Source: Clostridia bacterium (GTDB lineage Bacteria; Bacillota; DSM-521; Neomoorellales; SLTJ01). Taken from it: a stretch of DNA of 50,969 nt. The notes beneath the pieces were generated by a model. That model saw only the letters and a program-made list of their open reading frames with translations, was not told the DNA's origin and did no database searches. A program made the position numbers and the translations under genes. This document shows, piece after piece, positions 1 to 50,969 of this stretch. How positions within the stretch are numbered: the first letter of the stretch is position 1; each line of letters starts with the position of its first letter. Where the stretch lies: NCBI GenBank assembly GCA_004347685.1, contig SLTJ01000014.1, forward strand, positions 1 through 50,969, in the 5' to 3' direction.

Positions 1-84
1 GAACCCTGCCACGGAGGCACCACCTTCAGTATAGCGCAATCCGGGGTCACCCACCAGTCTACCTACCAGCAATACGTTATTCAT
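1..84 (-). CDS. ssb: Single-stranded DNA-binding protein, N-terminal part (cut by window edge)
   Basis: Only the first 28 codons are present, reading leftward from an ATG at 84. They begin MNNVLLVGRLVGDPGLRYTE, the conserved first OB-fold strand of bacterial SSB (typically MNxVxLxGRLxxDPELRYT). A strong ribosome binding site (GGAGGTGAG) sits about 8 bases upstream. SSB coats single-stranded DNA during replication, recombination and repair. The rest of the gene, including the acidic C-terminal tail, lies outside the window. It follows sigK on the same strand but is separated from it by a terminator. Confidence 0.9.
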   Translation of the reverse strand, partial: MNNVLLVGRLVGDPGLRYTEGGASVAGF

Positions 85-171
85 CTGTTCTCACCTCCAA
101 AGCCTGGTCTCGAAGTATGCTCTAAGACATCCCTTCTTCATTCCAGTCCGGCCTACTGGCTATGTCCGTAA

Positions 172-204
172 TAACAAAAAGCCCCTAAAGGACTTAGGGG
201 CATG
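172..204 (-). terminator. Rho-independent terminator after sigK
   Basis: On the minus strand GCCCCTAA...TTAGGGGC forms an 8-bp stem (bases 181-201) followed by a run of five T (bases 176-180). It lies about 40 bases beyond the sigK stop and before ssb, so it should end the sigK transcript. Confidence 0.85.
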
Positions 205-242
205 CTCTTAAACGTTTACCGCTATCAAGAAATTATAGTGCT

Positions 243-878
243 TTATATCACCCGTTTCTCGATGCGGGAGACATAGCTCCTGGAGATGCCCAGCTTCCTG
301 GCGATGTCGCGCTGGGTGCGCCTGAGGCCGCTGAACAGGCCGTAGCGCATCTCCAGGATATGTTTCTCCCTTTGGTCCAGCCGCTGCATGTATTTCAGCA
401 TCCGTTCCTGCTCGTAATAATTCTCTACGGATTCAACTACCGAATCCTCGTCGTTGCCGAGGACATCAATCAGAGTGATCTCGTTCCCCTCCTTATCCAC
501 CCCGATGGGGTCGTAAAGGGAAACTTCTCCACGGTATTTTTTGGTGGCCCGCAGGTGCATGAGAACTTCGTTTTCAATACAACGGGCAGCGTAGGTGGCC
601 AGGCGGGTGTTCTTGCCGGTATCATACGTGTTGATGGCTTTGATGAGGCCGATGGTGCCGATGGAGATCAGGTCGTCCATGTCTTCGCCGCTACCTTCAA
701 ACTTCCTGGTGATGTGGGCCACCAGGCGTAGGTTACGTTCGATGAGGACGCTGCGCGCTTCCTCGTCTCCCTGGGCCAGCCTGGCCAAAAAGCCAGCCTC
801 TTCTTCCTCGGACAAGGGCTGAGGAAAGGCCGTGTTGCTGATATAGGCAATACTTACCCCTTGAGGCGGAAAAAGCAC
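243..878 (-). CDS. sigK: RNA polymerase sporulation sigma factor SigK
   Basis: A 211-residue sigma-70 family protein. Region 2 (roughly residues 50-120, with DLISIGTIGLIKAINTYD and the RLATYAARCIENEVLMHLR stretch) binds core enzyme and the -10 element; region 4 ends in a helix-turn-helix (RTQRDIARKLGISRSYVSRIEK). The FPQPLS motif near residue 18 is characteristic of SigK, the late mother-cell sigma factor of endospore formers. The start is a GTG with GGGGTG upstream. Only about 17 residues precede FPQPLS, so the membrane-anchoring pro-sequence known from Bacillus is short or missing. The gene is intact, with no intervening skin element. SigE would be the alternative, but the FPQPLS start and overall sequence favour SigK. 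Confidence 0.92.
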   Translation of the reverse strand: MLFPPQGVSIAYISNTAFPQPLSEEEEAGFLARLAQGDEEARSVLIERNLRLVAHITRKFEGSGEDMDDLISIGTIGLIKAINTYDTGKNTRLATYAARCIENEVLMHLRATKKYRGEVSLYDPIGVDKEGNEITLIDVLGNDEDSVVESVENYYEQERMLKYMQRLDQREKHILEMRYGLFSGLRRTQRDIARKLGISRSYVSRIEKRVI

Positions 879-1005
879 CTGTTTTCACCCCTGAAACCCG
901 ACCTGGTTTATTCATATGGCTCAAGGGTGTCTTCGGTGCTTGTCTTAGCGAGAAATTAGCTCACGCCTGTTTTCATGATTGGTTGTGCCCGCAGGGCATG
1001 GGGGG

Positions 1006-2130
1006 TTAATAGGGGATTAGGTGGACGGCCTCCGGGTCTATTTCAGCTTCTACCGGGCAGCCGGGCTGCAGTTGCCAGGCCCTGGCCCGGCGGTGCTCCA
1101 CCAGGGCCACCACTTCTGTTCCTGAGGCCTCGATAATAATCTTATCCTGCGCTCCTGCCGGTAAAACCCGGGTCACCTGCGCCGGGAAACAGTTGTACCT
1201 GTCCGGCCCCGCCTGCCCTCCCCCGGCCGGATTCGCGCCGGCGGGGCGCAGGACCACTTCTTCCGGCCGGAAGACAGCCGCCACTCGGCCGCCTTCGGGA
1301 GAAACCGGCCCGGGGTGAACTGACTCGACTGCAGCTACCAGCTTCAGGCCTGACCCCAGGGCCACCGCCGGCCTGCCGTTCTCTCCAGGTCCCAGGCGGC
1401 CCGGAAGCCGGTTCTCGACTCCCACCAGTTCGGCCACGGCCAGAGTGGCCGGGCGGGTGAGGACTTCCTCCGGAGTCCCGTCCTGAATCACCCTTCCTCC
1501 CTCCATGACTGCGACCCGGCCGGCCAGCAAGGGCAGTTCGCGGTAGTCATGGGTGACGAATACCGTGGTTACTCTGGTGGCCGCCAGGATCTCCTGCAGG
1601 TCTTCCAGCAGAGTGTTCCGGGTGGGCGCGTCCAGGGAGGCAAAGGGCTCATCCAGGAAGAGGACCTGGGGCTGGCAGACCAGGGCCCGGGCCAGGGCCA
1701 CCCGCTGGGCCTCGCCCCCGGAAAGGGCCCAGGCCGGCCTCCGGGCCAGGGCAGCGAGGCCGAGCCGCACCATCCATACGTCGGCCTGTTCCCGAGCCGG
1801 ACCATCCGCCAGACCGCGCAGCCGCAATCCGGCTTCCACGTTGGCCCGCACGCTGGTAGAAAGGAGCAGCGGCTCCTGGAACACCACCGCCAGATGCCGG
1901 CGGTAGGCTACCAGGGAGGCGGGGGTCACCCTCTGCCCGGCAAAGAACAACTGGCCTTCGTATTTCTCCTCCAGTCCGGCCAGGACCAGGAGTAACGACG
2001 ACTTCCCGGCGCCGTTGCGGCCGATGAGGGCCAGCACTTCCCCTTCCCGGACCTCTACCTCTGGTACATCCAGGATGATCCGGTCCCCCTTTGCCAAACG
2101 CAGGTTTTCTCCCCGGAGCACAGTCTTCAC
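1006..2130 (-). CDS. tupC: Tungstate ABC transporter, ATP-binding protein
   Basis: A 374-residue ABC ATPase that would power tungstate import. Visible motifs: Walker A GRNGAGKSS (about residues 38-46), Q-loop VVFQEP, signature LSGGEAQRVALARAL, Walker B VLFLDEPFASLD, and the switch histidine in VFVTHDYRE. Roughly the last 130 residues form a TOBE-like extension, commonly a regulatory oxyanion-binding domain in Mod/Tup/Wtp ATPases. The ATG overlaps the tupB stop by four bases, implying translational coupling. It is the last gene of tupA-tupB-tupC. A molybdate role cannot be excluded, but the partner binding protein is TupA-like. Confidence 0.9.
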   Translation of the reverse strand: MKTVLRGENLRLAKGDRIILDVPEVEVREGEVLALIGRNGAGKSSLLLVLAGLEEKYEGQLFFAGQRVTPASLVAYRRHLAVVFQEPLLLSTSVRANVEAGLRLRGLADGPAREQADVWMVRLGLAALARRPAWALSGGEAQRVALARALVCQPQVLFLDEPFASLDAPTRNTLLEDLQEILAATRVTTVFVTHDYRELPLLAGRVAVMEGGRVIQDGTPEEVLTRPATLAVAELVGVENRLPGRLGPGENGRPAVALGSGLKLVAAVESVHPGPVSPEGGRVAAVFRPEEVVLRPAGANPAGGGQAGPDRYNCFPAQVTRVLPAGAQDKIIIEASGTEVVALVEHRRARAWQLQPGCPVEAEIDPEAVHLIPY

Positions 2131-2843
2131 GCCGGTCGCCTCCGCTGCTGGGCCGTGGTTAAGAGGGCAATGACGGCAAAGGCCAGAGCCAGGAGGATGA
2201 AGCTCAAGGCCAGGGCCAGGTCAAAATGGCCGCGGGAAACCTCGAGCATGATGGCGGTGGTGAGCACCCTGGTTTCGCCCAGGATATTGCCGCCTACCAT
2301 GGAGGCGGCCCCTACTTCGGAAACAACGCCGCCGAACCCGGCCATGACGGCTGCCAGCAGGCCCAGGCGGGCTTCCCGCAGGAGGAGCCGGATCAATTGC
2401 CACCGGGACGCCCCCAGAGCCATGACCTGCAGGCGCAGTTTGGGGGGGAGTTGCTGCAGAGCCGCGACGGTGAGGCCGGCGACTAGGGGCACAGCAATGA
2501 TAGCCTGGGCAATGACCATGGCGGTGGGGGTGTAGATCAGGCGCAAAGCCCCCAGTGGCCCGGTGCGCCAAAGGAAGAGGCTCACCCACAGGCCGACCAC
2601 GGTGGGGGGCAGACCCATGCCGGTATAAATGAGGGCCATGAGGGTGCGCTGGCCGATAAACCGGCGCAGGGCGAGCAGAGTCCCCAGGGGTATGCCTATG
2701 ACCACACTGATAAGGGTAGCGACACCGGTTACCCGCAGGGTGAGCCAGGTGATCTCAAACACCTGCGGGTCACCGCTGACCAAGAGCCAAACGGCCTGCT
2801 TTAAGGCCTCCCAGACTACCCCACGACTTCTCCTCCAACACAA
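2127..2843 (-). CDS. tupB: Tungstate ABC transporter, permease
   Basis: A roughly 230-residue inner-membrane permease with several hydrophobic segments and the binding-protein-dependent permease (EAA) region around ALGASRWQLIRLLLREARLGLLA, which contacts the ATPase. The stretch beginning VWLLVSGDPQVFEITWLTLRV is typical of TupB N-termini. The start is uncertain: the longest frame begins with TTG at 2843, while the good Shine-Dalgarno GGAGGAG lies inside the frame and is followed by no in-frame ATG, GTG or TTG at normal spacing. The gene sits between tupA (142-base gap) and tupC (4-base overlap). Confidence 0.88.
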   Translation of the reverse strand: MCWRRSRGVVWEALKQAVWLLVSGDPQVFEITWLTLRVTGVATLISVVIGIPLGTLLALRRFIGQRTLMALIYTGMGLPPTVVGLWVSLFLWRTGPLGALRLIYTPTAMVIAQAIIAVPLVAGLTVAALQQLPPKLRLQVMALGASRWQLIRLLLREARLGLLAAVMAGFGGVVSEVGAASMVGGNILGETRVLTTAIMLEVSRGHFDLALALSFILLALAFAVIALLTTAQQRRRPA

Positions 2844-2985
2844 GAATATGGCTCGGCCGGAAATACCAACTCCGCCTCATATTCCGGCCCACCAGGCCAA
2901 GTTATCCTTTGAAACCGCAGGCTTCCAAATGCCTACGAAGGCAAGGTCTACCGTCCCCGGGCACGGTTTACCCTCTGGCTGGCGC

Positions 2986-3942
2986 TCAACTCGCCTGCTC
3001 CTTGCCCGCGTCTGGGAAGAACAGGGGCGAGCCGTACTTGTCCACGCCAAAGTTCACGATAAACTTCTGGATCTCGGGCGAAACCATGAAGTCCACAAAG
3101 GCCTTGCCGCCTTTGCTATTGATGGGGATATTCGGGAATTTCTCCGGGTTTACCCGCATCACATGGTAGATATTCTGCAGTACCGGGTCGCCTTCCACCA
3201 GGATCTCCAGCCGCAGGTTGCCCTTGAGGGCCAGATAAGTCCCCCGGTCAGTGAGAGTATAACCTTCCCGCTCCGAAGCGATGGTAAGGGTCTGGCCCAT
3301 GCCCTCCCCGGACTGCACGTACCAGTCTCCCGCCGGCTTGATGCCGGCTTTTCCCCAGATTTCTTTCTCTTTCTTATGGGTGCCGGAATCGTCGCCCCGG
3401 GACACAAAGGTGGCCCTACCCTGGCTGATCCGGCTAAAGGCCTGGGCCGCGTCGCTAACGCCTTTAATACCAGCCGCATCACCAGCCGGACCGACAATAA
3501 TGAAGTCATTGTGCATCACCAGCCGGTAATCTATCCCAATGCCGTCATCCACCAGTTCCTTCTCGGAAGCCGGCGCATGTACCAGCAGCGCGTCGGCATT
3601 GCCGTCCCTGCCCATCTGCAGGGCCTGTCCCGTACCCACGGCAATCGGTTTCAGGTTGTACCCTGTTTTCTCCTTAAACAACGGCTGTAACGCGTCCAGC
3701 AGCCCGGTGTCGGCGGTGCTGGTGGTGGTGGCCAGAATCACATCCTGGCTGCTTCTCTCGGCCCCTGCTGGCTGGCCTGCCGCCACTGGCGGTGACGCGT
3801 TTCCCGCAGCCTCCGGCTCCTGGGGGGCGGTGCTGCCCCCCTGTTCCTGGCCGGAGCACCCGGCTGCCAATGCAAGGAGCAGAAGGATCATGACGGGTAA
3901 CAGGACGCGGGTCCAGCCGGCCCTTTGGTTCTTCCTTCGCAC
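2986..3942 (-). CDS. tupA: Tungstate ABC transporter, substrate-binding lipoprotein
   Basis: A 318-residue exported lipoprotein: positively charged start, hydrophobic core, lipobox LALAAGC (about residues 23-29), then a Gly/Pro/Ala-rich linker. The mature part starts VILATTTSTADTGLL; the TTTS motif is the tungstate-binding signature of TupA-type proteins (PBP-like II fold). The SRGDDSGTH motif downstream is also typical. The start is GTG at 3942 with AAGGAGG about 8 bases upstream. It is first in the tup operon, and the supply of tungsten suggests W-dependent oxidoreductases elsewhere in the genome (inference). Confidence 0.93.
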   Translation of the reverse strand: MRRKNQRAGWTRVLLPVMILLLLALAAGCSGQEQGGSTAPQEPEAAGNASPPVAAGQPAGAERSSQDVILATTTSTADTGLLDALQPLFKEKTGYNLKPIAVGTGQALQMGRDGNADALLVHAPASEKELVDDGIGIDYRLVMHNDFIIVGPAGDAAGIKGVSDAAQAFSRISQGRATFVSRGDDSGTHKKEKEIWGKAGIKPAGDWYVQSGEGMGQTLTIASEREGYTLTDRGTYLALKGNLRLEILVEGDPVLQNIYHVMRVNPEKFPNIPINSKGGKAFVDFMVSPEIQKFIVNFGVDKYGSPLFFPDAGKEQAS

Positions 3943-4007
3943 CAGTTTGTCGCCTCCTTATGTATTCCTAAGCATAACGACAGGTAAAAATAAAAACACC
4001 TCCTATC

Positions 4008-4051
4008 ACTCAGATCACAGTGAGTATATCACCCCGGGCCGTGGCCGTCAA
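4008..4051 (-). promoter_or_regulatory. tupA promoter with overlapping dyad operator
   Basis: On the minus strand TTGACG (bases 4046-4051) and TATACT (4023-4028) are separated by 17 bases, a good SigA-type promoter. An inverted repeat ACTCA-N8-TGAGT (4008-4025) overlaps the -10 and the expected start point, the position of a repressor site. The regulator is unknown; an oxyanion-responsive repressor is an inference. Confidence 0.6.
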
Positions 4052-4239
4052 GCGCGAATCGCGTCCGCCCTATCTAATTATCCTGCCGCAGCCAGTTTCG
4101 CCCGCACTGTGAAAATACCTTGGCAAATTACCGGCGATATTTGTCTAGGGTCGAACGTCCCATAAAAAGCAAGACAGATGGCCGCAGGCAACCCGGGCCG
4201 CAACCAGTACTATTAGTAACATAGAGGGAGCGCACCGGG

Positions 4240-4896
4240 CTATTCCATGGTGATCAGCCCGTGTCGCAAGGCGTACTTCAGCAGTTCCAGGCGGTCGTGG
4301 ATACCCAGCTTCTCCATCAGGCGGGTGCGGTGATTGTGCACGGTATGGATGCTCAGGCAGAGGCGGTCAGCTATTTCCTTGTTGCTGTAGCCGGCAGCCA
4401 CCAATTGCAGGACTTCCCTTTCCCGGTCGCTCAGCAACTGCAGGTTGTTTCCCTGCTCCCCCTGGCGCACTCGCTCCAGATAGTCGCTTACCAGCAAGCC
4501 GGCTACCGAGGGGTGGAGATAGGATTTCCCTGCCGCTACCGTCCTGATAGCCGCCAGAACTTCGTGGTCCGGAGCGGACTTGGGCACGTACCCCAAGGCC
4601 CCGGCCTGCAAGGCCTGAAAGAAATACTCCTCGTTCTGGTGCATGGTTAGCACCAGCAACCGGATTTCCGGGCCGGCTCTGTTAATCTGCCTGGCCGCCT
4701 CCAGACCGTTTACCCCTTTGAGGCTGATGTCCAGGAGCACCACTTGGGGCCTCAGTTCCAGGGCCTTGCGTACCGCTTCGGTGCCTTCTTCGGCCTCGCC
4801 GATAACTTCCAAGTCGGGCTCGGCGTTGAGGAGCATCTTGAGGCCCGCCCGGACCACAGCGTGGTCTTCCACCAGCAGGATGGTAATGGCCGCCAT
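4240..4896 (-). CDS. NarL/LuxR-family response regulator
   Basis: A 218-residue two-domain regulator. The receiver domain (residues 1-120) has the acidic pair ED at residues 10-11, the phospho-acceptor Asp in VVLLDISL near residue 54, and the conserved Lys in GYVPKSA. The LuxR/GerE helix-turn-helix (about 150-215) contains LSDREREVLQLVAAGYSNKEIA and the recognition helix SIHTVHNHRTRLMEKLG. The ATG has GGAGGG seven bases upstream. It is divergent from the kinase at 5126, its likely partner. Its position between that kinase and the tup operon makes tungstate or anaerobic-respiration genes possible targets (inference). Confidence 0.9.
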   Translation of the reverse strand: MAAITILLVEDHAVVRAGLKMLLNAEPDLEVIGEAEEGTEAVRKALELRPQVVLLDISLKGVNGLEAARQINRAGPEIRLLVLTMHQNEEYFFQALQAGALGYVPKSAPDHEVLAAIRTVAAGKSYLHPSVAGLLVSDYLERVRQGEQGNNLQLLSDREREVLQLVAAGYSNKEIADRLCLSIHTVHNHRTRLMEKLGIHDRLELLKYALRHGLITME

Positions 4897-5125
4897 ATTT
4901 GCCCTCCGGATCGCTAGGGTTAGGCATAAAAAGATGACCGCCCGGCGCCGGCTGCCGGAAAATCTAGAGCCGGCGGCTACCGGCCCACAAGCGCCAGGTG
5001 GCCGCCCGGACCGCGATGTGACCTAAAGGAAACCGGCAGACCGCCCGGGCCCGTTCGGTAAAAGTAAGGACCTTACGGAACCCGGATAGTTATGGCGGAT
5101 GCCGTTTCGCAAAGGAGATGGTAGT

Positions 5126-6631
5126 TTGTCTATCCGCACCAAGATAATTTTCGCCTTTTCCATGCTCCTGGGCTTGATGGCCAGCCAGCTTATCATCACC
5201 ATCACCCAGGTGGGCCGTATTGCCGACATCTCCAGCCACGTTGCCGGCGAAGGTCTGACTAGCCTTACCCAGCTCAGGGACATCGAATTATCCCTGATGG
5301 AGCTGCGCCTGGCCGAGCAGTCTGCCATTCTCCCTGAAGATTTTACCCCTTCCGCGACCAACGAGCAACTCTTTTCTTCCCTTCAGCCCTATTTGCGCTC
5401 CTCCCTGCCAGCCAACGACCTGCCCGCGGGAGAAGTGACTGCCTGGCGTGCGGCGCTCTCTGCCTACCTGGAAACTCACCGGGTGCTGGCAGCCAGCCTC
5501 GCGGCCGGCGACATGGCGGCGGCCCGGCAGACCTTCACGGCCGCCCGACCGCAATTCGAGGCTCTCCTGAACGCCACCCGCTCCCTGACTGCCAGGGAAC
5601 TGGCGGCCAACCGCGGCCTGGGGAGCCTCACCACCCACCTGGCTAGTCAGACCAGGCACTTGTTCACCGCCGGCCTGATTGTTGCTACCCTGGTAGAAAT
5701 CGGCATCGGCTGGTACTTGATGCGCTCCCTCACCGCCAGCCTGGCCCGGCTGGTGGAGGGAACCCGACGGGTCGCCGCCGGGGACCTCACCCACGAGGTC
5801 TACCTGGATACCCAGGATGAGTTCTCCTATCTGGCCCGCTCCTTCAACGCCATGCTTAAGTCCCTGCGGGATACCCAGGCGGAAAACGTGAAACTGCACG
5901 TGCAGACCGTGCAAATGCAGCAGGACCAGATCAGGCTGCTGCGGGAGCAGTTCTCCCGGATCGTCAAGGCTCAGGAGGACGAACGCCAGCGAGTGGCCCG
6001 GGAACTGCACGACCAGGCCGGCCAGGCCCTCACCGCCATTCAGCTCGGGCTGGGCCGTCTGGAGAAACTGGATGACCCGGCGGCCGCCGGGAGCGAGGCC
6101 CGCGCCCTCCGCGAGCTAACCGTGCAGACCATGGAGGAAATCCGCAACCTGGCCCTGGATCTGCGGCCCAGTATCCTGGATGACCTGGGATTGGTCCCGG
6201 CCGTCCGGCAATACACGCGGGAATTCGGCCGCCGTACCGGACTGAATGTCACCTTTACCGCCGATGTCATAAAATGCCGTTTCCCAGCCGAAGTGGAGGC
6301 AGCCCTGTTCCGGGTGATCCAAGAGGCTCTCACCAACACCGTCAAGCACGCCGGGGCCACCCGGGCCAGCGTGGATATGAGGGTGGGGCCGGAGGAGTTA
6401 CAGATAACAGTAAAGGACGACGGGCGGGGATTTGACCTGGAAGAGGCCCTCCAGGCCGGCAACAAACGCAGCCTGGGCCTTTTCGGCATGCAGGAGCGGA
6501 TGACTTTGGTGGGAGGGGAACTGGCCATAGAATCTACGCCTGGGCAGGGGACCCGGGTCATCGCCACCATACCCTGGCCCGCCTACCCGGACGGGCGCCA
6601 GACCGAACCGCCGCGACTATTATCTACTTGA
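5126..6631 (+). CDS. NarX-like sensor histidine kinase
   Basis: About 501 residues. Order: first membrane segment (IIFAFSMLLGLMASQLIITI), an extracytoplasmic helical domain of about 150 residues, second membrane segment (LFTAGLIVATLVEIGIGWYL), a HAMP domain (RLVEGTRRVAAGDLTHEV...), a short coiled coil, the HisKA_3 box with phosphorylated His in RQRVARELHDQAGQ, and a HATPase domain with EALTNTVKHA (N box), DDGRGF (G1) and a final GQGTRV (G2). This is the NarX/DegS/LiaS class that pairs with LuxR-type regulators, here the divergent gene at 4240-4896. The chosen start is TTG at 5126, because GGAG lies 8 bases upstream; an ATG nine codons earlier has no good ribosome binding site. Confidence 0.88.
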   Translation: MSIRTKIIFAFSMLLGLMASQLIITITQVGRIADISSHVAGEGLTSLTQLRDIELSLMELRLAEQSAILPEDFTPSATNEQLFSSLQPYLRSSLPANDLPAGEVTAWRAALSAYLETHRVLAASLAAGDMAAARQTFTAARPQFEALLNATRSLTARELAANRGLGSLTTHLASQTRHLFTAGLIVATLVEIGIGWYLMRSLTASLARLVEGTRRVAAGDLTHEVYLDTQDEFSYLARSFNAMLKSLRDTQAENVKLHVQTVQMQQDQIRLLREQFSRIVKAQEDERQRVARELHDQAGQALTAIQLGLGRLEKLDDPAAAGSEARALRELTVQTMEEIRNLALDLRPSILDDLGLVPAVRQYTREFGRRTGLNVTFTADVIKCRFPAEVEAALFRVIQEALTNTVKHAGATRASVDMRVGPEELQITVKDDGRGFDLEEALQAGNKRSLGLFGMQERMTLVGGELAIESTPGQGTRVIATIPWPAYPDGRQTEPPRLLST

Positions 6632-6853
6632 GCAGCATGGGATGCCAAACCCGGCAACGGGAAGCAAAGCGCCAACCACCCAGCTCAAGGGAAACGCCTC
6701 CATATACTTCGGATTGCGAACAACCCCTATTATACCCTTACCGCTGGGCAGTGTCTAGGAGCAATGCTCTCTGACTCCTAATCCTAGGTACCGGTTCCGG
6801 AGACCTGGTCCCCGGAACCGGACGAGGAGGCGGCCGCATCGCGCAATCTCCGT

Positions 6854-7273
6854 TCATTCCCGCAGTTGGATCTCGCTCGCCCCGCCCAGCCGGGCCGCTA
6901 ACCCCAGGGCCCAGGGGAGGACAAAGCTCAACGGGGCCAGCCGGGGCGGGTAGCCCATCCAGCCCGGAGATACGGCTGTAATGACCGCTCCCGGCCACCA
7001 GAGATGCATGGCGGCTCCGGCCACAGCCAGAACCAGGGAGGCCCAAGTGACGGTATCAAAGGATACTGCCCACAGCCTCCGGCCGCGCCAGGCCGCAAGG
7101 AAGGTGACGGTCATGGCCACCGGGGCGAAAACCACCGGGATCCAGGCCGGACCGGCATGGCCCAGGCCGGGGTAATGGCTGACATAGGCCTCGATACCCA
7201 GAGCCCCGTAGAGCATCCCGGCCAGATAAAGCAAGATCTTATCCGGTTCCTTCGCGCCAATATCCTGCTGCAT
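6854..7273 (-). CDS. Small polytopic membrane protein, function unknown
   Basis: About 139 residues starting MQQDIGAKEPDK, with about four hydrophobic stretches (ILLYLAGMLYGALGIEAYV, WIPVVFAPVAMTVTFLAAW, VTWASLVLAVAGAAMHLWW, LAPLSFVLPWALGLAARL). The ATG at 7273 is preceded by AGGGAGGGGG, so the longer upstream frame is unlikely. I recognise no family. It is the last of a row of small minus-strand genes between the kinase at 5-6.6 kb and the NrfD operon. Confidence 0.6.
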   Translation of the reverse strand: MQQDIGAKEPDKILLYLAGMLYGALGIEAYVSHYPGLGHAGPAWIPVVFAPVAMTVTFLAAWRGRRLWAVSFDTVTWASLVLAVAGAAMHLWWPGAVITAVSPGWMGYPPRLAPLSFVLPWALGLAARLGGASEIQLRE

Positions 7274-7483
7274 TATGTACCCCCTCCCTGCTCCATGCCT
7301 TTGCTCGCCCGGCAATGATAATGCCTTGTGGGCACTTTCACCTTTTCGTCCGCCGCCTCTTGTTGCTTATATTTCGCTGTTCAGCATCCGATTTCCTGCC
7401 GCTTAAAGTTATCGTTATGTTAGAACTTCCGCCTCAGGGCCATGTAACCAGCCTGATCCTCACCGATAAACCTGGCCGCCTAT

Positions 7484-7912
7484 CTACCTGACACTCCTCC
7501 GGGTATCTCCCCCACTACCTTCCTGACGGCGCACCGGTTTGCGTTCCTGGATCCCCGCAGGTGCCGGTAACCGGTGTGGCCGGATCAAGGTGAGCATGGC
7601 GTTACCCCCTTTTTTTACTTTGACCGGCCGGGTGCAATGCCAGCAACAGAACTCGCGGACATTCGCGCGCACCAGGTTCAATCCCTGGCAATACGGACAT
7701 ATAACCCGGTGGAACCGCAACATCCAGGGAAGGATCCAGGCCAGGACATACCCCATGACAAAAACCCCAGCCCCCGCTATTACCAGCCACATACCCAGGG
7801 GCATGAACACCAGGGTAATGCTCATTACTACGCCAGCCCCGATAAAGGCCGCGGCCACCCACGTGCTCGTCTCCTTAATGCCTTCCTGCAGGTGCTCCCT
7901 GGTGGTGTACAT
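7484..7912 (-). CDS. Membrane protein with zinc-ribbon-like cysteine motif
   Basis: A 142-residue protein. Two adjacent hydrophobic segments (residues about 18-65: WVAAAFIGAGVVMSITLVF and MWLVIAGAGVFVMGYVLAW) are followed by a Cys cluster CPYC...CCWHC (about residues 72-92) resembling a zinc ribbon, then a basic tail rich in Arg and Pro. The ATG at 7912 has GGAGAG upstream. Function unknown; the layout (membrane anchor, cytoplasmic metal site) would suit a small redox- or metal-responsive accessory protein, but nothing in the sequence fixes this. Confidence 0.6.
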   Translation of the reverse strand: MYTTREHLQEGIKETSTWVAAAFIGAGVVMSITLVFMPLGMWLVIAGAGVFVMGYVLAWILPWMLRFHRVICPYCQGLNLVRANVREFCCWHCTRPVKVKKGGNAMLTLIRPHRLPAPAGIQERKPVRRQEGSGGDTRRSVR

Positions 7913-7988
7913 AGTACACTCTCCTTTCGGCCAAGTTCCATGGCCCTTCTCGGCTATGCTGCCCTGAACGGCATGCTGACCCCTGACC

Positions 7989-8246
7989 TCAACCCAACTG
8001 CCGGCAAACCTTGCCCAGCAGTTGCCGGTACCCGGATACGATGGCTTCCTGATCGCGGATAGACGCCTGCTGCTCCGCCACGTCTTCGGTCAGGTTGCGA
8101 CCCCGCTCCAGAAAGAGAAGCAGTCTTTGTTCCCTCTCCATTTGCCGCTGCAGCGCTTCCTTTATCCAGCGCATCTCGGTCAGATTGAAGACCATTATCC
8201 CCGCCTCGCGGACGCCAACACGGTCATTGCTACTGGCTGTCCCCAT
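7989..8246 (-). CDS. Small coiled-coil protein, function unknown
   Basis: Up to 85 residues, rich in Glu, Arg, Gln and Leu, with heptad-like spacing through EALQRQMEREQRLLLFLERG and AEQQASIRDQEAIVSGYRQLL, so mostly helical and probably coiled coil. Two starts are plausible: ATG at 8246 (GGAGGGGATAGGG upstream) and ATG seventeen codons later (GAGGCGGGGATA upstream). It contains no membrane segment, unlike its neighbours. No family recognised. Confidence 0.5.
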   Translation of the reverse strand: MGTASSNDRVGVREAGIMVFNLTEMRWIKEALQRQMEREQRLLLFLERGRNLTEDVAEQQASIRDQEAIVSGYRQLLGKVCRQLG

Positions 8247-8427
8247 TGTCCCTATCCCCTCCTCTTCCTTTTCATCTTCCTTTTCCTATCCCTATCATAG
8301 CACCGCACCCGCCAAAACCCAATAGCCTTTGGGGACTAATCTCCCCATCATATATGACCTATGTGCTGTGGCAGCAGCAACTAACTCGGCCTGCATACCA
8401 GGGACAAAAGGCCCCAAAAAGGGCAAC

Positions 8428-8458
8428 AAAAAACCCCGGGATTTTGGTCCCGGGGGGC
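8428..8458 (-). terminator. Rho-independent terminator
   Basis: Minus strand CCCCGGGA-CCAAAA-TCCCGGGG, an 8-bp GC-rich stem, followed by TTTTTTGTT. It lies about 25 bases after the stop of the small membrane protein gene at 8482 and separates it from the genes further left. Confidence 0.88.
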
Positions 8459-8481
8459 TAGCTCCTAACGGTCGGTTGAGA

Positions 8482-8784
8482 TCATCCCACCTGTTGCCGG
8501 CTCGTGTTTTCCGGCCCGGTGTGATATACGAAAAGCAAGACGCTTACCAGCAATGCAAAGATGGCAATTGCGGCGCTGATCGCTGCCAGCTCCAAAGGCG
8601 GCCACAGGGCAATGAAGGCCAGGACCCATGCCACCAGCGCGCTCAGACTGGATAGCAGCCAGGCCAGAGTCCGCTGCTCCTCATCCTGGTGGCGCTGGTG
8701 GCGCCGCTTCTCGTTGGCCCGGCAACTAACCAAGAACACCAACAGACTAAACCCGCAGGCTGCCGTTAGCGTGGACTGCAGCAT
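8482..8784 (-). CDS. Small membrane protein (paralogue of its upstream neighbour)
   Basis: A 100-residue protein with three hydrophobic helices: residues about 4-20, 42-62 and 66-90. The helix 2/3 region ALWPPLELAAISAAIAI resembles VIWPPLDAISLVLT in the neighbouring protein at 8747-9097, so the two look like paralogues. The ATG at 8784 has GAGAGGGGGAGG just upstream and lies inside the end of that neighbour (38-base overlap), indicating a two-gene operon closed by the terminator at 8428. Function unknown. Confidence 0.62.
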   Translation of the reverse strand: MLQSTLTAACGFSLLVFLVSCRANEKRRHQRHQDEEQRTLAWLLSSLSALVAWVLAFIALWPPLELAAISAAIAIFALLVSVLLFVYHTGPENTSRQQVG

Positions 8785-9097
8785 CAGCCTCCCCCTCTCC
8801 GGGGTACCGGCTACTGCCGGTCAGCCCACTCTTGGCCCGCTGCTGCCATACCTGCCGGCTTACGAGCAGCCAGCCGGCGACCCAAGCGCAGGTCAGGACC
8901 AGGCTGATGGCGTCCAGGGGCGGCCAGATGACCAAGGTAAGCAGCAAGGCGTTTACCGCGGCCAGGCTGATGCCCATGGCCAAAAAGCGGATCATCCCGC
9001 GCGTACCCCGGCCACGATAGTGATAGTACACCAGGTAAGCTGAGAGCAAAACTCCCCAGATTATGGCCACCGTCAGGGCGATGGAGTAAAACAACAT
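8747..9097 (-). CDS. Small membrane protein, function unknown
   Basis: About 116 residues starting MLFYSIALTVAIIWGVLLSA. Three to four hydrophobic helices, including MIRFLAMGISLAAVNALLLTL and a WPPLD-containing helix shared with the downstream gene. The start at 9097 is chosen because AAAAAGGAGGG lies 8 bases upstream; a longer frame from 9157 lacks a site. The basic segment YHYRGRGTRG between helices 1 and 2 is probably cytoplasmic. It is the first gene of the pair. Confidence 0.6.
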   Translation of the reverse strand: MLFYSIALTVAIIWGVLLSAYLVYYHYRGRGTRGMIRFLAMGISLAAVNALLLTLVIWPPLDAISLVLTCAWVAGWLLVSRQVWQQRAKSGLTGSSRYPGEGEADAAVHANGSLRV

Positions 9098-9239
9098 CTT
9101 CCTTCCCTCCTTTTTGTAACGCATTTCACACACTTTAACTTGTACTCGAGCTGCCATTTACCGGGGCCGGGGTCTCCGGCCAGACAGCTTACTTAACTTG
9201 TGCGCGCCAACCAGGAGCGTAATACAGGATCCTGACCCG

Positions 9240-9321
9240 GGCTGCAGGGCCTGGCGGCCGAACGAGCTTCACCAAGGTAACCAGACTAACCGGGACGAGG
9301 CGAGGCCGGAGCCCTGCAGCC
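9240..9321. repeat. 82-base stem-loop with 11-bp perfect terminal stem
   Basis: GGCTGCAGGGC (9240-9250) and GCCCTGCAGCC (9311-9321) are perfect inverted repeats closing a GC-rich loop of 60 bases that can pair further. On the plus strand it is followed by a short T run (GAGAACTTTTTTG); on the minus strand it lies about 20 bases beyond the nrfD-like stop. It could be a 3' end structure of that operon or a small RNA. Confidence 0.55.
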
Positions 9322-9340
9322 GAGAACTTTTTTGAGCCTT

Positions 9341-10519
9341 TCAGGCCGAAACCTCCACATCCGACGAGTAGTACTCCTCCCCCGCCGCCTTCTGGCTCCA
9401 GGGGGGGATGATCCGGCAGACCACGGCCAGGATCACGAAGGGCAGGGCCAGGATAACCACCGCCGGCAAGACCCCTTCCAGGCCCAGGAAAGGCGGGTGG
9501 TAGGCGGTAAACCCACGCAGGCTTTTGGAGAGCATCTGCCCGCCGATCACCACGTTCCAGCGCATGCTGAAGACGCCTACCAGGATCAGGGCGGCTGAAA
9601 GCAGGGTTAGAGCCTGCCCCGACCTGCTCCCGGCCCGGCGCGCTACGGTCAGAAGCACCAGGGGCACGACGGCCCCCAAGGCCAACTGCAGCCCGAAAAA
9701 GGTCACCGGCAGGTAAGCGGTGAGAAGCTGGTAAATGACCGGCCAGGCTTCCTCAGCCTCATACATCTTGCTGATGACCTCCAATACCTCCAGACAAACG
9801 TCCAGGATCAGGAAGTACCAAAGGTACTTATTCAAAGACATCAGGCACTGGTGGTCAACCGCTTCCTTTCGCCGCCAGCAGGTAACGGCATAAACCAGCA
9901 TCAGCAGAGCCATGCCCGAGACGATAGCTGAAAGGAGAAAGATTACCGGCTGCAGAGGCGTTGACCACCACGGGTTGGCCTTGATCGCCCCGAAGATGAA
10001 CCCCACGTAGCCGTGGAGAAAGGCCGCCGCGGGAATGCCGATGCTGGCCAGTACCGTGGTGAGGCGGTGATCCTGTTCCAGGGTGCGTGGCGAGGTATCC
10101 CAGGCCCCCAGGCTGAGGACAGTGTATCCAAGCCGGGCGATCCCGCGGCTGCTCCGGGCGTGGGCGACAATATCCGACCGGAAGATAAACCAGATTTCCA
10201 GCAGCAAGATTACCATATAGAAGGAGTAAATATACCCGAAACCGGCCATGGCCGAGGTGGGGTTGGGCGTCCACATGATCTCCAGCCCCCGGACCGGCTG
10301 CCCCAGGTGCAGCAGCAGGGGCATGGGCGCCACGATCAAGAAGGACAGGGCGGTTACCAGGGCCAGCCTGCCCACCGGGGCCAGTTGCCTTCGGTTAAAG
10401 ACGTGGTACAGGGCTGAAACGATGAAGGCCCCGGCCACCAGGCCGGTTATGTAAGGGTAAAGGACAATAAGGAGGCTCCAGTTGATTTCCATTTCATTGG
10501 GGAAAACAAAGCCTGACAT
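9341..10519 (-). CDS. NrfD/PsrC-type membrane subunit (quinone-interacting)
   Basis: A 392-residue integral membrane protein with about ten hydrophobic helices, of the NrfD/PsrC/DsrP/HmcC family, which exchanges electrons between the menaquinone pool and a periplasmic Fe-S/cytochrome partner. Family-like segments include LLLHLGQPVRGLEI, PAAAFLHGYVGFIFGAIKAN and MRWNVVIGGQMLSKSLRGF. Its ATG overlaps the stop of the Fe-S gene (TAATG). It is the last gene of the tetraheme cytochrome / Fe-S / NrfD operon. The arrangement resembles the J-O-P part of DsrMKJOP or NrfBCD modules, but no catalytic subunit lies next to it, so the electron acceptor is unknown. Confidence 0.88.
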   Translation of the reverse strand: MSGFVFPNEMEINWSLLIVLYPYITGLVAGAFIVSALYHVFNRRQLAPVGRLALVTALSFLIVAPMPLLLHLGQPVRGLEIMWTPNPTSAMAGFGYIYSFYMVILLLEIWFIFRSDIVAHARSSRGIARLGYTVLSLGAWDTSPRTLEQDHRLTTVLASIGIPAAAFLHGYVGFIFGAIKANPWWSTPLQPVIFLLSAIVSGMALLMLVYAVTCWRRKEAVDHQCLMSLNKYLWYFLILDVCLEVLEVISKMYEAEEAWPVIYQLLTAYLPVTFFGLQLALGAVVPLVLLTVARRAGSRSGQALTLLSAALILVGVFSMRWNVVIGGQMLSKSLRGFTAYHPPFLGLEGVLPAVVILALPFVILAVVCRIIPPWSQKAAGEEYYSSDVEVSA

Positions 10520-11301
10520 TAAATCACCACCCTATCCAAGGCAAGATAATACACCTGCGGCTCGGTACCCATGGCCGGCTTCAAGACGTTGCTTGGCTGC
10601 TCCTCCAGGATCTTTTTCACCGCACTGTCCGGCGCCTTCAGATCGCCAAACTGGCGCGCCCCGGTGGGACAGGTCTGGACGCAGGCCGGCAGCAGCCCCT
10701 TGGTGATGCGGTGATAGCACCAGGTACACTTGTCGGCCACATGCAGTTCCGGGTGGAGGAACCTGGCCCCGTAAGGGCAGGCCTGGATGCAGTAGCGGCA
10801 ACCGATACACCTCTCCCGGTCCACCAGCACCACGCCGTCACCGGTCTGGTAGGTGGCGGCCACTGGGCAGACCTTGACACAGGGCGGCTTTTCGCACTGG
10901 TTACAAAGTTTCGGGACAAAAAACGCCTTGCTCATTTCTCCGGTAACCTTCGTTTCGGCAAACCCGTCCTGGCCCCCGTGAGGCGAAATCACTTCCGTCC
11001 GGCCGTCGGCCATCACGGCGTACTGTTCGACCCAGGTTCGCGTAACCTCCGCTTCCAGCGGCACGCCGTTCTCCTTTTTGCAAGCCACCACGCACCGGCC
11101 GCAGCCGATGCAGCGCCGGGTATCTACCACGAAGGCCCACTCGTGCTCCTCCCAGACCCTGGTCCAGTCCCGGGGAGCTTCTTTTCCCTGGGCCAGGGTG
11201 GTACCGGCCGGCCACACCTTACCCACAACCGTGGTGGCCACTAGGCCCCCGGCTGCCAGTTGCACCCCTTTTACCAGGAAATCCCGTCGCGACAACCTCA
11301 C
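10519..11301 (-). CDS. TAT-exported 4Fe-4S ferredoxin-type electron transfer subunit (NrfC/DsrO-like)
   Basis: A 260-residue protein with a twin-arginine signal (RLSRRDFLVKGVQLAAGG) and four cysteine clusters: CIGCGRCVVAC, CNQCEKPPCVKVC, CIGCRYCIQAC and CTWC...CVQTC. This is the usual set for four [4Fe-4S] clusters in NrfC/DsrO/HybA proteins, acting outside the membrane and passing electrons between the NrfD-like subunit and the cytochrome. It starts with GTG overlapping the cytochrome stop (GTGA). Length and cluster spacing are normal for the family. Confidence 0.92.
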   Translation of the reverse strand: MRLSRRDFLVKGVQLAAGGLVATTVVGKVWPAGTTLAQGKEAPRDWTRVWEEHEWAFVVDTRRCIGCGRCVVACKKENGVPLEAEVTRTWVEQYAVMADGRTEVISPHGGQDGFAETKVTGEMSKAFFVPKLCNQCEKPPCVKVCPVAATYQTGDGVVLVDRERCIGCRYCIQACPYGARFLHPELHVADKCTWCYHRITKGLLPACVQTCPTGARQFGDLKAPDSAVKKILEEQPSNVLKPAMGTEPQVYYLALDRVVI

Positions 11302-11786
11302 TGCTTACCCCCCATTCCTACCGGCAGCGGCCGGTGCGGGTTGTGGCAGGTGGTGCAGTCCGGCCCTGGGTTGTGCTGGGCCACGTCCACCTGCTGGACC
11401 GCCTTGGCCCTGGCCACGTTGATGTCGTGGCAGAGGGCACAAAACTCCCGGCCGGCCGGTACCTCCGGCCGCACCTGACCCGGGTTGGCAGGATGCGCCG
11501 CCGCTGGCCCGTGGCAACTTTCACAGTTAATGCCCGCATGGGGCCCGGCCGCCCAGGCCTCGTGTTTATCCTGATGGCACGCCTGGCACGTCGTGGAACC
11601 GCCGCTGAAGGCCACTTCCCTGGTCGCCCAGTCATTCACGTTCTGGCCGCGATAATAACCGTACTGGCCGAAACTGGCCGGCGTGGCCAGATCCCGGGCG
11701 ACAAAAAAGACAATTACGATGGCGACCACCAGCAAGAAAGCCCGAAACCAAGGCTGATGGTAGAACTTGAGGTGAGGTCCTGACAA
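11298..11786 (-). CDS. Membrane-anchored tetraheme c-type cytochrome
   Basis: A 162-residue protein with one N-terminal hydrophobic helix (FRAFLLVVAIVIVFFVA, probably an uncleaved anchor) and four CxxCH heme sites: CQACH, CESCH, CALCH and CTTCH. Extra histidines (PHAGIN, DKHEAW, NPH) can serve as second axial ligands, as in NrfH/NapC- or cytochrome c3-like proteins. The start is probably TTG at 11786 behind a weak AAGGGGG. It is first in the operon; the Fe-S and NrfD-like genes follow with 4-base and 1-base overlaps. It would link the menaquinone-facing NrfD subunit to a periplasmic partner. That partner is not encoded here. Confidence 0.9.
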   Translation of the reverse strand: MSGPHLKFYHQPWFRAFLLVVAIVIVFFVARDLATPASFGQYGYYRGQNVNDWATREVAFSGGSTTCQACHQDKHEAWAAGPHAGINCESCHGPAAAHPANPGQVRPEVPAGREFCALCHDINVARAKAVQQVDVAQHNPGPDCTTCHNPHRPLPVGMGGKQ

Positions 11787-11890
11787 TTACACTGGCCCCC
11801 TTTTCCCGCTCCTTTGTTACTGCGTCTGCACCATCTACCGGTACAAAATCCCCAAAAAGATTACCGCCAGGCCTGGCTCTTGTAGTGTCC

Positions 11891-11941
11891 ATTATATCCG
11901 TCTATCACAGCCCTGGCAGGTGTGTAACGTCCCTACATTAC
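11891..11941 (-). promoter_or_regulatory. Promoter and dyad operator of the cytochrome/Fe-S/NrfD operon
   Basis: Minus strand CTGCCA (11914-11919), 17-base spacer, TATAAT (11891-11896). The -35 is weak, as for activator-dependent promoters. Just upstream lies the dyad GTAATGT-AGGG-ACGTTAC (11924-11941), 7-base arms with one mismatch, centred near -48, a usual activator position for NarL/LuxR-type regulators. The response regulator at 12368-13021 is the obvious candidate (inference). Confidence 0.6.
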
Positions 11942-12063
11942 CAGGCTCTTTGCCCTTAACCTCATCTCAATTTGCGGGGCGCTGGGTATGATTGTGGTAG
12001 GATTTAGATAACAAGAAAATAGGGTAGGTGTCCTGGCGCGTAAGGCCATTTGCCCCATACCCG

Positions 12064-12140
12064 CGTGGGAGGTGGGGGGTGGGAAGTGCGAAGTGGGAAG
12101 TGGGAGGTTGGAGGTTGGAGGTTGGAGGTTGGAGGTTAGC
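12064..12140. repeat. G-rich heptanucleotide tandem repeat (11 units)
   Basis: Eleven units in perfect 7-base register: CGTGGGA, GGTGGGG, GGTGGGA, AGTGCGA, AGTGGGA, AGTGGGA, four GGTTGGA and GGTTAGC. The plus strand is strongly G-rich. The same 7-mer theme recurs at 14592-14611 and 19490-19517. It lies in the gap between the response regulator and the cytochrome operon. Confidence 0.9.
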
Positions 12141-12195
12141 GGGTGACGGGTCAGCGTCGTGGGCGTCTGCCCAAAACCACAGCCGTGGTTGCGCC

Positions 12196-12331
12196 GTGAC
12201 TGCTCAGCCTGCCAGGCCGGTCGGATGTCTGGCGGCGAATGGCTGAAGACGCTAGCCGGGTTGTCAGGCTTCGCCAAAGTGACGGCAAGGCGGCCGATAG
12301 CGGGGTGATAGGCGATGGCCTGAGTAGTTAC
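12196..12331 (-). mobile_element. TIR element, copy 1 (MITE-like)
   Basis: 136 bases bounded by GTGACTGCTCAG and CTGAGTAGTTAC (imperfect terminal inverted repeats, two mismatches in 12). Its reverse complement is closely similar over its whole length to copies at 19810 and 24935, including CCGCCTATCAC-like, GACAACCCGGCTAGCGTCTT-like and TTCGCCGCC stretches. It encodes no protein. It starts 37 bases after the response regulator stop, on the 3' side of that gene. Confidence 0.75.
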
Positions 12332-12367
12332 GTTACGCCGGACAAAAATGCCCGCCTGGTGCTGTCG

Positions 12368-13021
12368 CTACCCCTCGAGCAGGCGCTTGTGGCGCACCGC
12401 GTAGACAGCCGCTTCGGCGCGGTTGCTCAGATTCAGCTTGCTCAAGATGTTGCTTACGTAATTCCGTACCGTCTTTTCGCTGAGATAGATAGCCCTGGCA
12501 ATCTCCCGGTTGGTTTTCCCTTCGGCCACCAGGGCCAGGACCTTCTTTTCCTGCCGGGTCAGGGTACTGAGCTCGCTTGCTTCCTCCGTTTCCGGCCTGG
12601 AGCGCATGCGCTCCAGCAGGCGCTTGGTTATCACCGGGTCCAGCACGGATTCGCCGCGCACCACCACTTCCACGGCGCGCACCAGTTCCTCATTGCCCAC
12701 CTGCTTCAGAATGTAGCCCTTGGCCCCAGCCATGATGGCTTCCATGATCAAATCCTGGTCATCATAGGAAGTAAGCATTACCACCTGCACCCCGGGAAAT
12801 TTCTCTACCAGTTCCCGGCAAACCTCAATGCCATCCTCTCCAGGCATACGGATGTCCATTATCACCACATCAGGGCTCAACCTTCCGGTCTTGGCCAGGG
12901 CCTCGGCCCCTGACCCCGCTTCGCCGACAACGGTAAACTGCGGGTACTGGGCAAACAGGGAGGTCAATCCGAGTCGCACCACTTCATGGTCGTCAACCAC
13001 CAGTATCTTGATCTTGTCCAC
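12368..13021 (-). CDS. LuxR-family response regulator (DevR/NarL type)
   Basis: A 217-residue regulator. Receiver domain: DD at residues 10-11, phospho-acceptor Asp in VVIMDIRMPGEDG (about residue 55), Thr in VVMLTSYDD and Lys in GYILKQVG. Output domain: LTRQEKKVLALVAEGKTNREIA followed by the recognition helix SEKTVRNYVSNILSKLNL, typical of DevR/DosR and VraR-like proteins. It follows its kinase (13121-14569) after a 99-base gap, so they probably form one operon. The cytochrome/NrfD operon downstream, with a dyad before its promoter, is the likely target. Confidence 0.9.
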   Translation of the reverse strand: MDKIKILVVDDHEVVRLGLTSLFAQYPQFTVVGEAGSGAEALAKTGRLSPDVVIMDIRMPGEDGIEVCRELVEKFPGVQVVMLTSYDDQDLIMEAIMAGAKGYILKQVGNEELVRAVEVVVRGESVLDPVITKRLLERMRSRPETEEASELSTLTRQEKKVLALVAEGKTNREIARAIYLSEKTVRNYVSNILSKLNLSNRAEAAVYAVRHKRLLEG

Positions 13022-13120
13022 CGTTCCAACCCCCGTAATTACCCCGGCTCATGGCCTTTGTTCCCATGTCTATGTTAACATGCCACCGGGAAGTTTAAAA
13101 CGGTCATTTGTCCCCAACAC

Positions 13121-14569
13121 TTATGCATTTGTCCCAGCCACCCGGATCCCGGTCTCAGAGCGGACCAGAGCCGTTACGGGAACGGCTACCTCTACCCGGG
13201 TGCCTTGGCCAGGGGAACTGGCCAGGTGAAACTGGCCTCCGAGCAGCTTGGCCCGCTCCTCCATGAAGCGGAGGCCGAAGTGGTCCCTGACGTTCGGATT
13301 ATATACGAAGCCCTTGCCGTCGTCCTCGATCGTAACCCGCAGGTTACTTTCGTCCACCCGCAGGTGCAGGCTGATGGCCCCCGCCTGACCGTGCCTAGCC
13401 GCGTTGCTCATGGCCTCCCGGATCAAATAGTACAGGTGGGGCAGGCGGTCTTCGGCCACGTCCAGACGCCGGTCTTCCTCGTAAACCAGGCTGACTTCGA
13501 TCTTGTACGCCAGGCGGAACTCCTCCACCAGTTCCATTATCAACTCCTTTAGACCTACCTGGAACTGCGGTGGCTGCAAGTCGCTAATATAGTCGCGAAT
13601 ATTGCCCACCACCTCGTTTAGCTTGGTCATACAGTATTCGATATGACCGGTCGCGGCCTCAGGATTCTTATTGAGAAGGTGGGTGCACATCTGCAGGGTC
13701 AGGCCCACGCCGTAAATGGCCTGCAACACGCCGTCGTGCAGGTCCCGGCTGAACCGGTCGCGCTCCAACAGAATGGCCTGCTGCCGCCGGCTTTCATCCA
13801 TCCGCCGCTGGCTCTCCAGGTCAAAGACGGCCAAGATCCTGGTCATGGAAATGGCCAGGATAAAACCGACGAAGGTGCGGAATATCTGCACCGGCAGGAG
13901 TCCGTGGTCGCTCCAGAACCGGGAAAGGAGGCCGGGGAAGGGTGAGAACGAGCTGGGCTCAATGAGCAGCCCGGTAGATACTGCCATCAGCCCCAGGGCC
14001 GTCACGGTGACATACAGGTTGTGGTTGACCGCGGCGTTTTGCAGTACCCGCAGGTCAAGCCTCTGTTTCCACAAGGCCCAGGCACTGGCCACGCTGCCGG
14101 GCAAAGCCAGGAGCAGGCGAGCCATGCCCTCGTGACCCTGCAGCCAGCCCACTAGCGCCACCTGGTTGTCCAGGTAACCGGCAAAGCGCAGGAAGCTGGC
14201 CAGCCAGAGCACGAAAGGGACCATGGGGAGCCAGATCAGCCAGGGGGGACCCTCACGGGTATCCCGGAACAGCTTGACCCCAAAAAGGAAAAGGAAGAAG
14301 TAAGCCAGGGCCTGGAGGAGCCGCTGCAAGGCCACCAGCTTCCACTGGGCCGCCACCCCTATGTCCGGCACCTGCAGGGGGACAAAAACATTGCCCCACT
14401 CGCTAAAGCCATAAAGAATGCCGAAGGCCGCCAGCAGATTGAGGCTGGCCGCGAGGCGAAAAGTGCTGAAGCTGCGGTACTGCACCGCGATGGCCAGGCC
14501 CATGGTGAAAAAGGAAAGCCCGGAGACAAAGTACAGGGCAAAAAACCCCGACTGAAGGACGTCCTGCAT
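13121..14569 (-). CDS. Multi-pass sensor histidine kinase (HisKA_3)
   Basis: About 482 residues. The N-terminal half contains six to eight hydrophobic helices with little outside them, a sensor embedded in the membrane. Then comes HisKA_3 with the phosphorylated His in RDRFSRDLHDGVLQ, and a HATPase domain with EAMSNAARHG (N box), DDGKGF (G1) and GQGTRV (G2). The ATG at 14569 follows AGGTGGGT; a GTG four codons earlier is possible. It is the DegS/DevS class, partner of the LuxR-type regulator downstream. The signal is unknown; redox state of the quinone pool or membrane would suit the neighbouring respiratory operon (inference). Confidence 0.88.
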   Translation of the reverse strand: MQDVLQSGFFALYFVSGLSFFTMGLAIAVQYRSFSTFRLAASLNLLAAFGILYGFSEWGNVFVPLQVPDIGVAAQWKLVALQRLLQALAYFFLFLFGVKLFRDTREGPPWLIWLPMVPFVLWLASFLRFAGYLDNQVALVGWLQGHEGMARLLLALPGSVASAWALWKQRLDLRVLQNAAVNHNLYVTVTALGLMAVSTGLLIEPSSFSPFPGLLSRFWSDHGLLPVQIFRTFVGFILAISMTRILAVFDLESQRRMDESRRQQAILLERDRFSRDLHDGVLQAIYGVGLTLQMCTHLLNKNPEAATGHIEYCMTKLNEVVGNIRDYISDLQPPQFQVGLKELIMELVEEFRLAYKIEVSLVYEEDRRLDVAEDRLPHLYYLIREAMSNAARHGQAGAISLHLRVDESNLRVTIEDDGKGFVYNPNVRDHFGLRFMEERAKLLGGQFHLASSPGQGTRVEVAVPVTALVRSETGIRVAGTNA

Positions 14570-14591
14570 CTCGGCACCCACCTAAAATAGG

Positions 14592-14640
14592 GGTTGGAGG
14601 TTGGAGGTTAGATCTCGTGGAAAGTGGCTACGCCACTTTC
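14592..14640. repeat. Short G-rich heptad repeat followed by a perfect hairpin
   Basis: GGTTGGA-GGTTGGA-GGTTAG (14592-14611), the same heptad as at 12106, is followed by GAAAGTGGC-TAC-GCCACTTTC (14620-14640), a perfect 9-bp stem without a T run on either strand. It lies in the 253-base gap between the kinase start and the FlhB-like stop; the rest of that gap shows nothing I recognise. Confidence 0.65.
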
Positions 14641-14834
14641 GATTCAAATCTAGGCCCTTACCCTCGCTGTCAATTTCATCCTTCTGCTGTGCCGCCAAAG
14701 GCACCGGGCGCTGGCCAAAAACCGGACATTGACTGGCGCGGGTGGAAGATTGCCTCCGCTTGGCACCACGGTTTAGCCAAGCAAAAAAGTCTCAACTATT
14801 CCAATAAGATTTTACCCCTTTGGGGCATGAACCG

Positions 14835-15158
14835 TCAATACCCGCGCAGGAGGGAATTTTCGCCTGAAGCTTTGGCCCCGGCCTCCAGCCGGAAGATAAA
14901 GGCCAGCACCTGGGCCACAGCCAGATAGAGTTCCGGGGGGATTTCCGTGTCCAGCCTCAGGCGGCAGAGGGCTTCGACCAGTTCGGCATCTTCGTGAACC
15001 GGGATACCGGCCTCCCTGGCCCGGCGGATGATATTTTCGGCTACCACCCCCCGGCCACTGGCCACCACCCGGGGGGCATTATCCCGGCTCTCGTCGTATC
15101 GAAGGGCGGCCGCGGCCCGGCGCCGGCCGCTCTCCTCCGGTGCATTTCCTGCGGTCAT
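14835..15158 (-). CDS. FlhB-like cytoplasmic domain protein (EscU/YscU/HrcU family; YlqH-like)
   Basis: 107 residues matching only the cytoplasmic C-terminal domain of FlhB, without the membrane part. Visible: AAALRYDESRDNAPRVVASGRG, where FlhB would have the autocleaving NPTH loop, then AEXIIRRAREAGIPVHEDAELVEALCRL and the final helix. No NPTH motif is present, so no self-cleavage is expected. Stand-alone FlhB-like proteins paired with a FliK-like partner are known in Firmicutes (ylqG/ylqH in Bacillus); their role is unclear. The FliK-like gene is immediately upstream (15-base gap). Confidence 0.85.
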   Translation of the reverse strand: MTAGNAPEESGRRRAAAALRYDESRDNAPRVVASGRGVVAENIIRRAREAGIPVHEDAELVEALCRLRLDTEIPPELYLAVAQVLAFIFRLEAGAKASGENSLLRGY

Positions 15159-15173
15159 TCTCCTCCCCCCATT

Positions 15174-16439
15174 TCACACCCGCACATCAATGCCGGCCGC
15201 TGCCAGGTAATGTCCGAACTCGGTCACCGCTACTTCCCGCACCACGCCGGCTTCCCGGACGCAGGGATAAACCGTAACCCGCGGGCAGATGGACTCGAGG
15301 GCCGCCTCCAGTTCCGGCAGACGGGAGTTGATCAGCCGCTGCGCGGCTTCCTTCTGTACCGCGAGCCGGCAGGAAAGGGTCTCACCTACCAGCGACAGCC
15401 GGCCGCTCACCGCGCCCAGCCACGGCAGGTCCGCCAGGAAGGTTACGTTGTAGCCAGACCCACGGCCAGACCCGACCCCGGGGCTTTCTTCCCTCTCCGG
15501 CTGCCGCCCCACTTTCAGCAGGTAGGGGGTCTGGCTCCCGGCCAGGTGGACCAACCCCAGGAAAACCAGGCTCTGGTCCGCCTGGCTCAGCAACTGCAAG
15601 TGCGTAAGCCGGGCCAAGAGATCCCGGGCCACCTCTACACCCCCGGCCTGGACCCTGACGCCGCCGTCGCCGACCAGCCGGAGCAGGTTGAGAAGCCAGC
15701 CCTTCAGGTTGTCCTCCTGCATCTGCCGGGTTTCGGTACCGGCCGGGTGCCGGTCGCCCGCCAGCAATTCCGTCAACCGCGCCTCGTAGTTCAGCCCCAG
15801 GGCCCCGGGCAGTTCCTTGAGCGCCGCGGCCATCTCCTCCGGCTGACCGCCAGCCCAGGTGATCCGATCCAACAGGCCGTCCAGGACGCCAAGCGTGTTA
15901 TCGGCTCCCCGTGGCAGGCTGGCCGCCAATTCGCGCAGGGCCTCTGTCCCAGCGGCCACATCCGGCGGCGGCACCGGCCGACTTACCGCCCGGGCCACGA
16001 GACCGACGTTTTCCGGCGTGACCGGGAGCCCACGCGCCGCCAGCCAAACCAGGGCCGGAATTTCTGCCGGTGCCAGGCCCCAGCTTCGGGCCAGGGCCGC
16101 CAGTTCGGTTACCCGGGGCCCCGGCAGGGCCAGCCGCATTTCCCGGGCCACTGCCCGGAGCCGGTCCTGCAGATCCGCCGTATCTGTCCCAGCCGGCAGG
16201 ACCCGCAACAAAATTTCCTCCCCGCTGGCTCCGGGCGTCCGCCCCACCACCTCTAGGTGCAACCCTTGGCCCGCCTCCAGGGGAACCCTGGCCTCAGCCC
16301 TGACCTGTCTCCCGGCAAGGAGCAGCAGAACCTCACTGCCGCTAACCTCCAGCACGCGGGCGTGCAGAACCTGGCCGGGGCTGAGCCTGAACTCCGGCCA
16401 CCGGGTACCTCGTATGGAGAGGGTGTGGGTAACTTCCAC
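15174..16439 (-). CDS. FliK-like (flagellar hook-length control-like) protein, YlqG-like
   Basis: A 421-residue protein starting GTG behind a GGGGGG stretch. The N-terminal part (residues 15-75) looks like a small beta-barrel (GQVLHARVLEVSGSEVLLLLAG...VRAEARVPLEAGQGLHLEV). The middle is helical and Ala/Leu/Pro-rich. The C-terminal 110 residues resemble the FliK C-terminal domain (LPWLGAVSGRLSLVGETLSCRLAVQ... LPELEAALES). Co-occurrence with the stand-alone FlhB-like domain supports this. No flagellar genes lie nearby, so a role outside flagellar assembly is possible. Confidence 0.7.
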   Translation of the reverse strand: MEVTHTLSIRGTRWPEFRLSPGQVLHARVLEVSGSEVLLLLAGRQVRAEARVPLEAGQGLHLEVVGRTPGASGEEILLRVLPAGTDTADLQDRLRAVAREMRLALPGPRVTELAALARSWGLAPAEIPALVWLAARGLPVTPENVGLVARAVSRPVPPPDVAAGTEALRELAASLPRGADNTLGVLDGLLDRITWAGGQPEEMAAALKELPGALGLNYEARLTELLAGDRHPAGTETRQMQEDNLKGWLLNLLRLVGDGGVRVQAGGVEVARDLLARLTHLQLLSQADQSLVFLGLVHLAGSQTPYLLKVGRQPEREESPGVGSGRGSGYNVTFLADLPWLGAVSGRLSLVGETLSCRLAVQKEAAQRLINSRLPELEAALESICPRVTVYPCVREAGVVREVAVTEFGHYLAAAGIDVRV

Positions 16440-16494
16440 CAGGTGCCCCCCAAGGCCAAAACCCGCCCCGCGGCAGGTACTTGGTCGGCTGAGT

Positions 16495-17583
16495 TTACAC
16501 GTTGAAGCGAAAGTGCACTATGTCCCCGTCCCGGATGAGGTAGTCCTTGCCCTCCAGGCGCACCAGACCCTTTTCCCGGGCCCGGGCCATAGAGCCGCAG
16601 GCCGCCAGGTCGTCATAGCCAACGACCTCAGCCCGGATGAACCCGCGCTCAATGTCCGAGTGCACCTTACCAGCAGCCTTGCGGGCCGGCGTATCCTGCC
16701 TGATGGTCCAGGCCTTGACCTCGTCTTCCCCCACGGTAAAGAAGGACACCAGGCCCAAGACCTGGTACATGGCCCGGGCCAGGCGCACGAGACCGGGTTC
16801 GGCAATGCCCAGATCCTCCAGAAAGGCCGGCTGGTCTTCCGGGGCGAGCTGGCTGATCTCCGCCTCGGCCCGGGCGGAAATGGCCAGCAGCGGTCTCTCC
16901 TGTTCGGTGGCATAGGCCAATAGCCTGTCAGCTTCTGGAAACTGTCCACTAGTCAATTGGGTCTCATCCACGTTTACCACCAGGATAACCGGCTTGCGGG
17001 TCAGAAAACCCAGGTTGGTCACGATGATCTCCTCTTCCGGACTGAACTCTTGCCGGGAGAGAAATTTTTCCGCTTCCAGGGTGGCAATACAACGCTCCAG
17101 GATTTCCAGTTCCTTTTCCTGTTCCGGCTTGATCTTCTTGGCCTGACTGATCCGCTCCCGCCGCTTCTCCGCCAGGTCCAGATCGGCCAGGACGAGCTCC
17201 AAATTCACGGCCCGTAAATCCCGCCACGGGTCAACGGACCCCTCCACATGCAGCACTTCCGGGTTGCTGAAAGCCCGTAAGATATACACCAGGGCGTCAA
17301 CCTCCCGCACCCCGGCCAGGAAGGCTTCCCCCCCCTGGCCGGCCCCCCGCGTCAGGCCAGGGACGTCAACCACCTCGATCTGGGCATAAGTAGTTTTACG
17401 CGGTTTGTATCGAGACGCGAGAAAATCCACCCGGACGTCGGGCACCGTGGCCGTGCCACGGTGGGTATCCTTCCGGCCGCTCACAAACCTGGAAGTGTCT
17501 GCTCCGGCCCCGGTGAGCAGGTTATAAAAGGTAGTTTTGCCTACCGTGGGCAGGCCAATCAGGCCGCAAGACAGGGCCAACAA
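16495..17583 (-). CDS. ychF: Redox-regulated ATPase YchF (OBG family)
   Basis: About 362 residues, the normal size. G1 loop GLIGLPTVGKTTFYNLLTG at the start, G3 DVPGLTRGAGQGGEAFLAGVREVDALVYILRAF, and NVDE where other Obg proteins have NKxD, the change that makes YchF an ATPase. The C-terminal TGS domain carries AWTIRQDTPARKAAGKVHSD and ERGFIRAEVVGYDDL. It binds ribosomes and affects stress responses. The start is taken as TTG at 17583 (or the adjacent TTG), behind AGGTGGTG; a longer in-frame extension to 17763 does not look like YchF. Confidence 0.92.
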   Translation of the reverse strand: MLALSCGLIGLPTVGKTTFYNLLTGAGADTSRFVSGRKDTHRGTATVPDVRVDFLASRYKPRKTTYAQIEVVDVPGLTRGAGQGGEAFLAGVREVDALVYILRAFSNPEVLHVEGSVDPWRDLRAVNLELVLADLDLAEKRRERISQAKKIKPEQEKELEILERCIATLEAEKFLSRQEFSPEEEIIVTNLGFLTRKPVILVVNVDETQLTSGQFPEADRLLAYATEQERPLLAISARAEAEISQLAPEDQPAFLEDLGIAEPGLVRLARAMYQVLGLVSFFTVGEDEVKAWTIRQDTPARKAAGKVHSDIERGFIRAEVVGYDDLAACGSMARAREKGLVRLEGKDYLIRDGDIVHFRFNV

Positions 17584-17856
17584 GCTCACCACCTTTGGCT
17601 GACGATACCCAAGCCGTATTTTTCTCCATTGTAACCCGGGGGCCACCGGAAGTAAAGGGAAGGTTTCCGAGGCCGCTCCAATTTCCCTGCCCTGCTCCGC
17701 CCGTTCAATCCCCCCTGGGCTCTGACCAGGGTCCCTTAGTGGCTGCGGCGGACTGTGCGGCACCTATGCCTTACGGGTATAAACCCGTTGCAGTATGGCC
17801 CGCGCGGGGTTATAATAGGGTTATCATCAGGTTAAAAACAGAGGCGGGGTGGTAAG

Positions 17857-18678
17857 ATGCGGCAAGTAAATGACCGGCTGTCCTACCTGCCGGATAGTGA
17901 TCTGAGTTTTCTGGTACAGGCCGTAGCTACCCAGCGCACAGACCATGTGCACATCAAGGAAATCATCCGCGACAAACCGGACCTCATTGACATCATGCTG
18001 GACGATCCCCAGGTAGTGACCAAAATCAAAGAGAAGCAGGAAATGCTGCTGCAGCTCTCACCTTACATCTTCTTTACCGTCCTGTTACGCCAGGTAAAAA
18101 GGGAACTGCGAGACAGCACCTTTACCTTGGAACTGCTGGAAACCGCCGAGGAAATTCCGGTCTTTGACAGCCCGGAGGTAGTCCGGCTGCTGGAGAACGA
18201 CCTGCTGCTGGACTACCTGGCCGAACTTCTAACCACCTTCACCCGCACCTACGGCGGCGCTTTCTATTACCGGGTGGGAAACAGGTGGTATCGCCGCCGT
18301 TTCAGCGACCTGGACATGGATGATTTGCTTTCCCTGCTGGAACTGCTGGAGCCGGAAAACCGCTTCCCGATCTACAAGAGACTCGGCGACCTCAGCCTGT
18401 TCCTGACCGGCATCTTCCCCGCGGCCGTGGTGCGGCGGCCCGAAATATACGCCTCCCGCCACAGCCACGGCCACCGGCTGGAAGAATACCTGGAACTGGG
18501 GCCCCAGTTCTACCTGAAGGCTGCCGCCTGTCCGGAGGCACAGCGGGAGCACATCCAGGGAATACTGCAGGTGTTAAGCAGTAATTTCGCCATGGCTCGC
18601 AAGCCGCTAAACGTGCTAGCGCAAAAGTACATGGGGTCTAACCGCTGTCGTTGGTTCAGCCTTGAGAGCGGAAGCTAA
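17857..18678 (+). CDS. Conserved hypothetical protein
   Basis: 273 residues, soluble, mostly helical and rich in Leu, Asp, Glu and Arg. Features: HIKEIIRDKPDLIDIMLDDPQVVTKI near the start, VLLRQVKRELRD, LLDYLAELLTTFTRTYGG in the middle, and YKRLGDLSLFLTGIFP followed by a helix-rich end. No transmembrane segment or signal, no obvious catalytic motif. ATG after GGGGTGGTAAG. It stands alone on the plus strand between ychF and the namA remnant. Helix packing and the acidic/hydrophobic pattern suggest a binding protein, but I do not recognise the family. Confidence 0.7.
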   Translation: MRQVNDRLSYLPDSDLSFLVQAVATQRTDHVHIKEIIRDKPDLIDIMLDDPQVVTKIKEKQEMLLQLSPYIFFTVLLRQVKRELRDSTFTLELLETAEEIPVFDSPEVVRLLENDLLLDYLAELLTTFTRTYGGAFYYRVGNRWYRRRFSDLDMDDLLSLLELLEPENRFPIYKRLGDLSLFLTGIFPAAVVRRPEIYASRHSHGHRLEEYLELGPQFYLKAAACPEAQREHIQGILQVLSSNFAMARKPLNVLAQKYMGSNRCRWFSLESGS

Positions 18679-18682
18679 ACTG

Positions 18683-19159
18683 CTAAAACACGCGCGCGTA
18701 GGGCTGCGGCGCCAGCTTGTCTACCTCCAATCCCAGCCGCCTGGCCGCTGCCAATGCCCAGTAAGGGTGACGCAGCATAGCCCGCCCTACCGCCACCAGG
18801 TCGGCATGCTGGCTACGGACGGCAAAATCGGCCAGTTCTGGTACCCCCAGACCCCCGGTAGCCATAACTGGCCCGCCGGCCCTCTCCTTGACCTGCCGGG
18901 ACGCGGGTAACTGCCACCCCGGCCACGGCTCTGGCGCGCCTGGACCGGCTCCAGCTCCGGTACAATCAATCAGGTCCGCACCAGCCTGGTAAAGGATAGG
19001 CGCCAGCTCCAAGATTTCCTCCAGGTGATATCCGGTATCCAGATATTCGTCCGTACATACCCCGTGGAGCTCGACCACGTCAAAACCGGCCTTAGCGGCC
19101 AGACCAGCCGCATGCGCAAAGGCCGCGACCACAGCGGCTGGGGCATAACAGCGTGGCAT
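18683..19159 (-). pseudogene. namA: Remnant of an NADPH dehydrogenase / old yellow enzyme (NamA/YqjM-like)
   Basis: A 159-codon frame with pieces of the FMN-binding TIM barrel but not the whole. FAHAAGLAAKAGFDVVELHG matches the mid-barrel segment, yet the HGAHGYL...FLSP and DEYGGS region that should follow is missing. GADLIDCTGAGAG, VMATGGLGVPELADFAV and ADLVAVGRAMLRHPYWA then match later strands and the phosphate-binding loop, and the end resembles the YqjM C-terminus. Full family members are about 340 residues; the first ~140 and an internal block of ~85 are gone. It lies between a convergent hypothetical gene and the terminator of the tRNA cluster. Confidence 0.75.
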
Positions 19160-19196
19160 TCACCCTTGACACCTAGCACCACTTCTTGCCGGGCGT

Positions 19197-19230
19197 AGAA
19201 AAAGAGGCTGTCATGTGCTTTGACAGCCTC
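19197..19230 (-). terminator. Terminator of the tRNA cluster
   Basis: Minus strand GAGGCTGTCA-AAGCACA-TGACAGCCTC, a perfect 10-bp stem, followed by TTTTTCT. It lies about 100 bases past the tRNA-Thr 3' end. Confidence 0.9.
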
Positions 19231-19326
19231 CTCCACGGGCAATTGTGCTTGGATTGGGCACGAACCCTGCATTTGGGTTGTTGAAAATAGCTCTCAACCT
19301 GCAATCCATTGGCGCTGTTGACTTGC

Positions 19327-19402
19327 TGGAGCCCACAACCGGGATTGAACCGGTGACCTCCGCCTTACCAAGGCGACGCTCTACCAACTGAGCTATGTGG
19401 GC
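19327..19402 (-). tRNA. tRNA-Thr (anticodon GGT)
   Basis: 76 bases with CCA encoded. 7-bp acceptor GCCCACA/TGTGGGC, D arm AGCTCAGTTGGTAGAGC, anticodon loop TTGGTAA (GGT), and T arm CCGGTTCAATCCCGG. The initiator tRNA is one base upstream in the same transcript. Confidence 0.95.
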
Positions 19403-19403
19403 A

Positions 19404-19479
<76 letters not shown>

Positions 19480-19487
19480 GTTATATA

Positions 19488-19583
19488 GATGTGTGAGGTG
19501 AGAGGTTAGAGGTGGGATTTTCTATGGTTGGCATTGGCCGTAGGCTAATGCCTTCTTTAGTCCAACTTCTCACATCCCACATC
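19488..19583. repeat. Heptad-derived inverted repeat between two tRNA genes
   Basis: Left arm GATGTGTGAGGTGAGAGGT (19488-19506) pairs with right arm ACTTCTCACATCCCACATC (19565-19583) at 16 of 19 positions. Both arms are built of the same 7-base units (GGTGAGA, GGTTAGA, GGTGGGA) found at 12064 and 14592. It fills the gap between tRNA-Tyr and initiator tRNA-Met. Confidence 0.65.
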
Positions 19584-19595
19584 TCACTTCTCAAA

Positions 19596-19680
19596 TGGTG
19601 GAGGGGGCTGGATTCGAACCAGCGAAGGCTCCGCCAACAGATTTACAGTCTGCCCCCTTTGGCCGCTCGGGAACCCCTCC
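19596..19680 (-). tRNA. tRNA-Tyr (anticodon GTA)
   Basis: 85 bases with CCA encoded. Acceptor GGAGGGG/CCCCTCC, anticodon loop CTGTAAA (GTA), a long variable arm (TTGGCGGAGCCTTCG) as expected for class II tRNA-Tyr, and T arm GCTGGTTCGAATCCAGC. First gene of the three-tRNA cluster. Confidence 0.95.
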
Positions 19681-19809
19681 AACTGCAGAAGCTATTATAG
19701 CACGCTCTTTGCCGACCGTCAAGGAATTACCCCATAAAAAATACATGAAAAACGGAGCGTGACCCCAGAGGAGTGCGATAGAGGCTGGTGGCGCCTGGAC
19801 GCCATGGGG

Positions 19810-19943
19810 GTCTACTCAGGCCACCGCCTATCACGCCGCTGTCAGCGGCCTTGCCGTCACTTTCGCGCAGCCTGACAACCCGGCTTACGTTTTCAGTCGT
19901 TCGCCGCCCAACCTCCGATCGGCCTGACAGGCCGAGTAGTTAC
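19810..19943 (+). mobile_element. TIR element, copy 2 (MITE-like)
   Basis: 134 bases from GTCTACTCAGGCC to GGCCGAGTAGTTAC. It is near-identical in parts to copy 3 at 24935 (CCACCGCCTATCAC, CAGTCGTTCGCCGCC, GGCCGAGTAGTTAC). It ends three bases before the sigH stop, so it forms the start of the sigH 3' untranslated region. No coding capacity. The remaining bases 19681-19809 hold nothing I recognise. Confidence 0.8.
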
Positions 19944-19946
19944 CGT

Positions 19947-20594
19947 CTAAAAGCCGTCTCTCTTTTCCAGGTAGCGCTCCAGCTTCCTTTTTACCCGCTG
20001 CAGGGCGTTATCTATGGACTTGACATGGCGCTTGAGGGCCACAGCTATCTCCTGGTACGACTTGCCCTCCAGATAGGACATGAGTACCTGCCATTCCAGG
20101 GCGCTGAGGATCTCCCCCATCTTTTCCTCGATGTCATCAAACTCTTCGCGGCTGATAATAAGTTCTTCAGGATCGCTCACCTTTGACCCCGAAATAATGT
20201 CAAGCAGGGTCCGGTCAGACTCCTCATCGTAAATCGGCTTGTTCAGGGAAACGTAGGAATTTAGGGGGATATGCTTCTGACGTGTGGCCGTCTTGATAGC
20301 AGTGATTATCTGACGGGTAACGCACAGCTCGGCAAAGGCCCGGAATGAAGACAGCTTGTCGCCACGAAAATCACGGATGGCCTTATAAAGACCGATCATT
20401 CCTTCCTGAATAATATCCTCGCGGTCGGCACCGATAAGAAAGTAGGACCGGGCTTTGGCCCGCACAAAGTTCCTGTACTTATTGATCAGGTATTCCTGGG
20501 CTGTGTCATCACCCTCCTGGGCCATCTCCACCAGCTCTTCGTCCTCCGCCAAGACGTAGGGGTCGTACATCTCCCTCTGAACCTCGGCGCCCAT
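19947..20594 (-). CDS. sigH: RNA polymerase sporulation sigma factor SigH
   Basis: About 215 residues. Region 2 is highly conserved: EEYLINKYRNFVRAKARSYF-type sequence, DREDIIQEGMIGLYKAIRDF, SFRAFAELCVTRQIITAIKTATRQKH. Region 4 holds the helix-turn-helix YLEGKSYQEIAVALKRHVKSIDNALQRVKRK. SigH drives the transition to stationary phase and early sporulation genes. Start taken as ATG 20594 (GGTGGGGG upstream); GTG at 20615 is possible. It is the last gene of the yacP-sigH end of the conserved cluster, but has its own promoter (20832-20860) and a leader that contains TIR element copy 4. Confidence 0.93.
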   Translation of the reverse strand: MGAEVQREMYDPYVLAEDEELVEMAQEGDDTAQEYLINKYRNFVRAKARSYFLIGADREDIIQEGMIGLYKAIRDFRGDKLSSFRAFAELCVTRQIITAIKTATRQKHIPLNSYVSLNKPIYDEESDRTLLDIISGSKVSDPEELIISREEFDDIEEKMGEILSALEWQVLMSYLEGKSYQEIAVALKRHVKSIDNALQRVKRKLERYLEKRDGF

Positions 20595-20641
20595 CTCCTC
20601 GCCCCCACCCAACACCTAAAGTAAAGTCTAATTCCTTACTC

Positions 20642-20766
20642 GTAACTACTCAAGCTCCTCCCCTGCCGGGCGCTCGGAGGTCTCTGTCGCGGCAGAGGTT
20701 GATCCTTGGGACCTGGCTAACGCTCGACAGAGGCCACCCACTGGCTGGGCAGGCTTGAGTAGTTAC
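20642..20766. mobile_element. TIR element, copy 4 (MITE-like, diverged interior)
   Basis: 125 bases with perfect 14-base terminal inverted repeats GTAACTACTCAAGC and GCTTGAGTAGTTAC. The interior differs from copies 1-3 but keeps a related stretch (CCTGGCTAACGCTCGACAGAGGCC versus CCCGGCTAGCGTCTTCAG in others). It lies between the sigH promoter and the sigH start, so it is transcribed as part of the leader. Confidence 0.8.
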
Positions 20767-20831
20767 CCTTACTCTAATCTATGAAAGGACGGCCCTACAA
20801 TATCCCCATGGGACTTGTCCAGGCCAGCTTT

Positions 20832-20860
20832 ATTATAAAGGAAGAGCCTCTGAAAATCAA
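20832..20860 (-). promoter_or_regulatory. Probable sigH promoter
   Basis: Minus strand TTGATT (20855-20860), 17-base spacer, TATAAT (20832-20837), directly downstream of the yacP stop. Transcripts would have a leader of about 230 bases that includes TIR element copy 4. Confidence 0.65.
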
Positions 20861-20881
20861 GGTATTTTTAAAAGCTGGAAC

Positions 20882-21409
20882 TCATTGCCGCCGCCACTTC
20901 TCGAACTCGGCCCGCAGCCGCATATCCAGGTAGGCGTCGAGGGGGTTGCCCGGATCTCGGTCACTTGCCAGGATTACCCGCCTTTCCTTCCCGGCTGCTT
21001 GCACCAGGTCCCGCAAATCGCGGCTGGAAAGTCGCAGTGCCCCTTCCCGCCACACCACCTGCTGCTCCACGCTGTCGGAAGTGGCTACCTGAATAACCCG
21101 GGACCCCGGCAGCAGGAAGGATACCATCCTTTCAATAAACATGTCGGCCGTTTCCCCCTCCCGGGTATACACCACTTCCAGAGCCTCCGTAACCTTTTCC
21201 CTTTGCTCCACGGTGCCCTTGACCAGGTGGGCGTCGAAAACGATCACTGCTTGCTGGCCGGTAAAGGCGGCATAATCGCTGAGGATATGAATGAGGGCCT
21301 CCCGGGCGTGTTCCAGGCTCTCGGCCTGCAACTGTTCCAGCTCCGGCCAGGAATGAATAATGTTGTACCCATCTACCAGCAGGTATGCCCGGTCACCCTT
21401 CGTGTCCAC
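20882..21409 (-). CDS. yacP: NYN-domain ribonuclease YacP (Rae1-like)
   Basis: About 175 residues. The start YLLVDGYNIIHSWPEL carries the first catalytic Asp of the NYN/PIN-like fold; VIVFDAHLVKG and RVIQVATSDSVEQQVV provide the other acidic positions; RELRDLVQAA-type helix follows. In Bacillus this protein (Rae1) is a ribosome-associated endoribonuclease. Start is GTG 21409 with AAAGGAG upstream, overlapping rlmB by 17 bases. Position between rlmB and sigH is the conserved one. Confidence 0.88.
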   Translation of the reverse strand: MDTKGDRAYLLVDGYNIIHSWPELEQLQAESLEHAREALIHILSDYAAFTGQQAVIVFDAHLVKGTVEQREKVTEALEVVYTREGETADMFIERMVSFLLPGSRVIQVATSDSVEQQVVWREGALRLSSRDLRDLVQAAGKERRVILASDRDPGNPLDAYLDMRLRAEFEKWRRQ

Positions 21410-22142
21410 CCTGCCCACTGCTCCTTTGCCGGCACACCTCGTACATGGCCACGGCTGCCGCCACCGCCGCATTAAGGGAGGCAATTCTCCCCCGCATGGG
21501 CAGGCAGGCCAAAACGTCGCAATCCCTCTCCAGAGCCGGCCCCAGGCCCCTGGCTTCGCTGCCAACCACCACGGCACAAGGCAGGCCCAGGTCAACCTCC
21601 CATATGGGCGTGGGGGCATGGGCGGCCAGCCCTACGACCCAGCAGCCCCTCTCCTTCAGGTCGGCCACGGCCTGACGGGTACTGGTGACCCTGGCCACGG
21701 GCAGATACTCCACCGCCCCGGCCGAGGCCCGGGCTATGGCTGCGGTGAGGCCGGCGCTCCGGTGCCTGGGAACCACCAGTCCGTCCGCCCCGCAGGCTTC
21801 GGCGGTGCGAATGAGGGAGCCCAGGTTCTGGGGGTCGGCTATCTCGTGGGCCAGAACCAGAAAAGGCGGCGTGCCTTTACGCCTGCTCACTTCCAGCAGA
21901 TAATCAATGTCAACGTACTCCCAGGCCGCCACCATGGCCACCACGCCCTGGTGCGGCACCTGAGTCAGGGCCGATAACTTGTCCCGGCTCAACGTCTGCA
22001 CCGGAATACCGCGCTCCCGAGCCAGCCTGACGATCTCCAGCAATGTGCCCCGGGGCTCGACGTCGGCCACCACCAGCCGGTGCAGCGGGTGATTTGCCCG
22101 CAGGGCTTCGAGAACCGGCCGCCGTCCGGCAATCGTTTCCAT
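21393..22142 (-). CDS. rlmB: 23S rRNA (guanosine-2'-O-)-methyltransferase RlmB (TrmH/SpoU family)
   Basis: 249 residues. The N-terminal substrate-binding domain starts IAGRRPVLEALRANHPLHRLVV. The SPOUT catalytic domain shows motif 1 LAHEIADPQNLGSLIRTAEACGADG, motif 2 CAVVVGSEARGLGP and motif 3 CLPMRGRIASLNAAVAAAVAMYE, which form the SAM-binding knot. It methylates a guanosine of domain V of 23S rRNA (G2251 in E. coli). It directly follows thyX on the same strand with no gap. Confidence 0.92.
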   Translation of the reverse strand: METIAGRRPVLEALRANHPLHRLVVADVEPRGTLLEIVRLARERGIPVQTLSRDKLSALTQVPHQGVVAMVAAWEYVDIDYLLEVSRRKGTPPFLVLAHEIADPQNLGSLIRTAEACGADGLVVPRHRSAGLTAAIARASAGAVEYLPVARVTSTRQAVADLKERGCWVVGLAAHAPTPIWEVDLGLPCAVVVGSEARGLGPALERDCDVLACLPMRGRIASLNAAVAAAVAMYEVCRQRSSGQGGHEG

Positions 22143-22787
22143 CTAGTCTCGCCTGACCTCAGAAGAAAAATATTCTGCCAGCCACGGCTCCCGGGCCACG
22201 ATGAGGTCGGCCATCTCCTGGACCATGGCCTTGATCTCCCACTGGGCCCCGGGAATAGCCACCCGTTTTTGGTAGACGTCCATGAGGGAGCGCAGATTGA
22301 GGGAGGTGACGAAGTTAGTAGCCGCCCCCCCAGGGAGGACGAAGCGGGCGTCTTCCTTGCGTATCCCCAGGGCTACCAGCCGGTCGTAATAAGTCTGGGC
22401 CCCATCCATGGCGGTGAAGAAGAGGTCCTCTGCCTCGGGGTTACCCTGGATGCGTGGCGGGACCACATGGGCAAACACGCCCTCCCCGGCGTCCCCGGCC
22501 CGGACGTGCCGCTGGGACTGAACCGAGAGGCTTACGCCGATGCGATGCCGGGAATACTGGGCCAGCAGGGTACGCGACACGCCTTCCACCCCGAAGGTCA
22601 TAGTGCAGTGCTCAGTCACGCTCAAGTGGCCGGAATTGATCACCTGCCGGGCCAGCCGCAACTTCTCTTCCCGCGATACCTCGGCCCGCCACAGTTCCAG
22701 GGGAGAAAGAGAGCTATAGCAGGTGCGGGCCGCACACCAAATTACCTGCAGGAAGTCTGGGGTGCACTGCAGCAGTTCTACCTTCAC
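22143..22787 (-). CDS. thyX: FAD-dependent thymidylate synthase ThyX
   Basis: 214 residues. ThyX makes dTMP from dUMP with FAD, NADPH and methylene-THF. SGHLSVTEHCTMTFGVEGVSR and the signature RHRIGVSLSVQSQRHV are visible; FVLPGGAATNFVTSLNLRSLMDV near the end is also typical. The signature has eight residues between RHR and the SQR serine, where the common form RHRx7S has seven, and His in place of the usual Tyr. It occupies the place of mrnC between cysS and rlmB. The start follows GGAGG. Confidence 0.92.
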   Translation of the reverse strand: MKVELLQCTPDFLQVIWCAARTCYSSLSPLELWRAEVSREEKLRLARQVINSGHLSVTEHCTMTFGVEGVSRTLLAQYSRHRIGVSLSVQSQRHVRAGDAGEGVFAHVVPPRIQGNPEAEDLFFTAMDGAQTYYDRLVALGIRKEDARFVLPGGAATNFVTSLNLRSLMDVYQKRVAIPGAQWEIKAMVQEMADLIVAREPWLAEYFSSEVRRD

Positions 22788-22797
22788 GGCTTGCCTC

Positions 22798-24243
22798 CTA
22801 TCCCCGCCACTCCCAGCGGGTCCCGCCAGGGGTATCCTCCACGCCGATACCCAGGCCGGCCAGCCGGTCCCGGATCATATCGGCCATGGCCCAATCCCGG
22901 TGCTGTCTGGCGAGGCTCCTTACTTCCAGCAGCAGGTCAACCAGGCCGGTGACCACCTGGGCCTCCCGGCTGCTCGGGGCTGCCTGGCCTGCCAAGGGCA
23001 GGACCCCCAGGACTTGCTCCCCCAATTCCTTGAGACAGGCCCGGACGGCCGCGAGGGTCCCGGCGTCATCGCCGGTCTGGCTGCGGGCCAGGAAGCTGTT
23101 GGTCTCCCTCACCAGGGCAAAAAGTGCGGCCATGGCGGCCGGGGTGTTGAAATCGTCGTCCAGGGCGGCCACAAAAGTCTCCCTGGTAGCGGCCACCTGT
23201 TCCCGCAAGGGATGCGCAGGGCCGCTTGTGGCTGCTTCGCCGGCCCGCCCTCCCAGCCGCTGCTCCAGCTCGTCCAGTGTCTTTTGCCAGCGGGCCAGGC
23301 CCCGGGCGCTGCCTTCCAAGCCTTCCAGGTCGAAATCCAGGGGATGGCGGTAGTGGGTGCTGAGCAGGTAAAAACGGATAACCGGGCCAGGGAAACGCCT
23401 GAGGATCTCACGCAGCAGGAAGAAATTGCCAAGGGATTTGGACATTTTCTCTTGATCTACGGTGATAAAGCCGTTGTGCATCCAGTAGCGGGCGAAAGGC
23501 TGGCCGGTGTAGCTCTCGGCCTGGGCTATTTCGTTCTCGTGGTGGGGAAAAACCAGGTCGTAGCCGCCGCCGTGGATGTCAAACCCGGATCCCAGGTATC
23601 TCAAGGCCATGGCCGCGCATTCGCTGTGCCAGCCGGGCCGGCCGGGGCCCCACGGGCTTTCCCACCACGGCTCACCAGGCTTGGCTTTTTTCCACAGGGC
23701 AAAATCCAGCGGGCTGCGCTTATCCCCCTCTATCTCGGCCCGCGCCCCGACCAGCATCTCCTCCGGGGAGCGGCGCGAGAGCTTGCCGTAACCGGCAAAC
23801 CTGTCAACCGCGAAATAGACGTTGCCGTCGGCGGCGTAGGCGTACTCTTTATCCACCAGGGACCGGATCATGGCCACTATGTCGGCGATATGCTGGCTGA
23901 CCTGGGGATGTACCGTGGCCGGCCGTACTCCCAGGGCCGCGGCGTCGAGAAAATATTCGGCAATATACTTGTCTGCCAGGACGCCGGGGTCCAGCCCCTC
24001 CTCAGCGGCGCGGGCAATGATTTTATCATCAATGTCAGTAAAGTTTTGCACGTAGGTTACCCGATAGCCTCTATACTCCAGATAGCGGCGAAAGGTATCA
24101 AAAACCACTAGGGGCCGGGCGTTGCCCAGGTGGATGAGATTGTAGGTCGTGGGGCCGCACACGTACATTCTTACCTGCCCCGGCTCACCTGGAACCAGCG
24201 CTTCTTTCCTCCGGGTCAACGTATTGTATATGGTCACCGGCAT
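22798..24243 (-). CDS. cysS: Cysteinyl-tRNA synthetase
   Basis: 481 residues, normal length. Class I motifs: HLGN (HIGH box) in [20 protein letters not shown] at residues 29-48, KMSKSLGN (KMSKS box) about residue 266. Zinc ligands: Cys at residue 29, plus GWHSECAAM and [11 protein letters not shown], are present. It charges tRNA-Cys. Its start lies inside the 3' end of epsC (59-base overlap), so it is cotranscribed with the cysteine synthesis gene, as usual in Firmicutes. Confidence 0.95.
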
Positions 24244-24904
24244 ACTCCGAATTAACCTCCAGTTCTTCCAGCCGCCGCTCCAGCCGCTCGATCTTACGCT
24301 GCAGGCAGAGAATCATTTCTGCCACCGGGTCGGGTAACTGGTTGTGCTGCAGATCCACCTCGGTAATGGTACGGTCGGTCAGGTGCTGGCCGTCGCGCAC
24401 CACCACCCTCCCCGGCACCCCGACCACTGTGCAGTTGGACGGGACATCCCGCAGGACTACCGAGCCGGCGCCGATTTTTACATTGTCGCCGATGCAGATA
24501 GCCCCCAGTACCTTGGCCCCGGTGCTGATGACCACGTTGTTCCCGATGGTGGGATGGCGTTTACCCTTTTCCTTCCCGGTACCGCCCAGGGTGACCCCCT
24601 GGTATAGGGTGACGTTATCGCCGATCTCGGTGGTCTCCCCGATCACCACTCCCATCCCATGGTCAATAAACAGCCCTTCCCCTATCCGGGCCCCGGGATG
24701 GATCTCAATGCCGGTCAGGAACCGCCCCACCTGGGAAATAAAGCGGGCCAGGGTGACCAGCCCATGACCGTAAAAAAAATGACTGAGGCGGTAAAACCAC
24801 AGGGCATGCAGCCCGGGGTAACATAGGATAACCTCCAGCACGCTCTTGGCCGCTGGGTCCCGGGCAAAAACAGCCGCGATATCGCGCTTGTATCGGCCAA
24901 ACAT
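24185..24904 (-). CDS. cysE: Serine O-acetyltransferase EpsC/CysE
   Basis: 239 residues. Acetylates serine, first step of cysteine synthesis. N-terminal helical part, then left-handed beta-helix hexapeptide repeats ([77 protein letters not shown]), with catalytic His in FIDHGMG. The C-terminus has a Leu/Glu/Arg helix ([18 protein letters not shown]). Expressed from a strong promoter overlapping the ispDF stop, through a leader with TIR copy 3. Confidence 0.95.
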
Positions 24905-24934
24905 GGTCTCTCCCCCACTCGAGACACAAATTAC

Positions 24935-25070
24935 CTAACTACCCGGGCCACCGCCTATCACCGCCTTTGAGAGCGACCTCGCCGCCACTTTCGCGAAGCC
25001 CGGCAACCCGGCTAGCGTCTTCAGTCGTTCGCCGCCCGACCTCTGATCGGCCTGGAGGCCGAGTAGTTAC
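24935..25070 (+). mobile_element. TIR element, copy 3 (MITE-like)
   Basis: 136 bases from CTAACTACCCGGGCC to GGCCGAGTAGTTAC. Closely similar to copies 1 and 2 along the whole length. It sits between the epsC promoter (25157-25186) and the epsC start at 24904, inside the leader. Just upstream in the transcript, TTCCGTCC and GGACGGAA can pair around a GC-rich loop, followed by a short T run (GGTAATTTTTG), a possible attenuator or end of the ispDF message. Confidence 0.8.
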
Positions 25071-25156
25071 AAAAATTACCTTCCGTCCGCCTCCGAGACC
25101 CCCGGCCCCGGGAACCACCCCTTAGACCCGAGGGACGGAAAGCTCAACCCAGCCTA

Positions 25157-25186
25157 ATTATACTGGCTAGGGGCCGGCCGTGTCAA
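25157..25186 (-). promoter_or_regulatory. epsC-cysS promoter
   Basis: Minus strand TTGACA (25181-25186), 18-base spacer, TATAAT (25157-25162): both hexamers match the SigA consensus exactly. The -35 overlaps the stop codon of ispDF. Confidence 0.85.
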
Positions 25187-26349
25187 CCAATTGTAACCAC
25201 AGCCCAGGCAGCCATCCCTTCACCCGCGCCGATAAAGCCCAACTTCTCATTGGTGCTGGCCTTTATCCCCACCTGGCCCGGCGGAACCCCCAGGGCTTGG
25301 GCCACGGCCGCCTGCATTTCGGGAATAAAAGGGCCTAGACGCGGCTTTTCCGCCACCACCACGCTGTCTACCTGCAAGGGCCGGTAGCCCTGCCCGGCCA
25401 GGATCTGAACCACCCGGCGCAAAAGGGCCAGGCTGCTGGCGCCTGCATACTGCGCGTCCTCGGGCGGGAAATAGCGGCCGATATCCCCGGCTGCCGCCGC
25501 CCCCAGCAAAGCATCCATGATCGCGTGAAGCAGGACATCGGCGTCCGAATGCCCGGCCAATCCCAGTTCTGAAGGCACCATCACCCCGCCCAACACCAAG
25601 GGCCGGTCCGGCACGAGCCGGTGGACATCGTAGCCAATTCCAACCCGCGGCGAACCGGCAGGACCGCCGGCCATTATCCTCGCCCGCAAGAGGTCGGCCG
25701 GGGTGGTCACCTTGAAGTTATCTTCATCGCCGGCCACCAGGCGCACTGGGTGCCCCATCCTCTCCACCAGGGTACTGTCGTCGGTGGCTGTAAACCCTTC
25801 CTTCTCTGCCCGTTCGTAGGCCGCCGCCAAAAGACCCCGGGCAAAAACCTGGGGTGTCTGGGCCGCCCAGAGACGAGTGCGCGGCAGCGTATGCTCTACG
25901 CGGCTGCCGCCGTCCCCGGCTACCTTGACAGTATCCACCACCGGCACTGCCGCCACCGCCGCCCCCTCCGTCCCTGCGGCCTCAATGCACCTGGTAAGCA
26001 AGTCCGAACGCAAAAAAGGCCGTCCTCCATCGTGGACGGCCACCAGTTCGCAGGCGGACGGCAGGTATGCCAGAGCCCGGTAGACGGATTCCTGGCGTTC
26101 GGCCCCGCCCGCCACTACTGCGACTACCTTATATAATCCGTAAGGGTGAATAACCTCTTCCCAGCAACGCGCTATTTCCTCAGGTGCCATGGCCACCACC
26201 ACGCAGTCCACCAGCTCGTGGCGCTGGAACACCTCCAGGGTCAAGGCCAGCAAAGGCCTCCCGCCCACCAGTTGGAACAGCTTATTGACGCCCCCCATGC
26301 GCTGGCTGTGTCCAGCCGCGGCGATAACAGCCCCTACTTTACCAGGCAG
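25183..26349 (-). CDS. ispDF: Bifunctional IspD-IspF (MEP isoprenoid pathway)
   Basis: About 388 residues. N-terminal half: MEP cytidylyltransferase, starting VGAVIAAAGHSQRMGG with the CTP loop, then AVHDGGRPFL and VPVVDTVK. C-terminal half from about residue 227: ME-cPP synthase, with GIGYDVHRL (metal His and Asp), GHSDADVLLHAIMDALLGAA and KASTNEKLGFIGAGEG. The frame between the preceding stop and the conserved N-terminus has no ATG, GTG or TTG. The best start is CTG at 26349, behind GGAGAGGTGAG; starting at the internal ATG (26298) would delete the nucleotide-binding loop. It overlaps yacL by 11 bases. Confidence 0.9.
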   Translation of the reverse strand: MPGKVGAVIAAAGHSQRMGGVNKLFQLVGGRPLLALTLEVFQRHELVDCVVVAMAPEEIARCWEEVIHPYGLYKVVAVVAGGAERQESVYRALAYLPSACELVAVHDGGRPFLRSDLLTRCIEAAGTEGAAVAAVPVVDTVKVAGDGGSRVEHTLPRTRLWAAQTPQVFARGLLAAAYERAEKEGFTATDDSTLVERMGHPVRLVAGDEDNFKVTTPADLLRARIMAGGPAGSPRVGIGYDVHRLVPDRPLVLGGVMVPSELGLAGHSDADVLLHAIMDALLGAAAAGDIGRYFPPEDAQYAGASSLALLRRVVQILAGQGYRPLQVDSVVVAEKPRLGPFIPEMQAAVAQALGVPPGQVGIKASTNEKLGFIGAGEGMAAWAVVTIG

Positions 26350-27463
26350 TAGTACTCACCTCTCCCACGGCCGAGGCTACTTGCTTCTTGCTCACCACCC
26401 TGGGCCGCCCAAAGATCATCCGCCCGGCCGAAGTTTGTAACACGCTGGTTACTACCACGACAATAGTCTGGCCAATATACTTGCGTCCACCTTCAACAAC
26501 AATCATGGTCCCGTCTTCCAGGTACCCCACTCCCTGGCCGGTTTCCTTGCCGTCTTTGATAATCTGGACCGGCATTTCCTCGCCCGGCAGCACCACCGGC
26601 TTAACGGCATTGGCCAGGTCATTGATATTGAGCACCTTTACCCCCTGTAATACGGCTACCTTGTTAAGGTTGAAATCGTTGGTGATAATCTGTCCCCGGA
26701 TTTCCTGGGCCAGGCGCACCAGTTTGCTGTCCACCTCGTTTAGGTCCTCATAGTCATGCTCCATGACTTCCACCGCCAAGTCCGGCTCCTGCCGCAGCCG
26801 GTTAAGGATATCCAATCCGCGACGGCCGCGATTACGCTTCAGCAGGTCCGAGGAATCGGCTATATGTCGCAGTTCTTCCAGCACAAAGCCGGGAATAATC
26901 ATAGGCCCCTCGAGAAATCCCGTATGGCAAATATCCGCAATCCGGCCGTCAATAATAACGCTGGTATCGAGGATATTGGCCCGGCGGCCGGCACCGGCTC
27001 CCAACTGGTGCCCGCCCTTATCCTTGCCTGCCAGCCGGGGTAGGGCGGTAATAACCCCCAGAATCTCTTCTTTCTTCCCCACACTCCAGCCCAGGTAGGC
27101 CAAAAAAACATTGGCCACCAAGGGCAGATATGCGCCTACCACCGGCAAATTGCGCAGCGAGGGGCTAAAAAGATTGGCGATTATAAGTCCAGTAATCAAA
27201 CCCACAGCGCCGCCGATCAGTTCCTGGGGTGGCATCCTATGTAGCCGGCCTTCAGACCACCTGGTCAAGGATACCACCGCCGCCACGAGCCGCGGTGCTA
27301 TGGAGTACCCGACGAGGGCGCTGGCCAGAGCTGCCAACCCGACCAAAGCCCAGCGCACCTGCCAGGGGCCAGTGAGGAAAGACTGGGTAACAAAAAACAT
27401 GATGCCTAGGCCTATGGCCCCGACAGCAATGCTGATTAAGTAACGGATTACGCGATAAACCAT
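26339..27463 (-). CDS. yacL: PIN/TRAM domain membrane protein YacL
   Basis: About 374 residues: four hydrophobic helices (residues 1-125), a PIN domain with ILDTSVIIDGRIADI (acidic metal site), RRGLDILNRL, and KLVRLAQEIRGQIITNDFNLNK, and a C-terminal TRAM domain (GQGVGYLEDGTMIVVEGGRKYIGQTIVVVVTSVLQT) that binds RNA. A likely membrane-bound nuclease. Start is ATG 27463 behind GGAAGGAGGTGAG. A TATAAT on the minus strand (27504-27509) 41 bases upstream may be its -10, but no matching -35 is clear. Confidence 0.9.
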   Translation of the reverse strand: MVYRVIRYLISIAVGAIGLGIMFFVTQSFLTGPWQVRWALVGLAALASALVGYSIAPRLVAAVVSLTRWSEGRLHRMPPQELIGGAVGLITGLIIANLFSPSLRNLPVVGAYLPLVANVFLAYLGWSVGKKEEILGVITALPRLAGKDKGGHQLGAGAGRRANILDTSVIIDGRIADICHTGFLEGPMIIPGFVLEELRHIADSSDLLKRNRGRRGLDILNRLRQEPDLAVEVMEHDYEDLNEVDSKLVRLAQEIRGQIITNDFNLNKVAVLQGVKVLNINDLANAVKPVVLPGEEMPVQIIKDGKETGQGVGYLEDGTMIVVEGGRKYIGQTIVVVVTSVLQTSAGRMIFGRPRVVSKKQVASAVGEVSTTAW

Positions 27464-27555
27464 TTTTCTCACCTCCTTCCTATTTTGGCTCGAGTACACC
27501 TCGATTATACCGTAACCGCCCCGCCGATTTTGTCGAGAGAAACACTCATACCCAG

Positions 27556-27671
27556 CCGTCTGCGTGACCGGCTCTGCGATGGTGTAACCCGCCTTCGGCC
27601 GATGGCCGGTTACGTCGGGGCCGCTCCCCCCTTAGCGCGCCCATTCCGACGCCACTGGCTAGAGCAGTCAC
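27556..27671. repeat. Possible diverged TIR element (fifth copy)
   Basis: Ends GTGACCGGCTCTGC and GGCTAGAGCAGTCAC are imperfect inverted repeats, similar to the GTGACTGCTCAG end of copy 1. The interior is GC-rich without clear likeness to the other copies. It lies in the 498-base gap between yacL and carD, which has no gene. Confidence 0.3.
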
Positions 27672-27771
27672 CGAATTCCTGCAGGCTGTACACACCTCAT
27701 GGCGCCCACGCGACGCCGGCGTCAGGAGGAGGATCAAAACTGGCGAAGCGGGAGGACCGGACTTTCAATCT

Positions 27772-27874
27772 GGAACCCAGCACTCAACCCGACGTTCGCC
27801 GGGATGCCTTACTTGGAGTGCTGCTGTTCGAAAGGATACGGCATCTTAGACATGCTGGTTGAGTGCTGGGTTCC
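27772..27874. repeat. 103-base palindrome with perfect 18-bp arms
   Basis: GGAACCCAGCACTCAACC (27772-27789) and GGTTGAGTGCTGGGTTCC (27857-27874) are perfect inverted repeats. Within the loop GATGCC and GGCATC can pair in turn. No T run follows on either strand, so it is not a classical terminator. It is about 90 bases beyond the carD stop. Confidence 0.85.
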
Positions 27875-27961
27875 TACGCGCTCCAACCTCCGCCCTTGCA
27901 GGTCCCTCGCCCGACCTGCCGGCGAGCCCGACAAAGCCAGGTGAAGTTTGCGCGCCGCCGC

Positions 27962-28441
27962 CTAGGCCAGTACGCGCTGGAGTAAACTCTCTACCGTCCC
28001 CGCCTCTACTCCCTTGGCCAGTACCAGTTCGCTCACCAGAATCTGCCAGGCGCTTTCCAGCATCTTCCGCTCCCCGGTAGAGAGGCCCTTGCCCTTATTC
28101 CGCAGGGTCAAATTCCGCACCACTTCGGCGACAGCAAAAATATCGCCGCTCTTGATCTTCTCCAGGTGCATCCGGTACCGGTGGTTCCAGTTGTTATCCA
28201 TGGGCGCCGGCTCCGCCTGCAGGAGATCGAGCACCTGGGAAACTTCTTCCGACGGGATGACTTGGCGCAGGCCAATTTCGTCCGCGTTTTCCACCGGGAT
28301 CATGACTTTCATGTCGCCCAGGGGTAGGCGCATTATGTAATAACCCCGCCTTTCCCCCAGCACCTCGTGATCTTCAATGGATTCAATTACCCCGGCTCCA
28401 TGCATGGGGTAGACAACTTTGTCACCAATACTGAAAGCCAC
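27962..28441 (-). CDS. carD: CarD-family transcription regulator
   Basis: About 159 residues. The N-terminal Tudor-like RNA polymerase interaction domain is conserved (FSIGDKVVYPMHGAGVIESIEDHEV, YYIMRLPLGDMKVMIPVENADEIGLR), followed by an all-helical DNA-binding part (NWNHRYRMHLEKIKSGDIFAVAEVVRNL, GERKMLESAWQILVSELVLA). It binds RNA polymerase beta and stabilises open complexes. The start is GTG 28441 preceded by GGAGGGGG; an ATG five codons earlier lies right after the -10 and would leave no leader. It has its own strong promoter. Confidence 0.92.
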   Translation of the reverse strand: MAFSIGDKVVYPMHGAGVIESIEDHEVLGERRGYYIMRLPLGDMKVMIPVENADEIGLRQVIPSEEVSQVLDLLQAEPAPMDNNWNHRYRMHLEKIKSGDIFAVAEVVRNLTLRNKGKGLSTGERKMLESAWQILVSELVLAKGVEAGTVESLLQRVLA

Positions 28442-28462
28442 GTTAACCCCCTCCATGGTCAA

Positions 28463-28491
28463 ATTATAACAAATGGCGGCCTCTCTGTCAA
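28463..28491 (-). promoter_or_regulatory. carD promoter
   Basis: Minus strand TTGACA (28486-28491), 17-base spacer, TATAAT (28463-28468): an exact SigA consensus, 22 bases upstream of the GTG start. Confidence 0.85.
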
Positions 28492-28513
28492 ATTGCCACA
28501 TTCTTACACGCGA

Positions 28514-28543
28514 TTGACAAACTGGCCTGGCCACGAATATAAT
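28514..28543 (+). promoter_or_regulatory. Promoter of the gene at 28570
   Basis: Plus strand TTGACA (28514-28519), 18-base spacer, TATAAT (28538-28543). It is back-to-back with the carD promoter; their -35 boxes are 22 bases apart. Confidence 0.8.
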
Positions 28544-28569
28544 TGACCTTGGTAAAGGAGTTGACCCCC

Positions 28570-28965
28570 ATGGCCTACCTAACCTGCGATGAATTTCAAA
28601 AAGCAGTAGCCCAGTATACCATTCGTCATAAGAGTATTCTCGATATCATGTCCAAGGCGCAGGACGCCAACGCCCGGTTGAACCGGGCCGTCACTAAGGC
28701 GGCCACCACCTGCGGGTGCATCCGGATCGAAACCATAAAGAAGCCCATCCCTGAGGATGCCTCCCTGGAGGACCTCAGCGATTTGCTGGACAACCATCTG
28801 CGGGGAAGTCTGTGCGAAGACTGCCGGGACATGGTAGAAAACGAGATGGGCAAGCTCTTATTCTACCTGGCCGCCCTGTGCAATACCGTCGGCCTTGACC
28901 TGAACTCGGTGATGGCCAAAGAAGACAACCAGCTTAAGACCCTGCGAGTTTTTAACCTTACCTGA
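28570..28965 (+). CDS. Small helical protein with MazG-like C-terminal segment
   Basis: 131 residues, starting MAYLTCDEFQKAVAQY at ATG 28570 (AAAGGAG upstream). Helix-rich, with a CGC motif (residue about 52) and CEDC (about residue 87), four cysteines that could bind a metal. The last helix NEMGKLLFYLAALCNTVGLDL resembles the E..D/LLFYL..L...lgidl helix of MazG-like NTP pyrophosphohydrolases, but the acidic metal motif (ExxE...ExxD) is incomplete. I recall similar proteins next to carD/radA in clostridia (often labelled with a DUF name); function unknown. It is transcribed oppositely to its neighbours. Confidence 0.65.
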   Translation: MAYLTCDEFQKAVAQYTIRHKSILDIMSKAQDANARLNRAVTKAATTCGCIRIETIKKPIPEDASLEDLSDLLDNHLRGSLCEDCRDMVENEMGKLLFYLAALCNTVGLDLNSVMAKEDNQLKTLRVFNLT

Positions 28966-29011
28966 GCGGGCCGCGAGAAAAACGCCGCCGGCTGCAGGGC
29001 CGCACTACTGT

Positions 29012-30400
29012 CTAGCTGCCATCTTGCGGCTTCAGCGTACCTAGGGCCAGATGCAGGGCCTCGGAGACCGTAGCCACCTCATGTACTTCGAGCCCCGCCA
29101 GAGCGCGACCGCCGGCCTGACTTCCCGCAGGCGCAAGGCAGTGCCTGAACCCGAGCTGGGCAGCCTCCCGCAGGCGCTTCTCCACCTGGCTCACGGCCCG
29201 CACCTCGCCGGTAAGCCCCACCTCGCCCGTCACCACGGACTGCAGCCGGTCGGGCCGGTTGAGGAAGCTAGAGGCTACGGCCAGGCAAATACCCAAGTCC
29301 ATGGCCGGCTCCTCCACCTGTACGCCACCGGCCACGTTCAGGTAGACATCTGCCAGGCCTAGGTTCAAGCCCACCCTTTTTTCCAGGATAGCCAACATCA
29401 AAAGGGCGCGAGAATTGTCCAGGCCGGTGGTCAGGCGCCTGGGGTTGCCGAAAACAGTAGGGGCGACCAGGGCCTGTACCTCCACCAGAAGTGGCCGGGT
29501 GCCCTCCAGGCTGGCCGCCACCACTGATCCTGGTACTCCCGCGGGGCGCTGAGAGAGGAGCGAAGCGGAGGGGTTACCCACTTCGGCCAGGCCACCCGCC
29601 TGCATGGCAAAAATCCCCACCTCGTCCGCGGCGCCAAACCTGTTCTTCACCGCCCGCACCAGGCGGAAAAGGGAATGCCTGTCACCCTCAAAGTACAGAA
29701 CGGCGTCTACCAAGTGCTCCAGGACCCGGGGGCCGGCCAGCATCCCTTCCTTAGTGACGTGTCCCACCAGGAAGATGGCCACTGTTTTCTCCTTCGCCAC
29801 CCGCAATAAGTCCGCCGCCGCCTCCCGTACCTGGGCCACGCTGCCCGGGGCCGCGCCCAGATCCGGCTTGTAGATAGTCTGCACCGAATCTACCACGCAG
29901 ACCAGCGGCGCCACCCGGCCGATGATTTCTTTCATGCCTTCGACATTGGTCTCGCCAGCCACCATCAGACCCGGGGTCAGGGCCCCCAACCTTTCCGCCC
30001 GCATCCGGACCTGTGCCAGGGACTCCTCCCCGGATATGTATAGGACGGCCCCGGAATTCGTGGCCACGTGGGCAGCCAACTGCAGCAGCAAGGTGGATTT
30101 GCCGATACCCGGCGGGCCGCCTACCAGCACCAGGGACCCGGGCACTATCCCCCCGCCCAGCACCCGGTCCAGCTCATTCAGGCCGGTGCTGATCCGCCTC
30201 TGCGCCCTGCCGTCCACCTCGGTGATGGCTACCGGCAAGGCCCCACTTCTGGCCGGTTCAGCGCCCCGTAGACCAGCCACTCCAGCCTGAATCTCCTCCA
30301 CCAGGCTATTCCACTGCCCACACCCCGGACACCGGCCGAGCCATTTAGGCACCGCCAAACCACATTCCTGACAAACAAACTGCACCCGCTCCCGGGCCAA
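29012..30400 (-). CDS. radA: DNA repair protein RadA (Sms)
   Basis: 462 residues. N-terminal C4 zinc finger (CQECG...CPGCG), RecA-like ATPase with Walker A GGPPGIGKST and Walker B VCVVDSVQTI, the KNRFG motif (VRAVKNRFGAADEVGIF) and a C-terminal Lon-protease-like domain without catalytic residues (LNLGLADVYLNVAGGVQVEEPAMDLGICLA). It is a branch-migrating helicase in recombination. TTG start at 30400 behind GGAAGGTGAT. In most Firmicutes disA follows radA; here carD follows. Confidence 0.95.
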   Translation of the reverse strand: MARERVQFVCQECGLAVPKWLGRCPGCGQWNSLVEEIQAGVAGLRGAEPARSGALPVAITEVDGRAQRRISTGLNELDRVLGGGIVPGSLVLVGGPPGIGKSTLLLQLAAHVATNSGAVLYISGEESLAQVRMRAERLGALTPGLMVAGETNVEGMKEIIGRVAPLVCVVDSVQTIYKPDLGAAPGSVAQVREAAADLLRVAKEKTVAIFLVGHVTKEGMLAGPRVLEHLVDAVLYFEGDRHSLFRLVRAVKNRFGAADEVGIFAMQAGGLAEVGNPSASLLSQRPAGVPGSVVAASLEGTRPLLVEVQALVAPTVFGNPRRLTTGLDNSRALLMLAILEKRVGLNLGLADVYLNVAGGVQVEEPAMDLGICLAVASSFLNRPDRLQSVVTGEVGLTGEVRAVSQVEKRLREAAQLGFRHCLAPAGSQAGGRALAGLEVHEVATVSEALHLALGTLKPQDGS

Positions 30401-30787
30401 GGGATCACCTTCCCACCCTTTTTCACCGCAATTTGCCTCCGCCGCCAGCGCGGCTTCAATTTTACCGGCGAGAACACAGGGGATCTTCCAGAGCTACGCC
30501 TGCCTGACCACATTATAGCAGATTGTCGTCGGCTTTTACATTCCTACCACCGACCACCGTGTTAGGCGAACCCGCACGGCCCTCCACATAAATAAAAGGT
30601 TATGCTACATAAAAAAGTATCATGGCTGCCGGCGCAGGGTTTGGGGGGAAGGAGAAAGAATTACACTGCAAAAGAACCCACAAGCACCCAAGGCCTCTGA
30701 GTCTTAGGGCAGATACCACGATGCCGGCGGCGATATCACCAGACCGCGGAGGTGGGGACCAAGATGGAGGATTCAGCGATCGGGCCG

Positions 30788-30900
30788 CAGACCCCCTATC
30801 TCCGACCTGACCGTGGCGGCCGGCTGACGGTTCGCTTGCCCTGGTGCCTGCTGTAGAAGGAGGGCTGCCGAGGTCCGGACCCGACAGGTAGTAGGGATTT
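30788..30900 (+). promoter_or_regulatory. Structured leader, possible Moco-type riboswitch
   Basis: The leader of the split-Soret cytochrome gene contains CTCCGACC (30800-30807), a GGCCGGCTGACGG segment, GCTTGCCCTGGTGCCTGC and AAGGAGGGCTGCCGAGG, in an order that resembles the conserved blocks of the Moco (molybdenum/tungsten cofactor) RNA as I remember it. CCCTAT near 30794 could pair with GTAGGG near 30890 to close the structure. The assignment rests on memory of the consensus only. The preceding 30534-30787 stretch shows no gene. Confidence 0.35.
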
Positions 30901-30933
30901 CAACTAGCAGACATCAAAACGGAGGTGGAAAGA

Positions 30934-31902
30934 TTGGGAGAGGACAGGAAAGAAGGGTTGTCCAGAAGGAAGTTTCTCCTGGGGGCGGGGGCCCTGGCCG
31001 CCGGGGCAGCGGTTACAGGAGGAGCTCTGGGCGGAGTGAAGGAAAGCCTGGCCGCAGGCCAGCCGGTAAAGGTAACGGTCAACGGCGTGGAAATAGCCGG
31101 TCCGGTACCGGCCCGGATCGAAAAGGGTACGGCTCTGGCTCCGGTCCGGCCCCTGGCCGAATCCCTGGGAGCCAGGGTGGGCTGGGACAACAGCAGCAAG
31201 ACGGTGACCATCACCGCGGGAACCGGAGCGAAGGTGGCTACCGCCCCGGCCTGGCCGTGGCCGTACAATAAGCTGGACCCAGAAAAGGTGAGAAAGCTCG
31301 GGTATGAAGCGTACTACGAAGGCGGCTGCATGTACGGCGCGGCCAAGGCCATAATTGGGGCGCTGCAGCAGGAAGTGGGGTACCCATTCACCTTGATACC
31401 GGTAGACATGCTTAGATACGGCGAAGGCGGAACCGCCGGCTGGGGGACCCTGTGCGGCGCCTTAAACGGGTCATCTGCAGCCATAACCCTGGTATGTGGC
31501 AAGGGCGTCTACTCGCAACTAGTTAACGAATTGCTGGGCTGGTATACGCAGGAGCCCTTCCCGAGCAAGAAACACGAAGCCTACAGCAAGTTCAAGAACC
31601 AGATCCAGAATGTCTCCGGCTCCCCCCTTTGCCACATATCAGTTACCGAGTGGTGCAAGGTATCCGGCAAGAAAGTGACTGATCCTGAGCGGCTCGACCG
31701 CTGCGGCAAACTCACCGGCGACGTAGCTGCCCGGGCCGTGGAGTTGCTAAATGCCCAGGCCGACGGCAAATTCGTGGCCGCCTACAAACCCTCGGAATTA
31801 TTTGCCGGCTGCATGAGCTGCCACGTAGGCAAAGATAGCACCCTGAACAACGTCCAGGGCAAGATGAACTGCGTGCAATGCCACGAGCCCCACATAAAGT
31901 AA
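30934..31902 (+). CDS. TAT-exported split-Soret-type diheme cytochrome c with copper-amine-oxidase-like N-terminal domain
   Basis: About 322 residues. Order: twin-arginine signal (LSRRKFLLGAGALAAGAA), a copper amine oxidase N-terminal-like domain (VTVNGVEIAGPVPARIEKGTALAPVRPLAESLGARVGWDNSSKTVTI), then a C_GCAxxG_C_C-type domain (GGCMYGAAKAIIGAL, GWGTLCGALNG) as in Desulfovibrio split-Soret cytochrome c, and two heme sites CMSCH and CVQCH near the end. The C-terminal part therefore looks like split-Soret cytochrome; the front domain is often a cell-surface or oligomerisation module in clostridia. TTG at 30934 has GGAGGTG seven bases upstream. A terminator follows at 31925. The redox partner is unknown. 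Confidence 0.85.
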   Translation: MGEDRKEGLSRRKFLLGAGALAAGAAVTGGALGGVKESLAAGQPVKVTVNGVEIAGPVPARIEKGTALAPVRPLAESLGARVGWDNSSKTVTITAGTGAKVATAPAWPWPYNKLDPEKVRKLGYEAYYEGGCMYGAAKAIIGALQQEVGYPFTLIPVDMLRYGEGGTAGWGTLCGALNGSSAAITLVCGKGVYSQLVNELLGWYTQEPFPSKKHEAYSKFKNQIQNVSGSPLCHISVTEWCKVSGKKVTDPERLDRCGKLTGDVAARAVELLNAQADGKFVAAYKPSELFAGCMSCHVGKDSTLNNVQGKMNCVQCHEPHIK

Positions 31903-31924
31903 ACGCAGGCTGAAACGGATCCCG

Positions 31925-31953
31925 AAATGGAGGCCGCGGCCTCCATTTTTTTT
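31925..31953 (+). terminator. Terminator after the split-Soret cytochrome gene
   Basis: ATGGAGGCC-GC-GGCCTCCAT, a perfect stem, followed by eight T (31946-31953). Confidence 0.95.
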
Positions 31954-32103
31954 GCCGGAAGGCGTAAAACCAGGCGGCAGAGGCGTACGTTAGCAGGTTA
32001 AGGGCGGGCCAAGGCAGAATGGGCAAAGTGCAAATATCTTGCCGGCTGCTGCCGGGAGGAGTAGAATAAAAAGAGGGATACCAGGTTAAAGGCGGTGATA
32101 GCG

Positions 32104-33015
32104 GTGAACAGCAACCAGTTAGAAGTCTTCTGTCTGATAGCCAGGGTAAAAAGCTTTTCCAAGGCGGCACGCCTGTTACACCTCTCCCAGCCGGCGGTAA
32201 GCGCCCAGATTCGTTCTCTGGAAGATCACCTGGGGGTGGAGCTCTTCGAGCGCCAGCCCCAGGGGGTGGAACTGACGGCTGCCGGCCGCGTAGTTTACCG
32301 TTACGCCACTCAGATCCTGGCTCTTTGGGATTCCATGGAAAAGCATCTAGACAGCCTGTGCGGCCTCCACAACGAAGAACTGCTGGTGGCGGCCAGTTCC
32401 TGCCTGGGCAACTATGCCCTGCCCTGCGCTGTTTATGACTTCGGGCAGAAGCACCCCACCGCCAAGGTAAGGCTGGAAATAGCCAACCGGCAGCAGATAA
32501 TAGGGCAACTGCAGGATAACCGGGTACAGGTGGGCATTGTCGAAGGCCCGCTGGAGGAACTGGACGGAGGCTTTAAGATCAAGGAGGTAGCCCGGGACAC
32601 CCTGGTAATCATCGCCGCCCCGCAATCTCCCTGGGCCGAACGGCAAACCATCTCGCTGGAAGATCTGCGAACAGAGCCCTTTATCCTTCGGGAGAAGGGG
32701 TCGGGGGTGCGCCGGGCCTTTGAGCAGGTACTGGCCGACCACGGCCTGAGCCTGGAGGAACTCAACATCACGGCCGAACTAGGCAGCATGGATGCGGTCA
32801 AGTCGGCTGTGCAGGCTGGCCTCGGCCTCAGCCTCAGCACCCGCCTGGCCGTGAAGTCGGAACTGCGCCGGCACAGCCTGTATGCCCTGGAACTGGCTGG
32901 AGGATCGGTTACCATTACCCATTACCTGGTATACCGCACCGGGTGCTACCAGAGCGCGGTAACCCGCAAGTTCATCCAGTTTATTACCTCGCCTGGGGAA
33001 CAAATTTTTTGCTAG
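32104..33015 (+). CDS. LysR-family transcription regulator
   Basis: About 303 residues. N-terminal winged HTH (LEVFCLIARVKSFSKAARLLHLSQPAVSAQIRSLEDHLGVELFER), then a type 2 periplasmic-binding-like effector domain. GTG at 32104 (GGCGG upstream) is favoured; a GTG three codons earlier is possible. The effector domain resembles CysB/CysL-like regulators of sulfur or other anion metabolism (weak). It converges on the YeeE/TusA operon, with adjacent stops, and is a candidate regulator of it and of the plus-strand yedE-tusA operon (inference). Confidence 0.9.
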   Translation: MNSNQLEVFCLIARVKSFSKAARLLHLSQPAVSAQIRSLEDHLGVELFERQPQGVELTAAGRVVYRYATQILALWDSMEKHLDSLCGLHNEELLVAASSCLGNYALPCAVYDFGQKHPTAKVRLEIANRQQIIGQLQDNRVQVGIVEGPLEELDGGFKIKEVARDTLVIIAAPQSPWAERQTISLEDLRTEPFILREKGSGVRRAFEQVLADHGLSLEELNITAELGSMDAVKSAVQAGLGLSLSTRLAVKSELRRHSLYALELAGGSVTITHYLVYRTGCYQSAVTRKFIQFITSPGEQIFC

Positions 33016-33558
33016 CTAGAACAGCCGCGGCAGCAGCCACGCCCCTAGGGCCGCGCCGGCCAGGAGCCCGGCGGCAAACAGCCAGCCATGCGGGCTGAAG
33101 GCGCCGATGCCCCCTAGCAGGGCGCCGATATTGCAGCCCATGGCCAGGCGCGCGCCATACCCCATCAGCAAACCACCGGCCAGGCCGACCAGTGCCACCG
33201 GCCACCGCCGCGGCAGGCGCCACCGCCCTTCCCGGGCCAGCAAACTCGAAAGCAGGGCCCCCAAGATAAGGCCCAGGTTAGACCAGGTACCGTGGTATAG
33301 CCAGGGCGAAGCCAGGTATACGGTTAGACCCATATCCCGCCAGTAGGGCCAGCTACTCACCTCACCACCAAGCACCTGCGCCAGCCAGCCGGTCCAGTAG
33401 GCCCAGGCGCTGGTAATGCCCCAGGGTCGTCGGGCCAAAAGCAGGTAGGCCAGGGAGAGGCCTCCCAAGGCCAGGGCTCCTGCCTGATAGGACCAGTACC
33501 GCTTAGACCATGGACAAGAGATCTTCTTTACCGTATCTTGCGCAGGGTTACGCTCCAC
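33016..33558 (-). CDS. Half-size YeeE/YedE transporter, N-terminal-half equivalent
   Basis: 180 residues, about five membrane helices. It aligns with the N-terminal half of the full-length protein at 37605: YLASPWLYHG..GLILGALLSSLLARE corresponds to MHSMIDVGIILGALAAAMLASE, and GGLLMGYGARLAMGCNIGALLGGIGAFSPHGW to GGILMGFGTVLMPPCNVGGFWVATMAFSLSG. The conserved Cys sits in the same place. YeeE/YedE proteins import thiosulfate or related sulfur or selenium species. The gene overlaps tusA by 31 bases and is last in its operon. Confidence 0.85.
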   Translation of the reverse strand: MERNPAQDTVKKISCPWSKRYWSYQAGALALGGLSLAYLLLARRPWGITSAWAYWTGWLAQVLGGEVSSWPYWRDMGLTVYLASPWLYHGTWSNLGLILGALLSSLLAREGRWRLPRRWPVALVGLAGGLLMGYGARLAMGCNIGALLGGIGAFSPHGWLFAAGLLAGAALGAWLLPRLF

Positions 33559-33773
33559 AGCCCGGGCTCCACCTCGTCAACAATCAGGATATCGTGACCC
33601 TCCCTGGCGGCCCAGTCGAGAATATTGCGCACGGCCCGGCTGAAGTCGGTGGTTACCAGCAACTCGTCGCCGGGCAGAAGCTCCGCCATCTTCCGGTGCA
33701 CCAAAAGCAACGGTACCGGGCAGATCTCGCCAATGGCGTCCAGCGTGTATCGGACCACAGCCCAAACCTCCAC
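33528..33773 (-). CDS. tusA: TusA-like sulfur carrier protein
   Basis: 81 residues with the TusA/SirA fold pattern and the active-site motif GEICPVPLLLVHRKM; the Cys in CPxP carries persulfide sulfur. GTG start at 33773 (another GTG five codons on). It lies between the two half-permeases, which it probably serves by accepting imported sulfur (in E. coli a YeeD TusA-like protein works with YeeE). Confidence 0.88.
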   Translation of the reverse strand: MEVWAVVRYTLDAIGEICPVPLLLVHRKMAELLPGDELLVTTDFSRAVRNILDWAAREGHDILIVDEVEPGLWSVTLRKIR

Positions 33774-33791
33774 CCTAAGACCCCCCCCTGG

Positions 33792-34430
33792 TCATCCCCG
33801 CCTCCGGGCCAGGCGCAGCAGCCACCAGGCCCCTGCCAGGCCGCCCACCTGCAGGGCCAGAGCCGCCGGCCAGCCCATGGCTACCGGTAAAGGTTTGAGG
33901 GAGCTCAGACCGCCTAACCGGAGCCACAAAGGATAGGTGTAAGCACCCAGGAGGGTCCCCCCAGCCAGACCCGCCCCCACCAGCAGGTAGAGCAGAAAGC
34001 CCTCCCCCAGCCGCACCAGCGAAGTGCAGGCGCAGGCCCCGGCCAATACCATGCCCAAACCAAAAAGAAAGCCTCCCAACACCGTGGCTGGTCCGCTGCG
34101 CCAGTAGTAAGGAAAATCGGGCAGCAAGCCGGTGAGGTCCAGGACGGCAAAACCGAGAGAAACCGTGAGCAGCAAAGTGACCAGGGCCTGCACCATGGCG
34201 TAGTCGTGAAAAAGAAAGCAGTCACGAAAGCTGGCCGCGAAACAGACCTGGGAGCGGTGCAAAACGAAACCCACCAGCAAGCCGAAAATCCACACCGCAG
34301 CCCACTCCAGCCGGAAATGAGCCAAGACGACCGCCAGAAAAACCGCAACGGCCAGGGCTAGGAAAAAACAACCTGCCTGGCCGTCTTTTCGGCCGGCGAG
34401 GTTCCCCCTGTTCCCTCCAGACAGGCTCAC
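33792..34430 (-). CDS. Half-size YeeE/YedE transporter, C-terminal-half equivalent
   Basis: 212 residues, about six membrane helices. It aligns with the C-terminal half of the full-length protein at 37605: FVLHRSQVCFAASFRDCFLFHDYAMV corresponds to IIVQRSRLCFVAAFRDIFTLRDGTVM, and LGGFLFGLGMVLAGACACTSLVRLGEGFL to VGGFIFGIGMTLAGGCGLGILARSGEGYV. The Cys ligands are kept. GTG start at 34430. First gene of the operon, followed by tusA and the other half; the two halves presumably assemble into one pore. Confidence 0.85.
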   Translation of the reverse strand: MSLSGGNRGNLAGRKDGQAGCFFLALAVAVFLAVVLAHFRLEWAAVWIFGLLVGFVLHRSQVCFAASFRDCFLFHDYAMVQALVTLLLTVSLGFAVLDLTGLLPDFPYYWRSGPATVLGGFLFGLGMVLAGACACTSLVRLGEGFLLYLLVGAGLAGGTLLGAYTYPLWLRLGGLSSLKPLPVAMGWPAALALQVGGLAGAWWLLRLARRRG

Positions 34431-34691
34431 CTTGCATCACCTGTAGTATATATTCGGTACAAGCCGCTGGATGCCTGCCGGCCGCCGGAACAATTTATGT
34501 CCGGCAGAAGCGGCCAAAAGATACGCCCGCCACGCCAGGACGGACCAAACGGGAGACAAAATCCTTGACAGGAGGGGAAAATAACTTTAAGCTATGAGCA
34601 TGCTGGAGAATCCAGGGGCGGCAGGATCTGGCGCCGCAGCGACACCAACGCGGAGGAAAACCGGCCCCGGCTCAGGCGAGGGTGAGGCCGG

Positions 34692-34730
34692 ACCCCGGAG
34701 GCCGCCAGCCTTGCGGGCGGCCTCCGGGGT
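34692..34730 (+). repeat. Perfect 15-bp hairpin in the malQ leader
   Basis: ACCCCGGAGGCCGCC (34692-34706) and GGCGGCCTCCGGGGT (34716-34730) pair perfectly; loop of nine bases, no T run. It ends 25 bases before the malQ start and would mask little of the ribosome site. Further upstream in this 309-base divergent gap a TTGACA (34563-34568) exists without a good -10. Confidence 0.6.
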
Positions 34731-34754
34731 CAGCAAAGATTGGAGATTGCTCTG

Positions 34755-36860
34755 ATGGCAACCACCCCGATATCTGCCCTGCGCCGGCTGGCCGGGCTTT
34801 ACGGTATCCAGACCGCCTACCGGGACGCAATCGGGCGCCGCCGGCAGGCCGAAACCCTTTCCCTCCTGGCAGCCCTTGCCGCCTTGGGGGCCCCGGTGGA
34901 AAATCTCACCGCCGTGCCGGAAGCCCTGCGGGAGCGCCGGCAGCGGTACTGGCAGCAGGGCCTGGAACCGGCCACCGTGGCCTGGCAGGGCAAACCGGCG
35001 CAGCTTGGGCTGCGGTTACCGGCAGAGCTCACTGCGGCCCGGGCCGGCTGCTCTCTGGAGCTGGAAACCGGGGAGGTGAAGAACTGGACCTGCACCCTGG
35101 CCGACCTCCCGGTAGTGCAGGCCGAAACGGTGGAGGGGATAGAATACAGTGCCCGGTCCCTGGCTCTCCCGGCCGGGCTGCCCTGGGGATACCACCGGTT
35201 CACCCTTACCGCCTCCGGGCGCTCCTGGCATACCCTGATCATCTCTGCCCCCACCCGGGCCTATGCGCCCCCGCTTACCGACGATAACCGAGCCTGGGGG
35301 GTCTTCCTCCCGCTTTACGCCCTGCGGTCCGGCCGGAACTGGGGCGCCGGGGACTTTACCGACCTCGAGGACCTGGCCGGGTGGGTGCAGGGGCTGGGTG
35401 GAATTCTGGTGGGTACTCTGCCTTTACTGGCCGCTTTCCTGGAGGAGCCCTTTGATCCCAGCCCCTACGCCCCGGCCAGCCGCCTGTTCTGGAACGAATT
35501 CTTCCTGGATGTAACGCAAATCCCAGAGCTGGAGCGCTGCCCGGCCGCCAGGGAACTGGTGGCTTCCCCAGCCTTCCAGGAGGAAGTGGCCAGCCTGGCC
35601 GCCGCCCCCCTGGTGGATTACCGCCGTGGCCTGGCGCTCAAGCGCCTCGTGCTGGAACACCTAGCCCGCTGCCTGTTCAGCGCGCCGTCGGCCCGGCGAG
35701 AGGCCCTGGGACAGTGGGTGGCAGAAAACCCGGCGGTCAAAGATTACGCCCGTTTTCGCGCGGCCGTGGAAAAGCAGGGAACTACCTGGCCCGACTGGTC
35801 CCCCCGGATGCGGCAGGGGGCCTTGCAAGAAGGGGACTACGACCCGGAGTCCGAGCAGTACCACCTGTACGGGCAGTGGCTGGCCGCAGAGCAACTCCAG
35901 AAGGCGCAACGGGCCGGCCGGCCCGGTTTCTACCTGGACCTCCCCCTAGGGGTACACCCGGCCGGCTATGATGTCTGGCGCGAGCAGGAGATCTTTGCCC
36001 GGCAGGCCACCTGCGGCGCCCCGCCGGATCCCTTGTTTGCCGGAGGCCAGGACTGGGGCCTGCCCCCTCTGCACCCGGAAAAAATCCGCGCGCAGGGCTA
36101 CCGGTATTTCATCGCCTGCCTCCGGCACCACCTGCGCTACGCCCGCGTCCTGCGGCTCGATCACGTCATGGGGCTGCACCGCCTCTTCTGGATACCCCAG
36201 GGCCTGCCGGCAACGGCCGGGGTGTACGTCCGCTACCACGCCGAGGAATTCTACGCCATCCTGGCCCTGGAATCCCACCGCCACCGGGCCCTGCTGGTGG
36301 GCGAGGACCTGGGCACCGTGCCAGGGTATATCCGTCGGGCCATGACCCGGCATGGCCTCTACCGGATGCATGTCCAGCAACTAGAACTGGACCCGGCCCG
36401 GCCCCTGCCCCTGCCCCGGCCCCCGGCCCGCAGCCTGGCCAGCCTCAATACCCACGACCTGCCGCCCTTTGCCGCCTTCTGGGCGCAGGAAAATGCGGCC
36501 ACCCGGGAAGCCCTGGCCGGATTCCTGCGCTCCCAGGGCTGGCCGGTGGCGGCCACGGACGACCCCGAAGTAATCCTGCGGGCCGCCCTGACTTACCTTG
36601 CCGCCAGCCCGGCCGCCCTCTTGCTCGTAAACCTGGAGGACCTGTGGCTGGAAACGGCCCCCCAAAACATCCCCGGTACCGGCGCGGAACAGCCGAACTG
36701 GCGGCGCAAAGCACGTTATCGTCTGGAAGAATTTAGCCAGATACCCCAAGTACGGGAATTTCTCGAGGAGATCTGCCGCCTGCGGCGCATGAAGGCCGGC
36801 AGGTTGAAGGACAAAGCGGAGCGGAACAGCTTTACCGGAGGTGAAAGGGGACCAAAATGA
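34755..36860 (+). CDS. malQ: 4-alpha-glucanotransferase (amylomaltase, GH77)
   Basis: About 701 residues. Transfers alpha-1,4-glucan chains, making or recycling glycogen and maltodextrin. An N-terminal MalQ domain of ~170 residues precedes the GH77 barrel (NWGAGDFTDLEDLAGWV, FDPSPYAPASRLFWNEFFLD). Catalytic residues: nucleophile Asp in RLDHVMGLHRLFWIP (about residue 469), acid/base Glu in VGEDLGTVP (about 517), and Asp in LNTHDLP (about 568). Start ATG 34755 with GGAG eight bases before. Its stop overlaps the ATG of the treZ/treY relic, so a malQ-treZ-treY operon once existed. Confidence 0.93.
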   Translation: MATTPISALRRLAGLYGIQTAYRDAIGRRRQAETLSLLAALAALGAPVENLTAVPEALRERRQRYWQQGLEPATVAWQGKPAQLGLRLPAELTAARAGCSLELETGEVKNWTCTLADLPVVQAETVEGIEYSARSLALPAGLPWGYHRFTLTASGRSWHTLIISAPTRAYAPPLTDDNRAWGVFLPLYALRSGRNWGAGDFTDLEDLAGWVQGLGGILVGTLPLLAAFLEEPFDPSPYAPASRLFWNEFFLDVTQIPELERCPAARELVASPAFQEEVASLAAAPLVDYRRGLALKRLVLEHLARCLFSAPSARREALGQWVAENPAVKDYARFRAAVEKQGTTWPDWSPRMRQGALQEGDYDPESEQYHLYGQWLAAEQLQKAQRAGRPGFYLDLPLGVHPAGYDVWREQEIFARQATCGAPPDPLFAGGQDWGLPPLHPEKIRAQGYRYFIACLRHHLRYARVLRLDHVMGLHRLFWIPQGLPATAGVYVRYHAEEFYAILALESHRHRALLVGEDLGTVPGYIRRAMTRHGLYRMHVQQLELDPARPLPLPRPPARSLASLNTHDLPPFAAFWAQENAATREALAGFLRSQGWPVAATDDPEVILRAALTYLAASPAALLLVNLEDLWLETAPQNIPGTGAEQPNWRRKARYRLEEFSQIPQVREFLEEICRLRRMKAGRLKDKAERNSFTGGERGPK

Positions 36861-37383
36861 GGGATGCCGAGGCAACCCTGGCCCGGGGACACCAAACCCG
36901 GGTTCCCGTGGCCAGGCTGGGAGCTACCTGCCTGGAGGACGGCCGCTGCCAGTTCCTGGTCTGGGTCCCCCGGGCCGAAGAGGTAGCCGTATACCTGCTC
37001 GCTCCACGGGAACGCATTGTGCCCCTGGCCCGGGCCGGGCACCTGGTACGCTGGCGCGAGTATAACCGGCAAAAAAAACCGTGGGTACACGGACGGCCCG
37101 TACCCGACGCCAACACCGAACTTGTCCTGTACCAAACCCTGAAAACCAGCCTCCGGCCAGCCCGCTGGCAGACTGGCCTTCCCTGGCCCGAGAAGTCTGG
37201 GAGCACACCGCCCTGGTCCTGCCCCCGGAGGCACCGGACCGCTGGCAAAATATCTTTACGGCGGAAACGGTGGCCGCCCGACCCCAGCCCAACCCCGCCC
37301 TGCCCGCATCCAGACTCATCCCCGTGGCGGCGGCCCTGCGAAATTTCCCCGTGACCCTCCTCACCGAACCGTGCCCCCGATAG
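36857..37383 (+). pseudogene. treZ-treY fusion relic (trehalose synthesis)
   Basis: The frame from 36857 begins like a malto-oligosyltrehalose trehalohydrolase (TreZ): a CBM48 domain ARLGATCLEDGRCQFLVWVPRAEEVAVYLL. After about residue 53 it changes to sequence from the middle of malto-oligosyltrehalose synthase (TreY): WREYNRQKKPWVHGRPVPDANTELVLYQTL. Beyond about 37140 TreY similarity moves to the next frame, which ends like TreY (WEHTALVLPPEAPDRWQNIFTAE...LRNFPVTLLTE). More than a thousand residues of the two enzymes are missing, and there is a frameshift. Both genes were lost through large deletions; malQ stayed intact. Confidence 0.8.
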
Positions 37384-37604
37384 CCACCGTTACGCTAAAA
37401 GCCATCCATATACCCGGAAATGGAATATAAAAAGAATTTATACGTGCAGGATTTTATATCGCCATAGTAAATTATGTCGCTCACCAGCCGGGGACACCCA
37501 TCTCCCGGCTCCGGCCGGGGAAACTCGTTCGGTAAGGCCGCCGTGCAAAGCGGAGCAGGCCGAAAGGAAATGGAACGGAAAAACGGAAAGGAAGGTGGTT
37601 GCGG

Positions 37605-38825
37605 ATGCTTGCCGCCGGCTACAGGTGGCGGAAGACAGGAGAAAAACTCAAAGGAGATATCTACCTTAACCTCTGGCGCCGGCCATGGCCACTGGGAGTG
37701 GGAGCCGTAGCCCTGGTAATCACCAATATCTTTATGTTCAGCTACGCCCGGGCCCTGGGGGTCTTTCCCCAGATAGCCATGTGGGGCAGTGCCCTTTACA
37801 GCTTCCTCGGCCTGCCCACAGAAAGCCCCTTTAAACCTTACCCGGTGAAACCCCCTTACCTCGACATGCACAGCATGATTGACGTGGGCATAATCCTGGG
37901 CGCCCTGGCCGCAGCCATGCTTGCCTCTGAATTCAAGCTCCGAAAGGAAAGCTGGCAGGGAGGCCTCCAGGGCCTGCTGGGCGGGATATTGATGGGTTTT
38001 GGGACCGTGCTTATGCCCCCTTGCAACGTGGGGGGGTTTTGGGTGGCCACAATGGCCTTTTCCCTCAGCGGCCCCCTGGCAGCCCTGGGCCTGTTGCCCG
38101 GCGCCTACATCGGCGGCAGAATCCTGCAGTGGCAGGTGCAAAGAGCGGTGGCAGGGATAGATTTTTCGCTGGCGCCCGAAGCCAGGCCAGTACCGGCCCG
38201 GGGCAACTCGCGGCAGCCGATAATCGGCCTGGCCGTGCTGGTCACCATTGCCGGCACCGCCGGCCTTTACCTTGGCCTGGGTATGAACAAGGTGGGGGTG
38301 CTGCTCCTTTTCGGCACCGCCTTTGGGATAATAGTCCAGCGGTCGAGGCTGTGTTTTGTGGCCGCCTTTCGCGACATATTCACCCTGCGCGACGGCACGG
38401 TGATGAAATGGGTGCTCCTTACCCTGGCCATTGGAGCGGTAGGTTTCGCCATCCTCAAGGGCCAGGGCTACCAGCCGGAACACATGGTCTTCCCCGCCGG
38501 CCTGCATAATGTCGTGGGCGGTTTTATCTTCGGCATAGGCATGACTCTCGCCGGAGGGTGCGGCCTGGGTATCCTGGCCAGGAGCGGAGAGGGATACGTG
38601 CGTTCCTGGCTGGCCATCCTGGGGGGCATGCTTTCCAGCGGCGCGTGGGTGCACATTTACGGCCGGAAGGTAGGCGAAGGCTGGTTGTACGGCAAGCCGG
38701 TTTTCTTACCCGCTTACCTCGGCTGGGGCGGGGCCCTGGGCCTTGTCTTTGCCTTTATCCTGGCCTTCTACTTATTAATCCTCTGGGTGGAGGCGGGCAA
38801 AAATGCCAAAGCTCAAAGCGGTTAA
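37605..38825 (+). CDS. yedE: Full-length YeeE/YedE-family sulfur/selenium transporter
   Basis: About 406 residues with ten or more membrane helices in two homologous halves. Each half has a Cys-bearing motif: LMPPCNVGG in the first; RLCFVAAFRDIF and TLAGGCGLG in the second. Such Cys positions relay thiosulfate in YeeE. YedE-type members have been linked to selenium metabolism, so substrate (sulfur or selenium) is open. ATG 37605 with GGAAGGTGG upstream; TTG two codons earlier is possible. The tusA start overlaps its end by 23 bases. The gap 37384-37604 holds nothing recognisable. Confidence 0.9.
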   Translation: MLAAGYRWRKTGEKLKGDIYLNLWRRPWPLGVGAVALVITNIFMFSYARALGVFPQIAMWGSALYSFLGLPTESPFKPYPVKPPYLDMHSMIDVGIILGALAAAMLASEFKLRKESWQGGLQGLLGGILMGFGTVLMPPCNVGGFWVATMAFSLSGPLAALGLLPGAYIGGRILQWQVQRAVAGIDFSLAPEARPVPARGNSRQPIIGLAVLVTIAGTAGLYLGLGMNKVGVLLLFGTAFGIIVQRSRLCFVAAFRDIFTLRDGTVMKWVLLTLAIGAVGFAILKGQGYQPEHMVFPAGLHNVVGGFIFGIGMTLAGGCGLGILARSGEGYVRSWLAILGGMLSSGAWVHIYGRKVGEGWLYGKPVFLPAYLGWGGALGLVFAFILAFYLLILWVEAGKNAKAQSG

Positions 38826-39063
38826 AACCGGGCCCAGCTCGTATCAGGTGGATATGCGGGGCTGGATGTGCCCGTATCCCAAGTATGCCCTTGAGGCTCT
38901 GCTCTGTAAACTTCCGCAAGACAGCGCCATGGCTCTGCAGGTTGATTGCCCGGCGGCGATTACAGACGTGCCCGCGGTAGCCAGGGCCCTCGGGTTTACT
39001 GTCGAGCCGGTTATCCAGACCGGGGACGGTGAATGGAAGATCGTCATTAAAAACTACGACTAG
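38803..39063 (+). CDS. tusA: TusA-like sulfur carrier protein
   Basis: 86 residues, with DMRGWMCPYPKYALEALL carrying the CPxP active Cys, and a second Cys in VDCPAA. GGAGG lies eight bases before the ATG, inside yedE. In selenium-linked operons, such a protein follows yedE. It shares only the TusA fold with the carrier at 33528, so the two came from separate lineages or diverged early. Confidence 0.88.
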   Translation: MPKLKAVKTGPSSYQVDMRGWMCPYPKYALEALLCKLPQDSAMALQVDCPAAITDVPAVARALGFTVEPVIQTGDGEWKIVIKNYD

Positions 39064-39306
39064 ACTAAGGCGCACCGCCAGCTTGCCCTGGCCCGGCTGC
39101 CCGCCCCAGGCTCGCGCGGGCCCGGTCGAGCCAGGCTCACGGCTTTTCGCTCTCCTGGCGCGGACTTGGCGGCCAATCCGCCGTCCGCGCCTCAACCAAG
39201 CACTCCACATTGTGCCTTATCCGGGTCGCTTGCCTCCCGAGCGGCATGGCCATGGACAAAGCACATTGCGACGAAATTCGAAAAGGGATTTGGAGGTGCT
39301 GAGTTA

Positions 39307-39753
39307 GTGGTGGAACACCCGGTTAGTACGGCCATGAAGGCAGCAAGTAAATACTTTGAGGGGTACACCTGTTCAGAAGCTATCTTGTTGAGCCTGCGCG
39401 AGGACGGTGTCCTGTCCTTCCCAGATACCCTGGTCAAGGCGGCTACCGGCTTTGGCGCCGGGGTCGGACTATCACGGCAAATGTGCGGCTGCCTGAGCGG
39501 AGCCGTTATGGCCATCGGGATAAGGTACGGGCGAAGCCGTTCCTCCGTGGAAGAATCCGTATTTCTGGCTGACAGGGTGGTAGTACTGACCAACAGGCCG
39601 GCGAAGGTCAAGGCAACAATAACTGTTGACTTGCCGAGGCCGAGAGATCCGTACGATAAAACGTTTGTTGGTTACTGCGCCGAAATATCCGGCCTATTAG
39701 GCACGGATGGCCATTCCAGGCCGGCTATGGCCCGCACCAGGAGGTCAGTTTAA
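39307..39753 (+). CDS. C_GCAxxG_C_C family protein
   Basis: 148 residues. The characteristic pattern is YTCSEAILLSLRED, then ATGFGAGVGLSRQMCGCLSGAVMAIGIRYGR, and a late Cys in VGYCAEISGLLG, four cysteines that may bind a cofactor or metal. GTG 39307 with GGAGGTG eight bases earlier; the longer frame lacks similarity. Members often sit in redox or sulfur/selenium loci; the function of stand-alone ones is not established. Its stop is directly followed by the TTG start of the next gene. The same domain occurs in the cytochrome at 30934. Confidence 0.82.
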   Translation: MVEHPVSTAMKAASKYFEGYTCSEAILLSLREDGVLSFPDTLVKAATGFGAGVGLSRQMCGCLSGAVMAIGIRYGRSRSSVEESVFLADRVVVLTNRPAKVKATITVDLPRPRDPYDKTFVGYCAEISGLLGTDGHSRPAMARTRRSV

Positions 39754-40626
39754 TTGTCGCTAACGGATCTGGCAAGCAAAATGGAAAGGCGCTTAGTATT
39801 CCCTATTAATTGTTTACCCGCTGCCCAGTTCGTAGAGGAGGGCATCGCCCACATCTGCTGGCGGGCGGAAATCAAATATAGGGCGAGCCTCGCATTTGCA
39901 GAAAAGTTTCAACCGGACATAGTATTTCTTTTTACCGACGTGACTTTACTGGCAGAAGGACTTGGGGCCGAAACGGCCCTGTATTCTAACCGGATGCCCG
40001 CTATCCGCCGGCACCCGGTCAAGACCGTTCATGATCTGCCAGCGTTAAGAATCTCTGCCGCCCTGGAGGCGGAACGCATAGCGGAGCACCTGCGGGCTAT
40101 GGCCCTCATGCGCCAGGCCATATCAAACCTGACCCTGGCCGCGCTGGTACACGGCCCGTTTACCGTGGCCGGCCAGCTGGCCGGGGAAACGAGTTTATGT
40201 AAATCCGTCGTTACCAGCCCAGAATTCGTCCAGCGGCTGGTAGACCTGGCAGGGGAGGCAGTGTCGCTGTACGCCCGGAGGCTGATAGATGCCGGGGCAG
40301 ACCTGATCTGGGTATCCGATGCCCTCCCAAGCCTTCTGGGACCAGATAGCTTTCACCGCTTTATCACTCCCGTCTTGCAACGCGTCTTCGCCTCATTGCC
40401 TGTCATGACTGTTCTTCATGTTTGTGGGGAAGCGCAGCACCTGATCACGGAAATGGCCACCACCGGTGCGCAGGGGCTAAGTCTAGATAGCAAAGTCGAT
40501 TTTCTGGCCGCGGAGGATATGGTCCCCGAGGAGCTGGTTCTCATCGGCAGACGCCTATGCTCCCAGTGCCACCAAAATTACTGCCGTACTGCGGCAGCTC
40601 TCGATCAGGCCATGACATGTAATTGA
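39754..40626 (+). CDS. UroD/MtaA-family methyltransferase-like protein, C-terminus truncated
   Basis: 290 residues, TTG start behind AGGAGGT. Resembles the uroporphyrinogen decarboxylase/methylcobamide:CoM methyltransferase family: EGIAHICWRAEIKYRASLAFAEKFQPDIVFLFTDVTLLAEGLGA, VHGPFTVAGQLAG, GADLIWVSDALPSLLGPDSF, and the zinc motif VLHVCG (HxC) followed by GAQGLSLDSKVD. Family members run about 340 residues and have a final Cys (PGC) completing the Zn site; here the sequence leaves the family pattern after VLIG and ends with Cys-rich RRLCSQCHQNYC. Either a decayed or an altered enzyme. A corrinoid methyl transfer role is likely for the family, uncertain here. Confidence 0.75.
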   Translation: MSLTDLASKMERRLVFPINCLPAAQFVEEGIAHICWRAEIKYRASLAFAEKFQPDIVFLFTDVTLLAEGLGAETALYSNRMPAIRRHPVKTVHDLPALRISAALEAERIAEHLRAMALMRQAISNLTLAALVHGPFTVAGQLAGETSLCKSVVTSPEFVQRLVDLAGEAVSLYARRLIDAGADLIWVSDALPSLLGPDSFHRFITPVLQRVFASLPVMTVLHVCGEAQHLITEMATTGAQGLSLDSKVDFLAAEDMVPEELVLIGRRLCSQCHQNYCRTAAALDQAMTCN

Positions 40627-40771
40627 CGCTGCGGCCCGCAACACCGCCTTACGCCATTCCTCAGGCATCACCATAGCCAACGGCAGGCGACCTTCTTGAG
40701 GCCGCCTGCCGCGCCTGGTTCGGACCGTGGTTATTACCCGGGTGGAGGGGCGTGAGGTACGCGGATACCTC

Positions 40772-43294
40772 TTATACTGGCTGCAGCTCCTGGGGGTGGC
40801 TTTCAGACTCCACATTCTCCAGCACGATCTCGCCCACGTGGGCGTCAACCTTGATTCTATCCCCTTCGTGGAACCTGCCCTCCAGCAGCCCCTCCGAGAG
40901 CTGGTCCTCCACCAGGTGCTGGATGGCCCGCCGCAGCGGTCTGGCGCCGAAGTTCTCGTCAAAGCCCTTTTCCGCCAGTACTTCCTTGGCCCGATCCGTA
41001 GCCACGATTTCCAGGCCCTGCTCCCGGATGCGGCTGTTGAGCTCGGCCAGCATCAGGTCCACTATCCGCTTGATATGCTCCATATCCAGGGCATGGAAGA
41101 CGATGATCTCGTCCAGACGGTTGAGGAATTCCGGCCGGAAGGTGCGACGCACCTCGTCCAGGATATGGCCGCGCATAGCCTCATAGGACTTCTCCGGGCT
41201 CTCCTCGGTGAAGCCTACCCTGGCCTCCCGCCGCAATAGATCAGCCCCCACATTAGAGGTCATAATGATCACCGTGTTGCGGAAATCCACGGTGCGGCCC
41301 TTGGCGTCGGTGAGCCGGCCGTTGTCCATGATCTGCAAGAGCACGTTGAAGACATCGGGATGAGCCTTCTCAATCTCGTCAAAGAGCACTACCGTATAGG
41401 GCCGCCTGCGTACGGCCTCGGTCAGTTGCCCGGCCTCCTCGTAGCCCACGTAGCCCGGCGGCGCGCCGATCAGGCGGGAGACGGTATGCTTCTCCATGTA
41501 CTCCGACATATCCAGCCGCACCAAGGCGTCATCGTCACCGAAGAGAGCATCGGCCAGAGCCCGGGCCAGCTCCGTCTTGCCCACGCCCGTAGGACCCGAG
41601 AAGATAAAGGAGCCAATAGGCCGCCGGGGATCCTTCAGTCCGGCCCGGGCGCGGCGAATGGCCCGGCTGACCGCCCGCACTGCCTCGTCCTGGCCGATGA
41701 CCCGCCCGTGCAATACTTCCTCCAGGTGCACGAGACGGTCGGCCTCTTCCTGGGCCAGCTTCTTCACCGGAATGCCGGTCCAGCTTGCTACCACGTAGGC
41801 GATATCCTCTTCGGTCACCACCGACTTATCTAGACCGTTTTGTTTCTCCCACTCGGCCTTTTTCGCCTCGAGTTCCTGCCGCAGGCGCTGCTCCTGGTCC
41901 CGCATGGCCGCCGCCTTTTCAAATTCCTGGCTGTGGATGGCGGCCTCCTTTTCCTTCTGCAACTCCTCCAGCCTGGCCTCCAGGTCCTTGAGATTGGGCG
42001 GGGCCGTATAGGCCCGCAGCCGCACCCGGGAGGCCGCCTCGTCCATCAGGTCAATGGCCTTGTCCGGCAGGAAGCGGTCGGTGATGTAACGGTGGGAAAG
42101 CGTGGCCGCCGCTTCCAGGGCCGCATCGGTGATCTTGACGCTGTGGTGCGCCTCGTAACGGTCCCGCAGGCCGCGGAGGATACTGATGGTTTCCTCTACC
42201 GTGGGCTCGCCCACCATGATGGGCTGGAACCGCCGCTCCAGGGCCGCATCCTTCTCGATATGCTTGCGGTACTCGTCCAGGGTGGTGGCCCCCACGCACT
42301 GGAGTTCTCCCCGGGCCAGGGCCGGCTTGAGGATGTTGGCGGCGTCAATGGCCCCTTCGGCCGCCCCGGCTCCGATCAAGGTGTGCAGCTCGTCAATGAA
42401 CACGACGATATTGCCGGCCGAGCGGATTTCATTCAGCACCCGCTTCAGCCGCTCCTCAAATTCGCCCCGGTACTTGGTTCCGGCCACAATCCCGGAGAGG
42501 TCCAGGGCAATAACCCTCTTGTTGGCCAACACCTCCGGCACCTTGCCGGCCACGATCCGCTGGGCCAGCCCCTCGGCCACGGCCGTCTTACCGACGCCGG
42601 GCTCACCGACAAGCACCGGGTTGTTTTTCGTCCGGCGGCTAAGGACCTGGATTACCCGCTCGATCTCCTTGTCCCGGCCGATAACCGGGTCCAGCTTGTC
42701 TTCCCGCGCCAACTGGGTCAAATCCCGGCTGAACTCGTCCAGGGCCGGCGTAGCGCTGCGAGCCCCGGCCGCCCGTCCCGGCTGCTGGGCCCCCATGGCC
42801 GCCCCGAACCACTGCGGCGCGCCGCCCAGGCCAAACATCATCCCCAGCCCGCCCATGGGGCCGCCCAGGAGCATGGCCACCTGCTGCCGCACCTTGTCGG
42901 CGCTGACCCCCAGGTTAGCCAGCACCCGGGCCGCAATCCCCTCGCCTTCCCGCAGCACCCCCAGGAGGAGGTGCTCGGTGCCGATGTAGTTGACCCCCTG
43001 GCGACGGGCCTCGTCATTGGCCAGTTCCAGCACCTTCTTCGCCCGCGGGGTCAGCGCGATCTCGCCCTGCGGCGCATGCTCCCCCTGGCCGATCACCTTG
43101 ATAATCTCCTGGCGCACCTGTTCGAGGTTCAACCCCAGGTTCTGCATAGCCCTGGCCCCCACGCCTTCGCCTTCCCGCAAAAGCCCCAGCAGCAGGTGCT
43201 CGGTGCCCACGGCCGGGTGTTTCAAACCCCGTGCCTCTTCCTGGGCCAGGCTCAAAACCTTCTGCGCCCGTTCGGTAAACCTGCCCGGCATCAT
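40772..43294 (-). CDS. clpC: ATP-dependent Clp protease ATP-binding subunit ClpC
   Basis: 840 residues. Double N-terminal repeat domain ([19 protein letters not shown] and [20 protein letters not shown]), AAA1 with Walker A GEPGVGKT and Walker [11 protein letters not shown], an M domain with UVR motif ([17 protein letters not shown]), AAA2 with [14 protein letters not shown] and [16 protein letters not shown]. It unfolds substrates for ClpP, with McsB-phosphorylated proteins among its targets. Start ATG 43294 overlaps the mcsB stop, GGAGGTG upstream. Last gene of the ctsR operon. Confidence 0.97.
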
Positions 43295-44370
43295 AAAACA
43301 CCTCCGCTCTTATTTTGCAACCGTTGCCTGATAACGCTGGCCCGGAGCACATCCCTTTCCATGGGCGACATTTTCCGGCCCGCCTTCTCCTGCAGGTAAG
43401 CCGGCTGGATAGCCACCATCAATTCATTTATCGTCCGCCGCTCGATCCCCTTGACCAGCGCCAGGTCCACCCCCAGCCGCAGGTCAGAGAGAAGCGCTAA
43501 AGCCTCCTCCGAGCCGATCACGGCCGCATTGGTCAGGAGGCCGTAAGCCCGGCCCACCCGATCCTGCAACTGCGGCCCGGTCTCCCGCTGCAGGACTTCC
43601 CTAGCGCTCGTTTCCTGGTCAACTATCTGGCGGGTGACAACCGCAAGGTTATCAATAATATCTTCCTCCGAGCGGCCGAGGGTAATCTGGTTGGAAATCT
43701 GGAAGAGATTGCCGACCGGTTCGCTGCCCTCACCGTAGATACCGCGTACGGCCAAGCCCACCTGGGAAAGGGCCGAAAGGATCCGCCGCGCCTGCCTGGT
43801 ATGCACCAGACCCGGCAGGTGGGCCATCACCGAAGCCCGTAAGCCCGTGCCCACATTGGTGGGACAGGCGGTGAGATAGCCTTTTCGTTCGTCAAAGGCA
43901 AATTCAAGCGTCTGCTCCAGGGCATCATCCAGGGCATTGGCCAGCCGCCAGCACTCGGCCAGTTGCAGCCCTGGGCAAAAGGACTGCAGCCGTAAATGGT
44001 CTTCCTCGTTGACCATAATGCTGATCGTTTCATCCTCCCGGAGGATGACTGCCCCCTCGGCCTCGTTCTCGGCATGCTGCGGGCTGATCAGATGTTTTTC
44101 CACTAGTATCTGCCTCTGTACCGGGGACAATGCATCCAGCATTACCATCTCCAGTTCCCCGGCCACGGCGTAGGCAGCCTCGGCATGGGCTGCCTTATTG
44201 ATTTCTCTCGCCACTTCCTGCCGCCGCTCCGGCGAGAGCAAGGAAGGAAAAGGCCAGCCGGCCAGATTCCTGGCCAGGCGGATGCGACTGGAAATAATCA
44301 GGTCCGCATACGGGCCGGAACCATCCATCCAGCGGCTGCTGGGACGGGAGAGGATAGCCTTTATCGCCAC
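43291..44370 (-). CDS. mcsB: Protein arginine kinase McsB
   Basis: 359 residues. Phosphagen-kinase-like domain: [16 protein letters not shown] at residues 26-42, [25 protein letters not shown], and the catalytic loop [22 protein letters not shown] with the essential Cys. The C-terminal domain docks to partners. It tags proteins with phosphoarginine for ClpCP degradation and inactivates CtsR. GTG start with GGAGGTGG nine bases before; 24-base gap from mcsA. Confidence 0.95.
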
Positions 44371-44394
44371 CGCGAATCCACCTCCTCCTACTTC

Positions 44395-44925
44395 TCACTT
44401 CTCGGTATTCCCGGCCACCTTCTTCTCCAGTTCCCGGATGCGGTCTCGCACCCGGGCTGCCTTTTCGTATTCCTCGCTGGCCACCAGCTTCTCCAGCTCG
44501 GCCCGCAACTGCTCGATTTCCCTCTTAGTACTCAGGGTGCCCCCGGCCCGGCGCGGAACCTTGCCCATATGCCGGCTCACCCCGTGCACCCGGTGCAGTA
44601 GCGGCTCCAGCCGGTCGCCAAAATAGTTGTAGCACTGGGCACACCCCAGGCGCCCGGTACGGCGGAACTCATCATAGGTCAGGCCGCAGGCCCGGCAGCC
44701 GGGGCCCGTACCCTCCTGCCGACCAGTGGGAATCTCTGGTGCTTCGTGCTGCAGCAGGGCCGCCAAGAACTGGGGAATGGAGAAATCCGGCTGAAACCCA
44801 AAACCCCAGTGCTGCTGGTACTCCCGTGCACATTCCTCGCACAGGTTCACTTGGCTTTTCTGGTTTTTGATGATCGTGGTGATGTGCACCGTGGCCGGCC
44901 GCTCCTTGCACTCCTCACAAAGCAT
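44395..44925 (-). CDS. mcsA: McsA, activator of McsB
   Basis: 176 residues with four CxxC motifs as two zinc fingers: MLCEECKERPA, VNLCEECAREY, CRACGLTYDEF and CAQCYNYFG. The C-terminal UVR-type coiled coil (REIEQLRAELEKLVASEEYEKAARVRDRIRELEKK) is normal. It activates McsB and senses stress or metals. ATG behind GAGGGTGG, 11 bases from ctsR. Confidence 0.95.
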   Translation of the reverse strand: MLCEECKERPATVHITTIIKNQKSQVNLCEECAREYQQHWGFGFQPDFSIPQFLAALLQHEAPEIPTGRQEGTGPGCRACGLTYDEFRRTGRLGCAQCYNYFGDRLEPLLHRVHGVSRHMGKVPRRAGGTLSTKREIEQLRAELEKLVASEEYEKAARVRDRIRELEKKVAGNTEK

Positions 44926-44936
44926 AATACCACCCT

Positions 44937-45404
44937 CTAATCGAAATCGTCCTGTAGCAGGACCAAAAGCATAGCCCGGATGAGGCGGGAGCGCAGCAGG
45001 TCTCGCTCCGGCAGGGGCAGAGCCAGTACTTCCCGGTCAATGACCGCCCGCATCAGTTTCCCCTCCCTTTTGGTAAGAAAACCTTCCTCCACCAGGCGAC
45101 CGATCAGCCCTTCCCCTACTTGCTGCGAAGTCAACCTATCCACCGAGGCCTCTATCAACCGCCGCAATGGCCCTTCGTCGGTCAGGGGCAGCTTGACGAT
45201 CCGCAAATACCCCCCGCCACCCCGCCGGCTCTCCACCAGGTAACCCTGTTCTACCGTGAACCTGGTGCTGAGGACGTAGTTGATCTGCGAGGGCACACAA
45301 TCAAAGACCTGAGCCAGCTCGCTCCGCTGGATCTCCACGCTCCCCTGGGAGCGACCCAGCAACTCCTTGAGATAGTTTTCGATTTTATCGGCCAGACTAC
45401 GCAT
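44937..45404 (-). CDS. ctsR: Heat-shock repressor CtsR
   Basis: 155 residues. N-terminal winged HTH (LADKIENYLKELL...ELAQVFDCVPSQINYVLSTRFT) with the Gly-rich wing RRGGGGYLRIVKL that senses heat, and a C-terminal dimerisation domain. It represses the clp genes; the operon here is ctsR-mcsA-mcsB-clpC, with a matching operator overlapping its promoter. ATG with GAGGTAAGGG upstream. Confidence 0.96.
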   Translation of the reverse strand: MRSLADKIENYLKELLGRSQGSVEIQRSELAQVFDCVPSQINYVLSTRFTVEQGYLVESRRGGGGYLRIVKLPLTDEGPLRRLIEASVDRLTSQQVGEGLIGRLVEEGFLTKREGKLMRAVIDREVLALPLPERDLLRSRLIRAMLLVLLQDDFD

Positions 45405-45543
45405 CCCTTACCTCACCACGCCTTGACCCTGGGATCCTGTGGTAAGACGTAACCGGGCTAAAAACAGGCTCGCCCGGCACGGCTTCCGACCACCGTTCTT
45501 CTCAGCGGCAAGCGCCACCCCGATGCTTGACCTTCCCTTACTT

Positions 45544-45591
45544 TTTGATTATCTCTGACCTTCATTGTACTATACTTTGCCGGTTTGGCAA
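45544..45591 (-). promoter_or_regulatory. ctsR promoter with CtsR box
   Basis: Minus strand TTGCCA (45586-45591), 16-base spacer, TACAAT (45564-45569). Next to the -10 lies GGTCAGA-GAT-AATCAAA (45544-45560), matching the CtsR heptad direct repeat RGTCAAA-N3-RGTCAAA at 12 of 14 positions. A half site GGTCAAG occurs just downstream. This implies autoregulation. The leader of about 140 bases shows no other recognisable element. Confidence 0.8.
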
Positions 45592-45682
45592 CAGGGAAAT
45601 TCCTGCCTGAATAGGTATTCTGGAGGGTTGTGGGCCGTTTTGGCCCTAATCCCCCCTACTCGCTTACTCGTTCTCCCCTATC

Positions 45683-46906
45683 CTACCACAGCAGCCCTGA
45701 CTTTTTCAGCCTGACCTGCACCTGGATGTCTACCGGCAGGGTTGGGAAAACCCGCTCCCACATATCCGGGTTCCACTCCCGGGGATAGGCTGCCCGGAAG
45801 CTTTCCGCCAGCTCAAAGGCGTCTACGTTTTTCTCCTGGCAGATAGCTAGAGCATCGGCTATCTCCTGCCGGACCAGGCGGGCGGCTTCCGCCTCGATTT
45901 TCTTGTACAGACCGGGGGTCAGGCGCAAAGACCCGTCGGAGCCTTCCATTACATTGCCGCTCACTCGCACCTTCAGCCTGGCCGCCAGCCGCCCATTTTC
46001 ATAACTGACTTCCGCCTCGCCTTTGCTCTTGAGAAACCCCAGACTAATCTTCCCCCCCGGACGGCCAGGCCAGGGGACATCCAGGGTCCCTGCCCTGACC
46101 CGCGCTTCTGGCGACAGCATGCCCCGGCTCTGGCGGGCCCAGAGAAGCCCCCGGGCCTCGCGGGGTGTCAGGCGGGCCACCATACGGTCGCCCTTGAAGA
46201 TGGCCAGGCCACGGAGATACAGGTCGTTGCCGTGCACTTCCACGTAGGGGAGGACGGGCTCCAGGGTCGGCTCGTGCACCAGGACCATCAGCCGCCAGAG
46301 GGGCATGTAGAACGTGGTCTGCTGCTTTATTTCCGGGCGGCGGTAAAAAGACCAGGTGTACAGGCTGCTGATGTGGTACTGGGAGGGCTTAGCCCGCAGC
46401 ACTGCCTCGGCGTTTTTGGCCACCAGTACCACGAGATAGCGGTCGTGCTTCTGCACCCTCTCGATAAAGTCCAGCACCTGAAACATTCCCTGCCGGGCCA
46501 AATCCTCGCCGAGGATCACCACCTTGAGCTGGCAGACGCAGACCCGCTCCCGGCTGCGTGATTCCAGGGCCGTGTGGGCCTCCCAGGCCGTCCGCCCGGT
46601 GGCACTGAGGGTTACTGCCTGCGGCCCCCGGCTGGCAGCCGGTCCCTTGGTGAAGGTCTCGGTCCTGGGAAACTCGGCCGTGAGCTTGATCCGGCCGTCC
46701 GGGGTAAGATCGAAGCCCATGCCGGTGTAAAGGCCTCTCCGGTCAACTTCCAACACATCCCAGCAGCCGCCCAAGAAAATGAGAGACAATCCTGCGACGA
46801 GCAACAAAATCAGGCCGTGTCTCCTCTTTCCCCGGCCCGGGGAAGGCTGGCAATGCCAGGGCCTCGCTAGCGGAGCTGCCAGCATACGGTTACCATCTCC
46901 GGCCAC
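45683..46906 (-). CDS. gerAC: Spore germination lipoprotein, Ger(x)C family
   Basis: About 407 residues. Lipobox SLIFLGGC before the first mature Cys, followed by WDVLEVDRRGLYTGMGFDLT, the usual GerC N-terminal sequence; LARQGMFQVLDFIERVQKHDRYLVVLVAK and IEAEAARLVRQEIADALAICQEKNVDAFELAE are typical of the family. It acts with the A and B proteins in the spore inner membrane nutrient receptor. GTG 46906 (AAAGGGG upstream) is favoured; ATG 46885 is possible. Confidence 0.92.
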   Translation of the reverse strand: MAGDGNRMLAAPLARPWHCQPSPGRGKRRHGLILLLVAGLSLIFLGGCWDVLEVDRRGLYTGMGFDLTPDGRIKLTAEFPRTETFTKGPAASRGPQAVTLSATGRTAWEAHTALESRSRERVCVCQLKVVILGEDLARQGMFQVLDFIERVQKHDRYLVVLVAKNAEAVLRAKPSQYHISSLYTWSFYRRPEIKQQTTFYMPLWRLMVLVHEPTLEPVLPYVEVHGNDLYLRGLAIFKGDRMVARLTPREARGLLWARQSRGMLSPEARVRAGTLDVPWPGRPGGKISLGFLKSKGEAEVSYENGRLAARLKVRVSGNVMEGSDGSLRLTPGLYKKIEAEAARLVRQEIADALAICQEKNVDAFELAESFRAAYPREWNPDMWERVFPTLPVDIQVQVRLKKSGLLW

Positions 46907-47025
46907 GCTCTTTCCCCTTTCACCATAATACTCCCGGCAGAACATCCAGCGTTTCTCCTGCCCGAACCTGTTTCTGCAGCCCCAGCCTACCTAAACCACG
47001 CGCGTTTTTCGCCCCGGCGACACAT

Positions 47026-48135
47026 TTAACTCGCATCCTTCTGGCCCCGGAGCACCGCCAAAAGAAGGAGGAGCACCGGGAGGAATCCCACAAGAACTCC
47101 CCACAGGTAAACGGCACGTGCGTAAAGGGCCAGGATACCCTGGGGTACAAGGGGCAACTGGGACAAGACGTATACCAGAGGGAGGAGGGCTGCCAGCACA
47201 GGCCTGTAGTTTTTCACGCCCAGCCACTGCTTCAGCGCAACTGCAGCCGCCAGGAGGTAGATGCCGATAACATTTATGGTTACAATAATCCAGAGGACGC
47301 CGAACACCATGCTGGGCTGTTCCACCAGCGAAATGGGGAGGCGGATCGCCCGCACAAACTCCACTGAAGGCACGAGAAAATGCCCAGTTGTTGCCGGCCC
47401 GAAGGTGGCCAGGGTACCGAGAACTATCCAGATAGTGGCCATGCCGGCCAGCAGCACGCCCTTGACCGCCTGCCCTGCTATGACCTCCCGGTGGGTGAAG
47501 TAGGGAAAGAAAAGGAGGAGCAAGCTTCCGGCATTCATCAGGTGCTCGGCAGCTATAAAGGCAGGGCCTGGAAACGACGACCATTCCAGGGGGAAAACCG
47601 GCCGGATGAAGCTCCAGCGAAAGTTGTTCGCGCTAAACAGGACCAGGGGTACCAGGAGGGAAAGGACGAACAGGAAGGTCCCCTGGGCAAAGCGAGCTGC
47701 GTCTTCCAGCCCCAGGTAAGCCAGGGCGCCAACTACCAGTAGAAATAACAGCCCGGTGACGGCCTGGGGAGTTAACTCCAAAAAATAGACGGAGGTGACT
47801 TCGCCCATATACCGGATGCCAAAGGCCGGAAATAGAACCAAGAACAAGATAAAAACTAGACCCAGCGTTCTACCGCCCCACTTGCCGGCCAGGCGCGGCA
47901 GGTATTGGATCACCGACTGTTCTGGAAAACGGCGGGCCAGGCGCATGACCAGGTGAAGGTAAAGTAAGGCGAAAGGTAGACCCATGGCTGCGGCCAGGGG
48001 GGCGCTGTAACCGGCTTCCCGTATCAGGAGCGGGGGAACAGTGATAAAGCTGCGGCCCACTACGGAACAAAAAATAACGGCCATGACCTGCCTTCCCCCC
48101 GGACGGCGGCTGGCTTCTTGCGGCAGCCTACTCAT
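47026..48135 (-). CDS. gerAB: Spore germination permease, GerAB family
   Basis: About 369 residues with ten membrane helices of the APC-like endospore germination family, e.g. VMAVIFCSVVGRSFITVPPLLIREAG at the start, FPEQSVIQYLPRLAGKWGG and ALKQWLGVKNYRPV. It probably forms the nutrient-binding part of the receptor. Start ATG 48135 lies inside the end of the A gene (GAGGACGACGAATATGAG), giving 8 bases overlap. Confidence 0.92.
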   Translation of the reverse strand: MSRLPQEASRRPGGRQVMAVIFCSVVGRSFITVPPLLIREAGYSAPLAAAMGLPFALLYLHLVMRLARRFPEQSVIQYLPRLAGKWGGRTLGLVFILFLVLFPAFGIRYMGEVTSVYFLELTPQAVTGLLFLLVVGALAYLGLEDAARFAQGTFLFVLSLLVPLVLFSANNFRWSFIRPVFPLEWSSFPGPAFIAAEHLMNAGSLLLLFFPYFTHREVIAGQAVKGVLLAGMATIWIVLGTLATFGPATTGHFLVPSVEFVRAIRLPISLVEQPSMVFGVLWIIVTINVIGIYLLAAAVALKQWLGVKNYRPVLAALLPLVYVLSQLPLVPQGILALYARAVYLWGVLVGFLPVLLLLLAVLRGQKDAS

Positions 48136-49714
48136 ATTCGTCGTCCTCACGCCAGGTCTGTACCAGCCGCCGGGGCCGGGGCGAAGCGGCAAAAGAGGGG
48201 CGGCGCTTGAAGGACCACAACGGCGACCGCCACAAGGTATCCCGGAAGTCGCCAGGCCGTGTAGGGCCTAGCGGGGTAAAGTAGGGAACGCCGAAGGAAT
48301 GGAGATGTACCAGGTGCAGTTGCACCAAAATAAATCCTATTACCAGGCCGAAGATGCCGAACAGACCGGACCAGATAAGGATGAAATAACGCATCAGGCG
48401 AAAGGCGCTGGCCAGGGTATAGGAAGGAACCGAAAAGGAGCTGATAGCCGTTCCTGCCACGATGATTACTACGATATTGCTTACCAGGCCGGCCTCCACC
48501 GCAGCCGTGCCTAGCACCAGGCCGCCGACGATGCCAACCGACGGCCCGATGGTCCCCGGCAGGCGTACCGTGGCCTCGCGGAATATTTCCATGGTCACGT
48601 CCATGAGCAGCAGCTCCATCCAGCCGGTAAAGGGCACGCCCTGGCGGGAACCGGAAACAGACATGGCCAGGGAGGTGGGAAAAAGCTCCGGATTAACCTG
48701 CAGGAGGGCAATGTAAATTCCGGGGAGAAAAACGGTAACCAGGGAGGCCAGGTACCGCAGCCAGCGAAAGAAGGTACCCACGGGAAAGATATAGTGGTAA
48801 TCCTCGCTGGTCTGAAAAAAGTCAAAGAAGGTGCTGGGCACGATCAAAGCATTAGGGGTGCGGTCGGTGAGCAGGACAATCCTGCCTTCCAGCAAGGCCC
48901 CGGCCACTTTATCCGGGCGTTCGGTGTTTAATAGCAGCGGGAACGGGGTCCAAGGGTGGTCCCGCATCAACTCCTCCAGGTAGTGACTTTCCAATACGCC
49001 TTCCAGGCTGATGGCCTCCAGGCGGCGGAAGACTTCCTGTACCAGGTCCGGCGAGGCGAGATCCTCCAGGAAGAGAACGGCCACGTGGGTATGGGTGCGG
49101 CTGCCGACCTGCTTTATCCTTACCTTGAGCCGCTGATCCTTGACGTAGCGCCGTGCCAGGGCCACGTTGTCCGTCAGGGTTTCGGTAAAGCTCTCCCGCG
49201 GCCCCCGTACCACCATCTCGTTCTTGGCGTCTTCCACGTTCCGTTTGGGGAAACCCCGGGCATCAATGAGATAAGCGGATGTAGCGCCATCTACTAAAAG
49301 CAGGGCTTCGCCTTCCAGCAGGCCGGCCACAGCAGCGTCCAGATATCTGGTCTCCTTGACCCGGTGGGCGCTCAAAGTGACGAAAATAAAATCGGTAATG
49401 CCCGCGCCTGCCCTGCCCTCGCCTGCCCCGGCCGGGTTGGCCAGTGGTTTGAGCACATGCTGCTCCAGGGTCTTTTTGTCGGTCAGGCCGTCCACATACA
49501 CCAGTACGGCCGGCCGGGAAAGGACCTGGCAGCGCCGGTAAACCACGTCGTCGCAGTTGGCGAGGATCCGCTGAATTTGGCCCAGCTTTCCCTCCAGGGA
49601 CTTGGCTAGGGGACGCCCGGCCTCCCCGGGAAACGAATCCCCTCGACCCCAACCCTTTTTTGCCGGCCCTTTGCCCTCCCGGAGGGCCCGCAACAGCCTG
49701 CCGAACAACGCCAC
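48128..49714 (-). CDS. gerAA: Spore germination protein, GerAA family
   Basis: 528 residues. A soluble N-terminal domain (VLVYVDGLTDKKTLEQHVL, EALLLVDGATSAYLIDARGFPKR, VRGPRESFTETLTDNVALARR) is followed by four or more membrane helices (FFRWLRYLASLVTVFLPGIYIAL, GQ/TVGIVGGLVLGTAAVEAGLVSNIVVIIVAGTAISSF). First subunit of the nutrient receptor. GTG start with AGGAGG seven bases before. Preceded by a SigG-like promoter. Confidence 0.94.
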   Translation of the reverse strand: MALFGRLLRALREGKGPAKKGWGRGDSFPGEAGRPLAKSLEGKLGQIQRILANCDDVVYRRCQVLSRPAVLVYVDGLTDKKTLEQHVLKPLANPAGAGEGRAGAGITDFIFVTLSAHRVKETRYLDAAVAGLLEGEALLLVDGATSAYLIDARGFPKRNVEDAKNEMVVRGPRESFTETLTDNVALARRYVKDQRLKVRIKQVGSRTHTHVAVLFLEDLASPDLVQEVFRRLEAISLEGVLESHYLEELMRDHPWTPFPLLLNTERPDKVAGALLEGRIVLLTDRTPNALIVPSTFFDFFQTSEDYHYIFPVGTFFRWLRYLASLVTVFLPGIYIALLQVNPELFPTSLAMSVSGSRQGVPFTGWMELLLMDVTMEIFREATVRLPGTIGPSVGIVGGLVLGTAAVEAGLVSNIVVIIVAGTAISSFSVPSYTLASAFRLMRYFILIWSGLFGIFGLVIGFILVQLHLVHLHSFGVPYFTPLGPTRPGDFRDTLWRSPLWSFKRRPSFAASPRPRRLVQTWREDDEYE

Positions 49715-49786
49715 CAGAAAGCCTCCTACATCCCGGCGCCTTTAACCGGACACCAACTTTGTAGGCTTTGCTTGATCAGATGACAT

Positions 49787-49817
49787 TATTATGTAGTATA
49801 ACCTGGGGAAACATGCA
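49787..49817 (-). promoter_or_regulatory. SigG-like promoter of the ger operon
   Basis: Minus strand TGCATG (49812-49817), 18-base spacer, CATAATA (49787-49793). It fits the forespore sigma G pattern (TGMATR, 17-18, CATNHTA). The start point would be about 65 bases before gerAA. Expression in the forespore fits a germination receptor. Confidence 0.7.
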
Positions 49818-49875
49818 GGGATTGGCCGTGAAAGATTTGTACTGGAGTTGCCAGAAAACCCTATATCCGGTCAAC

Positions 49876-50307
49876 CTATGGTTGCCCTGGCCAAATCGTG
49901 AATCCCATCTGGGCAAAGTGCCGGTCAAAGGCAAAGGCCTGGTGGCAACCGAGCCTGGTCATGACCGCGAAGCTCAGGCAATCTACAAAGCTAAAGCCTC
50001 TGTCATGGTACTTTTGGGCTATCTGCCATGCCACTTCTTCATCCGCGTCTGCGATACGGATACACTCGAGGGCCCGGCTGGTACGCAGGTGCTCGCCGAC
50101 AGCTATGGCCGCGGCGTGGTTACGGCAGAAATAGGAATAGGTCTCGGCAAACACGAAATTGGTGGTCAATGGAGATAGGTGTAAAGCCCGCAGGTTGACC
50201 GGAGTAAAAAACTTCACGGCAGCAGGATGGTGTACGTCACTCGTGTCGTAGAGGGCAATCCATGCCGAAGTATCAACGAACAACCGCTCTTTTCTCTTGC
50301 TTTTCAA
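49876..50307 (-). CDS. vapC: PIN-domain toxin (VapC-like)
   Basis: 143 residues. PIN ribonuclease fold with the acidic set in LFVDTSAWIALYD, FAETYSYF, FSFVDCLSFAVM and AFAFDRHFAQMGF. Likely cleaves RNA when freed from its antitoxin. Overlaps the antitoxin gene by four bases (ATGA), the normal toxin-antitoxin arrangement. Confidence 0.9.
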   Translation of the reverse strand: MKSKRKERLFVDTSAWIALYDTSDVHHPAAVKFFTPVNLRALHLSPLTTNFVFAETYSYFCRNHAAAIAVGEHLRTSRALECIRIADADEEVAWQIAQKYHDRGFSFVDCLSFAVMTRLGCHQAFAFDRHFAQMGFTIWPGQP

Positions 50308-50588
50308 TCGGTTCCGCCCCGCTCTCCTCCGGTATCTGCGGCCGGTGCTCCATAAATATACGGGTCATGATGGTGGGAGCCGTCACCTCGCCCCATATCA
50401 AAACCAGTGCTGGCCAGGCGGAATATGGGGTCCTCGTCCAAGTCCTGCTCCAGCCCCTCTATCTCCTTATCTATCAACTGCCTTATCACCTCGGCCATAC
50501 TTACATGGTAGCGAGCGGCCCGTTCCTTTATAAAACGATAATGCTCTGCATCTAAATATAGCTGGGTCCTGTATTTATATTTGTCCAC
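50304..50588 (-). CDS. vapB: Ribbon-helix-helix-like antitoxin (VapB-like)
   Basis: About 94 residues. VDKYKYRTQLYLDAEHYRFIKERAARYHVSMAEVIRQLIDKEIE matches the beta-strand plus two helices of RHH/CopG-type DNA-binding domains; an acidic tail follows (EQDLDEDPIF) that would bind the toxin. Start GTG 50588 with AAAGGAGG seven bases upstream. Its dimer likely represses the promoter just upstream. Confidence 0.85.
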   Translation of the reverse strand: MDKYKYRTQLYLDAEHYRFIKERAARYHVSMAEVIRQLIDKEIEGLEQDLDEDPIFRLASTGFDMGRGDGSHHHDPYIYGAPAADTGGERGGTD

Positions 50589-50609
50589 TTGCACCCCTCC
50601 TTTGGTTAC

Positions 50610-50637
50610 AGTATACATTAATACAGCACAATGTCAA
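50610..50637 (-). promoter_or_regulatory. vapBC promoter and operator-like palindrome
   Basis: Minus strand TTGACA (50632-50637), 16-base spacer, TATACT (50610-50615). The palindrome GTATACATTAATAC (50611-50624) overlaps the -10 and is a plausible antitoxin site. Confidence 0.65.
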
Positions 50638-50644
50638 GGTAGAC

Positions 50645-50682
50645 AAAAAAATAAAGCCCCGGGGTTTTGTTACCCGGGGGCT
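50645..50682 (-). terminator. Terminator of the rRNA operon
   Basis: Minus strand AGCCCCCGGG...CCCCGGGGCT hairpin followed by TTTATTTTTTT, about 10 bases past the 5S 3' end. Confidence 0.9.
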
Positions 50683-50692
50683 AAAAATTTGT

Positions 50693-50809
50693 TCCTGGCA
50701 GCGACCTGCTCTCCCGGGGGCTTGCGCCCCGAGTACCATCGGCGCTGAAGGGCTTAACGGCCGTGTTCGGCATGGGAACGGGTGTTTCCCCTCCGCTATG
50801 GCCACCAGA
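50693..50809 (-). rRNA. rrf: 5S ribosomal RNA
   Basis: Minus strand begins CTGGTGGCCATAGCGGAGGG and runs to CGCTGCCAGGA; helix I ends pair (TGGTGGC/GCTGCCA), and CCCGTTCCCATGCCGAACACGG and the loop E region GGTACTCGG are typical of bacterial 5S. Length about 117. Confidence 0.95.
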
Positions 50810-50953
50810 AACGGATGTCTACGTCTACTACACCGTGGCGTCACCCCGCGCCCGCATTAAAGCGTTCGCGGTATGCCACCTGGCAACTGCACAAAGCTGG
50901 TCATGGTGCGGAAGCCGCCACCGGCTTCTCGCTTCCTACCTCCGGTTTTACAG

Positions 50954-50969
50954 GGTTAAGTCCTCGACC
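50954..50969 (-). rRNA. rrl: 23S ribosomal RNA, extreme 3' end (cut by window edge)
   Basis: Minus strand GGTCGAGGACTTAACC at the right edge matches the very end of clostridial 23S rRNA. Between it and 5S lie about 144 bases of spacer with no tRNA gene. Confidence 0.75.

Follow-up and report, generated by a model that had tools for sequence, protein, structure and literature searches.

As far as the accessible text of the relevant papers goes, complexes that combine a cytochrome c, an Fe-S protein and an NrfD-like membrane subunit already appear in the literature as proposed quinol:cytochrome c oxidoreductases. The NrfD/Fe-S/MHC clusters of Ca. Methanoperedens were proposed there as menaquinone:cytochrome c oxidoreductases for electron transfer to the outside, and the Geobacter complex Cbc4 (CbcSTU) was described as a menaquinol:ferricytochrome c oxidoreductase. 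SirCD of Shewanella can, according to the same kind of partial text, replace CymA and feed several respiratory pathways.

We analyzed a locus of this type in a 50,969-nucleotide stretch of DNA (called the window below) from the genome of a Clostridia bacterium. Its tetraheme cytochrome, Fe-S protein and NrfD-like protein, together called the trio, probably form a menaquinol:multiheme-cytochrome oxidoreductase, which perhaps serves extracellular respiration. The clusters of Ca. Methanoperedens share its clade and its cytochrome-Fe-S-NrfD order, have an NrfD that is 56-60% identical, and are likewise without a catalytic subunit as a rule. They differ in that no kinase-regulator pair and no small membrane proteins with a WPP motif were recognized beside them, and in that most have 5-heme and 12-heme cytochromes on their flanks. 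Cbc4, likened here by its description in the accessible text, also consists of a cytochrome c, an Fe-S protein and a membrane subunit, whereas CbcU is called a b-type cytochrome in that source, unlike the NrfD of the window. SirCD, compared by description in the same way, is a quinol dehydrogenase of the Fe-S plus NrfD/PsrC type. The DsrJOP arm of DsrMKJOP has the same order of small anchored cytochrome, Fe-S protein and NrfD-like protein, but DsrJ is triheme rather than tetraheme and the window NrfD lies outside the DsrP clade.

The features of the locus are as follows.

13121..14581, minus strand: sensor histidine kinase, with a membrane sensor region of ~240 residues, HisKA_3 and HATPase_c
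12368..13021, minus strand: LuxR/NarL-type response regulator, with Response_reg and GerE
11916..11937, minus strand: conserved promoter element, probably an activator site, located with a matrix trained on relatives and with a strict pattern
11891..11896, minus strand: TATAAT -10 box, at an offset of 41 bases from the element start (41-42 in relatives)
11298..11786, minus strand: membrane-anchored tetraheme cytochrome c, with four CXXCH and one N-terminal hydrophobic stretch
10519..11301, minus strand: Tat-exported Fe-S protein, with the Tat motif RRDFL, Fer4 domains and four cysteine clusters
9341..10519, minus strand: NrfD-like integral membrane quinone-interacting subunit, assigned by PF03916, clade, fold and residues
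8747..9157, minus strand: small membrane protein 1, with an IWPP motif; start codon unsure
8482..8784, minus strand: small membrane protein 2, with an LWPP motif
8434..8455, minus strand: terminator-like hairpin of 8 pairs, 7 of them G-C, followed by TTTTTT

The trio is read in the order cytochrome, Fe-S protein, NrfD-like protein, with an overlap of 4 bases between the first two genes and of 1 base between the last two. The reading frames, strands and overlaps thus agree with the preliminary description, which had presented three coupled electron-transfer genes with a two-component system of their own; the regulator and the kinase indeed lie upstream on the same strand. Judged from the signals listed, the transcript is likely to run from the promoter at 11891 through the two small membrane protein genes 3' of the trio to the terminator at 8434. 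Neither open reading frames nor family models gave a catalytic gene between the TATAAT box and the hairpin, which bears out the earlier statement that no catalytic subunit is adjacent. Across the 51 kb window there was no other ORF with at least three CXXCH, and because the tetraheme cytochrome is its sole multiheme gene, the module is linked to no particular partner in this genome. Small membrane protein 1 had no Pfam or NCBIfam match and small membrane protein 2 no accepted family match (TMEM128 gave 20.6 bits, below the cut-off of 23.9). A further kinase/regulator pair, on opposite strands, was seen at 4240-6631, with the trio on one side and a substrate-binding-protein/transporter operon on the other.

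To collect relatives, the window NrfD was aligned with one from Thermincola, and named genomes were scanned with this alignment. Of 512 confirmed relatives the best 80 were analyzed, so counts over these 80 loci favor close kin. They came from Bacillota, Methanoperedens-type archaea, Myxococcota, Chloroflexota, Bacteroidota, Spirochaetota, Acidobacteriota, Gemmatimonadota and others, with no Geobacter locus among these best 80. Within the phylum of the window, 15 of the 398 genomes drawn carried a relative at E 1e-60 or better. The loci were scored by tblastn (ORF calling missed the NrfD frame in L105, L106, L107, L112, L114, and L123). The Fe-S gene was directly upstream of NrfD in 79 of the 80; the sequence of the remaining locus starts 38 bases ahead of the match. 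The cytochrome preceded the Fe-S gene in 77; the two further misses were L093, which starts 703 bases before the match, and L115, where a 10-heme ORF is labelled a relative. Because the same gene order is found in other genomes, the arrangement of the trio is more than chance.

A panel of 14 catalytic proteins (11 molybdoenzymes, two NrfA, and HybC) was then searched within 6 kb of these loci. Only two of the 80 gave a match, in both cases to the NrfA of the window genome, and none contained a panel molybdoenzyme in this range. Both NrfA matches come from Methanoperedens-like archaea, where they lie on the opposite strand and near a 16-heme ORF; heme motifs alone perhaps account for them. With just two matches, lacking a catalytic subunit is the norm in this family and not an anomaly. 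The earlier label of an orphan operon was therefore right about the missing subunit and wrong in presenting it as odd. Sequence of 5 kb was available to either side in 43 loci; 23 of these have another ORF with at least five CXXCH within 5 kb, and 20 are without a large multiheme neighbor. The plasmid search gave 32 records, every one below 60% identity.

The window NrfD belongs to the NrfD/PsrC-like superfamily (PF03916, 149.6 bits against a curated cut-off of 25.8), and it reached the cut-off of no NCBIfam model. The candidates rejected in this way were nitrite-reductase NrfD (TIGR03148, 68.4 bits against an equivalog cut-off of 347.6), DsrP (43.4 of 350 bits), QrcD (46.7 of 570), HmcC (20.1 of 550) and TtrC (38.6 of 314). 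HybB was rejected by both model score and tree, and for PsrC and MccD no model matched. The same six models (DsrP, QrcD, HmcC, HybB, TtrC, and nitrite-reductase NrfD) were the only NCBIfam matches of the 45 family members, in a check in which only the first member had its cut-offs displayed. A tree was built from 56 NrfD-like proteins, with no HmcC, NhcC, PsrC, MccD, QrcD, or CbcU sequences among them; the 26 family rows formed one group (support 100/99) apart from eight DsrP in another clade, HybB, E. coli NrfD and the included NrfDs that are linked to molybdoenzymes. The exact places of HybB and E. coli NrfD are unsure because both are very long branches. The phylogeny suggested in the preliminary description thus sets the window NrfD outside DsrP and E. 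coli NrfD, in a clade of its own, and HmcC fell by its model. This clade is shared with Methanoperedens and Thermincola, as seen in the NrfD clade, the Fe-S clade and the gene order.

A PDB sequence search with the window NrfD returned nothing at 0.001. Its AlphaFold2 model, built from a 45-row alignment, had a mean pLDDT of 83.9, and the closest solved fold was ActC of alternative complex III (6lod_C; Z 36.8, rmsd 3.0, 370 aligned). The next folds were ActF (Z 26.9), cytochrome bd subunits (20-23) and PsrC (21.1, 243 aligned). ActC is the closest fold, yet the identity is 15-18% and there are no complex III genes beside the trio. According to the accessible text of a 2021 study, the quinone site of E. 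coli NrfD includes Tyr21, His74, Ser92, and Tyr162; the gate residue of this protein is Arg306. Tyr21, His71, Ser89, and Tyr171 of the window align with the first four, which are four of six quinone-site residues in that text, and Arg320 aligns with the gate; all five window residues are invariant in the 45 family members. The other two quinone-site residues, Asp15 and Thr163, and several channel residues of E. coli NrfD are not kept. The subunit might translocate protons, with the ion-channel residues retained in part only.

All four heme sites of the cytochrome and further histidines are conserved in an alignment of 29 members, as is an SFGxYGxYRG motif that follows the anchor. The small cytochrome of the archaeal (Methanoperedens) members L067, L070, L083, and L086 has a CXXCH count of 3 and a first site of the form CX4CH, and therefore looks tetraheme too. 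No catalytic-enzyme model reached its cut-off with the tetraheme cytochrome, and kinship with DsrJ was rejected, the match spanning 19 columns only. In the tree of Fe-S subunits, 20 rows formed a clade of their own (100/99), with DsrO as a weakly supported sister (84/85).

The form found in the window phylum was described from 13 Bacillota regions. In 10 of them the trio has both a kinase and a regulator gene next to it; in the other three, the regulator of L183 is at the contig edge, L185 starts ~200 bases before the cytochrome, and L184 has neither gene. A decaheme (an octaheme in L181) is encoded within six genes in 10 regions and is absent in L186, L189, and L190. WPP small membrane proteins were recognized by motif in 12 regions, and L187, which has no WPP motif, nevertheless gave a 42% BLAST match. 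Complexes of this general type are known and widespread; what sets the Bacillota variant apart is the combination of a sensor pair, a promoter element, WPP proteins and, often, a decaheme. No description of this form was found in the accessible text of the literature on NrfD, Thermincola and extracellular electron transfer or of papers on Gram-positive Fe(III) reducers. Among the matches listed for NrfD and Thermincola together, there was only the Thermus scotoductus genome paper, with one mention of Thermincola in its accessible text. The mature start of PdcA, TAPEK, was absent from the 16 listed homologs of the Thermincola module-side decaheme, five of which are fragments without the N-terminus, which gives no support for identifying that decaheme as PdcA.

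Relatives of the regulator (56-65% identical) adjoin the same trio in other genomes. Upstream of the cytochrome, a matrix of 22 bases, trained on nine relatives without the window, had its second-best match in the 51 kb at 11916..11937. Joint matches, defined as a score of at least 8 plus at least five of the six TATAAT bases at offset 40-43, were present at most 500 bases upstream of the cytochrome in seven of nine held-out promoters (the window, L179, L181, L182, L188, L189, and L064; L179 is nearly identical to a training row). All seven had a perfect TATAAT at offset 41-42, and the window held one joint match, the promoter of the trio. L187 and L069 showed no joint match at the cytochrome; the joint match of L187 (near 3418, minus strand) precedes a small membrane protein gene.

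The strict pattern GGGACN5ACN24-27TATAAT, which the window helped to shape, occurred once in the 3.12 Mb genome, at the trio promoter. Over 14 module-bearing genomes it gave 13 matches versus 15 for the reversed control; five were at the trio promoter, and two of these five came from training rows. The element ends ~20 bases before TATAAT, near the place for an activator at -41, and the -35 hexamer, CTGCCA, is poor and overlaps its end. The promoter dyad of the preliminary description was not recovered: with 7-base seeds, no inverted repeat was found in 11780-12370, where the conserved non-palindromic element stands instead. Its position and conservation suggest that the adjoining regulator may bind it. 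Full-length paralogs of the kinase are encoded in the same genome on C1 (36%) and C8 (34%). The C1 paralog belongs to a kinase-regulator pair with an octaheme gene downstream, and the promoter of this gene had a best matrix score of 9.6 with no fitting TATAAT; therefore, a common regulon is not supported. The C8 paralog (L178:9525-11544) has a regulator, and no cytochrome was seen in the 14 kb examined.

In the mechanism that we propose, the NrfD-like subunit would bind menaquinol close to the outer membrane face, and electrons would pass from it to the Fe-S clusters of the exported subunit and on to the anchored tetraheme cytochrome. The latter would hand them to diffusible or wall-bound multiheme cytochromes, and the downstream acceptors may be OcwA/OmhA-like reductases of Fe(III) or minerals at the cell surface, or other outside reductases of the genome. 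The operon would be switched on by the kinase-regulator pair at an activator-dependent promoter. The choice originally offered between a remote reductase and an external acceptor holds up. Points against this reading are that the window has no multiheme gene besides the tetraheme cytochrome, that 20 of the 43 loci above have no large multiheme neighbor, that two quinone-site residues and several channel residues are lost, and that L187 and L069 lack the element at the cytochrome. In the accessible part of the Thermincola paper, moreover, a different protein, ImdcA, is proposed as the quinol oxidase.

The direction of electron flow is not fixed by sequence, and the module could run in reverse as in Qrc, from an outside donor through the tetraheme cytochrome to menaquinone; Qrc and Nhc, which have NrfD-like subunits, are listed as cytochrome c3:quinone oxidoreductases in the accessible sources. 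We consider this unlikely, since the window NrfD fails the QrcD and HmcC models and the closest functional parallels described in those sources are quinol oxidases. The chance is smaller still that the module donates electrons to a nitrite reductase encoded elsewhere, the trio replacing NrfB, NrfC and NrfD. Nitrite is a real rival partner because the genome encodes an NrfA at C19:58268-59509 (L207:8484-10034, plus strand; 412 bits) with no small NrfH-like cytochrome gene next to it, and E. coli NrfABCD has the same arm of cytochrome, Fe-S protein and NrfD. However, among the eight genomes that carry the module and reach 90% completeness or more with no more than 5% contamination, two have a full-length NrfA (>400 bits) and the other six reach at most 44 bits. 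The window NrfD also falls short of the nitrite-reductase NrfD cut-off (68 versus 348 bits), and the sensor region of the kinase has no match to a nitrate/nitrite sensor domain. It is highly improbable that the module serves one remote molybdoenzyme of the window genome as its membrane arm: some of the six PF00384 places are on other contigs without an adjoining NrfD, but those on C43, C1, C7, and C28 are accompanied by an Fe-S gene of their own, and the panel molybdoenzymes are absent within 6 kb in the 80 relatives.

A menaquinol:multiheme-cytochrome oxidoreductase of this type bears on how electrons exit the quinol pool in Gram-positive extracellular respirers, for which the Thermincola paper, in its accessible text, proposes one decaheme protein on electrochemical grounds. 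The conserved NrfD complex, which has a sensor pair and a promoter to itself and is often found beside a decaheme, offers a concrete alternative. We tentatively suggest that in Thermincola-type Gram-positive metal reducers the entry to the outside path may be this NrfD complex and not (only) a CymA-like decaheme, possibly moving protons, with a dedicated pair acting on essentially one promoter and with the WPP proteins as new accessory subunits. This would provide a first step that conserves energy and a handle for regulation, neither of which appears in the accessible text of the literature found for these organisms. Archaeal methane oxidizers and many bacterial phyla would be joined by one electron-exit module.

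The window genome is rich in cytochromes, with a CXXCH-pattern count of 357 versus 117 in the reversed control. A 10-heme protein on C11 matched 6qvm (E 1.4e-29) and 6i5b (5.7e-26), and the C1 octaheme matched 6i5b (E 2.6e-17); we take 6qvm to be OmhA and 6i5b to be OcwA, both surface reductases. A NapC-type decaheme is present on C3, and the closest homologs of the decaheme of the relatives were seen on C3 (35%) and C2 (32%), not adjacent to the module. One octaheme cytochrome (L051:17877-19283) carries a LysM domain and is a possible peptidoglycan-bound electron carrier. The NrfA-type nitrite reductase on C19 is fused to a copper-amine-oxidase-N-like domain, and the Cu_amine_oxidN1 domain was seen on several heme proteins of the genome (L050, L051, L207, L208, and L212), where it is perhaps a cell-wall or stalk module. 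A second pair of Tat Fe-S protein and NrfD is encoded on C6 (L049:8277-10455) beside a 1-heme membrane protein, with no molybdoenzyme seen adjoining, and this NrfD groups with an NrfD from a Thermincola genome.

Follow-up and report, generated by a model that had tools for sequence, protein, structure and literature searches.

A split-Soret cytochrome homolog fronted by a PF07833 domain in a Clostridia bacterium: a recurrent domain variant with a tentative link to sulfur or selenium compounds

A gene in the window, that is, in the whole stretch of 50,969 nucleotides analysed here, encodes a split-Soret cytochrome homolog with a PF07833 domain (copper amine oxidase N-terminal type) in front of its core. 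Split-Soret proteins with this fusion add a new domain arrangement to a known family and, though uncommon, turn up repeatedly. The more interesting result is what emerges from the family comparison, namely a Cys/Sec iron-centre protein with an exchangeable electron input and with YedE, TusA, and LysR genes as neighbours. We tentatively read the product, at somewhat short of an even chance, as a wall-positioned extracytoplasmic di-heme redox protein that would pass electrons from its hemes to a Cys4 iron centre, which would act on a sulfur or selenium compound to be imported.

The gene occupies 30934..31902 (+), an open reading frame of 322 amino acids plus stop with a TTG start at 30934, and a Shine-Dalgarno-like GGAGGTG (30921..30927, +) can be read in the sequence 6 bases upstream. 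Residues 1 to about 41 (30934..31056, +) make up a Tat-type signal with an SRRKFL motif at residues 10-15 and a hydrophobic stretch. The scores for two Tat models fall short of their cut-offs (PF10518, 18.8 versus 22.7 bits; TIGR01409, 13.9 versus 16.7), and Arg11 and Phe14 of the motif are near-invariant across 59 homologs. The PF07833 match at residues 48-96 (31075..31221, +) reaches 39.2 bits against a cut-off of 24.2 and covers only positions 1-49 of the 108 in the profile, making this a half-length domain. Residues 104-318 (31243..31887, +) form the split-Soret core and heme tail, within which PF09719 (C_GCAxxG_C_C) matches residues 136-270 with 45.4 bits (cut-off 27). Homolog comparison marks Cys132 (31327..31329, +), Cys174 (31453..31455, +), Cys233-His234 (31630..31635, +), and Cys257 (31702..31704, +) as key positions, and sequence and homologs together identify two heme sites, CMSCH at residues 293-297 (31810..31824, +) and CVQCH at residues 313-317 (31870..31884, +). 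The order of Tat signal, front domain, split-Soret/PF09719 core, and two CxxCH sites given by the first-pass annotation thus holds in both coordinates and features, and the domain search bears out its assignment of the front domain to PF07833. A palindrome, GGAGGCCGCGGCCTCC followed by ATTTTTTTT (31929..31953, +), was judged by eye to be a terminator, a call absent from the scan's list, and the gene is therefore probably monocistronic.

Several lines of evidence establish the family. The split-Soret model NF047622 covers residues 98-318 (E 2e-54) with 184.8 bits, under its equivalog cut-off of 400, and by sequence the product is a split-Soret family homolog outside the Desulfovibrio-type equivalog. 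A phmmer search against the PDB returned 1h21 as the sole significant match (residues 104-318, E 4.3e-41). An AlphaFold model built with 58 homologs has a mean pLDDT of 82, mostly above 90 in the core and lower in the front domain, and Foldseek matched it to 1h21 with E 2.6e-16, a TM-score of 0.82 on the target, and an rmsd of 1.9, the only match at E < 0.001. The score for TIGR01909, a C_GCAxxG_C_C subfamily model, is 28.7 against a cut-off of 47.4. Core sequence and fold similarity, two C-terminal CxxCH sites, and four Cys residues are what mark the product as split-Soret, and the phmmer, Foldseek, and NF047622 results uphold the identity first proposed for it; chance does not account for these matches. 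Cys132, Cys174, Cys233, and Cys257 would bind an iron centre as in 1h21. Structural work on the Desulfovibrio split-Soret cytochrome between 1997 and 2003 reportedly described a fold in which hemes are stacked, together with a novel iron centre. The earlier statement that such cytochromes are known from Desulfovibrio without a front domain is right for the Desulfovibrio protein 1h21, although the family also occurs beyond that genus. Our literature search, in which most subscription papers were outside reach, found no paper giving a split-Soret cytochrome a function and none linking split-Soret to selenocysteine or to copper amine oxidase.

How widespread is the front domain? A survey of the phylum covered 398 genomes and found a split-Soret homolog at E < 1e-15 in 52. 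PF07833 precedes the core in 17 of 85 full-length split-Soret proteins of this sample (15 with hemes and 2 without), which come from 9 genomes; the architecture is therefore not unique, and the description of it as unusual is accurate in the sense of uncommon and inaccurate in that the order recurs. Thirteen fused proteins, the window's included, were scanned with Pfam, and 13 of 13 pass the PF07833 cut-off, each over about half of the profile. The named survey, which comprised 78 loci, showed no such fusion outside Bacillota. The closest homologs, L037 (core 80% identical) and L038 (75%), both lack the domain. On quick trees, a single-clade origin of the fused proteins is rejected (AU test, p 1.1e-10), and the presence of PF07833 requires at least 6 changes. 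By these quick trees, on which gain and loss are not separable, the front domain came and went repeatedly. Between the window's fused domain and that of L145, identity is 73% (37/51), as opposed to at most about 51% with the copies compared from its own genome, which makes recent capture from the genome's other PF07833 proteins unlikely. The nearest relatives of this domain are the domains fused in other genomes, which would be better explained by a long-standing fusion that some lineages lost, or by split-Soret genes exchanging the domain, than by a fresh capture. PF07833 occurs in 30 places in the window's own genome, as compared to 1 of 14 control genomes, and many of the others align over most of the profile, where the one studied here covers only half.

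The residue comparison, which took in 141 homologs (120 heme-bearing and 21 heme-less), drew attention to the Cys residues. Cys174, Cys233, and Cys257 are found in 141/141. Position 132 is Cys in 118/141 and Sec, read from an in-frame UGA, in 23/141, and no other split-Soret position has Sec. Hairpins following the UGA are SECIS-like, with a mean z of -2.2 as opposed to -0.2 in the Cys homologs (p 4e-9), and the UGA-at-132 homologs with such hairpins are predicted to be selenoprotein forms, five of them heme-less. UGA at this position occurs in L055, L056, L078, L160, L168 (two), L174, L177, L178, L195, L196, L198-L206, L208, L210, and L211. SelB scored above cut-off in 18 of the 19 genomes listed with UGA copies; since SelB is near-universal in the genomes tested, this result is consistent with the Sec reading and does not discriminate. 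We found no published report of Sec in the split-Soret branch; PF09719 as a whole has known selenoprotein members (PMC9312934, PMC13188914). His234 is present in 120/120 heme-bearing homologs and in only 2/21 heme-less ones (one of the two, L087, is cut by a contig end), a distribution that makes it a likely heme ligand. His320 is found in 111/120 heme-bearing homologs.

The heme tail, in contrast to the Cys residues, appears to be exchangeable. Heme-less split-Soret homologs retain all four Cys, and two of them (L097 and L105) end in a fused FMN-binding domain (FMN_bind), while in heme-less L099 an FMN_bind gene (L099:9474-9803) lies two genes downstream. These observations suggest that what stays constant is the Cys centre, with hemes or flavin as alternative ways to feed it. 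Heme-less relatives also occur among close kin (L194 and L197, from the family of the window's genome, and L092 and L189), Moorella sulfitireducens included; L092 and L189 are additionally without a visible Tat signal.

The product would work outside the cytoplasmic membrane of a Gram-positive cell. The 3.1 Mb genome belongs to the same order as Moorella sulfitireducens and no Omp85 homolog was found in it, in agreement with the earlier call of a Gram-positive anaerobe, here of monoderm type. ResB was not found in the genome either, and ResB-type (system II) heme attachment was set aside; with two PF01578 proteins of CcmF/CcmC size encoded, cytochrome c maturation is probably Ccm-type. PF07833 proteins, often wall hydrolases, were reported in the Gram-positive surfaceome of Desulfotomaculum reducens (PMC4137172), and surface placement of the product through this domain, which the literature associates with the wall, would fit. 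Other anchors seem to serve elsewhere in the family: a regular expression finds a lipobox-like site after the Tat motif of 27 Bacillota proteins, and by motif count 24 proteins from Bacteroidota and their relatives have C-terminal tails of type IX sorting type, of which the one scanned fell just below the Pfam sorting-domain cut-off. Together with PF07833, these features support a family that is extracytoplasmic and often anchored. Within L060-L102 (Bacteroidota, Ignavibacteria, and relatives), where the tails resembling type IX sorting domains are seen in split-Soret cytochromes, ArsR, CcdA-like, thioredoxin-like, and permease genes lie nearby.

Such placement was the basis for the proposal of the first-pass annotation that the protein is a candidate extracellular or surface electron carrier. 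In its fullest form, PF07833 would position both hemes within the wall, from where electrons could step on to minerals or to other acceptors outside the cell, and the role of the Cys centre would be storage or structure. The recurrence of surface modules (PF07833 in Bacillota, candidate type IX tails in Bacteroidota and Ignavibacteria, and lipobox-like sites in other Bacillota) is in keeping with this idea, as are the several copies adjoining a NapC-type cytochrome in MAGs labelled Thermincola ferriacetica. A Pyrodictium split-Soret cytochrome was detected during growth both with nitrate and with ferrihydrite, but it was no more abundant with ferrihydrite (PMC8105010). The protein also has only two hemes, its gene neighbours are those of sulfur/selenium transport, and an invariant Cys/Sec centre that persists with all four Cys in heme-less homologs is hard to reconcile with a carrier. 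We consider this explanation unlikely. The Cys tetrad, the Cys132-to-Sec and heme-to-FMN swaps, and the YedE-TusA-LysR neighbours point instead to a sulfur/selenium redox enzyme, which describes the protein better than "electron carrier" does.

Those neighbours lie downstream. A LysR-type regulator gene (32095..33015, +; PF03466/PF00126), which falls by tree in a clade found with split-Soret loci, is followed on the opposite strand by two halves of a YedE transporter around a TusA-like sulfur carrier: YedE_b (33016..33558, -; PF04143, 2.9e-30, profile 170-309), the TusA-like protein with a CPVP motif (33528..33773, -; PF01206, 1.9e-18), and YedE_a (33792..34430, -; PF04143, 1.6e-22, profile 1-151). 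Across 78 Bacillota loci, whose kinship was left unweighted in these counts, the genes cluster within 3 kb of split-Soret genes as compared to beyond 4 kb: YedE_a, 24 versus 0; YedE_b, 20 versus 0; TusA, 20 versus 1 (the window's own TusA was missed because longer ORFs overlap it); LysR, 25 versus 0; and TatC, 10 versus 0. The YedE_a-TusA-YedE_b order is kept in nearly all loci drawn, and the cassette LysRs form one clade (97*, 26/27) apart from other related LysRs. In the window, the split-Soret gene and the YedE-TusA set are convergent, with the likely terminator after the split-Soret gene, and thus do not form one transcript. The cassette is absent from about two thirds of Bacillota loci, including those of the closest homologs L037 and L038. 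The window also holds a full-length YedE-family transporter gene (37599-38825, +; PF04143, 5e-53) and a 140-residue ORF (28543-28965, +) with several Cys and no Pfam match above cut-off.

Other partners are seen as well. A NapC/NirT-type cytochrome gene lies within 3 kb in 7 loci, directly downstream in L044 and L064, and the window's own genome encodes a NapC-type protein; a cytochrome of this type is a plausible menaquinol-side donor. At L179, L182, L188, L190, and L191, split-Soret genes adjoin those for [NiFe] hydrogenase small and large subunits, at a distance of no more than 3 kb. Such variety would be expected of a generic electron-transfer module, with a partner that changes by lineage (hydrogenase, formate dehydrogenase b-type subunit, or NapC), no fixed substrate, and YedE-TusA as one of many uses. 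Besides the 5 loci with hydrogenase subunits, a membrane protein common to 3 Pyrodictiaceae/Thermoproteota loci and the formate dehydrogenase cytochrome b in Pyrodictium (PMC8105010) speak for a module of this kind. Proteins that have lost the heme tail nevertheless keep the Cys tetrad, which makes the Cys centre rather than the hemes the constant element, and we find the module improbable.

The cassette suggests a sulfur (or selenium) compound as the substrate class. YeeE/YeeD transport thiosulfate in other bacteria (PMC11073785), and other YeeE/YedE relatives carry sulfur for oxidation (PMC11582611). In a selenium version of the system, the protein would act outside the membrane on selenite or some other form of selenium, reducing it, with YedE-TusA importing the product for selenophosphate and Sec synthesis. 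YedE (two genes in archaea), SirA/TusA-like proteins, and the LysR_Se subfamily have indeed been proposed for selenium metabolism (PMC5322559), Sec occurs in 23 split-Soret homologs, and SelB is present in 48/52 genomes with split-Soret as opposed to 214/346 others (counted from the listing, with kinship uncorrected). The window's LysR scores 248.2 against the LysR_Se model NF040786, close to its cut-off of 250. Being two bits under that cut-off and in a separate clade, it was not assigned to the selenium subfamily; the cassette LysRs are separate from the remaining NF040786-like copies, and in the window's own genome two of those remaining are located on the contig with selB and next to selD. 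Deleting yedE in Methanococcus also gave no clear selenium phenotype (PMC11097638). We regard the selenium version as quite unlikely and slightly prefer sulfur as the substrate element.

The mechanism that we tentatively favour would begin in the cytoplasm, with folding of the protein and binding of the Cys4 iron centre, followed by export through the Tat route. Two hemes would then be attached outside by the Ccm system, and the half-length PF07833 domain would hold the cytochrome in or near the cell wall. The hemes, further ligated axially by His234 and probably by His320, would be the entry point for electrons. These would move on to the iron centre of Cys132, Cys174, Cys233, and Cys257, where Cys132 (Sec in some relatives) would be the reactive position. 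The centre would reduce or otherwise convert an extracytoplasmic sulfur compound, possibly a selenium compound, and the split YedE transporter would import the product and hand it to TusA under the control of a dedicated LysR. Counted against this role are the convergent gene layout in the window, the absence of the cassette at most Bacillota loci, the hydrogenase neighbours at 5, and mutants in two Desulfovibrio alaskensis split-Soret genes, which showed no phenotype under the energetic conditions tried (PMC4215793). A broader proposal, which we consider doubtful, is that split-Soret is the exported reductase of an undescribed chalcogen-acquisition system of anaerobes (a heme- or flavin-fed Cys/Sec centre, split YedE, TusA, and LysR), with the PF07833 fusion as its wall-tethered Bacillota form. 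The comparison names a likely reactive residue (Cys132), a likely heme ligand (His234), a heme-flavin swap, and a neighbourhood hinting at the substrate class, making split-Soret function directly testable. The fusion itself adds a redox protein form with a possible place in the wall of monoderm anaerobes.

In terms of known systems, the split-Soret cytochrome of Desulfovibrio desulfuricans ATCC 27774 (1h21) shares with the window's product the fold over residues 104-318, the four Cys, the LCH motif, and the two C-terminal CxxCH sites, but the two are 35% identical in the structural alignment and only the window's protein has PF07833 between Tat signal and core. The wider C_GCAxxG_C_C redox family (PF09719, TIGR01909) has the same four-Cys pattern and Sec in some members, whereas the split-Soret branch has Tat export and c-type hemes. 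L037 and L038, from Bacillota MAGs, have the same heme and Cys sites as the product but no YedE-TusA neighbours in the flanking DNA examined. Other Bacillota with the Tat-PF07833-split-Soret arrangement include Clostridiales PH28_bin88 (L040 and L152) and UBA2598 (L042 and L043), along with L145, L146, L150, L160, L172, L178, L180, L183, and L184. These fused proteins share the domain order with two hemes and the half-length PF07833 (the second L180 copy is cut by a contig end); they differ in a core about 44-63% identical to that of the window's protein and, in L160 and L178, in Sec at 132. Finally, both the YeeE/YeeD (TsuA/TsuB) thiosulfate uptake system and the YedE/TusA/LysR_Se set encode PF04143 and PF01206 proteins together, as the window does, but the window's system has YedE split in two around TusA, adds a cytochrome that is exported, and has a LysR from a separate clade.
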